From: Lachnospiraceae bacterium
GTDB lineage: Bacteria > Bacillota > Clostridia > Lachnospirales > Lachnospiraceae
NCBI GenBank assembly: GCA_900168235.1
Contig: FUZG01000005.1
Span: forward strand, 186,001 to 250,000
Direction: 5' to 3'
DNA length: 64,000 nucleotides
Below the pieces are notes generated by a model. The model worked only from the letters and a program-made list of their open reading frames with translations, had not been told where the DNA came from and did no database searches. The translations under genes and the position numbers were made by a program. This document shows positions 1 to 64,000 of this stretch, one piece after another. Position 1 is the first letter of the stretch. Each line of letters begins with the position of its first letter.

Positions 1-414
1 TCCCTTAGCAATGTTCATGGATGCCATGGATACGATGAACGGAGGAACTGTCCAGTAAGCAACCAGATATCCGTTCCAAAGTCCAAACGCAAGTCCGATG
101 AGCATGCTCACTACCAGAGATATTCCTGTCGGAACTCCGTAGCTCATCATGCAGTAACCTGAGATCAGACCGCAGCAGAACATTACAGGTCCTATTGAGA
201 AATCGATACCGCCCGTAGCGATAACGAATGTAACTCCGAGTGACAAGAACCCCAGGAAGTACGCGTAATTCAACGCTCCCATGATGTGTGACATTCCCGC
301 AAAGCCGGGAACAAGTATTGAGAACATTATGTACATCACTACAAGCACACAACAGAGGATGATACGATTAAATCCAAGTTTTTTTACGATTGGATTTTGT
401 TTGAAATTTTCCAC
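1..414 (-). CDS. Ribose-type sugar ABC transporter permease, N-terminal part
   Basis: This is the first 138 codons of a BPD_transp_2 (RbsC-type) inner-membrane permease, and the gene runs off the left edge of the window. It would form the translocation pore of a monosaccharide importer. Several hydrophobic segments are visible, as is the RbsC-like stretch ATGGIDFSIG. I chose the GTG at 414 because a GGAGGG lies 7 nt upstream of it; an in-frame ATG at 429 overlaps that ribosome binding site. A strong promoter and a LacI-type operator precede it. Its position beside the sugar enzymes suggests it imports their substrate. The substrate itself cannot be read from the sequence. Confidence 0.88.
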   Translation of the reverse strand, partial: MENFKQNPIVKKLGFNRIILCCVLVVMYIMFSILVPGFAGMSHIMGALNYAYFLGFLSLGVTFVIATGGIDFSIGPVMFCCGLISGYCMMSYGVPTGISLVVSMLIGLAFGLWNGYLVAYWTVPPFIVSMASMNIAKG

Positions 415-440
415 TTCTTTACCCTCCATACCTTCCAAGT

Positions 441-454
441 GAAACGTTTCGCTC
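441..454. promoter_or_regulatory. LacI-family operator at the permease promoter
   Basis: The palindrome GAAACGTTTC lies just downstream of the -10 box, where a bound repressor would block initiation. The same sequence recurs upstream of fucU and fucI. It also resembles a CcpA cre site, since CcpA belongs to the same family, so the cognate protein is inferred. A half-site (AAACCGTTTCGC) occurs further upstream at about 531-542. Confidence 0.7.
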
Positions 455-461
455 TTGTGTA

Positions 462-490
462 ATTATCCTATAATAACCCTGAAGTGTCAA
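462..490 (-). promoter_or_regulatory. Sigma-A promoter of the ABC permease operon
   Basis: On the minus strand there is a perfect TTGACA (490-485), a 17-bp spacer and GATAAT (467-462). The predicted start of transcription falls at about 455, directly at the LacI-type palindrome. Confidence 0.8.
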
Positions 491-640
491 TAGTTTTTAG
501 TCATTTTGCAAAACATTCGACGATTATTACAAACCGTTTCGCATATAAATACATTGTTTCGCTCATATATGTCCTTTTTCATGACACTTTTCACAAAGAA
601 CGATCATTTAGCGCACCCTCAAGTGCATATTTTTGTTGTT

Positions 641-1666
641 TTAAACTGTGAGATCACGCACGGATTCGCCTTCAAACATGTGCGTAGAAAGAATTACATT
701 GATATGTCCATCGTCATTGACGCCCTTGTTTTCTTTTTTCTCCCGAATACGCTGCATAAGTATCTCTACACCCTTCTGACCGAAACGTTCCATCGGCTGT
801 TCTACAACAGTCAGTCTGGTCTTCAGGACGTTTGAAAGGAGCAGATTATCGAATCCCACAACGGATATATCCTCAGGATAGTTCACCTGTGCTTCATTCA
901 GAGCCATGATTACACCTAAGTTTATACCGTAATTTGTGCAGAGCACCGCTGTAGGACGATCCTTTATCTTCAGCAGTTTTTGCATTGCTTCATAGCCGTA
1001 TGCTGTGGTCGCCGTTCCATCGTTCAGGATGTATTCCTTCGGAATCTCCAGATCTGCGTCTTCCATGGCATCTCTGTACCCGCGGAATCTTTCACGGCTT
1101 GTTGATTCTTCATTACCGCAGATGACCGCTATTTTTTTATGCCCTTTTTTTATGAGATAATTTACTGCTTTTGCAGCGGCTTCTCTGTTGTTGATAGTCA
1201 CACCGTCAAGGGATCTGTCCCGGAACTGTCTGTCCACCAGCACTACAGGAATTTCTGCGTTAAATGCTGATTCCAGAACGGAGGAATTTGTCGAAGCAGG
1301 AAGACAGAGTATTCCGTCTACTTTTTTATTCACAAGGAAACGGATATTGCTCCTCTCTCTCTCGGGATCATTGCTCGCATCCACTATGAGGAGCCCGTAT
1401 CCCAGTTCTCCCAGCTCTATCCCTATCTGGTGCAGTATCAAACTGCAAAACATATCTGTTACGTCAAAAACACTTACCCCTATTGTCCTGGTACTATTTG
1501 TGACCAGCCCCCTCGCTATTTCGTTTACCTCATAGTGCAGCTTTTTTACGGCTGCTTCGATCATCTCCCTGTTTTTCGGGAGCACGTTTCCGCCGTTCAG
1601 GTACTTAGAGATCGTCGCGAGCGAAAGACCCGTTTCTTCTTTTATGTCCTTGATCGTTGCAGGCAT
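641..1666 (-). CDS. LacI-family transcriptional regulator
   Basis: A 341-residue LacI/GalR repressor. Residues 3-50 form the N-terminal helix-turn-helix and hinge (ATIKDIKEETGLSLATISKY). A periplasmic-binding-protein-like effector domain follows and would sense a sugar or sugar phosphate. It lies between the transporter and the catabolic genes and reads in the same direction. A strong GGAGGGGAG precedes the ATG. Palindromes typical of this family (GCGAAACGTTTC type) sit at the permease, fucU and fucI promoters, so it is the likely local regulator. That link is an inference from position and motif. Confidence 0.93.
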   Translation of the reverse strand: MPATIKDIKEETGLSLATISKYLNGGNVLPKNREMIEAAVKKLHYEVNEIARGLVTNSTRTIGVSVFDVTDMFCSLILHQIGIELGELGYGLLIVDASNDPERERSNIRFLVNKKVDGILCLPASTNSSVLESAFNAEIPVVLVDRQFRDRSLDGVTINNREAAAKAVNYLIKKGHKKIAVICGNEESTSRERFRGYRDAMEDADLEIPKEYILNDGTATTAYGYEAMQKLLKIKDRPTAVLCTNYGINLGVIMALNEAQVNYPEDISVVGFDNLLLSNVLKTRLTVVEQPMERFGQKGVEILMQRIREKKENKGVNDDGHINVILSTHMFEGESVRDLTV

Positions 1667-1698
1667 CCTGCACTCCCCTCCCCTTTGTTAATAGTGAC

Positions 1699-1752
1699 GT
1701 AACCGCTGATATACAATCCAACGAGATGTCGGATCTGTATATCAGCAGTTAC
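1699..1752 (-). repeat. Long imperfect hairpin between the reductase and lacI-type genes
   Basis: Arms of 21 and 22 nt (1699-1719 and 1731-1752) are complementary apart from one mismatch and one bulged base, around an 11-nt loop. On the minus strand the mismatch becomes a G-U wobble, so the structure is better as RNA of this operon. No run of U follows on either strand, so it does not look like an ordinary terminator. It may be a processing site, an mRNA stabiliser or part of regulator control. Confidence 0.6.
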
Positions 1753-1767
1753 CGGTATTTCAAAAAA

Positions 1768-2769
1768 TTACTGAACTATAACTCCATCCTCGTCCCAGAG
1801 ATCATGCCAGCTGTTTGCACCCGGCCACAGGAAAACCTGTCCCTTAACGAGACGGTTATTCTTTTCCATTGTTCCGATCGCCTTCATCTCTTCATCGGAA
1901 AGCGGATCCTCTGTTACGCACTTAAGGTTAGCGACATAATTATGTACAGAGAACGGAATAGCCATTTCGCCTCTCTGATGAGCCCACTTGAGGCAGATAA
2001 GAGCAGGATGAACGCCGTGATTCTTTGCGATCTCGACGATCGTCGGCTCCTTCATGTCATTGATATCATCGGGCTCGATGTCTCTTTCCGGTCTTCTCGG
2101 GCTTCCGAGAGGCATGTAGCCTACAGGCTGTATCTGATGGTCTACAAGGTACTGCATGAGCTCGTTCTGCTGGAAGCAGGGATGGATCTCAAGCTCACAT
2201 GCTGCGGGCTTTGTTCCGAGCTTCGGAAGCACAGCCTCGAGCTTCGGGATGGTAAGATTTGAAATACCGATGTTTCTTACAAGTCCCTGCTTTTTTAACT
2301 CCTCGATCTGTCCGTATGTATCAACAAATTCCTCAACCGAGAAAGGCTTGGAATCAGGATTTCTGGAATCAACATCACAGTGCGGTGCATGGTAGTTCGG
2401 GAACGGCCAGTGGATGTAGTACATATCCACGTAGTCGAGTTTAAGGTCTGTCAGGCTCTTTTTCAGGGCTTCTCCAACCTTTCTGTGCATGTCGTTCCAA
2501 ACCTTTGTCATGATAAAGAGCTCGTCACGCTTTACAACGCCGTCGTCCATGACCTTTTTCAGCACGTCACCGATCATGTCCTCATTTCCGTAGCAGGCAG
2601 CACAGTCCACGTTTCTGTAACCTGCGCGGATAGCACCCTCAACTGCCTCTGCGACTTCCTCTGCACCTACTCTGTCAGAACCAAAGGTTCCGAGTCCGAT
2701 ACAGGGAACTTCCTCACCTGTGTAAAGTTTTACCTTCGGCACCAGTGCCGGATCTACAAATTCTGCCAT
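1768..2769 (-). CDS. Aldo/keto reductase
   Basis: A 333-residue NADPH-dependent oxidoreductase of the AKR superfamily, similar in outline to aldose reductases. The catalytic tetrad is visible: Asp and Tyr in NVDCAACYGNE, Lys in IMTKVW and His in YIHWP. It is cytosolic. It is the last enzyme gene of the sugar operon before the regulator, separated from the PfkB kinase gene by 120 bp. AAAGGAG precedes the ATG. In the pathway proposed for this locus it could reduce a ketose or ketose phosphate to a polyol, but AKR enzymes are promiscuous and the substrate is not shown by sequence. Confidence 0.88.
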   Translation of the reverse strand: MAEFVDPALVPKVKLYTGEEVPCIGLGTFGSDRVGAEEVAEAVEGAIRAGYRNVDCAACYGNEDMIGDVLKKVMDDGVVKRDELFIMTKVWNDMHRKVGEALKKSLTDLKLDYVDMYYIHWPFPNYHAPHCDVDSRNPDSKPFSVEEFVDTYGQIEELKKQGLVRNIGISNLTIPKLEAVLPKLGTKPAACELEIHPCFQQNELMQYLVDHQIQPVGYMPLGSPRRPERDIEPDDINDMKEPTIVEIAKNHGVHPALICLKWAHQRGEMAIPFSVHNYVANLKCVTEDPLSDEEMKAIGTMEKNNRLVKGQVFLWPGANSWHDLWDEDGVIVQ

Positions 2770-2889
2770 TTTTCTCTCCTTTGTTTTAACGTGACGTTGT
2801 TCGCATTTAACATTTACATCTGATTTTCATAATTTCTGAGAATCGGAGACATACACTTTGAAATAAACCAGACAAGAATTTGTACATCT

Positions 2890-3822
2890 CTATTCTATTT
2901 TCTCTACCGATATCTGCGGTAATATCCGCTTATAATCCTCCATTACGAAGAAACCTGTTTCTTCTCGCATGGCGGCGGCGTTGGACATTGCGCTGGCTCT
3001 TGCCATCATGTCGGGGACGCTCAAGCCTTCTGCGAGGCTCGTTGCGAAGCCTGCGATCATTGTGTCTCCGCATCCAACTGTGTTTACGGGTTTATTTTGA
3101 GGTACTTTTGCACGATATACTCCTTCATCACAGACGATGAGCGATCCGTCTATTCCGAGGGATACTGCTACGTACTCTATTCCTTTTTCGTGGAGCTTTT
3201 TTGCGGCTCCGATCACCTGATCAATGTCGTCACAGGGAAGTCCTGTGAGCATCCTTATCTCATCCTTATTCGGCTTTACCAGAGTCGGACAGGATTCCAC
3301 GCCGTGCTTTAAGAGATCTCCGCTTGTATCGAGGATTACAGGTTTTCCTGCTTTTTTTACTATCTCCACAAGGTCCTGATATGCGTGATAATCAAGGCCT
3401 CTCGGAACACTTCCCGACATGGCGACCACATCAGCTTTGTCCACGAGTCCTGTAAAATGAGCCTTGAACTCTTCAAACTCTTCAGGTTTTACGGTAAATC
3501 CCGGCTCCAGAAACTCCGTTTCACGTCCGGTGCTCTCATCATAGATATTGATGCAGGAACGGCTCTCGTCGCGCACATGATAGAAGTCAGCCTTTACATT
3601 AAAGGGCTCCAGCGCTTCTTCGATATATGCTCCTGCGTGGCCTCCGGTAAATCCGGTAGCAAGAACCTCAGCACCGATGATAGCCGCAGGCTTTGATACA
3701 TTTAATCCCTTTCCTCCGGGATAAAAACTGCACTCCTTCACGCGGTTCACATGTCCGACTTCAAAGGAATCCACCACGTACCGCTTATCGATCGATGCAT
3801 TTAACGTAACTGTAAGCAACAT
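2890..3822 (-). CDS. PfkB-family hexose-phosphate kinase (1-phosphofructokinase / tagatose-6-phosphate kinase type)
   Basis: A 310-residue kinase of the FruK/LacC branch of the PfkB family, which phosphorylates fructose 1-phosphate or tagatose 6-phosphate to the bisphosphate. The N-terminal TVTLNASIDKRY and the GGKGLNVSKPA substrate-binding motif are typical. The C-terminal anion hole and catalytic Asp are in TVGCGDTM. It lies 21 bp downstream of the dehydrogenase gene in one operon. Pairing with a GatD-like dehydrogenase and a class II aldolase favours tagatose 6-phosphate as substrate over fructose 1-phosphate. That choice is inferred from context. Confidence 0.87.
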   Translation of the reverse strand: MLLTVTLNASIDKRYVVDSFEVGHVNRVKECSFYPGGKGLNVSKPAAIIGAEVLATGFTGGHAGAYIEEALEPFNVKADFYHVRDESRSCINIYDESTGRETEFLEPGFTVKPEEFEEFKAHFTGLVDKADVVAMSGSVPRGLDYHAYQDLVEIVKKAGKPVILDTSGDLLKHGVESCPTLVKPNKDEIRMLTGLPCDDIDQVIGAAKKLHEKGIEYVAVSLGIDGSLIVCDEGVYRAKVPQNKPVNTVGCGDTMIAGFATSLAEGLSVPDMMARASAMSNAAAMREETGFFVMEDYKRILPQISVEKIE

Positions 3823-3843
3823 TTTTTTGTCCTCAGAAATTAA

Positions 3844-4893
3844 TCATGCTTCACTGTCGATCAGGATCTTTCCCTTAACAGCACCGGGCTGCTTAAAGAG
3901 TTCAAAAGCCTCACCGATCTTGCTCAAAGGATATTTCTTAAATATCAGACGGTCATCATACTTAAGCTTTCCGCTTCCGTAGTATTCGCTGGTGAGCGTC
4001 CACTCATGTCCCGGGAAAGGTGCGCTGTAGCTCATCCATGAACCTGTGAGATTAAACTCCTTACGGTTCATGTTCTCCCATTCACTTACTGTAAATGTGA
4101 GCTCCTTCTTCGGTGTTCCGATGTAGCACATCTGAGCCTTATTTGCTGCCAGCTCAAATGCCATCTTCATGGTGATGGTATTTCCGGCTGTCTCATAGAT
4201 GTAGTCAAAACCATGACCATCTGTAAGTGCCATTGCCTTTTCCTTAAAGCCCTCTTCCAGAGTATTTACGCCCTCATCAGCCCCCATCTCTTTTGCAAAA
4301 TCAAGCTTCTCGGGAACGATGTCGAATACGACGATCTTTCTTGCTCCAAATGCGTGAAGCCACTCGACAAGGAGAACTCCGATTGTTCCGCCGCCGAGGA
4401 CTGCCACATATTTTCCGGGCTTATAATCCACTCTCTCAAGTCCGTGAAGCGCTACTGTAGTAGGCTCAAAAAGCGCACCCTGCTCGAAGGATACATCATC
4501 CGAAATGTGTACTGCATTTGCAGCCGGAACACATACATATTCAGCAAATGAACCCTGCTGACGCGATCCGATAAAGCTGTATTTTTTGCAGAGAGAAAAA
4601 TCTCCTCTCTGGCAGTCAGGACACTTCATGCACGGTACGAGAGGAACTCCCGCAACCCTGTCACCCGGCTTAAAACCGGTCACGCCTTCGCCAACCTTAT
4701 CGATGGTTCCTGAAAATTCATGACCGATGACATTCGGATAAAAATGACATGCATCTGCATTTACTCTCGGAACATCGGATCCGCAGATACCTGTATATTT
4801 AACCTTTACACGTACCTCTCCTGCCTTGGGTTCAGGATCAGCCATATCCTCATAACGGATATCATTGGGCGCATATATTACTCCAGCTTTCAT
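3844..4893 (-). CDS. gatD: Zinc-dependent dehydrogenase, galactitol-1-phosphate 5-dehydrogenase-like
   Basis: A 349-residue medium-chain zinc dehydrogenase. The catalytic zinc site is in ICGSD and GHEFSG. The structural zinc cysteines sit in CMKCPDCQRGDFSLC, and the NAD-binding loop is GGGTIG. From memory of the family, segments such as GSDVPRV, YPNVIGHEFSG, FIGSR and GSWMSYSAPFPGHEW closely match enterobacterial GatD, which oxidises galactitol 1-phosphate to D-tagatose 6-phosphate. L-sorbose-1-phosphate reductases belong to the same group and remain an alternative. The gene sits tightly between the FGGY and PfkB kinase genes. Confidence 0.82.
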   Translation of the reverse strand: MKAGVIYAPNDIRYEDMADPEPKAGEVRVKVKYTGICGSDVPRVNADACHFYPNVIGHEFSGTIDKVGEGVTGFKPGDRVAGVPLVPCMKCPDCQRGDFSLCKKYSFIGSRQQGSFAEYVCVPAANAVHISDDVSFEQGALFEPTTVALHGLERVDYKPGKYVAVLGGGTIGVLLVEWLHAFGARKIVVFDIVPEKLDFAKEMGADEGVNTLEEGFKEKAMALTDGHGFDYIYETAGNTITMKMAFELAANKAQMCYIGTPKKELTFTVSEWENMNRKEFNLTGSWMSYSAPFPGHEWTLTSEYYGSGKLKYDDRLIFKKYPLSKIGEAFELFKQPGAVKGKILIDSEA

Positions 4894-4914
4894 TTATTTA
4901 CCTTCTTTCACTTT

Positions 4915-6423
4915 TCACTGGCGGTCCATAAGGTCCTTCAGATCTTCATAAAGTTCCTTGTAGATACCATAATTTTTGTCATATATATCCTTATTTGCAG
5001 GGTTAGGATCGTGGTGTCTCGTAGGATGGACCGTAAGCGCCACCGCTTCATCAAAATCCTTATAGACTCCTGTTCCCACACCCGCAAGGATCGCTGCACC
5101 AAGGGATGTCTCTGTTCCCGAATGGCAGACCGTTATAGGCTTTCCTGTGACATCCGACTTTATCTGAGTCCAGATATGAGCCATTGATGCACCGCCCATA
5201 GCTCGGAGTTCCTTCACTTCGCCGCCGCACCTTTCTGCGATCTCAAGGTTATGACGGAGAGCAAAAGCTCCTCCCTCCATTGCAGATCTGATGAAATGTG
5301 CCTTCGTCTTAGTAAAGTCGATACCGTACCATACGCCCTTTGCTTTCGGGTCCCATATAGGAGATCTCTCGCCCGCCATGTACGGCAGGAAGATAAGTCC
5401 CTCAGATCCGGGCTTTATGGTCTCCGCAAGTTCGTTGAACTGTGCGGTGTCTGTCATGTTCCGTTCTTTTTCAAGAGTTCGCTCGTAGTCACCGAAGTTT
5501 CCTACTATCCAGCGCATCACTCCTGCTCCGCCTGTGGTTCCGCCCTGAAGGAGCCATTTATCAGGAACTACGTGAAAACTCGTGATGAGCGCGGGGTCTG
5601 CGGCGAAGTGATCAAGACAGATACTCATTCCTCCTGCCTGTCCGCCCTGTTCCTGAGTCTCACCGTTATTCAGGACTCCTGTTCCAAGGGTTCCGCAGGC
5701 TGCATCCAGACCGCCAGCGACTACCGGAGTTCCCTCTTTAAGCCCTGTGAGACGTGCTGCCTCTGCGGTTACTTTTCCTATAACCTCATGACAAGGGAAG
5801 ATATCCGGTAAAAAGCTTTCCGGTATGCCGAGTTCACGAGCCATATCCTTGTCCCATGTACCCTTATGCATATCGAAGCAGGAAAGTCCGTAGCCCTGAG
5901 AAATATCCTGAGTCACAGCCCCCGTCAGTCTGTAAGCTATAAAGCTGTTTGACTGGAGTATCAATCTGATATTTTTGTAGAGATCAGGATGATTCTCTCT
6001 GTACCAGATTATCTTTGCCGTGGTGTAGGACGGCTGGAGCGTATTTCCTGACAGATTAAAGATCCTCTCCCCTATTTCGGATCGGATCCTTTTTGCGATG
6101 TCATCAGAACGGGTATCCATCCAAATGGGCGTGTTCATGAGGCACTTTCCGCTCTCGTCCATTGCAATGGCTGACCAGCTCTGTCCGTCGATACCGATGC
6201 CTGCTATATCCGCGGGGTCGATACCGCTCTTTTCAATGACCTTTGCAGTGCTTTCGCAGACTGCTCTCCACCATTCTTCCGGGTCCTGTTCTGCCCAGCC
6301 TTCATAGGGATAATAAACTTTATATGCTCCTGTCTCAGATGCCTTTACTTCTCCGCTTTTTTCAAAAAGAACTATCTTGCAGGAGCTGGTTCCTATATCT
6401 ATACCGAGTAAGTAAGTTCCCAT
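4915..6423 (-). CDS. FGGY-family carbohydrate kinase
   Basis: A 502-residue sugar kinase of the FGGY family, closest in appearance to xylulokinase-type members. The N-terminal phosphate-binding loop is GIDIGTSS and the second domain carries MGGASMAHIWTQIKSD and GAAILAG. It would phosphorylate a ketose or a polyol with ATP in the cytosol. It lies 2 bp downstream of the aldolase stop codon and 21 bp upstream of the dehydrogenase, so translational coupling is likely. With FucI upstream the probable substrate is the ketose that FucI makes, or the polyol derived from it. FGGY substrate preference cannot be read reliably from sequence alone. Confidence 0.88.
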   Translation of the reverse strand: MGTYLLGIDIGTSSCKIVLFEKSGEVKASETGAYKVYYPYEGWAEQDPEEWWRAVCESTAKVIEKSGIDPADIAGIGIDGQSWSAIAMDESGKCLMNTPIWMDTRSDDIAKRIRSEIGERIFNLSGNTLQPSYTTAKIIWYRENHPDLYKNIRLILQSNSFIAYRLTGAVTQDISQGYGLSCFDMHKGTWDKDMARELGIPESFLPDIFPCHEVIGKVTAEAARLTGLKEGTPVVAGGLDAACGTLGTGVLNNGETQEQGGQAGGMSICLDHFAADPALITSFHVVPDKWLLQGGTTGGAGVMRWIVGNFGDYERTLEKERNMTDTAQFNELAETIKPGSEGLIFLPYMAGERSPIWDPKAKGVWYGIDFTKTKAHFIRSAMEGGAFALRHNLEIAERCGGEVKELRAMGGASMAHIWTQIKSDVTGKPITVCHSGTETSLGAAILAGVGTGVYKDFDEAVALTVHPTRHHDPNPANKDIYDKNYGIYKELYEDLKDLMDRQ

Positions 6424-6425
6424 TT

Positions 6426-7271
6426 TCAGGCCTTTCCGTCACATCCGCAAACCTTCATGCGGTACTCAACCTGCTTTTTAACTGCTTCCATTGCTGCCTT
6501 GCCGATCTTCTTCGGATCGATGATGGATTCGTCTTCGCTTAAAAGCTTTCTTGTAGCTTTCAGATATTCCTGACGAAGCTCTGTTGCGAAATTAACCTTG
6601 CACATACCGCGCCTTACGCAGTCACGAACGTCCTCATCGGAAAGACCTGATGAACCGTGAAGTACCAGCGGGATGCTTACAACTTCTTTTACTTCTGAAA
6701 TTCTCTGTGTATTAAGAACCGGCTTAACCTTGTATACGCCATGAGCTGTTCCGATTCCGATAGCAAGTGAATCAACACCTGTCTCTTCTACGAAACGTTT
6801 TGCTTCTTCGGGATCTGTATATGCGGAATCCTTTGACTCTGTATCATCTTCCTTTCCGCCTACACGTCCAAGCTCAGCCTCTACCGGAACTCCGCAGGCA
6901 CGGCCTACATCAGCAACTCTCTTTGAAAGAGCGATGTTCTCTTCCAGCGGAAGCTTTGAACCATCGATCATTACTGAGCTGTAGCCAACCTGTATAGCCT
7001 TTACAGCCATCTCGTAGCTCTCGCCGTGATCAAGGTGGAGACAGACAGGAACACTTACTTTCTCTGCCTCAGCCTTAACGATAGCTGCGTATGTCTCGAG
7101 AGATGCGTATCTTACTGTTCCCGGAGTTGTCTGGATCATTACAGGAGCCTTGAGTTCCTCTGCTGCTGCGATGATGGCACGGATCATTTCCATGTTTTCT
7201 GCGTTGAAAGCGCCTACTGCGTATCCGCCCTGCTGTGCTTTAAGAAGCATTTCTTTTGATGTCGTATACAT
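6426..7271 (-). CDS. Class II ketose-bisphosphate aldolase (tagatose-bisphosphate aldolase-like)
   Basis: A 281-residue zinc-dependent aldolase of the FbaA/GatY/KbaY family. It cleaves a ketose 1,6-bisphosphate to dihydroxyacetone phosphate and glyceraldehyde 3-phosphate. Zinc and catalytic residues are in LHLDHGES (H79, D81, H82), with GTAHG and VLHGSSG further on. A separate housekeeping paralogue is encoded at 52810, so this copy is dedicated to the sugar operon. The GatY-like sequence and neighbouring GatD- and LacC-like enzymes favour tagatose 1,6-bisphosphate. It is not a class II fuculose-phosphate aldolase of the FucA/AraD fold. Confidence 0.88.
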   Translation of the reverse strand: MYTTSKEMLLKAQQGGYAVGAFNAENMEMIRAIIAAAEELKAPVMIQTTPGTVRYASLETYAAIVKAEAEKVSVPVCLHLDHGESYEMAVKAIQVGYSSVMIDGSKLPLEENIALSKRVADVGRACGVPVEAELGRVGGKEDDTESKDSAYTDPEEAKRFVEETGVDSLAIGIGTAHGVYKVKPVLNTQRISEVKEVVSIPLVLHGSSGLSDEDVRDCVRRGMCKVNFATELRQEYLKATRKLLSEDESIIDPKKIGKAAMEAVKKQVEYRMKVCGCDGKA

Positions 7272-7315
7272 ATTTTTCCCTTCTCTTCCTTCCCTGCCAA
7301 GCCGTTAAATGTCCA

Positions 7316-7768
7316 TTATTCAGCGTTCTTTACAACACCCTTCTGGATCATTACATTTGCATAAACTGCTGACTCACCGCTTTCTACGATGCAGTAGCAT
7401 GTCTTTGCTTCTTCATAAAACTTGAATCTCTCGATATGTCCGATTGCAGAAGCGCCTCTCTTGTCGTGCTTTGCAACGATCTTTGCATATTCATCCCAGA
7501 TAGGAGTTGCGATCTTGCCTACATCCTGGGGCATGAGCTCCATGAGGTTTACGGGATGCTCTACATATTCATCAAGAGGAATAACTGAAAGGATCGCGTC
7601 AAGCAGTTCAGGAACACCGTGCCCATCCGCTCTCAGAACGATCGCATTTTTCCCCATTGTCATTGCCGGAAAGTTTCCGTCACCGATCACGATACGATCG
7701 CTGTGACCCATTTCGCAGAGAACCTTCAAGAGCTCCGGTGAAAGAATTTTCGGAATACCATTAAGCAT
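7316..7768 (-). CDS. fucU: RbsD/FucU-family sugar mutarotase
   Basis: A 150-residue protein of the RbsD/FucU family, which interconverts sugar anomers before isomerisation or phosphorylation. The start at MLNGIPKILSPELL was chosen because AAGGAGG lies upstream of it. Family features include the conserved His in GHSDRIVIGDGNFPA and the C-terminal tyrosine-containing YANVMIQKG. It heads the unit running to the aldolase and has its own promoter and palindrome. Its presence beside fucI indicates an aldose handled like L-fucose. Confidence 0.88.
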   Translation of the reverse strand: MLNGIPKILSPELLKVLCEMGHSDRIVIGDGNFPAMTMGKNAIVLRADGHGVPELLDAILSVIPLDEYVEHPVNLMELMPQDVGKIATPIWDEYAKIVAKHDKRGASAIGHIERFKFYEEAKTCYCIVESGESAVYANVMIQKGVVKNAE

Positions 7769-7844
7769 TTTTACTATCCTCCTTATTTTCAACGTTTAGT
7801 CCGCGCCATTTCTGGCACCGCCCCCATTTGTCGGTTTCTCTAGC

Positions 7845-7858
7845 GCGAAACGTTTTGC
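7845..7858. promoter_or_regulatory. LacI-family operator at the fucU promoter
   Basis: GCGAAACGTTTTGC is a palindrome with one mismatch, located at the predicted transcription start of the fucU unit. It matches the operator at 441-454 and the site at 9898-9910. Confidence 0.68.
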
Positions 7859-7866
7859 CTAAACGT

Positions 7867-7895
7867 ATTATAATTTGCACAATCTCAAATTACAA
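7867..7895 (-). promoter_or_regulatory. Promoter of the fucU-aldolase-kinase operon
   Basis: The minus strand carries TTGTAA (7895-7890), a 17-bp spacer and a perfect TATAAT (7872-7867). It lies just after the fucI terminator, so the downstream enzyme genes can be transcribed separately from fucI. Confidence 0.7.
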
Positions 7896-7904
7896 TACTG
7901 ATTT

Positions 7905-7940
7905 AAAACAAAAATATGGGACCGCTTTTCGGCGGTCCCA
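7905..7940 (-). terminator. Rho-independent terminator after fucI
   Basis: The minus strand forms a 9-bp stem (TGGGACCGC with GCGGTCCCA) followed by a T-rich tract. It separates fucI from the fucU unit. Confidence 0.85.
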
Positions 7941-8010
7941 TTGGATTTGGACTATATACACTTTTTAGAAAACCAGATTGATACGTTTCGTTTTATTTAG
8001 GTTTCACCTA

Positions 8011-9849
8011 TTACTTGTAAGGCTTATACAGAGGTCCGAAGTTCTGACATGCTCTGTAGTCTGCGCCTTCCTTGTCAACTGTGCCGAATGCGCTCCATGC
8101 TGCCGGACGATAGATTTTTTCTTCCGGTACATTGTGCATTGCTACAGGGATTCTGAGCATGGAAGCCATTGTGATGAGGTCTGCACCAACATGTCCGTAT
8201 ACGGATGCGCCGTGGTTTGCGCCCCATGCACGCATTACTTCGTATGCGCTCTTAAATACTGAGCCTTCCTTGCCGTCGCATCTGGGTGTGAACCATGTGC
8301 AGGGCCATGTGTAGTCTGTTCTCTTCCAGAGAGTATCTGTTACTTCCTCAGGAAGCTTTACTGTCCAGCCTTCTGCGATCTGCAGGAAGGGACCAAGACC
8401 CTTTACGAGATTCAGACGTACCATTGTGATAGGCATTTCAGCGTCTGTCACAAATCTTGAGGAATATCCGCCGCCTCTGAAGTATCCATTATCAGCCGGA
8501 TTCCATGTAGTAGCCTTGAGCAGTTTTTCCTGATCTTCTTCTGTGAGATCCCAGAACTGCTTTACTACGTTGTTGCCGTTTTCGTCAGTGATGGCACCTG
8601 AGTAATCAAGTGCAGATGCACCGGAGTTGATGAGATGCAGGAAGCCGTCAGCTTCTTTTGCATGACCCTCTATCTCATATCCTGTAACTCTCTTTACAGA
8701 GTCACCGCTCCAGTAAGTACGCACATCAGAGAACATCGAAGCTCTGCCTGTAAGCTGCTTTTCAAAGAGCATGCAGATACCGTTCAGAACGTCATTCTCA
8801 GTTGCGAGAACATACGGCTCTCTTGCTCCGTCATAGTCAAATGATGTTGAAAGGAGTGCCTCCGGATAGTCACAGTTCGGCCAGTGGTCTGTCCACTGTC
8901 TCTGACCCTGGAAGCCACCTGCGATAGCGTTGTGTCCGAGCGCTTCTTCCTCAAATGCCTGCTTTCCTGCTGTTGCATTTTTATCAGCAAGTTTCTCATT
9001 ACCGCGCATCAGATCCTTGATAATGAGATACATTTTTACAGTGAACTCCCACTGCTCATCCTTAGTCTTTCTGTCTTTCTGGATCCAGTCAGGGTTCTTA
9101 TCGAAGCCTTCTGCGCAGTACTTCTTTGTCCACTCAAGAGCTTTCTTGAACTCTTCTTCGTCGTAGATTCCTTCTTCCATTCGGCGGATAATTTCTACTT
9201 CGTCAACGGATTCTACCCTCATGCCGAGGTAGGACTCCAGGAAATCCTGATCCATGATGGAACCGCCAATACCCATTGTTACGGAACCGATCTGCAGATA
9301 GGAAAGCCCTCTGATGGATGCTGCAGCAACCGCTGCACGGCCAAAACGAAGGAGCATTTCTTTTACATCGTCAGGAATTGTCTCATCGTCTGCATCCTGA
9401 ACGTCCTTTCCGTACATTCCAAATGCCGGGAGTCCCTTCTGGGCATGTGTTGCGAGAACTGATGCGAGATAAACTGCACCGGGTCTCTCAGTTGCGTTCA
9501 GACCCCATACGCCCTTAATGGTTGTAGGATCCATATCCATTGTCTCTGAACCGTAGCACCAGCAGGGTGTTACGGAAAGAGTGATCTCTACGCCTTCTTT
9601 TTTGAACTGCTCTGCACAAAGTGCACTCTCTCGTACGCGTCCGATGGTTGTATCTGAGATCACTACTTTTACAGGTGTTCCGTCAGCATAGCGAAGGTTT
9701 TCTTCATAGAGTTTCTTTGCTCTCTTTGCCATGCTCATTGTCTGCTCTTCCAGCGATCCTCTTACATCAAGAGGTCCTTTTCTGCCATCGATGATAGGAC
9801 GGATTCCGATAACGGGATGTCCTCCGACAAGTTTTCTGCTGTCTGCCAT
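8011..9849 (-). CDS. fucI: L-fucose isomerase family protein
   Basis: A 612-residue cytosolic aldose-ketose isomerase of the FucI family, close to the usual length of about 590. FucI converts L-fucose to L-fuculose and also acts on D-arabinose and L-galactose-type sugars. The region [17 protein letters not shown] followed by [12 protein letters not shown] matches the well-conserved family core. I used the ATG at 9849, which has GGAGGT nearby, instead of an in-frame start 27 codons upstream that lacks one. It is expressed from its own unit ending at a terminator. An operator-like sequence lies in its leader. The actual sugar is discussed in the findings. Confidence 0.92.
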
Positions 9850-9897
9850 TTTTGTACCTCCAAAAAGCTTTATGTTATTAATTTTTCGCGCTTTTGC

Positions 9898-9910
9898 GCG
9901 TAACGTTTCA
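9898..9910. promoter_or_regulatory. LacI-type operator in the fucI leader region
   Basis: GCGTAACGTTTCA differs by one base from the operator at the permease promoter as read on the opposite strand. I could not identify convincing -35 and -10 boxes for fucI, so the exact placement relative to the transcription start is unknown. Confidence 0.55.
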
Positions 9911-10151
9911 TCTACAGGATACTTTAGCATTGATTTCAGGTAATTAATAGGGATATAATGGCAAAAAGTAGGACGATATTCACTTTTTACATCATTTTGT
10001 CAGATTATTACAAAATTCGACTGTCAAAACTGTGTATTATTGCAAATACATTGATATTTACTGGAATTTTCAGGGTTGTTCATGTTCGTTTTTTTGCAGG
10101 GGCTATGGAGGTTGTGCGAAACATTTTGCGCTTTTGTGTGGCGTTACTGAC

Positions 10152-10374
10152 GGCACAGGCAGAGGTTCTGTTATGCACACGAACACGTTGCCTCGTCGTC
10201 AGCGCTCCGCCGCCTATCGTCAGGCGCGTTCCGCAACTCGGGCACTTTGCTCTCATGCCACGGGCGGCGCTCAAAGTCCCCTCAGACAGTGCTCCACCGC
10301 GCCTGAGCTATGCTCGCGCTTCTGTCCTCGGCTGCCAATGTGTTCGCTTAGCATAACAGAACCGCTGCCTGTCG
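10152..10374. repeat. GC-rich large inverted repeat, element E1
   Basis: The arms at about 10152-10192 and 10332-10374 are complementary over roughly 40 nt with few mismatches; both contain GGTTCTGTTATGC or its complement and GAACAC/GTGTTC. The 140-bp centre is clearly more GC-rich than neighbouring genes and holds smaller hairpins. There is no convincing coding frame. It fills the intergenic space between fucI and the AraC-type gene, together with the element that follows it. Confidence 0.65.
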
Positions 10375-10391
10375 CCTGCTTATCATTATCA

Positions 10392-10588
10392 GGAAGTGAC
10401 ACGTGCTGCTTTCAATAAACATCCCGTAAAGAACCGCACAGATGAGATCCACTGCATACGGAGACTTGGCACGCAGGGCAAGAGTGATACTGAAAGCGAA
10501 TGTCCTGCGTGCCTAGGTCGAAGTAAGCAGTTAGCTCATCGTCGTGTCGGTTCCCCGGGATGTGTTGGAAACAGCACGCGTCACTTCC
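10392..10588. repeat. 197-bp near-continuous inverted repeat (E2) directly upstream of the AraC-type gene
   Basis: GGAAGTGAC at the left end pairs with GTCACTTCC at the right end, and pairing continues inward with small interruptions to GGCACGCAGG / CCTGCGTGCC around a 25-nt loop. About 70 of 87 arm positions pair by eye. It ends 16 nt before the AraC-type start codon, so it would fold in that mRNA leader if transcribed from upstream. No flanking duplication is evident. Confidence 0.7.
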
Positions 10589-10604
10589 GTCACAAGGAGA
10601 AAAA

Positions 10605-11450
10605 ATGCAGTATCTTGAATTACATGAGAATAAAAAACACGGAACTACGGATTTTCCTTTTGAGTATCATCACATAGACAGAAAGCACGCGAGATACGTG
10701 ATGGATTATCACTGGCATGAGGAATATGAGCTTATACGGGTTCTGCGCGGATGCCTTGAAATGAAGGTTAATGAGCAGTCTTTTTCTCTTCGTCCGGGTG
10801 AGCTGATGCTGGTTCCGGGTGGTGCTCTTCATTCGGGTGAGCCGGATAACTGCGTTTATGAGTGTCTTGTTTTTGATCCGAATATTTTTATTTATGAGAA
10901 CGGGATTATCGCGGGATGGTTTAGACGTATCGTTTCGCGCTCACTTCGACCTGACATTTTTTATGGTTCTGATAAAAAGGACATTGTTAAGGCTGCGGGG
11001 CTGGTTTTTGATGCTATGGCGGGAGCAGAAAGCGGTTATGAATTGACTGTTGCAGGGAGTATTTCCATGCTTTTCGGCAGGATCATTTCCACAAAGCTTT
11101 ACGAAGCAGGACCGAATAAACCCGTTCGCGAGAACCGAAATATCCACAGGATCAAGAAGGTTCTGGACTACATCGACAGCAATTTTTCTTCTGAGATCAC
11201 ACTTGAGCAGTTATCTGCTGTTGCCTCAATGAATCCAAAGTATTTCTGCCGATTTTTCCGAAAGATCACTAACCGCACCCCTATGGATTATCTGAATTAC
11301 CAGCGGGTGGAGCGCGCCTGCTATGACCTTTCCCACACAGGACAGTCAGTGACAGAGGTTGCTTACCGATGTGGTTTTAATGATCTGTCATATTTTATCC
11401 GTATTTTTAAAAAATATAAGGGAGTTACCCCCGGAAAGTATCGGGAATAA
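10605..11450 (+). CDS. AraC-family transcriptional regulator with cupin sensor domain
   Basis: A 281-residue regulator. The N-terminal half is a cupin-like sugar-sensing domain (YHWHEEYELI, LRPGELMLVPGGALHSG). The last 100 residues are a double helix-turn-helix AraC DNA-binding domain (ITLEQLSAVASMNPKYFCRF, VTEVAYRCGFNDLSYF). The ATG at 10605 was chosen for the AAGGAG just upstream; an in-frame start 15 codons earlier lies inside the E2 repeat. It is divergent from fucI, so it probably activates the sugar genes. That role is inferred. Confidence 0.92.
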   Translation: MQYLELHENKKHGTTDFPFEYHHIDRKHARYVMDYHWHEEYELIRVLRGCLEMKVNEQSFSLRPGELMLVPGGALHSGEPDNCVYECLVFDPNIFIYENGIIAGWFRRIVSRSLRPDIFYGSDKKDIVKAAGLVFDAMAGAESGYELTVAGSISMLFGRIISTKLYEAGPNKPVRENRNIHRIKKVLDYIDSNFSSEITLEQLSAVASMNPKYFCRFFRKITNRTPMDYLNYQRVERACYDLSHTGQSVTEVAYRCGFNDLSYFIRIFKKYKGVTPGKYRE

Positions 11451-11467
11451 CTCCTCTGTATTACATT

Positions 11468-12124
11468 TTATGACAGTGTGATTCCTTCGAGATTAAAGAG
11501 CTCTCCGAGGGTCGTACCTGTCTGCGGTGTCATTATCCTTCGTATCGCTTCCATGGTCTCATGGACGCTTTCGCTGTCATGTACTTCATGATAGAGCTTT
11601 GCAGTGTTTTCTGCGTCTGTGAGACCGTCATGGGCGCGTCCCTGAAACTGGATTCCTATGGCAGTCAGGGCTTTATCCAGTGACGGTGACATTTCTAAAT
11701 TCAGCATTTTCTGAAATTCGTTCTGAAAATCCAGCCAGTGTTCTATCATATACGTGATTTCTTCTGTAGGCTGAATAGATTTCAGATCCATTTCTTTTTT
11801 TATCTGATTTAGGTCGTTTTTACTCCATGAGTATATTTCGTAATCTTTTTCACCGCACCATGCAACGAATCTGCCATAAACTTCTTCAAATTTTTCTGCA
11901 CCGGCAAGGGTTGCGGTCGTGATGCCTGTCAGATCTTCGTATTTTTTCCTGACTGCTTTGCTGTAGGCAGGTTTTACGTATTCTTTGAACCTGTCTGTGA
12001 CTTCACCGTTTTCTCCCAGCACGACAGCACCGATCTCGATAGTCTCATACTTGCATATTTTGCTTTCTTCCCGATATTCCCTATCAAGAGGATGCATTTC
12101 CAGGTCTATAAATATTTTTCTCAA
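11468..12124 (-). CDS. DEDDh-family 3'-5' exonuclease
   Basis: A 218-residue protein of the RNase T / DnaQ-like exonuclease superfamily, resembling the KapD/ERI-1 subgroup. The acidic exo I motif is FIDLEMH (D7, E9), and the HD exo III motif appears as AHDGLTDAENTAKL. It starts with TTG: GGGGAG lies 6 nt before it, and the next Met would remove the essential acidic residues. It converges with the AraC-type gene, 17 bp apart. Its natural substrate (RNA or DNA) is not evident. Known subgroup members trim small structured RNAs. Confidence 0.86.
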   Translation of the reverse strand: MRKIFIDLEMHPLDREYREESKICKYETIEIGAVVLGENGEVTDRFKEYVKPAYSKAVRKKYEDLTGITTATLAGAEKFEEVYGRFVAWCGEKDYEIYSWSKNDLNQIKKEMDLKSIQPTEEITYMIEHWLDFQNEFQKMLNLEMSPSLDKALTAIGIQFQGRAHDGLTDAENTAKLYHEVHDSESVHETMEAIRRIMTPQTGTTLGELFNLEGITLS

Positions 12125-12222
12125 ACCTTACTCCCCGTTTCATTTTGTATCTCAATTATAGTCCCGAAACGGATGTGTGAAAACCTTTAGATTTGCTGTT
12201 TATTACTGAAATATATACGCAG

Positions 12223-12366
12223 GATACTGTTCACTCGCTTACAGCTCGCTCACGTAACAGATTTTGCTACAAAATCGACTTCGTCGATGGGCAAAATCCA
12301 ATGGCTATCCCACTTTCTTGGTCGTAAACTCCGCAGTAAATGCTCCGTTTACGTCTGAACTGTAAC
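12223..12366. mobile_element. MITE-like structured repeat, copy 1 (144 bp)
   Basis: The ends GATACTGTTCAC and CTGAACTGTAAC are imperfect inverted repeats, and the element is flanked by the 8-bp direct repeat ATACGCAG on both sides (identity extends to ATACGCAGGA). Internal hairpin A is GATTTTGC with GCAAAATC, enclosing ATCGAC-TTC-GTCGAT. Hairpin B is CGTAAAC with GTTTACG. Two more copies occur at 31298 and 39800. This copy fills most of the 311-bp gap between the exonuclease and toxin genes. Confidence 0.85.
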
Positions 12367-12435
12367 ATACGCAGGACACCACTCACGTGCATAATCTATG
12401 ACTTTTGAAATGGGCAATGCTTCGCATTTAAAAAT

Positions 12436-12765
12436 TCAAAGATTCTTTTCCCTATCCTGAAGATTATGTAAAATTCTCCGCACTTCCATAATCTTCCTGT
12501 CTTTGTCTTCCGGAATAACGACGTAATATATTATGTAATTCTTCACATAAATTCGATAATAAGGGTATTTTCGTTCCTTCATCGAGTGATATGGCTCAAA
12601 CGACTCAGCATAAGGCAGTCTTTCTAATATAGCAGCCTCAACTGAATCCGTAAGCTCATTTGCCGCTGTCTGGTTCTGAAGTACCTTTGCAAGATACATG
12701 ACGCACTCTTCGAGATCATCATAGAACATCGGAAGATATCTCAAGGAGTACTTGATATTACTCAT
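12436..12765 (-). CDS. RelE/ParE-family toxin
   Basis: A 109-residue protein with the RelE/ParE fold signature: an N-terminal helical pair (YLPMFYDDLEECVMYLAKVL) and C-terminal beta strands (YRIYVKNYIIYYVV, IMEVRRILH). RelE members cut mRNA on the ribosome and ParE members inhibit gyrase; which applies here is not visible. Its ATG overlaps the end of the antitoxin gene by 8 bp, the usual toxin-antitoxin layout. It lies immediately beside MITE copy 1. Confidence 0.85.
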   Translation of the reverse strand: MSNIKYSLRYLPMFYDDLEECVMYLAKVLQNQTAANELTDSVEAAILERLPYAESFEPYHSMKERKYPYYRIYVKNYIIYYVVIPEDKDRKIMEVRRILHNLQDREKNL

Positions 12766-13015
12766 TTATCTGACTCCTTAATTTAGAGAAAACCTCATCA
12801 TGTGTCATTCTCTCCGAATGTTTAGACGCATACTCATCTGCTTCGTCCAATGCCTGCTCAACATTTCGCGTCATTCTTGAATATGCATCTATGCTCATCA
12901 CTACCATCGAACCATAACCATTTTTTGTCAAAAACACAGGTTCTCCGCCATTTACAGCGGTCTCTATATCCGTAAATTTATTTCTAAGATCAGAAACAGG
13001 TCTTATTGTTATCAT
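12758..13015 (-). CDS. Phd/YefM-family antitoxin
   Basis: An 85-residue antitoxin. The N-terminal ITIRPVSDLRNKFTDIE and FLTKNGYGSMVVMSIDAY are typical of the Phd/YefM DNA-binding domain, and a charged C-terminal tail would wrap the toxin. The ATG at 13015 was preferred because AAGGAGG lies 3-10 nt upstream. The pair is expected to autoregulate its own promoter. Confidence 0.88.
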   Translation of the reverse strand: MITIRPVSDLRNKFTDIETAVNGGEPVFLTKNGYGSMVVMSIDAYSRMTRNVEQALDEADEYASKHSERMTHDEVFSKLRSQINE

Positions 13016-13108
13016 GGCGACCTCCTTAAAAAACATTTCTTATCATTACTTTATCAAAATTATGATATCGAGTCAATTACACCAGCCATCCTCCGTTTTT
13101 TGTTATTA

Positions 13109-13846
13109 TCATTTCAAAACAAAATCCTTAATAAGCCCAAAGCACTCCCTCAGCATATTATTAGGCAGGAACCTCCTGCTGGAATCGGCTGCTATACCGC
13201 AGACATTTTTGTAGCCCTGCTTCTTTGCGAGACCAACTGCACGGCGGACGTGAAAATTGTTTGTGACGATGCCTACGGCGTCGTTCTCTTTATCGAGCAG
13301 TGATGCGCTGTATTCCAGGTTTTCGGCGGTGTTTTTGGATCTGTCTTCTACCAGTATTCTTGATTCCTCTATGCCCTGTTCCACGAGGTATTTTTTCATG
13401 GCTGTGCCTTCTGCCTCGGGTTCATTTGCACCCTGACCGCCGGACACTATGCAGATCGTGTCGGGATTTTCAATAAGGTACTGTGTCGCTTTTTTGAGCC
13501 TGAGCTTCAGTACTATGCTCGGTCCGAAGTCTCTGACCTGTGCACCAAGGACCACGATATAATCCAGCTTTTCCTGACCTTCTGCATGAAATGTCGTCAT
13601 TATCATCATGTTCAGAACCAGTACCACTGCGATACTCACTCCTGCCACGATGTGCAGAGCAACATGTATCCACTTTGGAATGTGGCTCCAGATGTCAAAA
13701 TGATGCATGACCGCTAAGCAGAAGCATATAATAGCGAGAAACAGCCACACCATATAAAAAGAGGTTCCCGAACCCGCCAGCAGGACCATCACACCATAAA
13801 GCGCACATATGAAAGCAATGATTGTTAAAATAAACTCAAGTATCAT
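13109..13846 (-). CDS. YdcF/SanA-type DUF218 membrane protein
   Basis: A 245-residue protein with three or four N-terminal membrane helices in residues 1-85, followed by a DUF218 domain. Landmarks are DYIVVLGAQV, ICIVSGGQG, EDRSKNTAENL and VTNNFHVRRA. Relatives (YdcF, ElyC, SanA) affect the cell envelope, possibly in lipid carrier metabolism. Their reaction is unknown. It is divergent from the small gene at 13957. Confidence 0.85.
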   Translation of the reverse strand: MILEFILTIIAFICALYGVMVLLAGSGTSFYMVWLFLAIICFCLAVMHHFDIWSHIPKWIHVALHIVAGVSIAVVLVLNMMIMTTFHAEGQEKLDYIVVLGAQVRDFGPSIVLKLRLKKATQYLIENPDTICIVSGGQGANEPEAEGTAMKKYLVEQGIEESRILVEDRSKNTAENLEYSASLLDKENDAVGIVTNNFHVRRAVGLAKKQGYKNVCGIAADSSRRFLPNNMLRECFGLIKDFVLK

Positions 13847-13956
13847 TTTGAATGAACTCCTACAAAAATTTGTTTATACTAAAGGTATGATAATTTTTAA
13901 AAATGCTTAAAACAAGGGCTTTAAGATATACTTAACCTTTTCTATCGGAGATTTTT

Positions 13957-14244
13957 ATGAACGAATACGAACGATCAAAAGCTGAACTCATACAGGTAAT
14001 CACTTCCCTCGGGCATCCCGCTGCCCTGGGCGAAGCTGTTGCCGCGAATCTCAGGACACCTAAGACCATGAACCGCATGATCTCATACCTGATAAATGTG
14101 AAACCTAAAAAAGCTGAAGAAATCGCAGACGAGATGCTCGCGATAATGAGCGACCGCGAACGGTGGATCGAGAAAAAAGAATCTGAATACTATAACTCAA
14201 AATACAACGATTATCTGAACAGCGATTTAAGGGAATCAGACTAA
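13957..14244 (+). CDS. Small conserved-looking helical protein, unknown function
   Basis: A 95-residue protein that I do not recognise. It is predicted to be mostly helical and strongly charged, with no membrane segment. The middle portion (LRTPKTMNRMISYLINVKP) and the Lys/Glu-rich tail could form a helical bundle. It is 23 bp upstream of the ribokinase-type gene on the same strand, so the two are probably co-transcribed. It appears real from its frame, spacing and codon use. Confidence 0.7.
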   Translation: MNEYERSKAELIQVITSLGHPAALGEAVAANLRTPKTMNRMISYLINVKPKKAEEIADEMLAIMSDRERWIEKKESEYYNSKYNDYLNSDLRESD

Positions 14245-14267
14245 TAAACAAAAGGGGAAGGGACGAT

Positions 14268-15158
14268 ATGAAGATACTGAATTTCGGATCAATGAACATC
14301 GACAATGTTTATAACGTTGACCACATAATCGCACCGGGAGAGACCGAGAACTCTTATAGTATCGCTCATCACTGCGGCGGCAAGGGACTCAATCAGTCCA
14401 TTGCTCTCGCAAAAGCCGGAGCTCCTGTCTGGCATGCAGGGCAGATCGGCGAGGACGGCAAGGCTCTGCTGGATATCCTCACAGAGAACGGTGTACATAC
14501 TGATTTTATCCGAAAAGTTGATGGTCACTCAGGACACACCATTATCCAGGTGGATAAAAACGGACAAAATTCCATCATACTGTTTGGCGGAGCTAACCGC
14601 TCTATCACAAGAGATTTTGTTGACGATGTGCTGTCACACTTTGAAAAAGGCGATGTTCTCCTGCTCCAGAATGAGATAAATGAGCTTCCGTATATAATCG
14701 AAAAAGCTTCCGAGATCGGCATGCGCATTTTCTTTAATCCATCTCCGTACGATAACCTGATCTCCGAATGTGATCTTAGCCGCGTCGACATGTTTTTCAT
14801 AAATGAAGTTGAGGGATATCAGATAACTGGAAAAAAGGAGCCGGATGAGATATTAGCTGAGCTAAAAAATCTCTATCCGAACTCCTCTGTCCTGCTGACT
14901 CTCGGAAGCGAAGGTTCAGTCTGTCAAACCGCAGACGAAACCTGCCGCCAGAATATCTATAAAGTTAAGCCTGTAGACACCACCGCTGCCGGAGACACCT
15001 ACACCGGCTTTTTCATCGCATCTTTCCTTGAAGGAAGATCCATAAAGGAATCAATGGCTCTCGCATCCAAAGCCTCTGCCATCTCCGTAACCCGTGAAGG
15101 CGCCGGACCGTCCATCCCCACCAGAAAAGAAGTGGAAGACAGCACGATAACCGAATGA
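14268..15158 (+). CDS. PfkB-family ribokinase-type sugar kinase
   Basis: A 296-residue kinase of the PfkB family. The N-terminal NFGSMNIDNVYNVDHI, the substrate motif HHCGGKGLNQSIALA and the C-terminal anion hole DTTAAGDTYTGFF with its catalytic Asp are intact. It would phosphorylate a pentose or nucleoside-like sugar using ATP. AGGGGAAGGG precedes the ATG. It converges on the mtnA-type gene with 8 bp between stop codons. The substrate is not evident. Confidence 0.88.
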   Translation: MKILNFGSMNIDNVYNVDHIIAPGETENSYSIAHHCGGKGLNQSIALAKAGAPVWHAGQIGEDGKALLDILTENGVHTDFIRKVDGHSGHTIIQVDKNGQNSIILFGGANRSITRDFVDDVLSHFEKGDVLLLQNEINELPYIIEKASEIGMRIFFNPSPYDNLISECDLSRVDMFFINEVEGYQITGKKEPDEILAELKNLYPNSSVLLTLGSEGSVCQTADETCRQNIYKVKPVDTTAAGDTYTGFFIASFLEGRSIKESMALASKASAISVTREGAGPSIPTRKEVEDSTITE

Positions 15159-15166
15159 TCCAGGGA

Positions 15167-16267
15167 TTATTTTCCAATCCCCAGTCTCTCGAATGCCTCA
15201 TCAAACGGAGCTGTGCAGAGACCTTTTTCGGTGATGATACCTGTGATGAGGTCGTGGTCCACTACGTCAAATGCAGGGTTGAAAACATCAACACCCTCAG
15301 GTGACATGCGCTCCTTGTACCACATCTCGGTAACTTCCTCTGCATCGCGCATCTCGATGGGGATTTCCTTTCCCGTAGGAGTCTCGAGATCGATGGTCGA
15401 GCTCGGTGCGCATACATAAAACGGGATTCCGTAGTGCTTTGCGCAGATTGCAAGCAGACTTGTTCCGATCTTATTTGCAGCATCACCATTTTTTGCTACA
15501 CGGTCACATCCGACAAAGATAACCTGTACCTTGCCCTGGCTCTGGAGAAGTGATGCCATGTTGTCGCACTGAACTGTTGTCGTGATGCCTGACTGATGAA
15601 GCTCAAAAGCTGTGAGGCGCGCGCCCTGAAGGAGAGGTCTGGTCTCATCGCAGTACACATGCATGTCTGAACCTTTCCAGCCCTTCTCAAGTGCGATATA
15701 CATAGGAGCTGTCGCTGTGCCGTACTTCGCGGTCGCGAGAGTTCCTGCATTGCAGTGTGTTTCGATACCGACAGGCTCGCCTTCCTTTTTCAGGTCCTTA
15801 AGGATCTTGAAACCTATCTCACCGATATTTCGGCTTATCTGTACATCTTCCTCACGGATCTTATCAGCCTCGGCAAAAAGAATTTCCTTAATTTCAGCTA
15901 CCGGCTTATCCTTTGAATCTATGAGGGTGCGCTCCATACGGTTAAGCGCCCAGAAAAGATTTACAGCGGTAGGTCTGGAACTTGCAAGATAATCCTTGTA
16001 TTCCTTAACTTCCTTATAAAACCCGTCGTAGTCATCGCTCTTAACTCCTGAAGCCAGAAGCGCAAGACCGTAAGCTGCGGATACACCGATAGCCGGAGCC
16101 CCTCTTACTCTGAGCTTCTTTATCGCTTCCCATATCTCTTCCTTTGTGCGGAGCTCGATCCTGCGGATGGTGCCCGGCAAAAGTGTCTGATCGATTATAT
16201 CAAGCGCATCCCTTTCAGGTGTCATGCGCACTGTCAGCACCTGATCAAAAAATTCCTCTATATTCAT
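15167..16267 (-). CDS. mtnA: Methylthioribose-1-phosphate isomerase family protein
   Basis: A 366-residue member of the MtnA / eIF-2B-alpha family, which converts methylthioribose 1-phosphate to methylthioribulose 1-phosphate. The catalytic Cys is in THCNAGTLAT and the catalytic Asp in GCDRVAKNGDAANKIGT, both intact. No other methionine-salvage gene is nearby. In some bacteria MtnA homologues process 5-deoxyribose 1-phosphate or ribose phosphates in a DHAP shunt, so the true substrate is open. Confidence 0.9.
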   Translation of the reverse strand: MNIEEFFDQVLTVRMTPERDALDIIDQTLLPGTIRRIELRTKEEIWEAIKKLRVRGAPAIGVSAAYGLALLASGVKSDDYDGFYKEVKEYKDYLASSRPTAVNLFWALNRMERTLIDSKDKPVAEIKEILFAEADKIREEDVQISRNIGEIGFKILKDLKKEGEPVGIETHCNAGTLATAKYGTATAPMYIALEKGWKGSDMHVYCDETRPLLQGARLTAFELHQSGITTTVQCDNMASLLQSQGKVQVIFVGCDRVAKNGDAANKIGTSLLAICAKHYGIPFYVCAPSSTIDLETPTGKEIPIEMRDAEEVTEMWYKERMSPEGVDVFNPAFDVVDHDLITGIITEKGLCTAPFDEAFERLGIGK

Positions 16268-16551
16268 GCAAATTCCTCCATGATCCTAAATTTGATTACA
16301 TGATATCATGAATACTCTTTGTACGGACATAAACGGATTTCAAAACCTCGCTAAATACTCTGAAAATTAAACCAAAATTAAGAATTTCTACCGACTCACA
16401 TTCCATCATATCTGCACGGTTCTCCCTGTAATCCTAGTTTACATAATTAATTGATTGAATATAATCCTGCATGGTATTCTACCAATGTATTTATTTTCAT
16501 ACATTATGTAAGGGTCAGTACAAATTAAAAACTTAAAAGGAGTTTATCAAA

Positions 16552-17949
16552 ATGAAAAAGAAATTTTTGGCGATCGCGATCTCTGCCATGACAGTGCTTT
16601 CAACTGCAGTAACTGCAGTTTCTCCGGCTATGGCACAGGAAACATCGATCAGCTCAGAGTACACCAGCGGTGATTTCAAGATCAAAGAAGAGGACGGAGT
16701 CTGGTCTGTCGTGGAATACCTCGGTGACCCAAAGGCTAAAGAGGTCACTCTTCCGGATAATTACAACGGAAACAAGATCACTAAAGTCGGTGATGATCTC
16801 TTCAAATACAATCATTATCTTACAAAGATAACTATCCCTGACAGTTATAAAGAGATCGGCGGCTACTGCTTCTTTGACTGCCAGCAGCTCACCACAGCAA
16901 ACCTTTCAAACGGTCTGGAGACCATTGGCAAAAGTACTTTCATGGGAAGCGCTCTCACATCCATCACTATCCCTGACAGCGTAACCACTCTTGAAAACAG
17001 CGCTTTTCACAACTGCGAAAATCTCAAAGAGGTAACCATTCCTGCCAATGTCACAAGAATCGGCGATTATTGCTTTAGCATTTGCGGAAATCTTGAAAAG
17101 GTAACTTTTGCGAGCAACGATAAGCTCACTGAGCTCGGCGGACAGTCTTTTGCACAGTGCAAGTCCCTGAAATCCATTAAAATTCCTACAAGCGTAACTA
17201 CTTTAGGTTATGGTTCCTTCGCACACTGTGAAGCGCTTGAAACAGCTGATATCACATCAAAGATCACAGAAATCGATGTTTGCATGTTTGAAGACTGCAA
17301 ATCATTAAAGAGCGTACATATTCCCGCAAGCGTAAAAAAGATCCAGTCCAGCGTTTTCGGCGGAGCTACCGCGCTCACTGACGTATACTTCGCAGGCAGC
17401 AAGAAAAAATGGAATAAGATCGATAAGGATAAAGTAAATAACGAACCTCTTTATAAGGCAACCATCCATTATAATGCCTCCGGCACAGAAGAAAGCTTAA
17501 ATTACACGATCAGCTACAATTCTGTTATCACTTTCGGCGGAAAGAAAGTGGATGCTTCAGACTTTGGCGATATCACAATAAGCTGCAACGGTTCAATTTA
17601 TAAAGCAATCAAGATCAAGGCTAATAAGAAGCTCAATAAGTTCCAGATCACAAAGATCGATACTAAGAACCCGAAGCTCCTGAAGGCTCTGAAAAAGGGC
17701 ACAAAGAAGGAATCAGGCCTTCCTTACACAGTTAAGCCCTACGCTGTAAGCAGCAACTCACCTGTAACAGTTAAGCTTGGCAAGGATAATTCCTTAAAGA
17801 AGGTTACTATCATGCTTAAGAACAAAAAATATAAGTGTGCAAAGTCAGATTATGACTGGGATGCCGAAAAGAAGACGGTCAACTTCAAGGGCGATCACTT
17901 CACAGGCTCCTTCACAGTAGGAAGCGTAAGCGGAAACGGAACTAAATAA
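16552..17949 (+). CDS. Secreted BspA-type leucine-rich-repeat protein
   Basis: A 465-residue exported protein. The first 28 residues are a signal peptide (MKKKFLAIAISAMTVLS, cleavage near AMAQE). Residues 75-300 hold about nine LRR_5 units with phrases such as LTKITIPDS, LKEVTIPANVTRIGDYCF and LKSIKIPTSVTTLG, many with paired Cys. The C-terminal third is lysine-rich without an LPXTG motif, so attachment, if any, is by other means. Such proteins often bind host or plant polymers. It has its own terminator. Confidence 0.9.
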   Translation: MKKKFLAIAISAMTVLSTAVTAVSPAMAQETSISSEYTSGDFKIKEEDGVWSVVEYLGDPKAKEVTLPDNYNGNKITKVGDDLFKYNHYLTKITIPDSYKEIGGYCFFDCQQLTTANLSNGLETIGKSTFMGSALTSITIPDSVTTLENSAFHNCENLKEVTIPANVTRIGDYCFSICGNLEKVTFASNDKLTELGGQSFAQCKSLKSIKIPTSVTTLGYGSFAHCEALETADITSKITEIDVCMFEDCKSLKSVHIPASVKKIQSSVFGGATALTDVYFAGSKKKWNKIDKDKVNNEPLYKATIHYNASGTEESLNYTISYNSVITFGGKKVDASDFGDITISCNGSIYKAIKIKANKKLNKFQITKIDTKNPKLLKALKKGTKKESGLPYTVKPYAVSSNSPVTVKLGKDNSLKKVTIMLKNKKYKCAKSDYDWDAEKKTVNFKGDHFTGSFTVGSVSGNGTK

Positions 17950-17981
17950 CTCTTATAAGAATTTTCTATAAGATAAAAAAA

Positions 17982-18022
17982 TGTGCGTCACCGATAAATG
18001 ATCGGCTGACGCACACTTTTTT
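17982..18022. terminator. Bidirectional terminator between the LRR and GH3 genes
   Basis: A stem of TGTGCGTCACCGAT with ATCGGCTGACGCACA is followed by TTTTTT on the plus strand and preceded by AAAAAAA, serving both converging genes. Confidence 0.88.
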
Positions 18023-18046
18023 GTTCTATAAATCTACCGATTCGAC

Positions 18047-20533
18047 TTAATCTTCATAGCAGTCCGACATGAGAACTGTTCTGATAAATCTTGATACGCA
18101 GGCTTTCAGGTCTTCCATACTGAGCTTTCCTGATGCCAGCTCCTCTGTGAGATTTTCCTGATCTCCCCGGCATCCCGGCATTACGATATCATTTCCGGCT
18201 CTCATACAGCCTGAGGCTGTGCAGGAAGGACCGTAATGAGTTGTAGTCCAGTCTGTCATTATGAGACCCTTGAATCCAAACTCATTTCTCGCAGCTTTCG
18301 TGCAGAGATCATAGTTATTTGCTGCGTGGATGCCATTTACCACAGGATAGCTTGTCATCATGGACATCGGCTGTGATTCAGCGATAGCGATCTCAAATCC
18401 CTTTAAGTAGATCTCGCGCATAGTCCTCTCAGACATGATGCTGTCGCAGTTCATGCGGTTATCTTCGTTATTGTTGCATGCGAAATGCTTTATGGTAGTA
18501 CCGCATCCCTTTATCTTCTGCACGCCCTTTGTCATTGCCGCCGCGATCTTTCCTGAAATCACAGGATCCTCTGAATAGTACTCAAAGTTTCTTCCGCAGA
18601 GCGGATTTCTCTGGATATTCATACCCGGTGCGAGCCAGAGAGTCACGCCAAACTCCTGCATTTCTCCTGCCACCATTGTTCCGACTTCTGAAACAAGCTC
18701 TGTGTCCCAGGTCTGAGCCAGCATAGTACCTACAGGCACGGCTGTGCAGTACTGATAGTAGCGGTCTCCCTCAGTCTTATCCGCGTCAGGACAGAAAATA
18801 CCGCCTTCAACGCTGAACTGGAACGGCATATTTACGATCTTTCCATCCTGCACAAAATAGTACTGCATGAGTCTCAGTCCCGCAGGACCGTCTGCCAGTA
18901 CGATGCTTGCGATCCCCTGCTCAAAAGCGCATCTGCTGGTCTGTGCCGCAGAACCCGGAACATCATTTCCTGCAGAACCGAGAGACTCTCCCTGTCCCAT
19001 TCCCGGATCACCTGTTGCGAGCTTCTTTATCTGGTCCTCAGAAAGTGTATCAACTATCTTCATGCACTCAGGATCTGCAAGCTCTGCATTTGTCTTGTAC
19101 TCGATAGTCTTAACAGGTATGTCGGATGCTGATACGGTGATCAGCTTAAAGCCCTCGATCTTCGCAGCTTCAGCGATGACCGCTGCCAGTTCGCCTCTCT
19201 TCTCAGCAGTCCTGTGATACTCTTCAACGGGCTTTTCCGGTGTGCAGATATGCTCTGTACGGATAGTCACTACATCCTCAGTAAGCTCTATAGCTCCTTC
19301 CAGCGCAGAATCCTCGAGAGAATTTCCTACAAATACGCCGTAGATTCCCTTTTCAAGTACCCATCCGGGAATCTCCTCGCTGTATGAAGTAAGGGCGCTG
19401 AACGTAACTCTCAGAACAATTTTCTGTACATCACCCGGTTTCAGAAGGGATGTCTTTGCAAACGCAGCAAGCCTGCGGTCTTCCTTTTCGATCTTTCCGT
19501 CAGGGCATGATACATAAATCTGTACGACTTCTTTTCCGTCTGTATGACCTGTGTTCTTAACGTTTACGGTAACGTCAAATCCCTCACCCTTAACCTCAGA
19601 AATGCTCTCTGTCTCTATCTCAAAATCAGTGTAGGAAAGTCCGTATCCAAAGCCGTAACGCACCGGAATGTCAAAACTGTCGAAGTATCTGTAGCCTACG
19701 TAGATTCCCTCATTGTAGATTTCCTGCTCCACGTTTCCGTTATTATGAGAAAACTCTGCAGCATTCGGGTAATCACTGTAGTTAAATGCCCATGAAGCAG
19801 TGAGTTTTGCAGAAGGAGTCACATCACCTGACACCACGTCCCCAAGGGCATGTCCTCCCTCCATTCCTGCCTGTGAGTAATAAATAAGACCAAGGATATT
19901 GTCATATTTATCTACAAATGAAAGATCGATAACACCGCCCACATTCAGGACAACGATCACCTTTTCATAAAGACGGCATACTGTCCCGATCTCGCGCTCT
20001 TCATCATCAGTGAGGCTGTAATCGCCCTTTTTATCAAAACGGTCAGCGCCTTCTCCTGCTACACGGCTTATGATATAAAACGCTGTATCCGCATCTGTCT
20101 TCTCTATCTCCATGCCAACAGGTCGGATAAAAGGTGTTGTCGTATAGACATTGAAGAAATCCTTACCTACGGCTCTCTCATTGATATCGTCTCTCCACTC
20201 ATTACGGGCTTTCTCATATCTCTTCGCGTAATCTGCGATCCACTCTTCCGTAGTGATCACATATCCCGCATCCCTGAGGCCCTCAGCAATAGTGACGCTG
20301 TGTCTCTCATTCACATCACCGGATCCTGTTCCACCCTTAATGGTATTAGAAGCGCCCGAACCAAAAAGTGCGATCCTGCTGCCCTTCTCAAGCGGAAGGA
20401 TGTCCTTATCGTTCTTTAATAGAACAATTCCGTCTGCCGCTGCCTTCCTTGCGACAGCCATTCCTTTCAGTTCTCTGTCTGTAACTTCGTTGCTCCTCGT
20501 TCCTGAATAGGACCTTGTTCTGATCTTTCTCAT
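18047..20533 (-). CDS. Glycoside hydrolase family 3 beta-glucosidase, domain-permuted
   Basis: An 828-residue GH3 enzyme, expected to release glucose or xylose from beta-linked oligosaccharides. The domain order is reversed from most GH3 proteins. Residues about 20-220 match the usual C-terminal alpha/beta domain (RKAAADGIVLLKND), a fibronectin-III-like part follows, and the catalytic barrel lies in the second half with the nucleophile Asp in GFKGLIMTDW and KHFACNN. No signal peptide is seen, so it is probably cytosolic. The ATG at 20533 was chosen as the first in frame with AAAGG upstream. This order is known from Butyrivibrio and Ruminococcus enzymes. Confidence 0.92.
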   Translation of the reverse strand: MRKIRTRSYSGTRSNEVTDRELKGMAVARKAAADGIVLLKNDKDILPLEKGSRIALFGSGASNTIKGGTGSGDVNERHSVTIAEGLRDAGYVITTEEWIADYAKRYEKARNEWRDDINERAVGKDFFNVYTTTPFIRPVGMEIEKTDADTAFYIISRVAGEGADRFDKKGDYSLTDDEEREIGTVCRLYEKVIVVLNVGGVIDLSFVDKYDNILGLIYYSQAGMEGGHALGDVVSGDVTPSAKLTASWAFNYSDYPNAAEFSHNNGNVEQEIYNEGIYVGYRYFDSFDIPVRYGFGYGLSYTDFEIETESISEVKGEGFDVTVNVKNTGHTDGKEVVQIYVSCPDGKIEKEDRRLAAFAKTSLLKPGDVQKIVLRVTFSALTSYSEEIPGWVLEKGIYGVFVGNSLEDSALEGAIELTEDVVTIRTEHICTPEKPVEEYHRTAEKRGELAAVIAEAAKIEGFKLITVSASDIPVKTIEYKTNAELADPECMKIVDTLSEDQIKKLATGDPGMGQGESLGSAGNDVPGSAAQTSRCAFEQGIASIVLADGPAGLRLMQYYFVQDGKIVNMPFQFSVEGGIFCPDADKTEGDRYYQYCTAVPVGTMLAQTWDTELVSEVGTMVAGEMQEFGVTLWLAPGMNIQRNPLCGRNFEYYSEDPVISGKIAAAMTKGVQKIKGCGTTIKHFACNNNEDNRMNCDSIMSERTMREIYLKGFEIAIAESQPMSMMTSYPVVNGIHAANNYDLCTKAARNEFGFKGLIMTDWTTTHYGPSCTASGCMRAGNDIVMPGCRGDQENLTEELASGKLSMEDLKACVSRFIRTVLMSDCYED

Positions 20534-20642
20534 TACCAAAATACCTTTCTCTTCCCAAAACCACATTTTCAAAACCGGTGTCCAATAATATGCACACCAA
20601 TACATATCAGTTTAACAGATTTATACTCCGTAAAGCCACACT

Positions 20643-20717
20643 AAAAAACCTGCTGTGCATCTCCGCAGCGATCATCCGGTCTTCTATCCGGACTATTATC
20701 AGAGATCCACAACAGGT
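20643..20717 (-). terminator. Long terminator hairpin after the DUF5684 gene
   Basis: On the minus strand ACCTGTTGTGGATCTC pairs with GAGATGCACAGCAGGT (two mismatches), with an inner TCCGG/CCGGA stem, and TTTTTT follows. Confidence 0.72.
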
Positions 20718-20746
20718 CTGTTAATACAGTTGATCAAATTTTAATA

Positions 20747-21277
20747 TCAGTTCATTTCAGACGGCTGATCAAATGTCTGAACCGCATACTGATAGCTGTA
20801 TTCCTTTTTAATACCGATCACAAAATAAGCGATTCCCGGCAGGAACATAAACATAAGAATGAATAATTTCGGGACATTATATGCTTCAAAAATATAGCAT
20901 CGCATGAGATAAAGGAAAACCTTTCCCAAAATCAGGGCCAATAATCCGGTGATATACGGAATATACCATCCTATAAAGAGAATAACAGAATTCTCATCAA
21001 CACCGCTCAGAGTCATCAATGCAAGAATGCCCAATGATACCGAGATGATAGCAACTCCGATCACTGTCACTATAAGCCTTGTCTTTGCGATATCCTCACG
21101 CTTTAAGATTTTTCCCCATACCACTATGTTGTAAAAAGGAATAAGACACTTCCAGCCTTCCTCACCGGCTTTCACAAACATTTTCCATGCGCCGATGCAA
21201 TTAATAACGATCATCCCTATAGCCATTAGGGCCATAATGCCATATATCAGCGCGAAAAGAACAAAAAAAGCTGCCAT
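20747..21277 (-). CDS. DUF5684-type membrane protein
   Basis: A 176-residue protein with four predicted membrane helices. The loop WKMFVKAGEEGWKCLIPFYN is the hallmark of this family, also annotated as signal-peptidase-I-associated in some firmicutes. Its function is unknown. A paralogue with the same motif and a long low-complexity tail is encoded at 54812. It is monocistronic with its own terminator. Confidence 0.82.
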   Translation of the reverse strand: MAAFFVLFALIYGIMALMAIGMIVINCIGAWKMFVKAGEEGWKCLIPFYNIVVWGKILKREDIAKTRLIVTVIGVAIISVSLGILALMTLSGVDENSVILFIGWYIPYITGLLALILGKVFLYLMRCYIFEAYNVPKLFILMFMFLPGIAYFVIGIKKEYSYQYAVQTFDQPSEMN

Positions 21278-21431
21278 TTCATTTCCCCTTTCGCTCCGCT
21301 CTCGCAGAGCTTGATTTCATTGATACATGGCTAATTTTAGCATAATACTTTCCCGTGAAACCTTAATGATTCATTAAGTTTATGTGCATATTTATGTACT
21401 ATTTTTTAATCTCATAATGGATTTCACATAC

Positions 21432-21884
21432 TCAGCGAAGTTTCTTTAATCCGATCTTTCTGGAAAAGTCACAGATCGTCCATGCAGCGCTCATCCCGAG
21501 CGCTATGCCAAGCGCTGTGAGAAACGTCGACGAGCCATACTCTGATGCCTTGCTGTACTGCTCCTGCACTATCGCCTGCATAAAGTAAAAAAGCAGACGT
21601 CCCGGGATCAGCGGTATTATGGATGTCATAAAAAACACCGTAGAGGGCGCTTTGCAGACCCTTGCAAGGATCTCTGCATAAATAGCCGTTACAAATCCCG
21701 ATATCAGAGTCGGGAGAAAAATCTCATTTCCCCCAAGCCATGCTGTTGCGGCTAGGTACACAAACCAGCAGATGATGCTTCCCGACAACACATGAACCGC
21801 ATATTTTTTCTGCACATGAAAAATAATAGCAAAACCCAGGGAGCCAACAGCTCCTGTTACGAGCTGTACGATCACTTCTCTCAT
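21432..21884 (-). CDS. ThrE/YjjB-type threonine/serine exporter, small subunit
   Basis: A 150-residue membrane protein with four or five helices, matching the C-terminal half of ThrE exporters (ThrE_2, YjjB-like). It should pair with the product of the overlapping upstream gene. The ATG at 21884 overlaps the upstream TGA stop (ATGA) and has GGGAGG in front. The conserved segment IPLIPGRLLFYFM is visible. Confidence 0.87.
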   Translation of the reverse strand: MREVIVQLVTGAVGSLGFAIIFHVQKKYAVHVLSGSIICWFVYLAATAWLGGNEIFLPTLISGFVTAIYAEILARVCKAPSTVFFMTSIIPLIPGRLLFYFMQAIVQEQYSKASEYGSSTFLTALGIALGMSAAWTICDFSRKIGLKKLR

Positions 21885-22654
21885 AAAATCCTCCCAACAA
21901 CCCATATCGCAGTCACGATCCCAAGTGCAAGTGCAAAGGTCAAAAGCACCGCTTCGATAAGCCTCATGGCACCGGAAATAGTATCCCCCAGCAAAATATC
22001 CCTTAGGGAATTTGTAAACATGATGCCCGGTATCAGGAGCATGATATCGCCTATCATAATGTGCTCCATGCTGAGCCCCGGGATGAGCTTTGACGCAACG
22101 CAGATCAGAAGACCTGACAATAACGAAGCCGAAAACTGATAAACTACGTTATTCATACAGAGGGGTGTGAGATACATCCAAAGAAGCCATATAAACGCTC
22201 CTACAAATCCCGCTGCGATTCCGTCCGGCACCGAACCTCCGAAAAATACGGCAAAAAATGCCGACGCGATCACATATCCCACAAACATTCCGTATTTTCT
22301 GACCTTCACTGCAGAGATCTCTTCTATGCGTTTCTGAAGATCCTCAACAGGTATCCTGTCCATGCTTACGCTCCGGCTCAGTTCATTTAACTTTTCAAGC
22401 TTTGTAAAGTCGGAACCGTTCGCATTTCTTATCCTTCGCGTATGTGTGATAAGCTCTCCGCCGGGGATTTCCATAGTTATTACGATACTTGATGTAATAA
22501 CAAAGACATTCATATTTATGGCACCATAAGCGTACCCCACGCGGTTCAAGGTATCTTCAACACGTGAGATCTCAGCTCCGCAGCTTATGAGTGCTTCACC
22601 CATGCTGAGCAGAGCATAGACAAGTTTTGACATTGTTTCTCTATCTGTATTCAT
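21881..22654 (-). CDS. ThrE/YjjP-type threonine/serine exporter, large subunit
   Basis: A 257-residue protein corresponding to the N-terminal ThrE_1 (YjjP) half. It has a soluble N-terminal part with ISCGAEISRVEDTLNR and about five C-terminal membrane helices, including the conserved IPGIMFTNSLRDILLGD. Together with the overlapping YjjB-type gene it would export threonine, serine or succinate-like solutes; which one is not clear. The start codon has only a weak ribosome binding site. Confidence 0.88.
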   Translation of the reverse strand: MNTDRETMSKLVYALLSMGEALISCGAEISRVEDTLNRVGYAYGAINMNVFVITSSIVITMEIPGGELITHTRRIRNANGSDFTKLEKLNELSRSVSMDRIPVEDLQKRIEEISAVKVRKYGMFVGYVIASAFFAVFFGGSVPDGIAAGFVGAFIWLLWMYLTPLCMNNVVYQFSASLLSGLLICVASKLIPGLSMEHIMIGDIMLLIPGIMFTNSLRDILLGDTISGAMRLIEAVLLTFALALGIVTAIWVVGRIL

Positions 22655-22720
22655 GTGCTAATTCTATCACCCTAATACAGTATGCAACAACAAATATCAT
22701 CAAGCACTTAAAAAGCTGCC

Positions 22721-22747
22721 AAAAAGGCAGGACCTTTCGGTCCTGCC
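22721..22747 (-). terminator. Terminator after the zinc-ribbon membrane protein gene
   Basis: The minus strand forms GGCAGGACC-GAAA-GGTCCTGCC followed by TTTTT. Confidence 0.88.
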
Positions 22748-22768
22748 CCACATAACCTGATTTACTTA

Positions 22769-25075
22769 TCAGTAAAGGATCATAGAAACATCTGTATCGA
22801 TATCCTTAAGCTTACTTCCGCCTGTATAAAGCTTCAGATCACTTGTATTGTGCTTTGCACTGTGATCAACGAGAAGAGCGATATGCTTTCCGTCGTAGTA
22901 CTGATAGCTGAATACATCATCTGCGATCTTTACAGGCTTATCCTTCTTAAGAGCACAGAGTGTTCCCTCACTATCGGAAGCTTTGTAATCCTTGTAGTAG
23001 TAGATTTCATGATCTTTACCATTTGTCATGACTGCTGATGAATAAACATCATGATCAACGGCATTTTTATTCATATAAAGATCACCGCAGTATTCCTTGG
23101 TGTCAATATCTTTAAGGTAATATACATTTCCGTCTGCTACGGACGCGATACTGCCTACAGAAGAATCATACTTATCAACCTGTCCAAGCATCTTATCGTT
23201 AGTCTTAACAGTTAAGAGATCGCCCTCTTTAAATTCTTCGCCGGGCTTATCATTGATCAGCATGTAGATCTGGCTGTTGTCAGTATCAACACGTGTCTCA
23301 TAAACCGCTGATTCAGAAAGATCGATATCAACCTTCACTGAATTAGCCTTTTTAGCGAGATAAAGCTCTCCGGCCTTGCCATACTTTTCTTCGAGCTCGT
23401 TTATTGCCTCATAGTATCTGCTGCTGTCAGTGAGATCAGAAAACTTTATCTTCGGTGTATTATCCTCATCGATCTTTGAATAAAATACTGTGTCTGTGTT
23501 ATACAGATAAATACTCATTGATGACTCAGATATTGCATTCTCAGCGATCTTCTCGCTTGAATCCTTATCAGCATCATAGTAGTAAAGATCATTTACCGGC
23601 TCGCTGAATTTTGTCTCCTTAAGTGTCTCACGCATCCTGTCGCGGGACTCCTTCTCGGAATACTCTTCCAGCTTTTCGTAGTACTCATCATCGATAGTTG
23701 ACCGGAATCTTGTACCAAAGAAGCTCTCAACTCTCTCCATCTTTGTATAGTCATCCATGTCAGGTTCTTTCATCTTGCTGTCAGATTCCAGCAGATCGTC
23801 ATCGACCATATCATAGAGTGTACGCTCCGCAGCATCACCCTCCTTGTAGTAGTAGATAACAGGATCCTTGTCGAGAGATGCAGCCTCGATCTCCTTAACA
23901 TCAGATGAAACCTTTATATCATCACCCTTATTGATGTAGTGAAGGACAGATACATCATCACCGGAATTGTATTCGGTATAAACAATTCTCTCAAAATCAT
24001 CTGAGTAATCGTAGACAATATAAGCATCGCTCGCGAGCTTTTCTTTATCAAGCTTCTTAAGCGTTGTCACATACAGGTCGTTTTCATTTGTCTTCCAGAG
24101 AACTTTTGAATCATCATCAGAAATATGAAATTCATAAATATCATTGCCGATCTTCTCTTTATTACCCTTGAGATCGGTGATATAGAGATTGCCCTCTTTC
24201 TGATAAACAACCTTATTGTTCTTCAGGACTCTGTATGTTGATACATCGTTGTCCAGCTTTTCGCCATTATCCTTCTTGCTGGATGACTTACGCCAGTAAA
24301 GCTCGTAAAGACCTGAGTAATCGATTCTCTCAGGATAAAACATATACTTTCCGTCATCAGAGAACTGTACTGTTCCGTATGTATCCTCAGCATTATCTTC
24401 AGCATAATGAGATGCGATAGTGTACGGCTTGATCTTATTAAGCTTTGAAACAACGATATCATTATCCTTTACGTAAACGATACCATTAGCTATTGCGCCC
24501 TTTCCTGAGCTGTTAAGGATAGGACAGACAACAAATACTGCGAGAAGGATCACAAGTATGATGGCTGCGATGATAGGCAGCATGATCATGAGAACCTTCT
24601 TTGATGTAAGAGTTGACTTCTCGGCACTGTTATATTCCTTCGGATGAAGATCTGCACCGCATGACAGGCAGAATGCATTGTCAGAGGAGTTCTTCGCACC
24701 GCACTTACCGCAGTAAACGTCATAAACCTCATTTTCCTGAGACTCTTCTGTCTGCTCCCCGTTCTCTTCCTGCTCTGCGCTCTCGTCCTGAGCCTCAGCT
24801 GACTCATCAGATGTCTCTGCAGATTCCACTTCTTCCTCAGCCGGAACAGCTGTCACTTCCTCTTTATCCAGCTTAACGGCTTCCTTCGGCTCTTCAACGA
24901 CCGGCGGAATCTCCTCAACTACCGGCACTGCCGCAACAGGCTCAACGCTTTCAGAAACAGGCTCGCTGCTTGCGATATTTACATCTGCTTCTGTAAAAGT
25001 TTCCTGCTTACGGCCGCATGATGGGCAGAATCTCACACCGTCATCGAGCTTTGCTCCACAACCTATGCAAAACAT
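22769..25075 (-). CDS. Double zinc-ribbon, single-pass membrane protein with a large extracytoplasmic domain
   Basis: A 768-residue protein. Residues 3-20 form a zinc ribbon (FCIGCG, FCPSCG), and a long Glu/Val/Pro-rich linker follows. A second ribbon (YCGKCG, FCLSCG) lies at about residues 122-140. One membrane helix follows at about 157-185, and the remaining 580 residues are predicted outside the cell. That part is rich in Asp, Lys and Tyr with repeated strand-like phrases (YYYKEGD, LYYYDADKDS) suggesting a beta-propeller or DUF5050-like fold. Function unknown; it could be an envelope sensor. It is monocistronic. Confidence 0.78.
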   Translation of the reverse strand: MFCIGCGAKLDDGVRFCPSCGRKQETFTEADVNIASSEPVSESVEPVAAVPVVEEIPPVVEEPKEAVKLDKEEVTAVPAEEEVESAETSDESAEAQDESAEQEENGEQTEESQENEVYDVYCGKCGAKNSSDNAFCLSCGADLHPKEYNSAEKSTLTSKKVLMIMLPIIAAIILVILLAVFVVCPILNSSGKGAIANGIVYVKDNDIVVSKLNKIKPYTIASHYAEDNAEDTYGTVQFSDDGKYMFYPERIDYSGLYELYWRKSSSKKDNGEKLDNDVSTYRVLKNNKVVYQKEGNLYITDLKGNKEKIGNDIYEFHISDDDSKVLWKTNENDLYVTTLKKLDKEKLASDAYIVYDYSDDFERIVYTEYNSGDDVSVLHYINKGDDIKVSSDVKEIEAASLDKDPVIYYYKEGDAAERTLYDMVDDDLLESDSKMKEPDMDDYTKMERVESFFGTRFRSTIDDEYYEKLEEYSEKESRDRMRETLKETKFSEPVNDLYYYDADKDSSEKIAENAISESSMSIYLYNTDTVFYSKIDEDNTPKIKFSDLTDSSRYYEAINELEEKYGKAGELYLAKKANSVKVDIDLSESAVYETRVDTDNSQIYMLINDKPGEEFKEGDLLTVKTNDKMLGQVDKYDSSVGSIASVADGNVYYLKDIDTKEYCGDLYMNKNAVDHDVYSSAVMTNGKDHEIYYYKDYKASDSEGTLCALKKDKPVKIADDVFSYQYYDGKHIALLVDHSAKHNTSDLKLYTGGSKLKDIDTDVSMILY

Positions 25076-25207
25076 AAATTTTCCTCCCTAGACTAATCTC
25101 CTTGTACTTAAAAAAATACAGTCATGTCATTATAGCATAGTATTCCTGCCGACTGTTTATAGATACACATTTTCATTCCTTAATGTTTTATGAAGGTAAG
25201 ATATGTG

Positions 25208-26074
25208 TCAAAATTCCAGAAAAGCATTGAGCGCCGGGCTTTTCCACCGCTTACTGTCATAAATTATCTGTAGATTCATGTGCAGGTCATAATCCGTGAT
25301 CTTAAGTTCCTTCACCTTTTTCTCTTTCAGAGCTCTCTCCACCGTAAATCTCGGGAGCAGCGATATACCGACTCCGCCTGCAACTGCATCTATTATCACT
25401 CCGCAGTGCCCTATTTCCATCCGACATCTGACGCTTTTGCCCTTTTCCTGCATATCCTGCTCGAAGGCTTCTCTATAATTGCACCGCTCCTCTACCATCA
25501 AAAAATCTTCCATAAGCAGATCTTCCACGCTGACCTTGCGTTTTTTTGCAAGAGGATGCGTCGGACTGCAGAAAAAGACAATATCTTCCTCTTTATCATA
25601 GGCATTGATCCAGCCTTCTCTTACGATCCTGTGATCCAGAGTGATTATCACATCCAGCTCACCTTTTTCCAGCCGTTCAAGCGCCATAAATGTGGTGCAT
25701 ACATCGAGTTTTACCGATATCCCGGGATATTTCAGCATAAAATCTATGATGCGGCTGTCATATCCTGATGCGCAGACCGATTCCATTACGCCTATCCTCA
25801 GCATCCCCTCAGGTTCCTGCGGTTTTAAGAAATAATCCGCGGCCTCTTCCTCAGCCTGACGTATCCTGTAGCTGTATTCCAGAAATTTCTGCCCCGCTGC
25901 CGAGAGGCTCACTCTCTTTCCGTTCCTGTCAAAGAGCTTTGCATGGAGCTGCTCCTCGATCTGCTGTATCTGTGTCGTGACCGTAGACTGTGAGAACCCC
26001 AATTCTTCCGCAGCCGCAGAAAAATTTTCAAGTTCCGCGACCCTTATAAAGGTTTCCAGATTCCTAAATTCCAT
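25208..26074 (-). CDS. LysR-family transcriptional regulator
   Basis: A 288-residue LysR regulator with the N-terminal winged helix-turn-helix (RNLETFIRVAELENFSAAAE, GFSQSTVTTQIQQIEEQL) and a substrate-binding effector domain from about residue 90. It is divergent from the desulfidase-family gene, separated by 163 bp, and probably controls it in response to cysteine or serine. That ligand is a guess from context. Confidence 0.93.
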   Translation of the reverse strand: MEFRNLETFIRVAELENFSAAAEELGFSQSTVTTQIQQIEEQLHAKLFDRNGKRVSLSAAGQKFLEYSYRIRQAEEEAADYFLKPQEPEGMLRIGVMESVCASGYDSRIIDFMLKYPGISVKLDVCTTFMALERLEKGELDVIITLDHRIVREGWINAYDKEEDIVFFCSPTHPLAKKRKVSVEDLLMEDFLMVEERCNYREAFEQDMQEKGKSVRCRMEIGHCGVIIDAVAGGVGISLLPRFTVERALKEKKVKELKITDYDLHMNLQIIYDSKRWKSPALNAFLEF

Positions 26075-26237
26075 CGAATATCCCTCCGGCTGTCACTTTT
26101 TCGATTTTCACCTTTTCCTGACATCAGATTATATCGTTTTTTTCAATAACACAATTCGTTTATTTCAATTTTTCAAATATAAATCTTCATGGTAAGATTC
26201 CTTCAACAAAAATCTCAATCTCAGGAGTGCAGTCATT

Positions 26238-27593
26238 ATGAAGATCACCTATTTAACCACAGAAAATACTGATTCAGTTTCAAACAACCCTGTTTCATAC
26301 GAAAGACTGACCGAGGCTGATTTCGCGGATATCATTCACGATGAACTGAATACCGCCCTTGGCTGTACCGAGCCTATCGCTCTTGCATACTGCGCCGCAG
26401 AGGCTCGTCGTATCCTTGGTGTCACTCCTCTTAAATGCGATATCGAGGTAAGCGGAAATATCATAAAAAATGCCAAAAGCGTAGTAGTTCCGGGAACAGA
26501 CGGCATGAAAGGAATCCCCGCTGCCGCTGCTGCCGGTATCATTGCCGGAGATCCCGACAAGCGTCTCGAAGTGATATCAGGCATGACAGACAAAGACCGC
26601 GAGAATATCCGAAAGTTTCTCAGCAGTACTCCTGTCAGTGTTTCACCTTCCGAAAACACCGAGAAGCTTTTTATAAGGATCGTGCTTTCTTCCGAAAACG
26701 AAACAAGCGAGGTCCGCATCGCCCGTCACCACACCAACATTATTTTTAAAAAGAAAAATGACACAGTGCTCCTTGATACCGGCTTCGTTCCGGGTGAAGC
26801 CGAAACCGAAAAGAACGGAAATATCATCGCTTCCAAAAAAGCAATGCTCACTGTGTCAAATATATTAAAATATGCGCAGAATACGGATCTGTCCGCTGTC
26901 CGTGATATTTTAGTCCGCCAGATAAAGTGCAACAGCGCCATCGCAAACGAAGGCATCCAGAATAACTGGGGCGCAAATATCGGAAGCACAATGCTCTCAA
27001 CAGGCGGAAATACCTTACGTAACCGTGCTCAGGCATTTGCCGCTGCAGGTTCAGACGCGAGGATGAGCGGATGCGAGCTCCCTGTCGTTATCAATTCAGG
27101 AAGCGGAAATCAGGGTATCACCGTTACCATGCCTGTCCTCATTTATGCAAAAGAACTTGGCGTTTCCGAGGATACCATGCTCCGTGCGCTTCTCGTATCA
27201 AACCTCATATCCGTTCACATTAAGTACGGAATCGGTGCGCTCTCTGCTTTCTGCGGTGCTGTAAGCGCCGGATGCGCGGCAGGATGCGGTATCGCTTTCC
27301 TTTACGGAGCAGGTTACGAGACTATCTCCCAGACTCTGTCCAATTCCCTTGCCATCGCATCAGGAATCATCTGCGACGGTGCAAAGCCTTCCTGCGCCGC
27401 AAAGATCGCGCTTTCTGTAAATGCAGGCATCATAGGATTTGAAATGTGCCAGTTCGGTCAGAAGTTCTGCGGCGGCGACGGCATCCTCGATTCCGATATC
27501 GAAAACACCATCTGCAACGTGTCCGATATCGGCTCCGAAGGCATGCGCGCGACTGACCGCGAGATCTTAAAGATCATGACCGATCAGAACTAA
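26238..27593 (+). CDS. cyuA: UPF0597 / L-cysteine desulfidase family (CyuA-like) protein
   Basis: A 451-residue protein of the serine dehydratase alpha / YhaM (CyuA) family, which degrades L-cysteine to pyruvate, ammonia and sulfide using an iron-sulfur cluster. Characteristic parts include ALGCTEPIALAYCAAEA, GNIIKNAKSVVVPG, CELPVVINSGSGNQG and a Cys-rich C-terminal half (GAVSAGCAAGCGIAF). GGAG precedes the ATG. It is divergently paired with a LysR regulator. An L-serine deaminase activity is an alternative. Confidence 0.86.
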   Translation: MKITYLTTENTDSVSNNPVSYERLTEADFADIIHDELNTALGCTEPIALAYCAAEARRILGVTPLKCDIEVSGNIIKNAKSVVVPGTDGMKGIPAAAAAGIIAGDPDKRLEVISGMTDKDRENIRKFLSSTPVSVSPSENTEKLFIRIVLSSENETSEVRIARHHTNIIFKKKNDTVLLDTGFVPGEAETEKNGNIIASKKAMLTVSNILKYAQNTDLSAVRDILVRQIKCNSAIANEGIQNNWGANIGSTMLSTGGNTLRNRAQAFAAAGSDARMSGCELPVVINSGSGNQGITVTMPVLIYAKELGVSEDTMLRALLVSNLISVHIKYGIGALSAFCGAVSAGCAAGCGIAFLYGAGYETISQTLSNSLAIASGIICDGAKPSCAAKIALSVNAGIIGFEMCQFGQKFCGGDGILDSDIENTICNVSDIGSEGMRATDREILKIMTDQN

Positions 27594-27607
27594 ATCATAA
27601 AAAAGCA

Positions 27608-29485
27608 TCAATACCCGGCCGCCAGACGATCCGCAAGAATATTTATAAATTTCCTGATACCTCCGGTGTAGTCTGCTTTATCAAGAGCATTCCACATCAT
27701 CTTCGGATCGTCTGTAAGGATGCCGTCAACATTGCAGTCAATAAGCCTCTGCACTGTTTCTTCTGAATTTACCGTCCATGCAAAACACTTCTTTCCTGCC
27801 GCATGGATATCTGCCACCATTTCCGGTGTCACATGACTTTCCTCTATAGTGAAATAGTCCGACCATGGGACATCTTCTACATGGTCCCACGCAATATACA
27901 TGCTGTAAGCCGTGATCATCGTAGGGTCAAGTTCCTTGATCCTTTTTAACGGTGCTGATTTAAGGCTCGTTATTATACAGCGGTCATGCATGTCATTTTC
28001 ATTTATAACCTGCAGGACCTTTTCTTCCAGCTCTTTATCATATCTCGTCGGCTTTATCTCCACCTGCAGATTTATATTACTGTCCTTAAAAAGCTTCAGC
28101 ACTTCATCAAAGGTCGAAAACTTAAGTCCCGCATACTCATCAGAGAACCACGAACCGCAGTCCAGCTTCATGAGCTGGTCATAGGTCAGATTATGTACAT
28201 AAAGTTTCTTCCCCGTAACCCTTTTCAGGTTGTCATCATGGCTCACGATGATGACTCCGTCCTTTGTTTCATGGACATCAAACTCAACCCACTCGGGCTC
28301 TTCTGCGAGTGCCAGTTCAAAGGCGGGCATAGTGTTTTCCGGTGCCATCACAGAGTCACCTCTGTGAGCCACGATCCCCGGTTCCTTTGGCTCACGGGTC
28401 ATTGATCCTATATACGGACGTACTTCCATCAGGCCATAAATAATGGTAGTAAGAACGATGACTGCCGCTATGAGCTTCTGTCTTACAGAGGGTGAGGACT
28501 GACTGAATACCATCGGATGTGTGTTCTTAAGCTTTTTTTCATCCATATACCGATAGTAAAGCGTCACCAGCGCCGCTATATTCGTCATCGGATATGCGAT
28601 CGCCGCGAAAAATCTCTTTACCAGATAAATGGTATTTGCGAGGCGGTATACTTCAGAAAGGGTGCCCTCACTTCCGCGGATGACCTTCATCAGATCCTGG
28701 AAATTCGCGCTGACTACTGACGAGATCGATACGATGATGATATGAACCACCACGTACAGCACTGCCAGACTGAACATGGTTTTAAAAATATTGTTCTTTA
28801 TGAGCGTCCTGCTCTTTTTGCAGGCAGTTATGAAATCAATGTCTTCACAAACGTAGTAATTAAGGGAAAAAATGAATGTGAACTCGACGAATACCAGCAG
28901 GATATAAAGTGCCGTGTATAAAAAGTTGTAGAGTGTGTCATCACTTATGTACTGCTCCACAAATCCAGGTATCTCCATCAGAGCCGATGCATTGGAGAGA
29001 GAAAGGACTTTTGTAAAAGGAAGAAGTACCACTACGTACAAAATTATGATCCAGTTTCTGGGCTTCGCGCTTTTTTTACAGACATAGAGCGAAGCTGCCA
29101 TCATTCCCGTAAGTGACGGCTTCATGCCTCTTTTCGCTGAACTGAAACCATATATCAGGCCTTCTATCTCCATTATGGAAATGAAGGACATTATGATCAC
29201 AAATACCGGGACCAAAAGTATCGCCCTGAAGGATGTCGCCGCATGTATCAGGTGCTCCGGTCCTATATATTTTGTGCCGAGTATCTTTTCAAGGCACCAC
29301 TTCATCGTGTCGCCAACGAGATTTCTTGCAAGTGCACCTATAAAAGCATATATAAAGATAAATAAAAGGACCTGTTTCCAGCAGTTTCCTATCAGGAAAG
29401 CCCCCTGCCTTATAAATTCACTGAAATTTTTCCAGTCCTTTTTTATCCGATTTTTCAAATCCAGTGTAGTACCCAATTTTTTCAC
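27608..29485 (-). CDS. Membrane-anchored glycerophosphodiester phosphodiesterase
   Basis: A protein of about 625 residues. The N-terminal 370 residues contain seven or eight membrane helices (GPDPase membrane domain). The C-terminal 240 residues are a GDPD catalytic domain with the His, Glu and Asp residues in AHRGDSVMAPENT, EFDVHETKDG and SHDDNLK. It hydrolyses glycerophosphodiesters, or in related proteins lipoteichoic-acid-like polymers, at the outer membrane face. The start is uncertain: GTG at 29485 is the first plausible codon after the pgi terminator, but no clear ribosome binding site precedes it. Confidence 0.85.
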   Translation of the reverse strand: MKKLGTTLDLKNRIKKDWKNFSEFIRQGAFLIGNCWKQVLLFIFIYAFIGALARNLVGDTMKWCLEKILGTKYIGPEHLIHAATSFRAILLVPVFVIIMSFISIMEIEGLIYGFSSAKRGMKPSLTGMMAASLYVCKKSAKPRNWIIILYVVVLLPFTKVLSLSNASALMEIPGFVEQYISDDTLYNFLYTALYILLVFVEFTFIFSLNYYVCEDIDFITACKKSRTLIKNNIFKTMFSLAVLYVVVHIIIVSISSVVSANFQDLMKVIRGSEGTLSEVYRLANTIYLVKRFFAAIAYPMTNIAALVTLYYRYMDEKKLKNTHPMVFSQSSPSVRQKLIAAVIVLTTIIYGLMEVRPYIGSMTREPKEPGIVAHRGDSVMAPENTMPAFELALAEEPEWVEFDVHETKDGVIIVSHDDNLKRVTGKKLYVHNLTYDQLMKLDCGSWFSDEYAGLKFSTFDEVLKLFKDSNINLQVEIKPTRYDKELEEKVLQVINENDMHDRCIITSLKSAPLKRIKELDPTMITAYSMYIAWDHVEDVPWSDYFTIEESHVTPEMVADIHAAGKKCFAWTVNSEETVQRLIDCNVDGILTDDPKMMWNALDKADYTGGIRKFINILADRLAAGY

Positions 29486-29496
29486 CCATAAGATAT

Positions 29497-29522
29497 AAAA
29501 AAGGGGCTGCCGAAGCAGCCCC
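29497..29522 (-). terminator. Terminator after pgi
   Basis: The minus strand reads GGGGCTGC-TTCG-GCAGCCCC followed by TTTTTT, a textbook tetraloop terminator just upstream of the phosphodiesterase gene. Confidence 0.93.
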
Positions 29523-29560
29523 AAAAATTCGCTTCAGGATATCCTGTACGACTTATTTAT

Positions 29561-31141
29561 TCAGATGTTAAGAAGCTTGCTGAACTCTGCAAGTGCACCG
29601 TCTGTCTCGTGTGCAAGAACCTTCTTTGCAAGAACCTTTCCGAGCTGAACACCTTCCTGATCGAAGCTGTTTACATTCCATACGAATCCCTGGAACATAA
29701 CCTTGTTCTCGAAGTGTGCAAGGAGTGCACCAAGTGTTGCCGGTGTAAGCTGATCACCGATGATGATGCTGGACGGACGGCCGCCCTCGAAGTTCTTATT
29801 TCTGTTCTCGTCAGCCTTACCGCAGGCAAATGCTACGATCTGAGCTGCAACGTTTGCGCAGAGCTTCTGCTGGCTTGTGCTTCCCTGGATATCAACATCG
29901 TTTGAGATCTGGCTGTTCTTAAAGCCGATGAACTGCATCGGAACGATGTCTGTTCCCTGATGAAGAAGCTGATAGAAGGAGTGCTGTCCGTTTGTTCCGG
30001 GCTCACCGAAGATAACCGGACCTGTTACATAGTTGATAGGCTCGCCGAAACGGTTTACAGACTTACCGTTGGACTCCATATCAAGCTGCTGCAGGTGTGC
30101 CGGGAAGCGGCTTAAGCCCTGTGAGTAAGGAAGGATAGCTGTGCTCGGATAGCCGAGTACGTTTCTCTCATAAACACCGATAAGTGCATCGAGCATTGCC
30201 GGGTTCTTCAGAAGATCCTTTTCTGTAGCAAGCTTATCCTCTGCTGCTGCACCGTCAAGGAACTCTGCGAATACGTCAGGACCAAATGCAAGAGACAGAA
30301 CTGCTCCGCCTACGCCTGATGTTGAAGAGTAACGTCCGCCGATATAGTCATCCATGTAGAATGCTTCGATGAAGTCATCGCTGTGTGCGAGAGGTGATGT
30401 CTCGGATGTAACAGCGATCATATGCTTAGCCGGCTCAAGACCTGCCTTCTTCAGAGCATCCATTACGAATGACTGGTTTGTCAGAGTCTCAAGTGTTGTA
30501 CCGGACTTTGAAACAAGGATAAAGATGGAGTGAGCAACATCGATGGAGTTCAGAACTGCAGAAGCATCATCAGGATCTACGTTGCTGATGAACTTTGCTT
30601 CCATCTTGAACTTATTGTTCTTCTTTGCCCAGTTCTCAAGAGCGAGATACATAGCGCGCGGGCCAAGGTCGCTTCCGCCGATACCGATCTGTACTACAGT
30701 TGTGAACTTCTCACCTGCAGCATTTGCGATAGCGCCTGAGTGAACCTTCTCTGCGAACTCAGCGATCCTCTTCTGCTCATTTAAGTAAAATTCTCTCTTA
30801 TCTACACCGTCAGCCTCAACCTTATTTCCAAGCTGTCCACGTGTAAGCTGGTGGAGTACCATTCTCTTCTCACCGGTATTGATAACATCACCGTTGTAAA
30901 GATCCTCGTACTTCTCAACAAGCTGAGCCTCTTCAGCAAGCTTAGCAAGGGATGAAAGAACGGTATCATCAACTTCCTTTGCAGCGAAGTTATATGCCAT
31001 TCCACACGCCATCGGTACGGAGTACTTCTTTACACGCTCTGCTCCGCTTTCGCCGCTCATAACCTTTACGAGATCAACGCGGTCTACTTTGCTGAGTTCT
31101 TCAAAAGACTTCAGTGTATCAAGATTCTTCCAATTAATCAT
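29561..31141 (-). CDS. pgi: Glucose-6-phosphate isomerase
   Basis: A 526-residue Pgi interconverting glucose 6-phosphate and fructose 6-phosphate in glycolysis. Two SIS domains are visible with GIGGSDLGPRAMYLAL, VSKSGTTLET and GGRYSSTSGVG; GEPGTNGQHSFYQLLHQG marks the C-terminal part. Codon use is strongly biased, consistent with high expression. GGAGGATATTTGAAAC precedes the ATG. It is monocistronic. Confidence 0.96.
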   Translation of the reverse strand: MINWKNLDTLKSFEELSKVDRVDLVKVMSGESGAERVKKYSVPMACGMAYNFAAKEVDDTVLSSLAKLAEEAQLVEKYEDLYNGDVINTGEKRMVLHQLTRGQLGNKVEADGVDKREFYLNEQKRIAEFAEKVHSGAIANAAGEKFTTVVQIGIGGSDLGPRAMYLALENWAKKNNKFKMEAKFISNVDPDDASAVLNSIDVAHSIFILVSKSGTTLETLTNQSFVMDALKKAGLEPAKHMIAVTSETSPLAHSDDFIEAFYMDDYIGGRYSSTSGVGGAVLSLAFGPDVFAEFLDGAAAEDKLATEKDLLKNPAMLDALIGVYERNVLGYPSTAILPYSQGLSRFPAHLQQLDMESNGKSVNRFGEPINYVTGPVIFGEPGTNGQHSFYQLLHQGTDIVPMQFIGFKNSQISNDVDIQGSTSQQKLCANVAAQIVAFACGKADENRNKNFEGGRPSSIIIGDQLTPATLGALLAHFENKVMFQGFVWNVNSFDQEGVQLGKVLAKKVLAHETDGALAEFSKLLNI

Positions 31142-31229
31142 GTTTCAAATATCCTCCTTCTCTGATGCCATGAGAATCCACAATAAGGCTCCTTTTATTA
31201 CAGGCATGCACGAAAAATTGTCGGTTTAT

Positions 31230-31258
31230 ATTATGACTTGTCTGTACCTATTACGCAA
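31230..31258 (-). promoter_or_regulatory. Promoter of pgi
   Basis: The minus strand carries TTGCGT (31258-31253), a 17-bp spacer and CATAAT (31235-31230). Confidence 0.6.
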
Positions 31259-31297
31259 GACATTTGTTGCTGCGATCACTCGCTTACTCAACTTTTA

Positions 31298-31444
31298 GTT
31301 ACTGTTCACTCGCTTACAGCTCGCTCCAGTAACAGATTTTGCCAATTAAATCGCCTTCGGCGATGGGCAAAATCATATTGGCTTTCCTTGGTTATTGACT
31401 GCAATCTCCGCAGCAAAGTGCTCCGATTGCCTGTGAACAGTAAC
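31298..31444. mobile_element. MITE-like structured repeat, copy 2 (147 bp)
   Basis: The ends are a perfect 12-bp inverted repeat, GTTACTGTTCAC and GTGAACAGTAAC, flanked on both sides by AACTTTTA (8-bp duplication). Hairpin A is GATTTTGCC/GGCAAAATC enclosing ATCGCC-TTC-GGCGAT. Hairpin B is GCAATC/GATTGC. It occupies most of the 409-bp gap upstream of pgi. A short fragment resembling the left end (ATCACTCGCTTACTCAAC) lies just before it at about 31275-31292. Confidence 0.88.
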
Positions 31445-31500
31445 AACTTTTATTGTAATAAATATGCACACCCATTTAAATTTATCGGAGTCTGAACGCG

Positions 31501-31529
31501 AAAAAAGAATCCGGACGAGCCGGATTCTT
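31501..31529 (-). terminator. Terminator after the alanine/glycine symporter gene
   Basis: The minus strand forms AAGAATCCGG-CTCGT-CCGGATTCTT followed by T residues. Confidence 0.88.
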
Positions 31530-31550
31530 TCATTAATATATGTATTTTTA

Positions 31551-33095
31551 TCAAAGCTGTGCATTCGCAGAGTCAAAACCTGCTTCCACGCCTTCTATAT
31601 CGGAAACCTCGTCATCGCCTGCCTCTTCCTGCATCTTCTGGATATCATCATATGCTGAGAACATGGGCTTGAGTTCAGTGTTTCCGTGGATCTTTCTATC
31701 AACATAGTTTTTTGTGATAGCAAGCACTGTTCCGCTGCATGTTACTACACCTATAAGGTTGGGGATCGCCATCAGACCGTTGAATGTATCGGAAAGATCC
31801 CATGCGAGCTGGAGGTTCATTGTTGCACCGAACATGATGAATATTACGAAAACTACTCTATATATAATAGTAGATTTCTCACCAAAGAGATATTCAAATG
31901 CCCTAAGGCCGTACTGGCTCCATCCAAGTACTGTTGAGTAAGCAAAAAGCAGAATCGCGAAGGCAATGAAGCCTGCGCCGAATTTTCCGAATACTGTTGA
32001 AAATGCTTCTGATACCAGTGCTGTTGATGCTGCTTCTGAGATCATCGTTCCGTCATCAAGATTTACCACGCCGGAACACAGAACTGCAAATGCTGTAAGT
32101 GAACAGACAACGATGGTATCTGCAAATACTTCAAATATGCCCCACATACCCTGTACTACAGGCTCTTTTACGTTTGATGCGGAGTGAACCATAACTGATG
32201 AACCAAGACCTGCCTCATTTGAGAATACGCCTCGCTTCATACCCCAAGTAACAGCCAGCATGACACCGTAACCTACGATACCGCCTCCAACAGCCTTAAG
32301 TGCAAATGCACCTCTGATGATCGCAATAAATGCTGCCGGCAGACGACCAACATTTACGGCAATGATCACGATCGCGCCTATAACGTAAGCCACTGCCATG
32401 AACGGAACAAGTTTTTCAGTAACAGAACCGATCCTCTTGATGCCGCCTACGATAACGATGGCAGCGAGGAACATGAGGATCGCACCCACGATAACTGTCG
32501 GGATATTAAATACAGCATTCATGTTTGCAGCTATGGTATTTACCTGGGTCATATTTCCGATACCAAAGGACGCCAGTACACAGAATGATGCAAAGAGACC
32601 TGCCAGACCTTTTCCGATCGCACTGCATCCCTTCTTTGAACCAAGTCCTTCTCTCAGGTAGTACATGGCGCCGCCGCACCACTCACCTTTACTGTTCTTT
32701 CTGCGGTAAAAAATACCCAGAACATTTTCAGAATAGTTTGTCATCATTCCGAAGAAGGATACGACCCACATCCAGAAAATCGCGCCCGGACCGCCGGATA
32801 CTATGGCCGCTGCCACACCCGCGATATTACCTGTACCGATAGTCGCCGCAAGCGCTGTACAAAGGCTCTGGAACTGGCTGATTGACTTATCATGCTTCTC
32901 GGTATGCGCCGTTACTTTCTTGTCCGTAAAGACCGCGCCGATCGTATGACCTATCCAATGGGCGAAATGGGCCACCTGGAAAAACCGGCTCCGGATCGTC
33001 ATCATGATACCGGTTCCGATCAGCAGGATAAGCATAGGTACACCCCACACAAATCCATTCACCGATGAATTTACGTTTGAGATAATTTCGATCAT
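31551..33095 (-). CDS. alsT: Sodium:alanine/glycine symporter (AGCS family)
   Basis: A 514-residue integral membrane protein with about eleven helices, importing alanine or glycine with sodium. Family signatures are ATIGTGNIAGVAAAIVSGGPG, WMWVVSFFGMMTNYSENVLG and KRGVFSNEAGLGSS. The ATG at 33095 has GGAGGAG upstream. Its leader contains an intrinsic terminator between promoter and start codon, so its expression is probably attenuated. It is monocistronic. Confidence 0.94.
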   Translation of the reverse strand: MIEIISNVNSSVNGFVWGVPMLILLIGTGIMMTIRSRFFQVAHFAHWIGHTIGAVFTDKKVTAHTEKHDKSISQFQSLCTALAATIGTGNIAGVAAAIVSGGPGAIFWMWVVSFFGMMTNYSENVLGIFYRRKNSKGEWCGGAMYYLREGLGSKKGCSAIGKGLAGLFASFCVLASFGIGNMTQVNTIAANMNAVFNIPTVIVGAILMFLAAIVIVGGIKRIGSVTEKLVPFMAVAYVIGAIVIIAVNVGRLPAAFIAIIRGAFALKAVGGGIVGYGVMLAVTWGMKRGVFSNEAGLGSSVMVHSASNVKEPVVQGMWGIFEVFADTIVVCSLTAFAVLCSGVVNLDDGTMISEAASTALVSEAFSTVFGKFGAGFIAFAILLFAYSTVLGWSQYGLRAFEYLFGEKSTIIYRVVFVIFIMFGATMNLQLAWDLSDTFNGLMAIPNLIGVVTCSGTVLAITKNYVDRKIHGNTELKPMFSAYDDIQKMQEEAGDDEVSDIEGVEAGFDSANAQL

Positions 33096-33138
33096 AATCT
33101 TCTCCTCCTCCCAAATACTTGAAACGCAGGCTGGTAGC

Positions 33139-33180
33139 AAAAAACGCAGGTATTCCTGAAATGAGGAAGCATACCTGCGT
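33139..33180 (-). promoter_or_regulatory. Putative attenuator in the alsT leader
   Basis: The minus strand forms a stem from ACGCAGGTAT and ATACCTGCGT with an inner TTCCT/AGGAA, followed by TTTTTT. It lies between the alsT promoter and start codon. A second CCTGCGT further downstream (33123-33129) could pair with the 5' stem arm instead, giving an alternative fold. The ligand or factor is unknown. Confidence 0.62.
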
Positions 33181-33237
33181 CGATACCAATCCTATACACT
33201 TTTCACTTTACAGCATTAAACTGTTAAAGTTTTTAAA

Positions 33238-33266
33238 ATAATACCACTGATACAGTCGTAACGCAA
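33238..33266 (-). promoter_or_regulatory. Promoter of alsT
   Basis: The minus strand carries TTGCGT (33266-33261), a 17-bp spacer and TATTAT (33243-33238). The leader to the start codon is about 135 nt. Confidence 0.7.
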
Positions 33267-33384
33267 TCGGATTTTTTTAATCTGAAAAGAATTATTTACA
33301 TAATTATAATTTTTATTCACTCACGCACGCTCCATAACGGCGGCTCTGATTTATGTAAACTTCAATCCACATTTTTATGTACAC

Positions 33385-33419
33385 AAAAAAAACAGGAGAC
33401 GTTGATATCTCCTGTTTTT
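33385..33419 (-). terminator. Terminator after the radical SAM gene
   Basis: The minus strand forms ACAGGAGA and TCTCCTGT, flanked by an A-run upstream and TTTTTTTT downstream. Confidence 0.85.
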
Positions 33420-33455
33420 GTATATTCGTCTGACATTTTAAAGGTTTACTTTAAA

Positions 33456-33549
33456 TTGTTCACGTAATTATGTTATGTAACTCATGTTTGTTTACGTAAC
33501 ATTTTTATGTAACTCGTGTTGTTTACGTAATATTTTTATGTAATCCGCG
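33456..33549. repeat. Three tandem 31-bp repeats
   Basis: Units begin at 33456, 33488 and 33519. Units 2 and 3 differ at about four of 31 positions, and unit 1 is more diverged. Each contains TTACGTAA-like and TTATGTAA cores. A further partial unit (CATTTTTATGTACAC) lies inside 33365-33385. They lie in the 3' untranslated stretch of the radical SAM gene, before its terminator. The rest of the 33096-33579 gap is the alsT leader and promoter. Confidence 0.8.
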
Positions 33550-33579
33550 TTATTTTTTGTACAAATATCAATCCAATCG

Positions 33580-35043
33580 TTATTTTAGTACAGCAGCTTT
33601 TTCAAAACAAGTGGTTTCGATAGGTTCTCTGTTTTCAGATACACTCTTAAGGTATTCCAGCTCCTTTTTCATATCGCTTCTTATACTCCAGTGCCAGAAA
33701 AATTCACCGGCAAAGAGGACCTTATGGATCATGTCTTCAAAAAGAAGTGCCTTTATGAGTCTGCCTACGGAATAAATCCTTCGGCTCGCGTCTATGTTTT
33801 CAAGCTGGAGCTGGTATGGCGTCATATTCTTTGGATAATGAACCGCGTTTCCGTTGTACTTATCCCATCTGGTGTGTAGGAGTTTATCCTTATGAGTTTC
33901 ATAGACAGGAGTTCCCGGCACAAAGTACATGCACTGGATAAGCACGCCCTGAATATGATTCTTTATGACAAAATCGGCAAGTTCTTTTCCGCATCCCGGC
34001 TTCTGATTATCCGAACCAAGTATAAAAAGACCTCTGACGCTCAGACCATGCTTCTGCACGTTCTTTATGGCTTCTTCGATCTCTGTCTTAGTTGATTTCT
34101 TGTGATAGGTCTTGAATGAATCATCATCGATAAACTCAATTCCCATATCAAGCTCAAAAAATCCTGCTTTCTTTAAGAGATCCAGCATCTCGTCATCAAA
34201 GCCTACCTCGTAACGCGCCTGTATGTTAAACCTGTACTTAATCCCGCTGTCGATAATCTTGTTAAGAACGGCGATCGCCCAATCCCTATTCGCAAAAAAG
34301 TTGTCATCCGTGATCCACAGATCCTTTATCAGCCTGAACTTCCCCTTGTGGAAGTAATCAATGGAATACTTAATATCCTCAACCACATTCTCAGGCGATC
34401 TGGTGCGGACGCATCTTCCAAAATGACGTACCAGCGCGCAGTAATCGCAGTTATGAGGGCATCCTCTGGACGCATGGACCTGAGGCCATATAGTGCAGTG
34501 CCCCACCATTTTTTTGTAATTATGTACAAGGTCTCTATCCGGTATCAGATCAAGATCGACCGGCGGCTCAGGCATCCCCGTATTTACGAGCTCATCCCCC
34601 TTAAGCCATGCGTAGCCCTTTCCTGCGGGCTCCTCACCTCTTTCGATGGCTCTGATAAGGGGCATGATGGTATCGTCACCCTCACCCAGCATCACATAAT
34701 CGCAGTGCTGAACCGCCTCAGGAAAGTTCATGGAAGCATGAAGTCCTCCCATAACGACCTTTGCACGGCTGTTTTTCCTGAAATGATCTGCAAGCTCATA
34801 GCCTCTTACCGCTGCAAAAGTAAATATACCTATGAAAATGATATCCGCGTCCAGAACATCATCAAAATCGATCTTTGCGATAGACTCACTGTACATATAT
34901 GTATCATCTATCTCTTTTTTTACGATGGTAGCAAGCGTATTGAGCCCCACAGATGGCGTCCTTATATATCTGTCATACACAAAAAAATTCAGTATGCTCT
35001 TTTTATACGGTCTGTTCCCCGGTTCGATAAAACGTATCTTCAT
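33580..35043 (-). CDS. B12-binding-domain radical SAM protein
   Basis: A 487-residue protein. Residues 1-150 resemble a cobalamin-binding Rossmann domain (DADIIFIGIFTFAAVRGYELA, VMGGLHAS). The radical SAM core starts near residue 190 with the cluster motif RGCPHNCDYCA. The C-terminal 100 residues are specific to the protein. Members of this class perform methyl transfers or rearrangements on lipids, hopanoids, antibiotics or tetrapyrroles. No partner gene lies nearby to indicate the substrate. Confidence 0.9.
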   Translation of the reverse strand: MKIRFIEPGNRPYKKSILNFFVYDRYIRTPSVGLNTLATIVKKEIDDTYMYSESIAKIDFDDVLDADIIFIGIFTFAAVRGYELADHFRKNSRAKVVMGGLHASMNFPEAVQHCDYVMLGEGDDTIMPLIRAIERGEEPAGKGYAWLKGDELVNTGMPEPPVDLDLIPDRDLVHNYKKMVGHCTIWPQVHASRGCPHNCDYCALVRHFGRCVRTRSPENVVEDIKYSIDYFHKGKFRLIKDLWITDDNFFANRDWAIAVLNKIIDSGIKYRFNIQARYEVGFDDEMLDLLKKAGFFELDMGIEFIDDDSFKTYHKKSTKTEIEEAIKNVQKHGLSVRGLFILGSDNQKPGCGKELADFVIKNHIQGVLIQCMYFVPGTPVYETHKDKLLHTRWDKYNGNAVHYPKNMTPYQLQLENIDASRRIYSVGRLIKALLFEDMIHKVLFAGEFFWHWSIRSDMKKELEYLKSVSENREPIETTCFEKAAVLK

Positions 35044-35397
35044 ATCTGCAATCCTTCTTCATAAATATCCTTTATATATAATACGATTCAACAGACCAAA
35101 TTGTTACAGATATAAGAAAATCTTAAAGAATTATATGTACTCACGTATCCAACACCTGACGGCACGAACAGTGTCATTATCGTACACGCAGGAATCGATT
35201 CTCTAATCCGATACCTCCGCCGCACCGTTCAGTTTTGCGAAAAACAGGAAACAACGTTCGCCGCTTCCGTCCCCCCGCCACAAAACAGCACAAATTTATG
35301 TACAATACAGATTGCCCGTACAATCCCATAATGTTAAAATTATTGTATAAAAATTGACATTATGTGTACAAAAATCCCTAAGGAGGCGAATAAAAAA
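35044..35397. other. Intergenic region with candidate mscL promoter
   Basis: No coding frame is convincing in this 354-bp gap. On the plus strand TTGCCC (35312-35317), a 17-bp spacer and TAAAAT (35335-35340) form a plausible promoter for mscL. Short palindromic GTACA motifs recur at about 35300, 35318 and 35365. Their meaning is unclear. Confidence 0.5.
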
Positions 35398-35886
35398 ATG
35401 TCTGATAAGAAAAAAAGCTTTATAGCAGAATTTCAGGAATTTATAATGCGCGGAAATGTAATGGACATGGCAGTCGGTGTTATCATCGGCGGTGCGTTCC
35501 AGAGCATCATCAATTCTCTTGTTAATGACATCATCATGCCGGTGATCAGTGTGCTTACAGGCGGAATAAATTTCGAGAACTGGTTCATCTCACTTGACGG
35601 TTCCCATTATGCAACCCTTGCCGCTGCTCAGGAAGCAGGCGCAGCAACACTGAACTACGGTACATTTATTACTGTAGTGATCAATTTCCTGCTCATGGCT
35701 CTCGTGATCTTCTTCCTTGTAAAGGGAATGAATTCTGTCCGCGACAAATTCTCAGCCAAAAAAGACGCTGAGGAAGAAGCAGCACCGACAGTCAAGACCT
35801 GTCCTTTCTGCAAGTCCGAGATTCATATCGATGCAACCAGATGCCCTCACTGCACAGCAGAAATTCCTGCTATACCTGAGGTGTGA
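35398..35886 (+). CDS. mscL: Large-conductance mechanosensitive channel with C-terminal zinc ribbon
   Basis: A 162-residue MscL that opens on membrane tension and vents solutes on osmotic downshock. The N-terminal helix and first membrane segment carry EFIMRGNVMDMAVGVIIGGAF; a second membrane helix lies at about residues 85-110. The tail has two CxxC pairs (TCPFCKSE, RCPHCTAE) forming a zinc ribbon absent from E. coli MscL but frequent in Lachnospiraceae. AAGGAGG precedes the ATG with a spacing of about 11 nt. Confidence 0.94.
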   Translation: MSDKKKSFIAEFQEFIMRGNVMDMAVGVIIGGAFQSIINSLVNDIIMPVISVLTGGINFENWFISLDGSHYATLAAAQEAGAATLNYGTFITVVINFLLMALVIFFLVKGMNSVRDKFSAKKDAEEEAAPTVKTCPFCKSEIHIDATRCPHCTAEIPAIPEV

Positions 35887-35971
35887 GGTAAATCCACATT
35901 AAAGACTAAAATAGCGGTTTCATGATGCTGTACAGCTCTCATGAAACCTCCATTTTCATATACTTATCTTC

Positions 35972-36569
35972 TTATTGTTTAGGATTTCGATAAAAATACA
36001 TAGTCCCAGGGTAACTAGCATATGAATCTCTATTATTATAGTTATAGAAAAACTCATCTTCTTTAACAAACGGATTATTCACTATTACCGTTCCTGTATA
36101 ATTATTTTCCCCGGTAATGACTATGTAATTACCAAAATTCTCTGCTCGAAAATCTGCCTTGGGATCAATATTTCCTTCCGTATATTTTTTATCCCATCTT
36201 AACTTCTTTGAAATAAGCTTCGCTTTGCTGCCCGATCCATCTAATCTAGGTCATACAAGCTGTATTTTCTTGATATTCCCCCCTGTATCACAATATTTCT
36301 CTTAATATATTTTGACCTCGCAGCTTCATACTTATCCTTTTTGGGATACGTAGGCGATAAATTTTTTGGATGCTGACATCCTTATTATTCATATATCTGG
36401 TCCTCACACTGAAAACAGAATCATCTTCCTTCTCTACGCCGCCTTGCAAGCTGCGTTTATCCCTGACTTCATAACGCTTTCCATCCACATATACCGATAT
36501 CCACAAAGCCCTCGCTTCTATATTGGATTCAAGAAAATCGTAAGCAAACAATGATGCAGGTAATCTCAT
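35972..36569 (-). pseudogene. Frameshifted gene of unknown function
   Basis: The minus strand can be read as one protein of about 195 residues only across two frameshifts. Frame one runs from MRLPASLFAYDFLESN to the T-rich tract near 36370 (SIQK). The reading then continues in another frame as LSPTYPKKDKYEAARSKY to YSLYDLD, near 36245. From there a third frame gives LDGSGSKAKLISKK and ends with YFYRNPKQ and a stop. I do not recognise the family. The end of the reading is rich in Asn, Tyr and Asp. Either real decay or sequencing error in homopolymers could explain it. Confidence 0.62.
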
Positions 36570-36629
36570 AAAAAAGTCTCATTCTGATGCCTTTTAAGTG
36601 ATAAAAAAGCATTAAAATGAGACTTTTTT
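36570..36629. terminator. Bidirectional hairpin after the HipA-like gene
   Basis: AAAAAGTCTCATT at one end pairs with AATGAGACTTTTT at the other, with additional pairing inside. It is U-rich on both strands. It starts at the HipA-like stop codon. Confidence 0.75.
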
Positions 36630-37439
36630 CTAAAACATATAACTATATTTCCGCATTTGTTCAAATACTATTGTTCTAACCCGCTCTATTACTTGATCAG
36701 AGTAATGCCCCTCTGCTTTTTTTAGTATTTTCTCCACATCCCGATGGTTAAAGTTAAATTTAATCTGTGTTCCGTAAAACTTTTCTGCAATATCCAGCTG
36801 GTCATCAAATGATTCCGAGAAAGTTTTCGGTTCTGCATACTCTATCATTTCATATACATCACCGTTTAAAGGATAATCCATGCGTGTATCGGACAGAAGT
36901 CCAGCTCCATGATCAAAAAATGGTGCTGTTTTATATTTACCATCTTTTCCCAAGATCAAGGCAATATTGTGCATGTGTCTATCTTCATTCAAAAACAGTG
37001 CATCGATAGTCATGCATTTTGCCATATACTTTCCAAGATCACGTATACCTGTCACAAGTTCGATCCGTTCAACAATATATTTCAACCGCTCCTCGTGCTC
37101 TTCTATGTGAAACACGATATCCGTCAGATTTTCCGTATATTGAGACATAAATAATCTGTTAAACGTGATCAACTGCTCACCATCTCTCAGAAAATTTTTG
37201 CTTTTACAGCCTGACAACACATTATTTCTGTATTTAATATCTTCTATTTCATATAATACATATTCATCAGATTTGAGCGTTGATTTTGCAAGGAGCGAGG
37301 AAATTACATATTCAGACAGTCCCTCATACCCTGTGCTATCTGCTTTATACCAGTAATCCCCGGATTTCCATTTGAGCTGATTTCCCTTGGACGATACCCT
37401 ATCAAAACTGACGGTATCCGATTCAAACAGTTCAATCAT
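36630..37439 (-). CDS. HipA-like minimal protein kinase
   Basis: A 269-residue protein resembling only the C-terminal kinase lobe of HipA, without the N-terminal HipA subdomain. Catalytic residues are recognisable: D153 and N158 in NEDRHMHNIA and the metal-binding D176 in APFFDHGAG. HipA-type kinases act as toxins or regulators by phosphorylating translation-related proteins. The ATG at 37439 has GGGAGA upstream and overlaps the end of the HTH gene by 8 bp, which is typical of a toxin-antitoxin pair. Confidence 0.75.
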   Translation of the reverse strand: MIELFESDTVSFDRVSSKGNQLKWKSGDYWYKADSTGYEGLSEYVISSLLAKSTLKSDEYVLYEIEDIKYRNNVLSGCKSKNFLRDGEQLITFNRLFMSQYTENLTDIVFHIEEHEERLKYIVERIELVTGIRDLGKYMAKCMTIDALFLNEDRHMHNIALILGKDGKYKTAPFFDHGAGLLSDTRMDYPLNGDVYEMIEYAEPKTFSESFDDQLDIAEKFYGTQIKFNFNHRDVEKILKKAEGHYSDQVIERVRTIVFEQMRKYSYMF

Positions 37440-37986
37440 TTTCTCCCTGCCTCTCAATCTTTATCCAAAAATCGTCCTCAGCCATGCGTCCCTGCGTTTT
37501 CTCTATTATCATAAACGGATCATAGAATGGCAGCCCAATCTCACGAAGTGTCAACTTCTGCATATCTCTTTCTTCCGGAAAACATCTGGACTTCAGAAAG
37601 TCTTTATAATCTCTAAAACTTGGTCTCTCTTTTACTCCAAAAGCTCTAAATACAGGATTCTCTGTGTAATTATGTATCTCTATTTTCTGCTGCGGCATAA
37701 AGACGTCAATTATCGTGCATATACTGTCTTTATGCATATAATAAAGTCTAAGCGGAGCTTTTCTTTTGGGAATTATAAATTCATCTACAATTTCCGGATG
37801 TCTTTTTAATATTTCCACGAGTACCGTTATAGGACCTGTTATCTCATCAGACTTTTCCCAGCGTTCCACCGTAGCCTTAGAAGAATGAATAAATCTTACA
37901 AACTCAGCTTTCGTCATCCCAAGCTTCTTGCGCAGATTCTTTATACCGTTCTTATCTGTTTTCTCTGGAGTAATATATCTATTCAT
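37432..37986 (-). CDS. XRE/MqsA-type helix-turn-helix protein, probable antitoxin
   Basis: A 184-residue protein. Residues 14-60 form a Cro/C1-type helix-turn-helix (IKNLRKKLGMTKAEFVRF, SSKATVERWEKSDEITGP). Residues 70-180 are not recognised and may bind the HipA-like kinase. It is the first gene of a two-gene operon and has inverted and direct repeats at its promoter, so autoregulation is likely. The antitoxin role is inferred from layout. Confidence 0.75.
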   Translation of the reverse strand: MNRYITPEKTDKNGIKNLRKKLGMTKAEFVRFIHSSKATVERWEKSDEITGPITVLVEILKRHPEIVDEFIIPKRKAPLRLYYMHKDSICTIIDVFMPQQKIEIHNYTENPVFRAFGVKERPSFRDYKDFLKSRCFPEERDMQKLTLREIGLPFYDPFMIIEKTQGRMAEDDFWIKIERQGEND

Positions 37987-38007
37987 AAATTTCCCTCAAG
38001 ATATTTC

Positions 38008-38075
38008 GATACTTTTCATCATTGCCGCTCTGCTTTACAAGTATATTAGTATTATATTGATACTTTTTCAATGAC
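38008..38075. promoter_or_regulatory. Promoter/operator region of the HipA-like operon
   Basis: GATACTTTT-based direct repeats of about 16 bp occur at 38008 and 38059. AGTATTATATTGATACT (38049-38065) is an inverted repeat that overlaps a minus-strand TATAAT (38056-38051). TTGTCA lies 15 bp upstream of that box, a short spacing. The sites probably bind the HTH protein. Confidence 0.45.
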
Positions 38076-38182
38076 AAAACTGCATTATTTTAATACCTTT
38101 TAAAGTTACCTGTCTATTTTGAGCACGAGGTATATTTAACTGATTTTAAATTATTTCTATTTACAAAAAATTGTAAAAGTAG

Positions 38183-38590
38183 CTTTCTCTGGAGCAGTCA
38201 CAGCTCATCGATCAGGATCTGTACATGAATAATAAATCTACCGATATGTCTGTCATGCGCGATGGCGGAGCTCTTAACTATTGCCGTCTGAACGATATCA
38301 CTATTCAGGCATGGTCTCCTCTGCAGCATGGTAATTTTAAGGGAATGTTCATTGATAATCCAGAATTCCCTGAGATGAACAAGGTTCTTCAGGAACTTGC
38401 CGATAAATACGGTGTTACAAAGGCCGCTATCGCTATCGCATGGATCCTTCGCCATCCCGCAAAGATGCAGGTTATCGCAGGAACTATGAATCCTGTACAC
38501 CTCACCGAAATGGCCGAAGCAGATAAGATCGAGCTTACTCATGAAGAATGGTATCAGCTGTACCTTTCTTCCGGAAAATTCCTGCCGTGA
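38183..38590 (+). pseudogene. C-terminal remnant of a YdhF-type aldo/keto reductase
   Basis: The frame encodes only the last 135 residues or so of an aldo/keto reductase. SLEQSQLIDQDLYMNNK, NYCRLNDITIQAWSPLQ and AIAWILRHPAKMQVIAGTMN match the YdhF subgroup. The N-terminal half with the catalytic Asp, Tyr, Lys and His is missing and a stop codon (38180-38182) precedes the fragment in frame. No ribosome binding site is evident. It is a deletion remnant. Confidence 0.82.
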
Positions 38591-38610
38591 TTTTATAATA
38601 TTTTTTTGAA

Positions 38611-38643
38611 AAAGGCGCTGATGCTTTTAACATCAACGCCTTT
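38611..38643. terminator. Bidirectional terminator
   Basis: AAAGGCGCTGATG and CATCAACGCCTTT form a stem, T-flanked on both strands. It serves the reductase gene on the minus strand. Confidence 0.82.
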
Positions 38644-38662
38644 CCTTATCATATTTTACTTG

Positions 38663-39673
38663 TTATACCCCACATATCTCATCTATCTTCTTTAGTTCTT
38701 CCTCTGAGAAATCACAATGTCCGATTATCTTTAGATTTTGAAGGATCTGCTCCGGTCTGGATGCTCCGATGAGGACTGATGCTACTTTTCCGTCACGAAG
38801 TATCCATGCGAGCGCCATCTCTGCAAGAGACTGTCCACGCTTAGATGCCAGCTCGTTTAGAGCACGTATCTTTTCCAACTTTTCAGGTGTCAGGTCGCCC
38901 TCATGGAGATATCTGCCATCCTTTGCCATACGACTGTCTGCCGGGATTCCATTCAGATATTTATCAGTGAGAAGTCCCTGCGCCATAGGACTAAAAGCAA
39001 TGATTCCGAGTCCGTTTTCAGCACAGAAATCCTTTACTCCATCAGTTTCTATAGTCCTGTCGAGAAGTGAATAACGCCTCTGATTCACGATAAGAGGCAG
39101 ATGTATCTCCTTTGCAATCTCCATTGCTCTCTTCGTAAATTCTTTATTGTAGTTTGAAATGCCTGCATAAAGCGCTTTACCGCTCCTTACTATCTGGAGA
39201 AGCGCTTCCATGGTTTCTTCCAGCGGTGTTTCAGGGTCCATCCTGTGATGATAAAAAATATCAACATATTCAAGTCCCAGCCGTTTCAAACTCTGATCAC
39301 AGCTTGCTATGAGATACTTTCTGGAACCCCAGTTACCGTAAGGGCCATCCCACATGTCATAACCGGCTTTTGATGTGATGACCAGTTCATCACGATAGGG
39401 CTTAAAATCTTCCTTAAGAATCCGCCCTGCATTAGTCTCCGCACTTCCATATGCAGGCCCATAGTTATTAGCCAGATCAAACTGCGTGATCCCGTTATCA
39501 AACGCGGTTCTGCAAATGGCTTTCATGTTATCATAATTTCCGTTATTGCCGAAATTATGCCAAAATCCCAGAGATATCGCCGGGAATTTCAACCCGCTTT
39601 TTCCCACGCGGTTATACTCCATTTTTTCATACCGCTCTGCCCCAGCTTTATACACGTTCGCAATATCTGCCAT
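38663..39673 (-). CDS. Aldo/keto reductase, YghZ-like (L-glyceraldehyde-3-phosphate reductase)
   Basis: A 336-residue AKR14-type protein. The tetrad residues are in FDLANNYGPAYGSAE (Asp, Tyr), ITSKAGYDMW (Lys) and IFYHHRMD (His). The phrases LGFWHNFG, QRRYSLLDR and VLIGASRPEQI match the YghZ/Gpr subgroup, which detoxifies L-glyceraldehyde 3-phosphate and methylglyoxal and is related to Kv-beta subunits. It is monocistronic. Confidence 0.9.
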   Translation of the reverse strand: MADIANVYKAGAERYEKMEYNRVGKSGLKFPAISLGFWHNFGNNGNYDNMKAICRTAFDNGITQFDLANNYGPAYGSAETNAGRILKEDFKPYRDELVITSKAGYDMWDGPYGNWGSRKYLIASCDQSLKRLGLEYVDIFYHHRMDPETPLEETMEALLQIVRSGKALYAGISNYNKEFTKRAMEIAKEIHLPLIVNQRRYSLLDRTIETDGVKDFCAENGLGIIAFSPMAQGLLTDKYLNGIPADSRMAKDGRYLHEGDLTPEKLEKIRALNELASKRGQSLAEMALAWILRDGKVASVLIGASRPEQILQNLKIIGHCDFSEEELKKIDEICGV

Positions 39674-39759
39674 TGTCCTTCTCCTTCTGTTGTCATTTTT
39701 TTGTACCCATATGTCATTTTACACTTCAGCTCTTTTCATTTCACCTTATTTTTACACTG

Positions 39760-39792
39760 AAAAATGAGCGCTGATGCTTTCCACACCAGCGC
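39760..39792 (-). terminator. Terminator downstream of the GABA operon, beyond MITE copy 3
   Basis: The minus strand has GCGCTGGTG and CATCAGCGC followed by TTTTT. It would end transcripts from the 4-hydroxybutyrate dehydrogenase operon after they read through the repeat element. Confidence 0.75.
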
Positions 39793-39799
39793 CCTGAAT

Positions 39800-40000
39800 G
39801 TTACTGTTCACTCGCTTCCAGCTCGCTCACGTAACGGATTTTGCCAATTAAATCGCCTCCGGCGATGGGCAAAATCCAATGGCTTTTCATCTTTCTTGGT
39901 CGTAAACAGCTAAAGCATACACTCTCACTAAGCTCACATTCGTTCGCTAAGTGTTCGTAGCATCCGCAGCGTAGTGCTCCGTTTACGTGTGAACTGTTAC
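39800..40000. mobile_element. MITE-like structured repeat, copy 3 (201 bp)
   Basis: The ends are GTTACTGTTCAC and GTGAACTGTTAC, flanked by CCCTGAAT and CCCAAAAT (6 of 8 identical). Hairpin A is GATTTTGCC/GGCAAAATC enclosing ATCGCC-TCC-GGCGAT; hairpin B is CGTAAAC/GTTTACG. It carries about 55 extra bases between the arms of hairpin B. It fills the 349-bp gap between the YghZ-like gene and the dehydrogenase gene. Confidence 0.87.
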
Positions 40001-40022
40001 CCCAAAATGTCTACGTTTTTAG

Positions 40023-41144
40023 TTAAAACACCTTTTTATAAATCTCAAATATCTGCTCTTCCGTGAGCGGCACGTAGTTATTTTTTAATAACCGCTGCTG
40101 TGTTTTCGGCACTTCCAAAGCAAATGTAGTGAGATCCGACTCTTTTGCGCCAAATTCACGAAGCGGTTTTCTTGACAGAACCTTATCCAGTAATCCGTAC
40201 AACGCATCAAGCGCGCTATCCGGTGTAACTCCCAGGCACTCAGCGACAATTTTTTCCACATCATTTATCGCTCCGACAGGCTTTATCTCCTTATATGCCT
40301 TCATAACCTCTGCAAACATCAGCTGATTGGACTGACCGTGCGGGATGTGATACACAGACCCCAAAGGGTAGCTTAGCGCATGGACAGCTGCGCATCCTGC
40401 ATAGCCGAAAGCCAGCCCCGCATAATTTGATGCTTTCAGGAAATCCGCACTGTATTCTTTCCATGCATCTCCGCCACCGTTTTTAACTGCTTTATCCCAG
40501 CTTTTTACGATGATCTCCAACGCAGTCTTTGAAAAAACACGTGATATGCTGCAGCTGTTTGGGCTCAGGAACGACTCAACGGCATGGATCATTGCATCGA
40601 TCGATGATGTAGCAAATACCTGATACGGCAGTGAGTCCAGCATATTTGTGACCATTACCGCTTTATCAGGGATCATTGCCGGAGAGGCAAGCCCCATCTT
40701 TACTCCACGACTCACGCGATTCACTACCGAGATCGCTGTTACTTCACTTCCTGTTCCACAAGTCGTAGGAACCGCAATGAGCGGATGACGCTTTTCAAGG
40801 ATATCTACTTTATCGTAAAGATCATCAACATGGTCATCTTTGTCCGCAACAACTACGAGCTTCGCAATATCAAGTATTGTTCCGCCTCCGATCGCTATTA
40901 CCCGATCAAATTCTTTCTCTCTCAATGCATCCAGGATAGCATCTACCATTGCATCCGTCGGCTCGCCTTTTCCGTATTTTTCGCGGAAAAGGCTCTGTAC
41001 GCCGAGATTTAACGGTGCGACAAACTCGTTAAAAGTGCGCTCACTTGTAAAGATCAGGTCATCTGTTCCAAGTTCCGCCTCGTTTGCAAACTCAGCAAAC
41101 GTATCAAATTCCTGTATTTCGGTTTTAATATCAAACCCTTTCAT
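40023..41144 (-). CDS. Iron-containing alcohol dehydrogenase, 4-hydroxybutyrate dehydrogenase type
   Basis: A 373-residue NAD-dependent group III alcohol dehydrogenase that should reduce succinate semialdehyde to 4-hydroxybutyrate. GGGTILDIAKL and PTTCGTGSEVT form the nucleotide site. Metal ligands lie in SSIDAMIHAVES, HALSYPLG and HIPHGQSNQ. From memory it closely resembles the Clostridium kluyveri 4Hbd enzyme along its whole length (GEPTDAM, LLDKVLSRKPLREFG, QQRLLKNNY). It is 5 bp downstream of the permease-kinase fusion gene. Confidence 0.87.
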   Translation of the reverse strand: MKGFDIKTEIQEFDTFAEFANEAELGTDDLIFTSERTFNEFVAPLNLGVQSLFREKYGKGEPTDAMVDAILDALREKEFDRVIAIGGGTILDIAKLVVVADKDDHVDDLYDKVDILEKRHPLIAVPTTCGTGSEVTAISVVNRVSRGVKMGLASPAMIPDKAVMVTNMLDSLPYQVFATSSIDAMIHAVESFLSPNSCSISRVFSKTALEIIVKSWDKAVKNGGGDAWKEYSADFLKASNYAGLAFGYAGCAAVHALSYPLGSVYHIPHGQSNQLMFAEVMKAYKEIKPVGAINDVEKIVAECLGVTPDSALDALYGLLDKVLSRKPLREFGAKESDLTTFALEVPKTQQRLLKNNYVPLTEEQIFEIYKKVF

Positions 41145-41149
41145 TAATT

Positions 41150-43264
41150 CTATGCCTCCTTTGGCAGTGCCTTCTTCTCCATATCAAACCGCCTTTCTAT
41201 GACGGAGATAAGATAATCCGCTGTTTCTTCCCATCCTATCATACTGCTGTTTACCATGATATCACGACTTCTCCTGTCACCACGCTCTGTTCCTGTGATA
41301 TAAAGATGCCTTGCATGCTGCGCTTTTTCGATCAGGCTGCGCTTACTGCGTGCTTCCTGCTCAGAAAGTCCCTCCGACTTCATGATATTTTTCACTTCGT
41401 CTTCTTCCGGCGCATATATAAACACATTCATAACATCCGTTCTGTCTCGTAGGATATAGTCGCTGCTCCGCCCGATAATGACGCATGACGACTTTTCGGC
41501 AAACTCCCTGATAACCTTAAACTGTGCATCTATTACTCTATTTGAAAGATTTGCGTATCTGACACCATAGGAAGTATCAAATCCGTAGCGCACATCTTTT
41601 CTATTATCCGCCTCACGTACCAGATCCTCATCTACCCCAAGCTCTGCTACAACCTTATCTACCAGATCCCTGTCGTAATACTCTATTCCAAAGTGCTCTG
41701 CGATCATGCGTCCGATCTCCGGGCCGCCGCTGCCATATTCACAGCCAACAGTAATGACAAAGTGCTTTCTGCCTGTATATTTCTCTTTCGCGCTGACAAT
41801 AGAGATTGCTTCCTTGTCGGCATCAGCCTTTTCTTTTGTATCATCTGTTATCACAAAGATATCTCTGCCAAATTCTGCACCATACTTTTTACGAGAATAG
41901 CAGTAGAAAAATACTCCGAGAGCAAGCCATGTACCTACAACCACCCACTCCTGCCATACAAGCGCTGCACTGAAGGATGCCGGTACAATGTAAAGAAGTG
42001 TCATAAAACCTGCCATGATAACAGCCATAGCTCCGACAAACTTTCCTGCCTTTACTTTGTAAGGACGAGCCATATCCGGTCTCTTTTTACGAAGGATACA
42101 GAAAGAAATGGAAACAAAGAGATAAGCTATGACACAACCAAAAGATGCCGCATCAACAAGCCACACAAGTACGCTTCTGCCAAAGAACGGTGCTATACAG
42201 CATGCAAGACCGCAGAGAAGGATCGCGTCCTTTGGAGTCTTGAACTTTCCGAGTTCACCGAATCTCTTCGGGATCATTCTTGACTCACCCATGGAGTAAA
42301 GGGCACGGCTGCCTCCCATGAGGAATGAATTCCAGGATGTAACGATACCGCAAAGTCCGCCAATTATAAGCACTTTACCCATAACAGGTGTATGGAAAGC
42401 AAGTTCAATAGCTTTTGCAGTAACAAGTCCGTTCTGTGCACCCATTTCTGCAGCTATTGCACTGTCCGGCATGATATAGCAGACTGCAAACACGATGAGA
42501 AGATACCAGAGAACAGCGAGAAAGATAGAAAGCAGCATGATCCTTCCGACTTTCTTATACGGAACATTGATCTCCTCTGCTGCCTGAGGGATTACGTCAA
42601 ATCCGATAAAAAGAAACGGTGTCATACAGGCAACTTTGAAAACGCTGCTGACAGTTGTACCTGCTCCCGATTCCCATACCTGACCGGAAATATTTGACAT
42701 ATCTCCGTTTATCGCAGAACCCACAACCAAAAGTATTCCCGCAATGGCAATGGCTGCGGTAAGAACTGTCTGAAGGATAGCAGCTGTTTTTGCGCCTGCA
42801 AGGTTTATTGCAGTGATAAATATTGCCACTGCTACACCAAGGACAATAGTCGTGAGATAGATATCCCTGCCCGCAACAGTATAGAGGTATACCTGATTGA
42901 AATCAGGGAATAGATATGTGATGACTGTCGGGAGTGCTGTCGCTTCAAATGCGGAAGTTGCCACATAACCGAGTATTATCATCCATGTACAAATAAATGA
43001 TCCTGTGGCTCCCATAGCGCGGTAGCTGAAAATATGCTCACCACCGCACTGCGGCATGGCTGAAGTAAGCTCTGCATAAGTAAGTCCTACAAAAATAACC
43101 ATGAGACCGCCGATAAGCATTGCCATTATCGATCCTGCAAAACCGGCTGTTGTTATCCAGTCACCGGAATTTATGACCCAGCCCCATCCGATCATCGCAC
43201 CAAACGCAATGACCAATATGTCCCAGGCGCCCATTACCTTGTCAAATTTTGATTTCTGCTCCAT
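41150..43264 (-). CDS. APC-family amino acid permease fused to a cytidylate-kinase-like domain
   Basis: A 704-residue fusion. Residues 1-455 are an APC-superfamily permease with about twelve helices (FGAMIGWGWVINSGDW, MPQCGGEHIFSYRAMG, GFDVIPQAAEEINVPYKKVG). A charged linker leads to residues about 500-700, which match the cytidylate-kinase-like family: VGCEYGSGGPEIGRMIAEHF as P-loop region, FGIEYYDRDLV, and VIIGRSSDYILRDR. It has RBS GGGAGGAG before ATG 43264. Between an aminotransferase and a 4-hydroxybutyrate dehydrogenase it probably imports GABA or a similar amino acid. The kinase domain could regulate transport. No frame break separates the two parts. Confidence 0.88.
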   Translation of the reverse strand: MEQKSKFDKVMGAWDILVIAFGAMIGWGWVINSGDWITTAGFAGSIMAMLIGGLMVIFVGLTYAELTSAMPQCGGEHIFSYRAMGATGSFICTWMIILGYVATSAFEATALPTVITYLFPDFNQVYLYTVAGRDIYLTTIVLGVAVAIFITAINLAGAKTAAILQTVLTAAIAIAGILLVVGSAINGDMSNISGQVWESGAGTTVSSVFKVACMTPFLFIGFDVIPQAAEEINVPYKKVGRIMLLSIFLAVLWYLLIVFAVCYIMPDSAIAAEMGAQNGLVTAKAIELAFHTPVMGKVLIIGGLCGIVTSWNSFLMGGSRALYSMGESRMIPKRFGELGKFKTPKDAILLCGLACCIAPFFGRSVLVWLVDAASFGCVIAYLFVSISFCILRKKRPDMARPYKVKAGKFVGAMAVIMAGFMTLLYIVPASFSAALVWQEWVVVGTWLALGVFFYCYSRKKYGAEFGRDIFVITDDTKEKADADKEAISIVSAKEKYTGRKHFVITVGCEYGSGGPEIGRMIAEHFGIEYYDRDLVDKVVAELGVDEDLVREADNRKDVRYGFDTSYGVRYANLSNRVIDAQFKVIREFAEKSSCVIIGRSSDYILRDRTDVMNVFIYAPEEDEVKNIMKSEGLSEQEARSKRSLIEKAQHARHLYITGTERGDRRSRDIMVNSSMIGWEETADYLISVIERRFDMEKKALPKEA

Positions 43265-43294
43265 ACGCTCTCCTCCCAAAACGTTATTTATTGC

Positions 43295-43340
43295 AAAAAG
43301 ACGCCTGATCCCGCGCTTTTCACGCGTCCATCAGACGTCT
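43295..43340 (-). terminator. Intra-operon terminator-like hairpin between aminotransferase and permease
   Basis: The minus strand forms AGACGTCTGAT with ATCAGGCGTCT, with an inner GCG stem, followed by TTTTT. It would lower permease expression relative to the aminotransferase. Confidence 0.75.
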
Positions 43341-43348
43341 CTGCCTTT

Positions 43349-44752
43349 TTATGCAGTTTTAGTTGTCTTTAACAGACCTTCGCTCTCCATAGCTTCCTTC
43401 AAAGACTCTTCAAAGATCTCCAGTCCTCTCTCCATCTGTTCATCAGTCATTACGAGCGGTGCAAGGAAACGGATAGTGTTGCTTGCTGTTCCGCAGCTCT
43501 CAAGCAGAAGTCCCTTCTGTATTGCATTTGCGATAAGCTTTGCTGTGAGCTCTGTTGCAGGTTCTTTACTCTCTGTGTCCTTTACAAGCTCGATACCGAT
43601 CATTGCTCCGAGACCTCTCACATCGCCAATTACCGGATACTCTTTCTGGAGCTCTTTATACCGCTCAGTTACAACTTCACCGATGTGGCGTGCCTTACCT
43701 GCAAAATCCTCTTTCTTCATGATATCCATAACTGCCAGTGCAGATGCGCATGCCAGCGGATTTCCACAGAAAGTACCACCGATAGTTCCTGCCGGTGCTG
43801 CATCCATAACCTCTGCTCTACCTGTGATCGCAGAGATTGGTGCTCCGCCTCCTACAGACTTTGCTGTGGTGATGATATCAGGTGCGCATCCTGCCTCAGC
43901 CCAGTACTCAGATGCAAAATACTTACCTGTTCTGCAGTTTCCGCACTGTACTTCATCTGCAATGAGCATTATTCCGTTATCATTACAGATCTTTCGTACC
44001 GCCTTTACCCACTCGATAGGTGCCGGGATGAATCCACCTTCACCCTGGAACGGCTCTACGATCATACATGCGATCTCGTTTGCAAGTGCTCCTTCATCAA
44101 AAATCCTGTTTAACTCATCAAGGTAATACTGAATCGCCTCCGCTTCTGTGTAACCCTTCGGTGCACGGTAGAGATACGGGTAAGGCGCGCGGTAGATGCC
44201 TGCAGGGAACGGTCCCATCCCTCTTGCATAGGTCTTCTTTGCAGTAAGTGCCATCGTGAGGTTTGTTCTACCGTGGAAAGCGCCTGTGAAACAGATAACC
44301 CCGCTTCTCTTTGTGTATGCTTTTGCAATTTTTATTGCATTTTCGTCACACTCAGCACCGGAATTTGCAAAATAAGTCTTCTTTACGTCTCCCTTACACG
44401 GCATGATCTCATTTAATTTCTCGGCAAGTGTCACATAGCCATCGTGCACAATCACATTGAAGATCGTGTGGAAATACTTTTCTGCCTGCTCCTGTACTGC
44501 TTTTACTACCTCAGGTCGTGAATATCCGATATTCAGAACACCTACTCCGCCGACCCAGTCAAGGAATTTATTTCCATCGAGATCCTCAAACATAGCTCCT
44601 GCGCCCTGCTTGATGCAGATGGGATATGTCGTTCCGCAAAGAGCCTTTGGAAGTGCAGCATCTCTTCTATCGAGAAGAGCCTGAGACTTCGGGCCCGGTA
44701 CCTGTGCTGTAACTACCTCCGGAAGCGCTGTGTAAAGTGATGTGTCTGCCAT
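43349..44752 (-). CDS. gabT: Class III aminotransferase, 4-aminobutyrate aminotransferase-like
   Basis: A 467-residue PLP enzyme of fold type I. The PLP-contacting Asp is in LIADEVQCG, and the Schiff-base Lys is in TTAKSVGGGAPISAI. SGAECDENAIKIAKAYTKR and FHGRTNLTMALT are typical of GABA/ornithine transaminases. It would convert GABA to succinate semialdehyde, which the downstream dehydrogenase can reduce. The start at 44752 has AGGAGGAG upstream. A leader hairpin precedes it. Confidence 0.88.
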   Translation of the reverse strand: MADTSLYTALPEVVTAQVPGPKSQALLDRRDAALPKALCGTTYPICIKQGAGAMFEDLDGNKFLDWVGGVGVLNIGYSRPEVVKAVQEQAEKYFHTIFNVIVHDGYVTLAEKLNEIMPCKGDVKKTYFANSGAECDENAIKIAKAYTKRSGVICFTGAFHGRTNLTMALTAKKTYARGMGPFPAGIYRAPYPYLYRAPKGYTEAEAIQYYLDELNRIFDEGALANEIACMIVEPFQGEGGFIPAPIEWVKAVRKICNDNGIMLIADEVQCGNCRTGKYFASEYWAEAGCAPDIITTAKSVGGGAPISAITGRAEVMDAAPAGTIGGTFCGNPLACASALAVMDIMKKEDFAGKARHIGEVVTERYKELQKEYPVIGDVRGLGAMIGIELVKDTESKEPATELTAKLIANAIQKGLLLESCGTASNTIRFLAPLVMTDEQMERGLEIFEESLKEAMESEGLLKTTKTA

Positions 44753-44777
44753 GATATTCTCCTCCTGTAGATGATTT

Positions 44778-44818
44778 AAAAACATTAAGGCGCCGGAAAT
44801 AATGCTTCCCGACGCCTT
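44778..44818 (-). promoter_or_regulatory. Terminator hairpin in the gabT leader (attenuator or pucR terminator)
   Basis: The minus strand forms a 13-bp stem (AAGGCGTCGGGAA with TTTCCGGCGCCTT, with wobbles) and TTTTT follows four bases later. It lies after the gabT promoter and before the start codon. Confidence 0.65.
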
Positions 44819-44841
44819 TGCCTTTTCGATTTGTTACAACG

Positions 44842-44870
44842 AGTATATAGTTTTGTATCACCTACTGCAA
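44842..44870 (-). promoter_or_regulatory. Promoter of the GABA operon
   Basis: The minus strand carries TTGCAG (44870-44865), a 17-bp spacer and TATACT (44847-44842), in the gap between the pucR-type gene and gabT. Confidence 0.72.
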
Positions 44871-44889
44871 TGTGTTTTATCCACCATTA

Positions 44890-46110
44890 TCATTGTGCGC
44901 CATGCACAACACTTCCGTTCCTGTACCTCTTTATCATAAATGCCATCCAAAGCTCCAGACAAACATCCAGCTGATCCAGATCTTTATCAATAAGAGAACG
45001 TATCTTATTCAGTCTGTACCGAAGGGTATTCCTGTGCAGGAACATTGCCTCTGCGGTCTCCATTGCATTACAGTTATGCGCAAGATAGTTTTCCAGCGTT
45101 TCACACAAATGTCCATCCTGCATCTCATCATATCTGATAAGCTTTCCTATATGATGCTCTACAAAGTCATCAAGGAATCTGCCCTGAGGAATCCGCGAGA
45201 TAAGTGTGTAGATTCCCTGATCTTCATAGAAGTGAACACGCGCGTCTTCTATAAAAACAGATGTGATCTTAAGTGCTTCAGCCGCTTCCCTTCGGCTCAC
45301 AACGACTTCTTCCAGATATTCACACTCGCTTCCGATCCCGGCATCGATCCTGACTCCAAAGCGTTCCTCCGCTCTGTCTATTATCCGCCGGCATATCTCC
45401 GTCTGCTGTTCCTTCGTGATCTTTTCTGTAGGAATGAGCGCCAGTACACTTCCAGTCTGCGGAAGTATCAGCATCTTTCCCTTGATAAATGACGCATACT
45501 CATTATTAATGATGCGTCTCAGATTCTGACCGATTTCCAGAGGACTTTCACTGCTGTCCTTATTTTCTGCATACCTGAAAGCAAATTCTACGACAGCCAG
45601 TTTTCCCGAAAGATTTACGCCCAGATATGACGCCTGATCCAGTACAGCCTGGCGATTCAAATGCTCCACATCGAGCATGGACGAAAAAAGCTGTTCTACA
45701 TTATTCTGACTGTATTCTTCTTTTACGAGTTCCTGACACAATATCTGTGACAGATCGATTAGTGCAAATTTTTCCGGAAGCTCAAAAAGAGGGATATTTT
45801 CCTTTTCGCAATACTTCAGGAGTTTCGCTGAGATCTGCCCTTCATTTATCCCAAGAGCGGATATGTCATGTCTGTGCATTCGCCGGACAAGGCTCATCAG
45901 TTTCTCATCATCCCCCGTAACTGACGGGTTCGTAAGGACAACAAATTCTCCTCCGTGAATATAGTCATCCATTCGAAATTCGCTTCTGATGCATTGCAGG
46001 CAATCCGCAAAATATATCCATCGGATGGATCGTCCCAACCCTTTTTCTCCGGCTCTCAGGTTCAGAACTTCCCTTAATTCCGCCATCTGCATCATGTCAT
46101 GACAATTCAT
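44890..46110 (-). CDS. PucR-family transcriptional regulator
   Basis: A 406-residue regulator. Residues 1-130 match the PucR N-terminal domain, the middle is a GGDEF-like CdaR domain, and the C-terminal HTH_30 has FLHRNTLRYRLNKIRSLI. Such proteins activate purine, GABA or proline catabolic genes on sensing the substrate. It lies directly upstream of the GABA operon on the same strand and likely controls it. Confidence 0.9.
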   Translation of the reverse strand: MNCHDMMQMAELREVLNLRAGEKGLGRSIRWIYFADCLQCIRSEFRMDDYIHGGEFVVLTNPSVTGDDEKLMSLVRRMHRHDISALGINEGQISAKLLKYCEKENIPLFELPEKFALIDLSQILCQELVKEEYSQNNVEQLFSSMLDVEHLNRQAVLDQASYLGVNLSGKLAVVEFAFRYAENKDSSESPLEIGQNLRRIINNEYASFIKGKMLILPQTGSVLALIPTEKITKEQQTEICRRIIDRAEERFGVRIDAGIGSECEYLEEVVVSRREAAEALKITSVFIEDARVHFYEDQGIYTLISRIPQGRFLDDFVEHHIGKLIRYDEMQDGHLCETLENYLAHNCNAMETAEAMFLHRNTLRYRLNKIRSLIDKDLDQLDVCLELWMAFMIKRYRNGSVVHGAQ

Positions 46111-46182
46111 ATCTCACTGCTCCCGAACCCGATAAAATGTAACATAACTTTGTTTCATCACCATTCTTATTCATATCACATG

Positions 46183-46977
46183 TTACATATTTCTCGAAAC
46201 ATCCAGACACTTTTCCATGCACTCAAATACCGCACTCCTGAATCCTTTTTCTTCAAGGACACGAACTGCCTGTATCGTAGTTCCTGCGGGTGAACATACC
46301 ATGTCCTTAAGCTCTCCCGGATGCTTTCCTGTTTCGAGTACCATCTTTGCACTTCCGAGAACTGCCTGTGCTGCAAATGTATAAGCCTGCGCGCGGGGCA
46401 TGCCTCCTGCAACCGCAGCATCAGCCATAGCTTCTATAAACATGAATACGTATGCAGGCGAGCTTCCGCTTACTGCTGTTACCACATCCATGAGATTTTC
46501 AGGAATAACTTCTGTTTTTGCAAAACCATCGCAGATATCACGGACAAGCTCTGTATCCTCTTTACTTACATTTGAATTGGGACACATGCCGATCATGCCT
46601 TCCTTCACCATTGCAGGAGTATTAGGCATGGTACGGATGATTTTGAGCTCACGGCCGAATTTCTCAGAAAGCCACGCAAGGGTCTTTCCGGGAGCGATGG
46701 TCACGATGATCATTTTATCAGTGACAACATACTTTATATCCTCGATAACCGACTCATAGAACTGAGGCTTTACAGATAAGAACAGTATATCTGCAAATTT
46801 GGCAGCTTCTTTATTATCTGTAGTGATATTGATGCCGAGCTGTTCTTTCTTTGCCTTAAGTGCTGCCTCAGACTTGTCGGATGTGATCATATCCTCAGCT
46901 CTGCACTTTCCGGAATCCAGTATTCCCTGCATCATGGCTCCGCCCATATTTCCGCAGCCGATAAAACCGATCTTCAT
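46183..46977 (-). CDS. proC: Pyrroline-5-carboxylate reductase
   Basis: A 264-residue ProC that reduces pyrroline-5-carboxylate to proline with NAD(P)H. The Rossmann motif GFIGCGNMGGAM is at the N-terminus, with IIRTMPNTPAMVKEGM and AVSGSSPAYVFMFIEAMAD in the conserved core. ATG 46977 has AAGGAGG upstream; an in-frame extension of 13 codons lacks one. It lies 73 bp upstream of the pucR-type gene. Confidence 0.95.
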   Translation of the reverse strand: MKIGFIGCGNMGGAMMQGILDSGKCRAEDMITSDKSEAALKAKKEQLGINITTDNKEAAKFADILFLSVKPQFYESVIEDIKYVVTDKMIIVTIAPGKTLAWLSEKFGRELKIIRTMPNTPAMVKEGMIGMCPNSNVSKEDTELVRDICDGFAKTEVIPENLMDVVTAVSGSSPAYVFMFIEAMADAAVAGGMPRAQAYTFAAQAVLGSAKMVLETGKHPGELKDMVCSPAGTTIQAVRVLEEKGFRSAVFECMEKCLDVSRNM

Positions 46978-47204
46978 AACACATGTCCTCCTTAAAACAG
47001 CATACGTCCTGCTCACATTTCTTTGCCATTATACTTTACTCCGATAAAGTGCCGATGTTCAATGATAAAATATATCTTTTTTGTATTTCTTATAAATCAA
47101 ACTTTGGTAACGCTTGTTTCATTCCCCTATTTTTCCGATAAATTCTACGATCAGTGCGTTGGTCAAAATTATGACCATCATAACTTTAGAGAGGGGACTG
47201 TGTT

Positions 47205-49241
47205 ATGGCTAATGAAAAAAAGGAAAAGATCGATAAAAAGCCTAAACTTAAGAGAAGTATAGGCACTTTGCTGCTTACTATCCTGATGCCCATTACCATC
47301 ATCGGTATAGCTGTCATCATCATATTTCTTACAAGCAAGGCTCAGACCGTTATCGTAGACCTGACGAAAGCCGATCTGAAGGCTGAAACCTATGGTCAGG
47401 CACAGGATATGGGCTCATCTTTCAAAATGCTCACTTCCAAGTTCGGTCAGTATGCGGACACCCTGGAAATGCAAGAATTTAAGGGCAAGGAAGATATAAA
47501 AAATTACATTAAACATTCCTTAGACTATAGTCCTGTGGACAACAGCGGTATCTATATCGGATATGATGACGGTGATTATGTATTTGCAAACGGAACTGTC
47601 ATTGACGGTGATTACGATCCCACCACCAGAGACTGGTACAAGATAGGTATGGAGAATGAGACCTTCAAAAGTCTGCCTCCATATATGGATCTCGCTACCA
47701 ACAAGCTCTGTTTTTCCTATGTGCGCCGTGTAGACTTCTATGACGGAAGCAAGGGCGTAATGGGCGTTGATATTTACCTTGATGTACTTCAGGATCAGAT
47801 CAATAACCTAAGGATCCTGGAAACAGGCCAGGCTATCGTAATAGATACTGAAAATGATTTTATCATCTCCTTCTTTGACCCTGCGCTGAACGGAGAAAGT
47901 ATCTCAGAAGCCAATGATGTTTTCCTGAATAATTCAATAGCTCACATTGATTCCGGTTCAGAGGAAATACTTGAGACAAAAGACGGTACCGGTGCGAATG
48001 TTTATATCTGCGCAGCAGCTATTCCGGGTACAACCTGGTCTCTGGTATCCACTATCCATAAATCCAATGCGCTCGCGAAACTAAACAGTTTCAAAGTTGC
48101 TGCATATACGATCATGGTTATCGTTATCTTAGCTATGCTCCTTGCCATCCTCTTCTCTATTCGTAAGGTTGTATCTGCTCCTATTCAGGCACTCGCAGAC
48201 AAGATCGAGATCATGGCAGGCGGCGATTTTACTGTTGAACTTCCGAAGAGCAAGGGCGATGAGATCGGTCTTATTCAGGACGAGCTGAATACCTACGCAG
48301 GAAAGATGCGTAACCTTATCAATACTATTCAGGAAACTGCCGGAAAGCTTCAGGATCAGGCTAATGACAGCAAGAACATAGCAGGAAATATGACCGATGC
48401 TACTCAGCAGCAGTCTGAATCCGTCCTTATGATCCGTGACTCTATGGAGGGCATCTCCAATGCAGTTACCGAGATCGCAAACAATGCAACCGAACTTGCA
48501 GGTGCAGTAAGCGACCTCAACGATATAGGAGATCAGACCGGAAAAGTCACTCAACATCTTATTGACCGCGCGAATGCAGGAAAAGCTGATATGAAGGCTG
48601 TTCAGACCAATATGGACAATATCAGCACCTCCATGAATGAAATGAACGCAGCAGTTGATATTGTAGGCGAATCTGCAAAGAAGATAACAGGCATTATTGA
48701 AATTATCAACTCCATCGCTGAGCAGACAAATCTCCTGTCCCTCAACGCTTCCATCGAAGCTGCAAGAGCAGGTGAGACCGGTCGTGGATTTGCTGTAGTT
48801 GCAAGCGAGATCGCAACCCTTGCATCCGACAGTTCCAGCTCAACAGAAAAGATTGCTGCGATCATTACAGATATTACCGAACAGATCCAGTCTCTTTCTG
48901 ATAAGTCCAATGCAAATGTTGATGCTATCACGAGAAGCAGCGCAGCCGTTGTGACCGCAGAAGAGACCTTTGAAAAGCTTGTAAGCGATCTTGGTGAAGT
49001 GGGTAATTCCATGCAGGATATGAATCACCGTATCGAAAGCATCGATGAGATATCATCCTCTATGGCTGCTATCTCTGAAGAACAGTCTGCAAGCTCACAG
49101 GAGATCCTAAATACTACAGAAGATCTCGCAAGCACTGCCCAGCAGGTTGCTGCAAGCAGTCATGATGTCGATAATTCAGCCACTACTGTTTCGAATTCAG
49201 CAGAAGAGATCAGTAAGTCACTGGAAGTATTCCGAATCTGA
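47205..49241 (+). CDS. Methyl-accepting chemotaxis protein with Cache domain
   Basis: A 678-residue chemoreceptor. One membrane helix lies near residues 20-45, a dCache-type sensor outside the cell at about 45-290 ([21 protein letters not shown]), and a second helix at about 292-315. HAMP and the signalling coiled coil follow, with the tip [19 protein letters not shown]. It relays ligand binding to CheA. A clear GAGAGGGG precedes the ATG. It is an orphan receptor, and its ligand cannot be read from sequence. Confidence 0.94.
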
Positions 49242-49262
49242 ACAAGTTAAATACTCTGCTAA

Positions 49263-49304
49263 AAAGCGGTCGTACATGGGGAATTCCCCTTGCACGACCG
49301 CTTT
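49263..49304. terminator. Bidirectional terminator between the chemoreceptor gene and rsmH
   Basis: AAAGCGGTCGTACATGGGG pairs with CCCCTTGCACGACCGCTTT. T-rich sequence follows on the minus strand. Confidence 0.9.
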
Positions 49305-49314
49305 ATTTCGCCTT

Positions 49315-50376
49315 TTATATCTTTTTTATCCAACGGAGCTTTGTTGAATGAGCTCTGGGATTTCTGAAGTTTTCCTCAGGAGTCGGACGGATAACATCCT
49401 TATTCGTCTCAAATTCCCCTGTGGAAGCAAGTGCCTTAAATGCCTTCTTTACCAGACGATCCTCTCCTGAATGGAAAGTAAGGATCGCTGCCCTGCCGTT
49501 TTCTGACAGTACATTAGGCAGCTTCTCCAGGAACTCATACAGCACTTCAAATTCGCTGTTTACATCAATCCTGAGTGCCTGAAAGACTCTCGCACAGGAC
49601 TTTTTCACGGCGTCCTTCTTTTCCTTATCGGAAAGGCTCCGAATATCCTTCTGCATAACAATAACACCCTCTATTAATTCTCTGAGTGCTGTTGTCGTAT
49701 CAAGTGCCTTGCCCTTTTTCCGATAAAAACATATCTTCTCTGCTATCTCACGTGCATAGGGTTCATCAGAGTTTTCTATAAACATTCCGGTAAGTTCATC
49801 CGCATCCAGTGCCATGATTCTTTCTGCCGCACTTTCTCCGTGCTCAGGATCGAGTCTCAGATCCAGCGGTCCGTCAATCTTATAGGAAAATCCCCTCTCG
49901 GGGTCATCGATCTGCATGGATGATACACCGAGGTCTGCCAGTAGAAAATCAAAGGGTCCGTGCTCCGACGCTACTTCATCGATATTTCGGAAGTTTGTGC
50001 GGATAGCAGTAAAGATATCATCGCCAAAGCCTCTGTCAGCGACCCTTGCTTTAGTCTTTACGATCTCGATAGGATCCACGTCAAGCGCATAGAGATGACC
50101 TTTTCCATCCAGCTTTTCCAGCATTTTTGTAGTATGTCCGCCATATCCAAGTGTGCAGTCAAGTCCTGTTTCTCCGGGTTGGATTTTCAGCACATCGAGT
50201 ATCTCATCCACCATGATGGGGATATGCATACCTGCAGGCGTACTTCCCTTTGAAATGACCTTTTCGATGGTATCCGCATACTTTTCAGGGTCATGTTCCT
50301 TATATTTCTCATTAAATTTCTTAGGATATTTTCCGCTGTAGTGCGGGCGTCTCTTATGCTCCTGACGTTCTTCCAT
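49315..50376 (-). CDS. rsmH: 16S rRNA (cytosine-1402-N4)-methyltransferase
   Basis: A 353-residue RsmH methylating C1402 of 16S rRNA. The SAM site is DCTLGYGGHT; LADLGVSSMQIDDPERGFSY and ILTFHSGEDRLVKKAF are family signatures. It has a basic extension of about 50 residues before the usual start (MHIPIMVDEIL). The usual division-cluster genes are absent around it, so a second copy may exist in the dcw cluster. GAGGT precedes the ATG. Confidence 0.95.
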   Translation of the reverse strand: MEERQEHKRRPHYSGKYPKKFNEKYKEHDPEKYADTIEKVISKGSTPAGMHIPIMVDEILDVLKIQPGETGLDCTLGYGGHTTKMLEKLDGKGHLYALDVDPIEIVKTKARVADRGFGDDIFTAIRTNFRNIDEVASEHGPFDFLLADLGVSSMQIDDPERGFSYKIDGPLDLRLDPEHGESAAERIMALDADELTGMFIENSDEPYAREIAEKICFYRKKGKALDTTTALRELIEGVIVMQKDIRSLSDKEKKDAVKKSCARVFQALRIDVNSEFEVLYEFLEKLPNVLSENGRAAILTFHSGEDRLVKKAFKALASTGEFETNKDVIRPTPEENFRNPRAHSTKLRWIKKI

Positions 50377-50391
50377 AAATTACCTCAAATT

Positions 50392-51012
50392 TTACTCGAT
50401 AGTGATGCTCTCGATCACAGGCTGATCTTCTGCCGCAACGGTTCCATTGTCATCAAGGACCGGTGTATTCTCACAGATCTTGTCGACAACTTCCATTCCT
50501 TCTGTCACATATCCAAAACATGCATATTCGCCGTCAAGGAACGGACTATCCTCGTGAACGATAAAGAACTGGGAACTTGCGCTGTCAGGATCAACGGATC
50601 TTGCCATTGAGATCGCTCCTCTGGTATGAGAAAGCTTATTATCTACTCCGTTAGATGAAAATTCACCCTTAATAGTTTCGTCAGATCCGCCTGTACCGTT
50701 TCCAAGAGGATCTCCGCCCTGGATCATAAAACCGCTGATGATCCTGTGGAATGTAAGTCCGTTATAAAATCCGTCATTTGCAAGCTTCTCGAAATTTGCA
50801 ACAGAAATAGGTGCAGCCTCAGCGTCCAGCTGAACCTTGATAGTGCCGTAGTCCTTTACTTCGATAACAGCAGTTGCACCTGCTGCAGCTTCAGCAGTCT
50901 CAGTCTGTCCTGCCTCTGCGGGCTTCTCTGCCTTATTTCCGCAGGCAGAAAGCGCCAAAACTGCTGCTGTGATAACAGCTGTAACTAACGCATTAATGAT
51001 TTTTTTCTTCAT
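50392..51012 (-). CDS. Cyclophilin-type peptidyl-prolyl isomerase lipoprotein
   Basis: A 206-residue exported PPIase. The N-terminus is a lipoprotein signal with lipobox LSAC, followed by an Ala/Glu-rich linker. The cyclophilin domain has [23 protein letters not shown] and [16 protein letters not shown]. It would assist folding of secreted proteins at the membrane. ATG 51012 has GGAGGT upstream. It is 15 bp before rsmH, so the two may be co-transcribed. Confidence 0.93.
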
Positions 51013-51067
51013 TGTAACTTTACCTCCAAATATCATGATGCCATGCCATTGTATCATATTATCGTAT

Positions 51068-51099
51068 AAAAAAGGTCTGTCCCCTTTTGGAAACAGACC
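51068..51099 (-). terminator. Terminator after the unknown gene at 51106
   Basis: The minus strand forms GGTCTGTTTCC-AAAA-GGGGACAGACC followed by TTTTTT. Confidence 0.88.
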
Positions 51100-51105
51100 C
51101 TGATA

Positions 51106-51579
51106 TCAAAGATTTATCTTCATTTTTGATGAGATTCCAAGCTCTATCGGAATATCATCCGGCGGCACAGTAAAAATGTCCTTCGGATCTTCATCCGTGC
51201 TCTCGTCATTTACCACGAAACGGAAATCCCCCGGCTGCACCTCGTACATTATGATAAAGTGCTCCGCACCGGAGGAAGTAACGGCATATCGAACAGCAGC
51301 CTCCAGATGAGCCTGATCATCCACCTCATCAGGTGTCCAGCCCACCTTAAAGTACTGTCCTCCCGAATGATGCGCGACCGCTGTGAGCCCGCCGTCGATA
51401 CTCTGTATCAGACAGACCGAATTTCCCCTTATAATAGACAGTAATTTCTCAACAAGCACCCCCAGATAGGACATATCTCCAAAATGAAGTACTGCTTCAG
51501 GTCTCGGAACAATATATCGGGCAGCATCTCTGTTTCCCCGCAGCCCATAATCATCAAAGGTTTTGATATCTTTCGACAT
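51106..51579 (-). CDS. Conserved-looking protein of unknown function
   Basis: A 157-residue soluble protein that I do not recognise. It has no signal peptide or membrane helix. Visible features are LHFGDMSYLGVLVEKLLSII in the first half and an acidic C-terminal third (DESTDEDPKDIFTVPPDD). ATG 51579 has GGGGAGG upstream; an in-frame start 26 codons earlier lacks one. It has its own terminator. Confidence 0.75.
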   Translation of the reverse strand: MSKDIKTFDDYGLRGNRDAARYIVPRPEAVLHFGDMSYLGVLVEKLLSIIRGNSVCLIQSIDGGLTAVAHHSGGQYFKVGWTPDEVDDQAHLEAAVRYAVTSSGAEHFIIMYEVQPGDFRFVVNDESTDEDPKDIFTVPPDDIPIELGISSKMKINL

Positions 51580-51792
51580 ACATGCCTCCCCGCAAAAAAT
51601 CCCCCAATCTAAGCTCATTGTAGCAGTGCGGTTCTCTTGTATCAAGAAAGGGAACATTCTGATTTATGTCAACTAATATACCTTGACGCACATTTTCAAA
51701 TGTTCTATTCTCTGTAATAGTCCGCATCTCTGCACTATCTGCACTCATGCAAACAATGTACAATTTTTCCCGGTTACAGAAAGGTTTACATA

Positions 51793-52734
51793 ATGATTAC
51801 TGAAAACAATAAAAATACATTTTGGACACGTATCCCCGTGATACTGTCCGCCGCCTTTTTTGCCACATTCCTGTGGGGCTCTGCTTTTCCCTGTATAAAG
51901 GTCGGCTACTCCCTCATGAATATCTCGTCTAACGACAGCGCTTCGCAGATGCTCTTCGCCGGGATACGCTTCTTCCTTGCAGGCGCGATGGTTCTGCTCT
52001 TCGGAAGTATCCAACAGCATAAACCGCTCCTCTTAGGCAAAGGATCCATAAAAAATGTTCTGATCCTCATGCTCACCCAGACTGTGGGACAGTACTTTTT
52101 CTTTTATATCGGACTCGCACACGCATCCGGCGTAGCAAGCTCCATTATCGAAGCATCCGCTACATTTTTTACGATCCTTGCAGCCGTATTTATCTTTCAC
52201 TTTGAAAAGCTCACACCCATGAAGGTTCTTGGCTGTGTCCTTGGATTCGCAGGCGTCCTTATAGTCCAGATACCCGGTCAGCAGATGGGAACTCTTTCAC
52301 TTACAGGCGAAGGCTTTGTCCTGATATCTACTCTCATGGCATCCGCTGCCGCCAATTTCATAAAGATATTTTCAAAAAATGAAAGCGCAGTTGCACTGAG
52401 CGGATGGCAGTTCACCGGAGGCGGACTCATAATGGCGGTATTCGGCTTACTTTCAGGCGGAAAGCTCACATTTTCAAATCCCGCAGCTCTCCTCCTTATC
52501 GTCTATATGGCATTTATCTCCGCCGCTGCCTATACTCTCTGGGGTCTCCTCTTATCTCACAACGATGTGAGCCGTATAGCGGTCTTTGGCTTCTTTAACC
52601 CGCTTGTAGGTGTGCTCCTGTCAGCAGTCCTCTTAAATGAACAAAATGAAGCCTTCAGCGTATATGGTATGCTCGCTCTTATCCTTGTATGCCTCGGAAT
52701 AATCATAGTTTTCAGAAAGACAAAAACAAACTGA
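51793..52734 (+). CDS. EamA-family DMT transporter
   Basis: A 313-residue drug/metabolite transporter with ten predicted membrane helices in two EamA repeats (FLWGSAFPCIKVGYSLM; AAYTLWGLLLSHNDVSR). Such proteins export amino acids or other metabolites. The substrate is unknown. GAAAGG lies before the ATG. A terminator follows at 52743. Confidence 0.92.
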   Translation: MITENNKNTFWTRIPVILSAAFFATFLWGSAFPCIKVGYSLMNISSNDSASQMLFAGIRFFLAGAMVLLFGSIQQHKPLLLGKGSIKNVLILMLTQTVGQYFFFYIGLAHASGVASSIIEASATFFTILAAVFIFHFEKLTPMKVLGCVLGFAGVLIVQIPGQQMGTLSLTGEGFVLISTLMASAAANFIKIFSKNESAVALSGWQFTGGGLIMAVFGLLSGGKLTFSNPAALLLIVYMAFISAAAYTLWGLLLSHNDVSRIAVFGFFNPLVGVLLSAVLLNEQNEAFSVYGMLALILVCLGIIIVFRKTKTN

Positions 52735-52742
52735 TATACGCA

Positions 52743-52776
52743 AAAACCCCGAACTGCCTAAGCAGCCCGGGGTTTT
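52743..52776. terminator. Bidirectional terminator between the EamA gene and fba
   Basis: AAAACCCCG and CGGGGTTTT with an inner CTGC/GCAG stem, T-flanked on both strands. Confidence 0.88.
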
Positions 52777-52809
52777 CTATATCATCTGAACAAAAAATCC
52801 TACTTAGAT

Positions 52810-53673
52810 TCAAGCCTTTCCAACAGATCCGAAAAGCTCCATCTTTTCCTTAACCTTTGCCTTGATAGCATCAAAGCCCGGTGCAAGAAGCTTACGAGGA
52901 TCGAAGCCCTTACCCTCAAGGTCCTTACCAGCCTCAACATACTTACGAGTAGCCTCAGCGAATACAAGCTGGCACTCTGTGTTTACGTTGATCTTGGATA
53001 CACCAAGGCTGATAGCCTTCTTGATCTGATCATCCGGGATACCTGTACCACCGTGAAGAACGAGAGGCATAGCACCAGTCTTAGCCTGGATGTTGTCAAG
53101 AACGTCGAAACGAAGTCCAGCCCAGTCAGCAGGATACTTACCGTGGATGTTACCGATACCTGCAGCGAGCATATCAACGCCAAGATCAGCTACTCTCTTG
53201 CACTCTTCAGGATCAGCGCACTCACCAGTGCTTACAACACCGTCTTCTTCTCCGCCGATTCCGCCAACCTCAGCCTCGATAGAAAGACCAAGCTTGTGAG
53301 CAACGTGAACGAGCTCAGTTGTCTTCTCAACGTTCTCCTCGATATCGTAGTGAGATCCATCGAACATGATGGAAGTAAATCCAGCCTTTACACAGTCATA
53401 ACAGTTATCATATGTACCATGATCAAGGTGAAGAGCAACCGGAACAGTGATTCCGAGGCTCTCGTCCATAGCCTTAACCATTGCTGCTACTGTGCTGAAA
53501 CCTGTCATATACTTACCAGCACCAGCGGATACACCAAGGATAACAGGGCTCTTGAGCTCCTCTGCTGTCAGCAGAATAGCCTTTGTCCACTCAAGGTTGT
53601 TGATGTTGAACTGACCTACTGCATAGTGGCCTTCCTTTGCTTTTTTAAGCATTTCTGTTGCAGATACTAACAT
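52810..53673 (-). CDS. fba: Class II fructose-1,6-bisphosphate aldolase
   Basis: A 287-residue glycolytic aldolase with zinc residues H82 and H85 and catalytic D84 in ALHLDHGTYDN, plus LHGGTGIPDDQI. Codon use is strongly biased, indicating high expression, unlike the operon paralogue at 6426. GGAGTG precedes the ATG. A stable hairpin (GAAAAGAG / CTCTTTTC) lies in its leader. Confidence 0.95.
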   Translation of the reverse strand: MLVSATEMLKKAKEGHYAVGQFNINNLEWTKAILLTAEELKSPVILGVSAGAGKYMTGFSTVAAMVKAMDESLGITVPVALHLDHGTYDNCYDCVKAGFTSIMFDGSHYDIEENVEKTTELVHVAHKLGLSIEAEVGGIGGEEDGVVSTGECADPEECKRVADLGVDMLAAGIGNIHGKYPADWAGLRFDVLDNIQAKTGAMPLVLHGGTGIPDDQIKKAISLGVSKINVNTECQLVFAEATRKYVEAGKDLEGKGFDPRKLLAPGFDAIKAKVKEKMELFGSVGKA

Positions 53674-53744
53674 TTTCTTACACTCCTATACTTGAACAAT
53701 GTTTAATGAAAAGAGAGTTTTCTCTTTTCACAGGGTTCAGAATT

Positions 53745-53772
53745 ATTATAAAGCGTAACCGCTAAAAAACAA
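53745..53772 (-). promoter_or_regulatory. Promoter of fba
   Basis: The minus strand carries TTGTTT (53772-53767), a 16-bp spacer and a perfect TATAAT (53750-53745). Confidence 0.72.
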
Positions 53773-53814
53773 AGTTAAATTTTTAACTCACCTTTTTTTG
53801 CACAAAAAATTCCG

Positions 53815-53841
53815 TAAATTACCCTTCTATTTTTCCGATAT
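53815..53841 (+). promoter_or_regulatory. Sigma-D (sigma-28)-like promoter before the PPK2 gene
   Basis: TAAA (53815-53818), a 16-bp spacer and CCGATAT (53835-53841) match the flagellar sigma factor consensus except for the leading G. No good sigma-A boxes were seen here. Confidence 0.45.
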
Positions 53842-53885
53842 AAATAAGAGATGCGTTTCTTATACAGTCTACCGGAGGATTTTGT

Positions 53886-54755
53886 ATGGGAATACAGGAT
53901 TATCATTTTGATGGTACCAAAAAGTGCACGCTGAGTGAGATGCCCACTGACAGCTCATGGGTGAAAAAAGATAAAAAGGAGATCCTGCGAAAATTTGAAA
54001 ATAACATGCTGGAGCTCGGAGAGCTTCAGAACACATTTTATTCCTACAGAAAAGAAGGTCTGATAATCGTCCTGCAGGCGATGGATGCCGCCGGAAAGGA
54101 CTCCCTTATCCGGCACGTAGCATCTGCCATGAATCCGCAGGGCGTGTCTGTATGCTGTCTCAAGCGCCCTACCGAAGAGGAGCTTGAGCACGATTATCTC
54201 TGGAGAGTAAATAAAGCCCTGCCCCGCCGGGGTGAGATCACGATATTTAACCGAAGCTACTATGAAGACATCGTAACGACCGAAGTTAAGCACCTTATGA
54301 AGACCTATCCCATGGCAGAACGGGTCATAGGCGTTGATGAAAAAGATTTCATAAAAACCCGAATAAACCAGATAAAAAACTACGAAAATTTCTTATACGA
54401 AAACAGCTACAGAGTGATAAAGATCTTTCTGCATCTTTCCAAAGAAATGCAGAAGAAACGGCTTTTGGAACGTATCGACCTGAAAGAAAAGAACTGGAAA
54501 TTTGAAAAAGCAGACCTTGATGAACGAAAGGTCTTTGATATTTATCTGCAAAAATATGAATATGTGATAAACAAGACGTCTACAGAGACCTGTCCCTGGT
54601 ACGTGATACCGGCGGACAATAAATGGTACACGCGTTACCTGTTCTCTGAGATACTTATACGGACTTTTAAGGATATCGGAGCAACACCGCCGATGCTTTC
54701 CGATGAAGAGACCGAGAATCTGAAAATATACAGAGAACGCCTCCTTGACGACTAA
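53886..54755 (+). CDS. Polyphosphate kinase 2 family protein
   Basis: A 289-residue PPK2 that transfers phosphate between polyphosphate and nucleotides (ADP, GDP or AMP). Walker A is LQAMDAAGKDSL near residue 65 and the Walker B-like motif is FNRSYYED. The lid region has basic residues after KRPTEEELEHDYLWR. The single-domain length fits the class III group. CCGGAGG precedes the ATG. Confidence 0.92.
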   Translation: MGIQDYHFDGTKKCTLSEMPTDSSWVKKDKKEILRKFENNMLELGELQNTFYSYRKEGLIIVLQAMDAAGKDSLIRHVASAMNPQGVSVCCLKRPTEEELEHDYLWRVNKALPRRGEITIFNRSYYEDIVTTEVKHLMKTYPMAERVIGVDEKDFIKTRINQIKNYENFLYENSYRVIKIFLHLSKEMQKKRLLERIDLKEKNWKFEKADLDERKVFDIYLQKYEYVINKTSTETCPWYVIPADNKWYTRYLFSEILIRTFKDIGATPPMLSDEETENLKIYRERLLDD

Positions 54756-54762
54756 AGTGAAA

Positions 54763-54803
54763 AACCCCCGCAGGATGCATTATCTTAACATCCTGCGGGG
54801 GTT
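54763..54803. terminator. Bidirectional terminator between the PPK2 and DUF5684 genes
   Basis: AACCCCCGCAGGATG pairs perfectly with CATCCTGCGGGGGTT. Confidence 0.92.
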
Positions 54804-54811
54804 ATCGCGTC

Positions 54812-55747
54812 TTATCTCATTCCATCAAACCGGTCATTATTAGCATTTCCATCATTCTGATAACCATTTCCGTTATATCCGTTCTGGTTATATGTATTCT
54901 GACCATATCCATTCTGGTTGTATCCGCTCTGGTTATAGCTATTCTGGTTATAGCTATTCTGGTTATAGCTATTCTGGTTATAACCGTTCTGAACACCGTT
55001 ATTACCGGGATTATATCCGTACTGACCTGCACTATTCTGCGGGTAGCCATACCGATCATAGCTGCTCTGACCGTAGTTATTATTCTGCGGATAGCCATAC
55101 TGATCATAGTTATTTTGACTGTAGTTATTATTCTGAGAATAACCATACTGACCGTAACTATTCTGACCATATCCGTTCGGCGCGGAATTTCCGAAATAAC
55201 CACCGTTCATTTTATTATTTTCATAAATATACTGGTACTTGCTGCTGAAACCGATTATAAGCCATGCAAGCCAGGGCATTACCAGTATGAGTAGCAGAAA
55301 CAGAGCCGGTGCATTATACGCTTCGATAAAATAATAATCAAGATATAATGACATTGCCGTGAGACTCAATGATGCCATGATAGTTATAATTCCAAAAATT
55401 ATCAGGAATATAGCCGTTCCAAAACTCAGATCAGTGTCAGCATATCCAAACATCCCACTCATTCCTATGCCGGCAAAAATTATAATTCCGAAAAGGAATA
55501 TCGTTAATACGATTATATTTACGATCTGCAAGATCACTATCACATTTGCCATTTTTTCACGTTTGGCGATCTTTCCGATCATGATCGTATTATAGAATGG
55601 AATTATGCATTTCCATCCTTCCTCTCCAGCCTTTGTAAACATCTTCCAGAGACCGATATATGTCAGGACTAAAAAAATCAGATTAAATCCTATCCTGAGC
55701 AAATTGATCAATAACTGTACGCTTTCAAGCTGATCTACATATTCCAT
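54812..55747 (-). CDS. DUF5684 membrane protein with Q/N/Y/G-rich C-terminal tail
   Basis: A 311-residue protein. The first 190 residues are a four-helix DUF5684 domain with WKMFTKAGEEGWKCIIPFYN, paralogous to the protein at 20747. The last 120 residues are almost only Gln, Asn, Tyr, Gly and Ser in repeats such as YGQNSYGQ and YNQNSYNQNSYNQ. In the DNA these appear as perfect 18-bp tandem repeats near 54930-54980. The tail looks prion-like and may form condensates or bind polymers. Function unknown. ATG 55747 has GGAGAG upstream. Confidence 0.83.
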   Translation of the reverse strand: MEYVDQLESVQLLINLLRIGFNLIFLVLTYIGLWKMFTKAGEEGWKCIIPFYNTIMIGKIAKREKMANVIVILQIVNIIVLTIFLFGIIIFAGIGMSGMFGYADTDLSFGTAIFLIIFGIITIMASLSLTAMSLYLDYYFIEAYNAPALFLLLILVMPWLAWLIIGFSSKYQYIYENNKMNGGYFGNSAPNGYGQNSYGQYGYSQNNNYSQNNYDQYGYPQNNNYGQSSYDRYGYPQNSAGQYGYNPGNNGVQNGYNQNSYNQNSYNQNSYNQSGYNQNGYGQNTYNQNGYNGNGYQNDGNANNDRFDGMR

Positions 55748-55873
55748 ATACACTCTCCATTCAAACTGTTTATTTTCCCTTAATAATCCTACCACAAAAA
55801 CATCAAATAAAATCTTAAAGAGTTTTTAAATCAGCATTTTTTTGTCTTAAAGTTCGGTAAATACCTCTTCCAT

Positions 55874-56617
55874 TTATGAACCCAGAATGAATATCCCCGC
55901 TACCATAGAACCAATGCAAAGAACAGCAATAATGACATCAGCCGGATGTATTTCAGGTATCTCACAATACGTGCGTTTTGCTGCCCCGCAAAATCCTTTT
56001 GATTCCATTGCCATTGCTTCACTCTCTGACCAGCGCACACTGTTTACGAGCATTGTGAACAGGACATTTGGATGAAGTGCATTGCCGCACATGTTTCTCA
56101 CACGAAATGATAACTGCACGTTCTTCAATTCCCGTGCCATAAAAGGCATCAGGTAAAAAGCCGCCAGGATACCATACGCGAATTTCGGCGGCAGATGGCA
56201 CTGATGCATAAGGCTTCGTACAAAATATTCCCCATCCGTAGTCAACGCAAATACTATTCCCATACCGGCATATGCCAAAAGCCTCGTCGCGAGCTGCAGC
56301 GCAGTATGAAGATTTGTTGACAGAGCTGCTCTTACCATATACGGCATCATATCCACATCCGCCATTGCCTTTACAGGGATACTGCTGCCCTTTGCATAAT
56401 ATAATCCCATCACAAACAGTCCTAATGCCGCAAATCCTGCCGGGACAAGCAACGCGGCCACTTTACCGGGATTCACTTCAGAAAAAAAGAACAGCGAAAG
56501 CAGCATTACTGCAAAAACAGTAGTGTTAAGCACCGTATTGTATTGAAATGATAAGATCAGGACACATATCAGGATCGTAACCATCTTCACAGATGGATTC
56601 CATTTTTCAAGCTTCAT
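55874..56617 (-). CDS. ykoC: ECF transporter transmembrane T component (YkoC-like)
   Basis: A 247-residue EcfT/CbiQ-family membrane protein with five or six helices. The coupling region includes AMAMESKGFCGAAKRTY, where the Ala-x-x-x-Gly motif contacts the ATPase. It shares an ATGA overlap with the ATPase gene and closes the thiamine-precursor transport operon. Confidence 0.88.
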   Translation of the reverse strand: MKLEKWNPSVKMVTILICVLILSFQYNTVLNTTVFAVMLLSLFFFSEVNPGKVAALLVPAGFAALGLFVMGLYYAKGSSIPVKAMADVDMMPYMVRAALSTNLHTALQLATRLLAYAGMGIVFALTTDGEYFVRSLMHQCHLPPKFAYGILAAFYLMPFMARELKNVQLSFRVRNMCGNALHPNVLFTMLVNSVRWSESEAMAMESKGFCGAAKRTYCEIPEIHPADVIIAVLCIGSMVAGIFILGS

Positions 56618-58128
56618 GTCTTCACCTCATCTTCATCTGAAAGACCTGTAATATCCACAAGTTTTTTATCTTTAAGGCGATATACCTTATCCGCATATTG
56701 CTTCGCAAGCCTTGAATCATGGGTGATCAGTATCACTGTCATACATTCGTGTTCAACCTTCCGCCTCAAATGCTCCATGATCGATATTGTTGTACTGTAA
56801 TCCTGACCGTATGTCGGTTCATCCAAAAGCAGGATTTTTTTCCCACTCGCCAGAACAGAAAGCACAGCGAGCCGTCTTTGCTGCCCCTGGCTCAGCATAT
56901 ACGGACTATAGTTCCGGTATCCTGACAGGCCGTATTCTTCCAAAAGTTCTTTTGCAATACTGCTTTTTTCTTCTTTCGACAGACCTTTCCTCTGCCTCAG
57001 ACTGGCTTCCACTTCTTCCAAAACATTCTGTGTCACAAACTGATCCGCAGGATTTTGAAAAACGATGCCGACTTCCGAATACAGTTTTCCTCTTCGTATT
57101 TTGTGCAGCGGTGTATCTCCGATAAGGATCTCACCGGTGTACGCATGTTGTTTTAAAATAGCCTGAAACATAGTTGTTTTTCCGCTGCCCGAGGGTCCCA
57201 GTACGGCTGAGATCCGTTTCTTTTCAAAAACAGCATCCGCCATGTCTGTAAGCATTTGCTCTGACTGCCCCTTTTTTTTCCATTTCTCTCCGACCGTGAT
57301 AGTAAGATTCTTCAGTGTGATCATCGGTCTTGTCATTTCCGTATTCTCATGAACTTTACGATCTTCATTCGGATAGAAAAGCCCATTTTCCCGCAAAAAA
57401 GAACTATATTCCCGGAAATTATCCTTATTGATCCCTGATTTTATGAGCTTTCCGCCTTTTCCCAAAACAATGATCTCATCCGCAACAGGAATCCAATACT
57501 CCAGACGATGGTCGATGACCAAAAATGACGTTCCCGTATCGTGCATTTTTTTGATCATGTCCACCATTTCCCATGCAGCATCCTCGTCAATATTGGCAAA
57601 AGGTTCATCGAGAAGAATACATCTGCTCTTCATCAGGAAAAGACATGCGAGATTTGCTTTCTGCTTTTCTCCTCCCGACAATGTAGACAGCCTCCTGTCC
57701 AGTAGATAAGCGACACCCAGTTCTTCCGCTGTATTCTTTATCCTCTGATCCATTTCCTCTGCCGGCACACAGATATTTTCAAGGCAAAACTCCATTTCAT
57801 TTCGAAGCGTCTGCATGCAGAACTGCAGATCCGGATTCTGAAACATCACAGTCATTACAGACGCTCTCTCCTGCGGATTCATTTCTCTCACCGATCTCCC
57901 ATACAGTGTGATCTCCCCGCTTTCAAGGTACCCGCCGTTTTCCGGATAAAGTCCGGCAGAAACAGCGGCCATGGTACTTTTCCCACAGCCGCTGCTTCCT
58001 GTAATTACCGTGATCGTGTGATCTGCAATATCCAGCGACACATGATCCAGAATATTTCTCTTTCCTTTTGGATGATAACGAAATACGACATCACGTAAAT
58101 GAAGCATTTCCTCTGTTTTTTGTTTCAT
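56614..58128 (-). CDS. ykoD: ECF transporter duplicated ATP-binding protein (YkoD-like)
   Basis: A 504-residue protein with two complete ABC domains. The first has Walker A GSSGCGKST, signature LSGGEKQ and Walker B CILLDEPFANID. The second has GPSGSGKTT, LSQGQQRR and ILLLDEPTYGQD. It energises uptake through the EcfT and YkoE proteins. Its ATG overlaps the ykoE stop (TAATG). Confidence 0.92.
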   Translation of the reverse strand: MKQKTEEMLHLRDVVFRYHPKGKRNILDHVSLDIADHTITVITGSSGCGKSTMAAVSAGLYPENGGYLESGEITLYGRSVREMNPQERASVMTVMFQNPDLQFCMQTLRNEMEFCLENICVPAEEMDQRIKNTAEELGVAYLLDRRLSTLSGGEKQKANLACLFLMKSRCILLDEPFANIDEDAAWEMVDMIKKMHDTGTSFLVIDHRLEYWIPVADEIIVLGKGGKLIKSGINKDNFREYSSFLRENGLFYPNEDRKVHENTEMTRPMITLKNLTITVGEKWKKKGQSEQMLTDMADAVFEKKRISAVLGPSGSGKTTMFQAILKQHAYTGEILIGDTPLHKIRRGKLYSEVGIVFQNPADQFVTQNVLEEVEASLRQRKGLSKEEKSSIAKELLEEYGLSGYRNYSPYMLSQGQQRRLAVLSVLASGKKILLLDEPTYGQDYSTTISIMEHLRRKVEHECMTVILITHDSRLAKQYADKVYRLKDKKLVDITGLSDEDEVKT

Positions 58129-58745
58129 TATGATACGATCCCCATATCATCAATTTCGACCTGCATTTCCTCTGAAACAGCATATCCTTTGAGAAGTCCG
58201 GCCTTGACCAGCTTCATAGAAAGTACCGGAACGAGCAGACCATCAAAAATGATCGCACTTACAATACGTACCACCATCATCAAAGCCAGCACCGGAACCG
58301 CGATCTGATTATAACCGCTGATAACCAGATTGTAGATCATTGTGAATACAGAACAGATAACCGACGCCAGGATCATGGTTCCATAACTGAAATCCTTGTA
58401 TCTGCGAAACATGATGATAAGCTCTATTCCCAGTCCCTGTACGATACCAGACAGAATAATGATCGGTCCGAAGTAATTTCCCATGAGGCACTCAAGGATC
58501 GCTGCCAATAATTCCGCTATTATACCGCTTCCCGGCTTCCTAAGAATAAATACGCCAAAAGCACCTGCGATAAAGTAAATTCCGTAAAAAGGCTCATATC
58601 CAAGAGATGCCATTCCCAAAGGTGTCAGTGCACCGTACAAAATACCTCCCATATACGTGCAGCCGAGATATACCACACCAAAAAGTACAGCTAATATTGC
58701 GATCAACAGTACATCCTTAAGCTTCCATTCATTTACGTTCTGCAT
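58128..58745 (-). CDS. ykoE: ECF substrate-binding component YkoE
   Basis: A 205-residue S component with six helices that binds thiamine or its pyrimidine moiety (HMP). Placement after a TPP riboswitch and between YkoF and the ATPase supports the YkoE identity. The N-terminal WKLKDVLLIAILAVLFGVVY and YFGPIIILSGIVQGLGIELI are typical. GGAGAG precedes the ATG. Confidence 0.88.
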   Translation of the reverse strand: MQNVNEWKLKDVLLIAILAVLFGVVYLGCTYMGGILYGALTPLGMASLGYEPFYGIYFIAGAFGVFILRKPGSGIIAELLAAILECLMGNYFGPIIILSGIVQGLGIELIIMFRRYKDFSYGTMILASVICSVFTMIYNLVISGYNQIAVPVLALMMVVRIVSAIIFDGLLVPVLSMKLVKAGLLKGYAVSEEMQVEIDDMGIVS

Positions 58746-58772
58746 ATTCTCTCCTTTTCGTTAAAATTCCGA

Positions 58773-59432
58773 TCATTCCGCTGTCGGGCTGTTCACAGAT
58801 AAAGTAACTTCAAAAACATAGTGGCTCAGATTCTCGCTGCAATATGTATTTACATAGTCAAAATACGAAAACAGCTCGTGCACATCCCCCTTCAGGAGCG
58901 TACAGTAATGAGTAGACTTGTCGTAAATACCAAGGTCGATCGCATGATTAACTACTTTTGCGATATGTTCCATATAATTTGTCACGCCCATAGGATAAAG
59001 CGCGATCTTGCAGTTCACCGGAAAATGAATATCTTTTATCTGCGATTCATTCTGTAAGACGTCATCTTCTGCCATATACACATCCGCCTCTACGTCACCC
59101 GGACAGCCGCGGGAAAATGTCATCTCCATCGTCATATGAACACCTTCGGTAAACGCGTTTACAAAACACGCTTTAACTGCATCTTCTACATGACACTGCT
59201 TTCCCCGATACACTGTTGAGAGGCGGCCTGTTTCCTGCCAGATCTTATCTGTCTTTGTCTTTTCAAGAGCACCCAGGATGATCGATATATATCTGTCATC
59301 CATGATGCTCAGAGCAAAGCGGCAGCCTGTGATCTTTACCGCATTTTCGGAAAGTGCACAACCGCATCCGCAATCGCAGTTTTGTGCCCTCCCATACGTT
59401 ACGTACTCTTTCTTCTCACTATTTTGTGACAT
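58773..59432 (-). CDS. ykoF: YkoF-family thiamine/HMP-binding protein
   Basis: A 219-residue YkoF protein with two Thiamin_BP repeats (FALSIMDDRYISIILGAL; CKIALYPMGVTNYMEHI). B. subtilis YkoF binds thiamine in the cytosol and is linked to HMP uptake. An unusual Cys-rich stretch, NCDCGCGCALS, lies near residue 20. Its SD (GGAGG) is buried in the riboswitch expression-platform hairpin. Confidence 0.9.
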   Translation of the reverse strand: MSQNSEKKEYVTYGRAQNCDCGCGCALSENAVKITGCRFALSIMDDRYISIILGALEKTKTDKIWQETGRLSTVYRGKQCHVEDAVKACFVNAFTEGVHMTMEMTFSRGCPGDVEADVYMAEDDVLQNESQIKDIHFPVNCKIALYPMGVTNYMEHIAKVVNHAIDLGIYDKSTHYCTLLKGDVHELFSYFDYVNTYCSENLSHYVFEVTLSVNSPTAE

Positions 59433-59435
59433 AAA

Positions 59436-59467
59436 AAACCTCCGGAATATTTTTATCCCGGAGGTTT
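59436..59467 (-). terminator. Riboswitch expression platform: terminator that also hides the ykoF ribosome binding site
   Basis: The minus strand forms AAACCTCCGG with CCGGAGGTTT followed by T residues and then ATG. The 3' arm contains the SD sequence, so the fold could stop both transcription and translation. Confidence 0.8.
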
Positions 59468-59526
59468 CTGACTCACATCATCCATATTGTAATGAGCGTT
59501 CCCTACTCATTACGCAGGACGCTCTC

Positions 59527-59624
59527 TTTCGAAACGAACTCACTACCTACGCTGCCATTATGCAGATCAGGTTAAACGGGTTTAATCTCAGCCTGTGTCA
59601 GGCACCCCGGGATCTTCGTTTTAA
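59527..59624 (-). ncRNA. TPP riboswitch (THI element)
   Basis: On the minus strand the conserved GGGGTGCC, CTGAGAT, ACCTGATCTG and GCGTAGG blocks occur in the correct order with the P1 stem. It precedes the ykoF-E-D-C operon. A small hairpin (59489-59513, GTAATGAG/CTCATTAC) lies between the aptamer and the terminator. Confidence 0.95.
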
Positions 59625-59664
59625 TCTAGCACATTTTTTGTGCATTACAACGATAAAGCGTTAT

Positions 59665-60618
59665 TTACTTTACGATCATTCCAGTCTTTCTGTCGGCGAA
59701 TACCGCTACCATGATCAGGAATACGATACCCATTATGAGCTGCTGGGTCTTCGGCTCGATGCCTAGCATTACAAGTCCTGCTGTAAGGATCTTATATGTC
59801 ATGGCTCCGAGGATAATGTTGTAGAATTTTACCTTGGCACCACCATTTACCGGCATACCTCCGAGAACCAGTGCGATCATTATCTGTGTCTCAAGCTGAT
59901 TTCCTGCTGTGGATGTTACAGAACCCACCTTGATACTGTTTATAAATGCTGCGAGTCCTGTGATCATGCCCGCTGCCATATATACGAGCATCTTTGTTCT
60001 CTCGACTCTAACACCTGCAAATCTCGCTGCAGTCTCACCTGCACCTATAGCCTTCAGCCTGTTTCCGAGACCGGTATACTGAAATACGATAAATGAAATG
60101 AGTAGTATCAGGATAGTAAATGTCAGGTTAAATCCGATAGTGTTGTACGCAGTTATATTTGATGCACCGTACACCGGTGTTTTTGTAGTAGCATATGCAA
60201 CCACACCACGGAACAGATACATGTTGCAGATAGTTACGATAAAGGATGTGATCTTACGCTTTACATTAAAGAAGCCGTTTATCAGTCCAATTATACCGCC
60301 CGTTATCACACCGCAGATAACTGCGAGGAACATGTTGTAATTTGACAGGAAGCAGACAACCACCGAGCACACACCTAAGAGTGAACCCTGTGAGAAATCA
60401 AGTCCGCCCATAGTCATTACCATGAAAACTCCGATACATGCTATCAGAAGCACATATGACTGGGATAATAAAAGCTTTAAGTTTCCTGCTGTATAAAGCT
60501 GACCACCTGTAAGGATCGCAAATAGCACAACTATAAATATAAAACCAGCAAAAGGCATGATATTTCTTACGATCGGCCGCTCCATAAAAGGAACTTTCTG
60601 TGTTTTTTCGTTTTCCAT
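59665..60618 (-). CDS. Ribose-type ABC transporter permease 2
   Basis: A 317-residue BPD_transp_2 permease with eight to ten helices; MGGLDFSQGSLLGVCSVV and AAGMITGLAAFINS are conserved parts. It is the last gene of a four-gene operon and pairs with the permease at 62140. Confidence 0.92.
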   Translation of the reverse strand: MENEKTQKVPFMERPIVRNIMPFAGFIFIVVLFAILTGGQLYTAGNLKLLLSQSYVLLIACIGVFMVMTMGGLDFSQGSLLGVCSVVVCFLSNYNMFLAVICGVITGGIIGLINGFFNVKRKITSFIVTICNMYLFRGVVAYATTKTPVYGASNITAYNTIGFNLTFTILILLISFIVFQYTGLGNRLKAIGAGETAARFAGVRVERTKMLVYMAAGMITGLAAFINSIKVGSVTSTAGNQLETQIMIALVLGGMPVNGGAKVKFYNIILGAMTYKILTAGLVMLGIEPKTQQLIMGIVFLIMVAVFADRKTGMIVK

Positions 60619-60630
60619 AATCGGCCTCCC

Positions 60631-62127
60631 TTATACCATCTTTGCAATGAGATCTGTGTCCTTAAGAACCTCTGATCTGCCAAATTCACCACTCTGACGG
60701 CCATTCTTCATAATGATGATCCTGTCAGCCATACCAAGAAGCTCTGAGATTTCCTCGGAGATCATGATGATGGATTTACCGTTCTTTCTCATCTTGTCCA
60801 TCATCTGGTAGATATCAGCCTTTACCTTGACGTCGATACCACGGGTAGGTGAATCAAGGATGATGATGTCAGAATCCTTTCCGATCCAGCGGGCAAGTAC
60901 AACTTTTTGCTTGTTACCGCCGGAGAGAGCTGACATGAACTGGTGGACACCTTCCATCTTTGTACTCATCTGACGGGCAAATTTCTCAGCAAATTCTTTC
61001 TCATCCTTTGCATGAAGGATGTGATTTCTCTTAAGCTCCTCAATAGACGGGAGAACGATATTGTCCTGGATAGTGTCATTGATAACAAGTGATTCGTTAT
61101 CTCTGTCCTTTGATGCATAAGCAATACTGTGGTCTATCGCGGTCTTGATATCATTGATCTGTGTACCGTCTGCAAGAGTCACAGTTCCTGTTCTGTCATA
61201 GGAAGCACCGAAAAGTGCCTTACCAACTTCATGCATACCGCACTCGGAAAGTCCGCCGATACCGATGATCTCGCCCTTATGAAGCTCGATGCTGAAGTCC
61301 TCGATCTCACCCGGAACTGACAGGTGCTCGCCCTTCAATACCACTTCATCGGAGATCTTCTCGCCGTAGTCCGCACGATAGTAGTTATTGCTCATCTCAC
61401 GGCCAACCATGAGTTTTTTCAGATCATCCGTATTTACATCTGCGCTCTTAACCGTATCGATCAGCACGCCGTCACGGAGAACGCTGATATTATCAGACTG
61501 CTCTATAACCTCATCCAGATCATGGGATATGAAGATAACGCATCTTCCGTCATCCTTTGTCTGCTTCATGACCTTAAAGAGCTCTTTACGTCCTTTTTCA
61601 CCGAGAGCTGTAGTCGTCTCATCAACAACCAGAACCTGAGGCTTAAAATGTGTAGCCTTAACTATCTCTATGAGCTTTCTGTCTTCAAAGTTATACTTGT
61701 CGATTATGTCTGTAGCTTTGATATAGCTAAACCCGTAGGAATCAAGTAGTTCCTGGGCTTTTTTATTCATAGCATTTGTATTTTTTACACAGAGCTTGGT
61801 AAATTCATTTTCCTTACCAAGGAAAATATTCTCTGCGACAGTAAGTCCGGAAAGTGTTCCGATCTCCTGCACGATTATTGCTACACCCTGATAATTTCCG
61901 TCTACCTGATTTTTTGCATGTATCTCTTTTCCATTCAGAGTAAACGTGCCGGTGTCCTTGTGATAGATTCCTGTGAGACAGGAAGTAAATGTGGACTTGC
62001 CGGAGCCATTTTCACCTATAAGTGCATGTACTTCTCCCTTGTAAAAGTCGAGAGTGACATGGTCAATGGCATGTGTAACACCGAAGTTCTTGTCTATTCC
62101 CTCGGCATGAAGTAATACTTCGCTCAT
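60631..62127 (-). CDS. Ribose-type ABC transporter ATP-binding protein
   Basis: A 498-residue RbsA-type protein with two ABC domains. The first has Walker A GENGSGKST. As usual for this family the second has a degenerate Walker A (GIGGLSECGMHEV) but retains the signature ALSGGNKQK and DSPTRGID. It powers sugar import through the two permeases. The neighbouring genes are 12 bp away on each side. Confidence 0.94.
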   Translation of the reverse strand: MSEVLLHAEGIDKNFGVTHAIDHVTLDFYKGEVHALIGENGSGKSTFTSCLTGIYHKDTGTFTLNGKEIHAKNQVDGNYQGVAIIVQEIGTLSGLTVAENIFLGKENEFTKLCVKNTNAMNKKAQELLDSYGFSYIKATDIIDKYNFEDRKLIEIVKATHFKPQVLVVDETTTALGEKGRKELFKVMKQTKDDGRCVIFISHDLDEVIEQSDNISVLRDGVLIDTVKSADVNTDDLKKLMVGREMSNNYYRADYGEKISDEVVLKGEHLSVPGEIEDFSIELHKGEIIGIGGLSECGMHEVGKALFGASYDRTGTVTLADGTQINDIKTAIDHSIAYASKDRDNESLVINDTIQDNIVLPSIEELKRNHILHAKDEKEFAEKFARQMSTKMEGVHQFMSALSGGNKQKVVLARWIGKDSDIIILDSPTRGIDVKVKADIYQMMDKMRKNGKSIIMISEEISELLGMADRIIIMKNGRQSGEFGRSEVLKDTDLIAKMV

Positions 62128-62139
62128 GTCTTTCCCTCC

Positions 62140-63087
62140 TTACTTTACAACTGCACCCTTAACAGGTTTGATGGTCATGGTAACGATCGCCAGCAGAACG
62201 ATACCGGTTACAATATTCTGTACAGTGGTCGGTGCTCCGAGAGCTACAAATCCCTGGAATAACAGCTGTATTATAAATTCACCGATCACGATAGCGATAA
62301 CAGGATGTCCGTACTTCTTAAATGCCAGTCCAAAGAATGTTCCCATAAGAGGCGGGAAATTTCGGCTCATGGATGCAAGATTTGATGCACTTGTCATTGA
62401 TGTTCCATAGGAAATAGTGAGGACTGCCTCTACACCTACAAAGAATCCGCAGAGCACGAATGCCACGATCTTATACTTGTCTACATCCACACCCATGTTT
62501 TTCGCAACGACTTCGTTTGAGCCGATGGCATAGGTGTATGTACCAATCTTTGTGTACTTCAGGATAAATCCGCAGAGGAAAAATGCCATCAGTGCAAGGA
62601 TCAGATTTCCCGGATAATCTCCAAACGCTCTGTAATTTGCAGCGAGGATAGCTTCTTTTCCGTTTGTCGCATAGATAGAAAGCGCCTCATATACCAGAGA
62701 AAGTCCGGCAGTTACGATAAGTGATGAAATCCTAAGCTTGATATATACAAGTCCGTTTAAGAGTCCTACCAGTGCTCCGCTTATCATGGGAGCTATCAGC
62801 AGTCCTGCATAACCGAAACGTTCACTCATATTTACTGCAAGCACCGATGAAAGCACGATGTTTGCGCCTACACTCATATCAAAAGGTCCCATAACGCAGA
62901 TGAAATAGAGACCGCAACCGCCTACAGCATAGTAAAGCGCTGTTTTTAAATACGTCTGTAATTTATCAAGATCACCAAAGGTCTGTGGTGCCAGAACCTT
63001 GAAAAATGCCCAGAAAACAAAGGCTATCAGAACCAGGAGTAAAAGGCCGTACCAGTGACTCTGTCTGAATTTTTGAAACTTACTCAT
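62140..63087 (-). CDS. Ribose-type ABC transporter permease 1
   Basis: A 315-residue BPD_transp_2 permease; GPFDMSVGANIVLSSVLAVN and YTYAIGSNEVVAKNMGVDVD are typical. ATG 63087 has GGGAGG upstream; the longer in-frame reading would run through the upstream hairpin. Confidence 0.92.
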   Translation of the reverse strand: MSKFQKFRQSHWYGLLLLVLIAFVFWAFFKVLAPQTFGDLDKLQTYLKTALYYAVGGCGLYFICVMGPFDMSVGANIVLSSVLAVNMSERFGYAGLLIAPMISGALVGLLNGLVYIKLRISSLIVTAGLSLVYEALSIYATNGKEAILAANYRAFGDYPGNLILALMAFFLCGFILKYTKIGTYTYAIGSNEVVAKNMGVDVDKYKIVAFVLCGFFVGVEAVLTISYGTSMTSASNLASMSRNFPPLMGTFFGLAFKKYGHPVIAIVIGEFIIQLLFQGFVALGAPTTVQNIVTGIVLLAIVTMTIKPVKGAVVK

Positions 63088-63134
63088 AACGATCCTCCCG
63101 CAAGAGCTGTGGTTTTGTACTACCCATATCTTTT

Positions 63135-63179
63135 GAAAATATATGCCGTATCCCCTGGATGGCAGGAAATACGGCATAT
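63135..63179 (-). terminator. Attenuating hairpin between the binding-protein and permease genes
   Basis: The minus strand forms ATATGCCGTATTTCC with GGGATACGGCATAT followed by a short T tract. It is likely to raise binding-protein mRNA over permease mRNA. Confidence 0.68.
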
Positions 63180-63223
63180 CCAAGTCAATCTCGGGCTAAT
63201 GGCGGTAAGCCCTTATGTGTTCA

Positions 63224-64000
63224 TCAGTTACTGTGACGGGAAATAACATCGTCGATAGAAAGATTTGTTGCAGCCTTATTCAGATCATCAAAGCTGTATC
63301 CTGCCATTGCAGCGAGCTCTTCATCTGTGTAAGGATCATCCTTTACGAAATACTTCTCATAGTTTGCATAATCATCAGGAGATGATACATACAGGTACGG
63401 GAAGAGGATCTCGTAACCGAATGTTCCCTCATCCTTTACGTAGTTGCCCTTAACTGCGTTGTAAACAAGGAAGAATGCAAACAGAGGATCGCAGAAGTGT
63501 CCGCCTGACTCAGCAAACATTCCGCCGGACTTCAGCTGCTCAGCAAGGTCATCAAGGAAGTCTGTTGATACAACGTCGATCTTGCCTGTAAGACCTTCGT
63601 TTGCATATGCACCGATTGAACCTACCAGCGGATCTCCGCCGCCGCCTGCTACGATAAGTGCGTCCATTCCGGGATTGGAGTTGTAAAGTGACATAGCTGC
63701 AGCTGCACCTTCCTCAGAAGATGTATTTGCATATACAGGCTCTGTAAGCGTTGCCTGATCATCAGGATGAGCTGCGTTCCACTCTTCAACTGCCTGCTGG
63801 TATCCCTGCCATCTGAGCTGGAATGTAGCATCACCAACTGTCCAAGCTTCGAGACCGATAGTTCTGTCGCCCTTTTCAAGAAGGAGATTTACAAGTGTGT
63901 AACCGTTTGTAACCTCATCCTCGTGAACAGCACCTACATAGTACTTTGAGTTGCAGGCTGTCTTATATACTTCAGGGCTGTTTTCCTCAGAAATGATACG
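63224..64000 (-). CDS. ABC transporter sugar-binding protein, C-terminal part
   Basis: The last 259 codons of an RbsB-type periplasmic-binding-protein-fold lipoprotein; the start lies beyond the right edge. The frame is open to the window end. Visible features are GAVHEDEVTNGYTLVNLLLE and DALIVAGGGGDP, and the C-terminal segment is DLNKAATNLS. It is the first gene of the transport operon reading leftwards. Confidence 0.88.
   Translation of the reverse strand, partial: RIISEENSPEVYKTACNSKYYVGAVHEDEVTNGYTLVNLLLEKGDRTIGLEAWTVGDATFQLRWQGYQQAVEEWNAAHPDDQATLTEPVYANTSSEEGAAAAMSLYNSNPGMDALIVAGGGGDPLVGSIGAYANEGLTGKIDVVSTDFLDDLAEQLKSGGMFAESGGHFCDPLFAFFLVYNAVKGNYVKDEGTFGYEILFPYLYVSSPDDYANYEKYFVKDDPYTDEELAAMAGYSFDDLNKAATNLSIDDVISRHSN

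Follow-up and report, generated by a model that had tools for sequence, protein, structure and literature searches.

A hairpin-bearing repeat at three places in the window

A 144-nt repeat at positions 12223–12366 (+) of the window, by which we mean the whole 64-kb stretch of DNA analysed, raises the question of whether its two internal hairpins are kept by selection on their structure and, if so, whether folded DNA or RNA is the form selected. The first-pass annotation had compared three copies of the repeat and proposed, from paired double changes between them, that structure is maintained. We delimited copy 1 by alignment to its family and by its TIRs. It lies between exact 8-bp target site duplications (TSDs), ATACGCAG, at 12215–12222 and 12367–12374. 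The left TIR, GATACTGTTCA (12223–12233, +; family form GTTACTGTTCA), has an 11-nt core that is also present on IS66-family elements, and the right TIR, TGAACTGTAAC (12356–12366, +), was placed by family alignment; the two pair at 9 of 11 positions. A 36-nt 5' unit (12223–12258, +) is closed by an internal TIR core in inverted orientation (..CGTAAC). Hairpin A (12260–12298, +) consists of an outer stem, GATTTTGC/GCAAAATC (12260–12267/12291–12298, +), a 5' bulge, an inner stem, ATCGAC/GTCGAT (12274–12279/12283–12288, +), and the loop TTC. Hairpin B (12323–12353, +) has the stem CGTAAAC/GTTTACG (12323–12329/12347–12353) and an apical part GCA-GTAAA-TGC (12333–12343, +).

Copy 2 (31298–31444, +; 147 nt) has the TSD AACTTTTA on both sides, and copy 3 (39800–40000, +; 201 nt) lies between flanks, CCCTGAAT and CCCAAAAT, that are alike at 6 of 8 positions; the approximately 55 nt by which copy 3 exceeds the usual 146 form a further hairpin-like insert within hairpin B. 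The arms of hairpin A read ATCGCC/GGCGAT in both of these copies, and those of hairpin B read TGCAATC/GATTGCC in copy 2 and CGTAAAC/GTTTACG in copy 3. All of the arm letters given in the first-pass annotation were found in the sequence, and its double changes were read correctly, these being A-T to C-G in hairpin A and A-T to T-A together with T-A to C-G in hairpin B, as was the loss of one end pair from hairpin B of copy 2. Three copies in one window by themselves prove little about covariation; larger sets do.

On one side copy 1 is flanked by an exonuclease-family gene (11468–12124; PF00929, RNase_T) and on the other by genes for a ParE-type toxin (PF05016, E 9e-7) and a Phd/YefM antitoxin (PF02604, E 9.2e-10) at 12436–13036 (−). 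Elsewhere the window holds a TPP riboswitch (59526–59619, −; RF00059, 63.8 bits) and a set of TATTCTG-rich direct repeats (54895–55176; 48 nt and 15-nt spacing).

The repeat belongs to a MITE family of Lachnospiraceae

The host genome contained 45 matches to the family at E≤0.001, and matches were present in 21 of 48 genomes of the window's genus. At least 97 stretches of public genome contigs matched as well, and among the 80 matches listed the titles were Lachnospiraceae or Butyrivibrio. A scan of 397 genomes from the same bacterial family with a covariance model (R1) detected the repeat in 42, representing 37 of 334 genera, and a wider model (R2) matched 7 of 391 genomes drawn class-wide, all 7 in that same family and the host included; the two rates are not directly comparable because the models and the genome draws differ. 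Among 398 genomes, hairpin A had a match beyond the family (L404, E 7.8e-5), which we discounted as probably due to chance, and viral contigs contained no exact match to one 29-nt pattern.

Of 145 copies, 115 measure 144–147 nt, and 146 nt is the commonest length. An exact 8-bp TSD borders 84 of 117 parsed members, and a TSD matching at 7 or more of 8 positions borders 99 of the 117, as compared to a mean of 1.3 and a maximum of 6 in shuffled data. Diverged copies retain the duplication at lower frequency (exact in 24 of 52, at least 7/8 in 35 of 52), and in some genera the TIR starts with GTAAC. The repeat is thus multi-copy and dispersed, is bounded by 11-nt TIRs and a TSD of fixed 8-bp length, and has no coding capacity, all as expected of a MITE; an autonomous partner with the same TIR was found in relatives, not in the host genome. 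We consider it almost certain that the repeat belongs to a gene-less MITE family of the Lachnospiraceae. No name for this family was found in listings of open-licence papers, which is no proof that it is unpublished.

Several unusual arrangements were observed among the family loci. Solo 36-bp 5' units are rare, with an exact 8-bp TSD in 2 of 43 rows (CAAAGCCA at approximately 3265 on the reverse strand of L105 and CAGCAACA at approximately 2991 on the reverse strand of L182) and a 7/8 match in 2 more; were these genuine, they would represent transposed units of very small size. A strict solo-unit pattern, which does not fit the L182 variant, had 0 matches in 48 genomes. A tandem pair of copies (L312:1501–1798) has the same 8-bp duplication, GATATACT, between the copies and on both flanks. 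In several places (L191, L129, L145), fragments of the MITE 5' part are joined to a second repeat containing CCTTTTGACCCTGACATC. Diverged copies were also found at four contig edges (L029, L030, L031, L045), the fourth being cut off; three of these adjoin an apparent 23S rRNA start, presumably reflecting an old insertion into an rRNA spacer.

Variable stems and conserved loops

The intact copies that were read share one organization, in which a 5' unit of approximately 30–36 nt with a terminal inverted TIR core is followed by hairpin A and then by hairpin B. Hairpin A comprises an outer stem, a 5' bulge, an inner stem and, in most copies, a three-letter loop, while hairpin B comprises a stem with an apical CA-G-Y..R-TG. 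The stem letters vary freely between genera, as illustrated by the hairpin B arms ACGGACTTTGCA/TGCAAAGTCC, CCTAGCCTATCA/TGATAGGCTAGG and CCACGCCAATCA/TGATTGGCGTGG. In 52 of 52 rows the first letter is T in loop A and G in loop B, letters that the parse itself demanded and that a free alignment, judged by eye, also shows. The bulge mostly has A[TA] at its start and AA at its end. Folding of the single-stranded DNA exceeded that of shuffled sequences on both strands, with z-scores of −3.3/−3.6 for the window copy and of −6.8 to −8.7 for two diverged copies.

The hairpins can be replaced or enlarged. Copies in G439 (L343, L358, L377 and others) retain hairpin A and the TIRs and have an unrelated hairpin (TTTTGGCATATTTATGCCAAAA or close to it) in place of hairpin B. 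Subfamilies of 201 nt and 251 nt (window 39800–40000; L200, L202) hold more hairpin-like inserts in hairpin B or A, and because of these inserts the loops appear to accept cargo.

Paired positions covary across the family

Covariation was assessed with a tree-aware test implemented in our own R-scape-like script, not in R-scape. From 151 distinct copies, 108 were parsed by a loop rule, and 63 remained after near-identical rows were removed; this set, parsed around the loops, contains 26 near copies and 37 from the wider family. Against a null in which substitutions were moved between columns on the tree, 7 of 2,080 column pairs were significant at E<0.05, and all 7 lie in the hairpins (A2, A3, A4, A6, B8, B9 and the loop-closing pair of B). 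A version of the test confined to 30 pairs found significance for 10 of 19 hairpin pairs and for 0 of 11 TIR pairs, and the result was the same under a second null that preserves column rates. The loop parse takes the best-paired candidate position and so carries a mild bias towards pairing, a choice of which sequence-only alignments are free. In a sequence-only alignment of 64 sequences treated as near relatives, taken from the window's genus and from public genome-contig loci, covariation was weak, which counts against the explanation given below: 1 of 10,011 column pairs was significant at E<0.05, this being an inner pair of hairpin A.

Counts of changes gave a similar result. In a 51-copy alignment that had been fitted to the structure, 233 both-sided changes were found versus 65.0 ± 6.8 in shuffles, and 95.5% of cells were paired versus 25.8–34.1% when slid. 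For hairpin A alone there were 142 both-sided changes versus 50.6 in shuffles. Diverged or truncated copies were dropped from these and related sets, numbering seven for the 63-row and 52-row sets and for the recount of hairpin B, six for the free alignment and five for a plain count of hairpin B. Alignment A1 included 39 of 46 representatives and alignment A3 included 42 of 47 hairpins, five further copies of the A3 source set having given no hairpin or a repeated one; one further set was made up of 36 of the 48 loci L308–L355 and 13 others.

Pairing by chance, or a palindrome in decay, would fit three copies in a single window. This explanation is refuted by the significance of the 63-copy test; the excess of both-sided changes in the 51-copy and hairpin A sets and the spread of the family over 37 genera also speak against it, and we assign it a negligible probability. 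The claim of maintained hairpins, first made from three copies, passed when examined in the larger alignments, by the significant pairs as well as by the both-sided changes. The stems change yet stay paired, the letters of the loops and bulge are conserved, and single mutations are rarer in the stems (see below); the best reading of these data, and in our judgment a very probable one, is that the hairpins are selected for their structure.

Single-copy mutations disfavour arm-to-arm correction

Paired changes might also arise with no selection on pairing, if template switching during replication used one palindrome arm as the template for its partner. Such a process would account for near-perfect palindromes, for double changes and for the lack of a preference for wobble pairs. 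We examined single-copy mutations in 82 copies that form 9 clusters at ≥96.5% identity. Singletons occurred at 6 of 3,836 site-copies in the stems versus 34 of 5,083 in the linker and 5' unit, and are thus approximately four times rarer in the stems (p=3e-4). In the TIRs, by which the copies had been chosen, singletons occurred at 10 of 1,804 site-copies, about the linker rate. Because the TIR sites mutate like the linker, the depletion in the stems is not simply due to selection for mobility. The 82 closely alike copies contained one compensated pair and 4 single-sided pair changes, whereas approximately 13 doubles would be expected if half of the neutral stem mutations were copied, by our own estimate from the mutation rate of the linker and 5' unit. 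Furthermore, divergence of the stems alongside conservation of the loops and bulge is not what neutral correction would predict. Mutational correction of the palindromes is accordingly disfavoured, and template switching in place of pairing selection is improbable.

Folded DNA or RNA as the selected form

Selection on an RNA transcribed from one strand is expected to leave G.U pairs common and A.C pairs rare. We determined pair types in 52 non-redundant copies, derived from 110 parsed copies, for hairpin A and for pairs 1–3 and 7–9 of hairpin B; pairs 4–6 of hairpin B were left out, being mismatched in the window's subfamily. The 624 stem pairs comprised 590 Watson-Crick, 5 G.T, 11 A.C and 18 other pairs. 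A plain count of hairpin B, with 20 G.T and 43 A.C, was discarded as inflated by constitutive mismatches, the recount giving 7 and 10, respectively. As a control, 17 tRNAs from the fetched loci contained 33 G.T and 0 A.C, an imperfect comparison since counts from the tRNA finder may be limited to permitted pairs. The tolerance of wobble pairs expected for a structured RNA was not seen on the strand shown. As the stems are nearly all Watson-Crick, folded DNA or RNA from both strands is favoured over RNA from one strand. A.C pairs outnumbered G.T pairs by 11 to 5 (p=0.21), and insertions between tandem genes were in the opposite orientation in 33 cases versus the same orientation in 15 (p=0.013); this excess and this bias weakly tilt the data towards an RNA of the opposite strand.

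The hairpins could act as RNA in read-through transcripts, where they would serve as a stabiliser, a processing site or a terminator. Consistent with such a role, insertions avoid crude ORFs (19 of 108 lie inside one, as compared to 85.8% of random positions), the orientation of insertions between tandem genes is biased, and the RNA folds on both strands. For other bacterial MITEs, transcription and folding within mRNA are described in the part of PMC3733652 drawn on here, which was likewise counted in favour of RNA. Because insertions occur in both orientations, both strands would have to fold, and wobble would also be excluded. Against a role as RNA are the near absence of wobble pairs, as judged by the imperfect tRNA control, and the positions of the insertions, which show no particular preference for the 3' ends of genes (40 of 79 are nearer a 3' than a 5' end) and lie between divergent gene pairs in 27 cases and convergent pairs in 4. 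At the gathering threshold Rfam gave no match to the window copies, and at E≤1 it gave none to the elements of 20 loci. Taking these points together, we regard action in read-through transcripts as rather unlikely, and we place the chance that DNA and not RNA is the selected form at about even.

An IS66-family element shares the TIR core

A candidate mobiliser was found in three relatives (G003, G004, G005), which contain an element with orfA (frames of 102–114 aa) and TnpC (frames of 538–591 aa) that carries the 11-nt core of the MITE TIR, as GTTACTGTTCA or GTTACAGTTCA. TnpC matched PF03050 (IS66) above the gathering cut-off, with E-values of 3.8e-19 and 1.4e-20, and scored 125.8 and 168.6 bits against the NCBIfam IS66 equivalog (NF033517), under its cut-off of 180; these latter scores indicate that the partner is a divergent member of the family. 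One such element (L219; 2,193 bp) has the TSD GTTCATTT on both sides, and a second copy in the same genome (L218; 2,190 bp) has no TSD. In G005, two contig edges beside IS ends share AGCAAAGG (on opposite strands as printed), which would fit an 8-bp duplication provided that these contigs are adjacent at that point.

Hairpin A had 0 matches, with filters off, in 9 loci, of which 8 contain IS66 partner sequence and the ninth is L199; transposition of the IS itself therefore does not need hairpin A. Neither this TnpC nor any PF03050 match was detected in the host genome, a draft of 28 contigs, and for this reason the host copies look orphaned. On the strength of the shared TIR core, the MITE was probably moved in trans by an IS66-family transposase reading that core.

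Other candidates for the partner were rejected. TIR pairs 1.8–1.9 kb apart in G024 are IS4-family elements (443 aa) inside MITE ends, the TIR pairs of L131 and L182 enclose ordinary genes, and L199 (752 bp) is a shortened IS66 derivative, which led us to the actual partner. IS4-family insertions (443 aa; 18-bp TIR CAATGTCAGTAAGTTAAG) were found in MITE ends at four places (L195–L198, G024), which suggests a target preference.

The hairpin core in other backbones

The hairpins were also found outside the usual TIRs. In one genome (G780) a core of hairpin A, linker and hairpin B lies between quite different ends, e.g. ..TGACATCTTGAATC.. and ..AAGATGTCATG, and in another (G199) hairpin A occurs alone; among 7 sites read, 5 share the constant flanks CGGGAA and GTGG and 2 lack them. 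No GTAG/CGTC tag was seen by eye directly beside the hairpin at these 7 solitary sites. In the host genome, one core (L422) lacks the usual TIRs, and there is one relative of the GTAAC type (L423).

These arrangements raise the possibility that hairpin A, and perhaps hairpin B, is a REP-like unit that has a dedicated recognition protein and was captured between IS66-type ends. Solitary hairpin A in G199 and the A-B core between other ends in G780 would be explained in this manner, but the carriers of the family that were read mostly have the TIR-bounded form, and we consider such a capture doubtful. An extended version, to which we give similarly little credence, is that the core might be a separate, letter-flexible module of folded DNA, selected as a folded strand and having its own recognition protein, that would have been captured by at least two unrelated types of ends (the IS66-type TIRs and putative TGACATCTT-type ends) and would also occur alone in REP-like form.

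Combined explanation and comparison with known systems

Putting the evidence together, the explanation that we moderately favour is that the repeat is a MITE mobilised in trans by an IS66-family transposase, with its hairpins retained as folded DNA. The hairpins would be retained because the folded DNA, either a cruciform or a single-strand hairpin formed during replication, is recognised or is needed for mobility or persistence, and this is the least certain step. The bulge and loops may provide contact letters, with the stems serving as a letter-independent scaffold. The function of the hairpins is in any case inferred from sequence. Covariation is usually taken to indicate structured RNA; strong, nearly wobble-free covariation in a family-wide mobile element points to structure at the level of DNA or of both strands. 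If true, the family offers a natural setting, rich in different stem sequences, in which to study hairpins and cruciforms in bacterial DNA, and it calls for caution in the discovery of RNA genes by covariation.

The bacterial MITEs ERIC, NEMIS, Bcr1, RUP, EFAR and Nezha differ from the Lachnospiraceae MITE in their TIR, TSD length and core. As far as they are described in the part of PMC3733652 drawn on here, these elements are likewise short, gene-less and TIR-bounded, mostly intergenic, present in many copies and strongly folding. The full-length IS66 elements of L219 and L218 share the 11-nt TIR core with the MITE, and L219 also the 8-bp TSD; the MITE has the hairpin core and no orf, whereas the IS lacks hairpin A. 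The ends of IS200/IS605 elements have bulged hairpins as a possible protein target, similar to the hairpins of the MITE, but single-strand Y1 transposition is not known to make 8-bp TSDs such as those that border the MITE. The GTAG and CGTC families of REP/RAYT, as covered by the same part of PMC3733652, also show complementary stem differences between sub-families as well as bulges, and the constant flanks at most solitary hairpin A sites are a further likeness; the Lachnospiraceae family differs in that no GTAG/CGTC tag was seen and that its main form has TIRs and TSDs. For bacterial MITEs, that part of PMC3733652 makes no mention of bulged hairpins that covary family-wide and have conserved loops. 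The type of element is known; what is unusual in the Lachnospiraceae MITE is the family-wide, nearly wobble-free covariation with a conserved bulge and conserved loops, together with the apparent exchange of the core between backbones.
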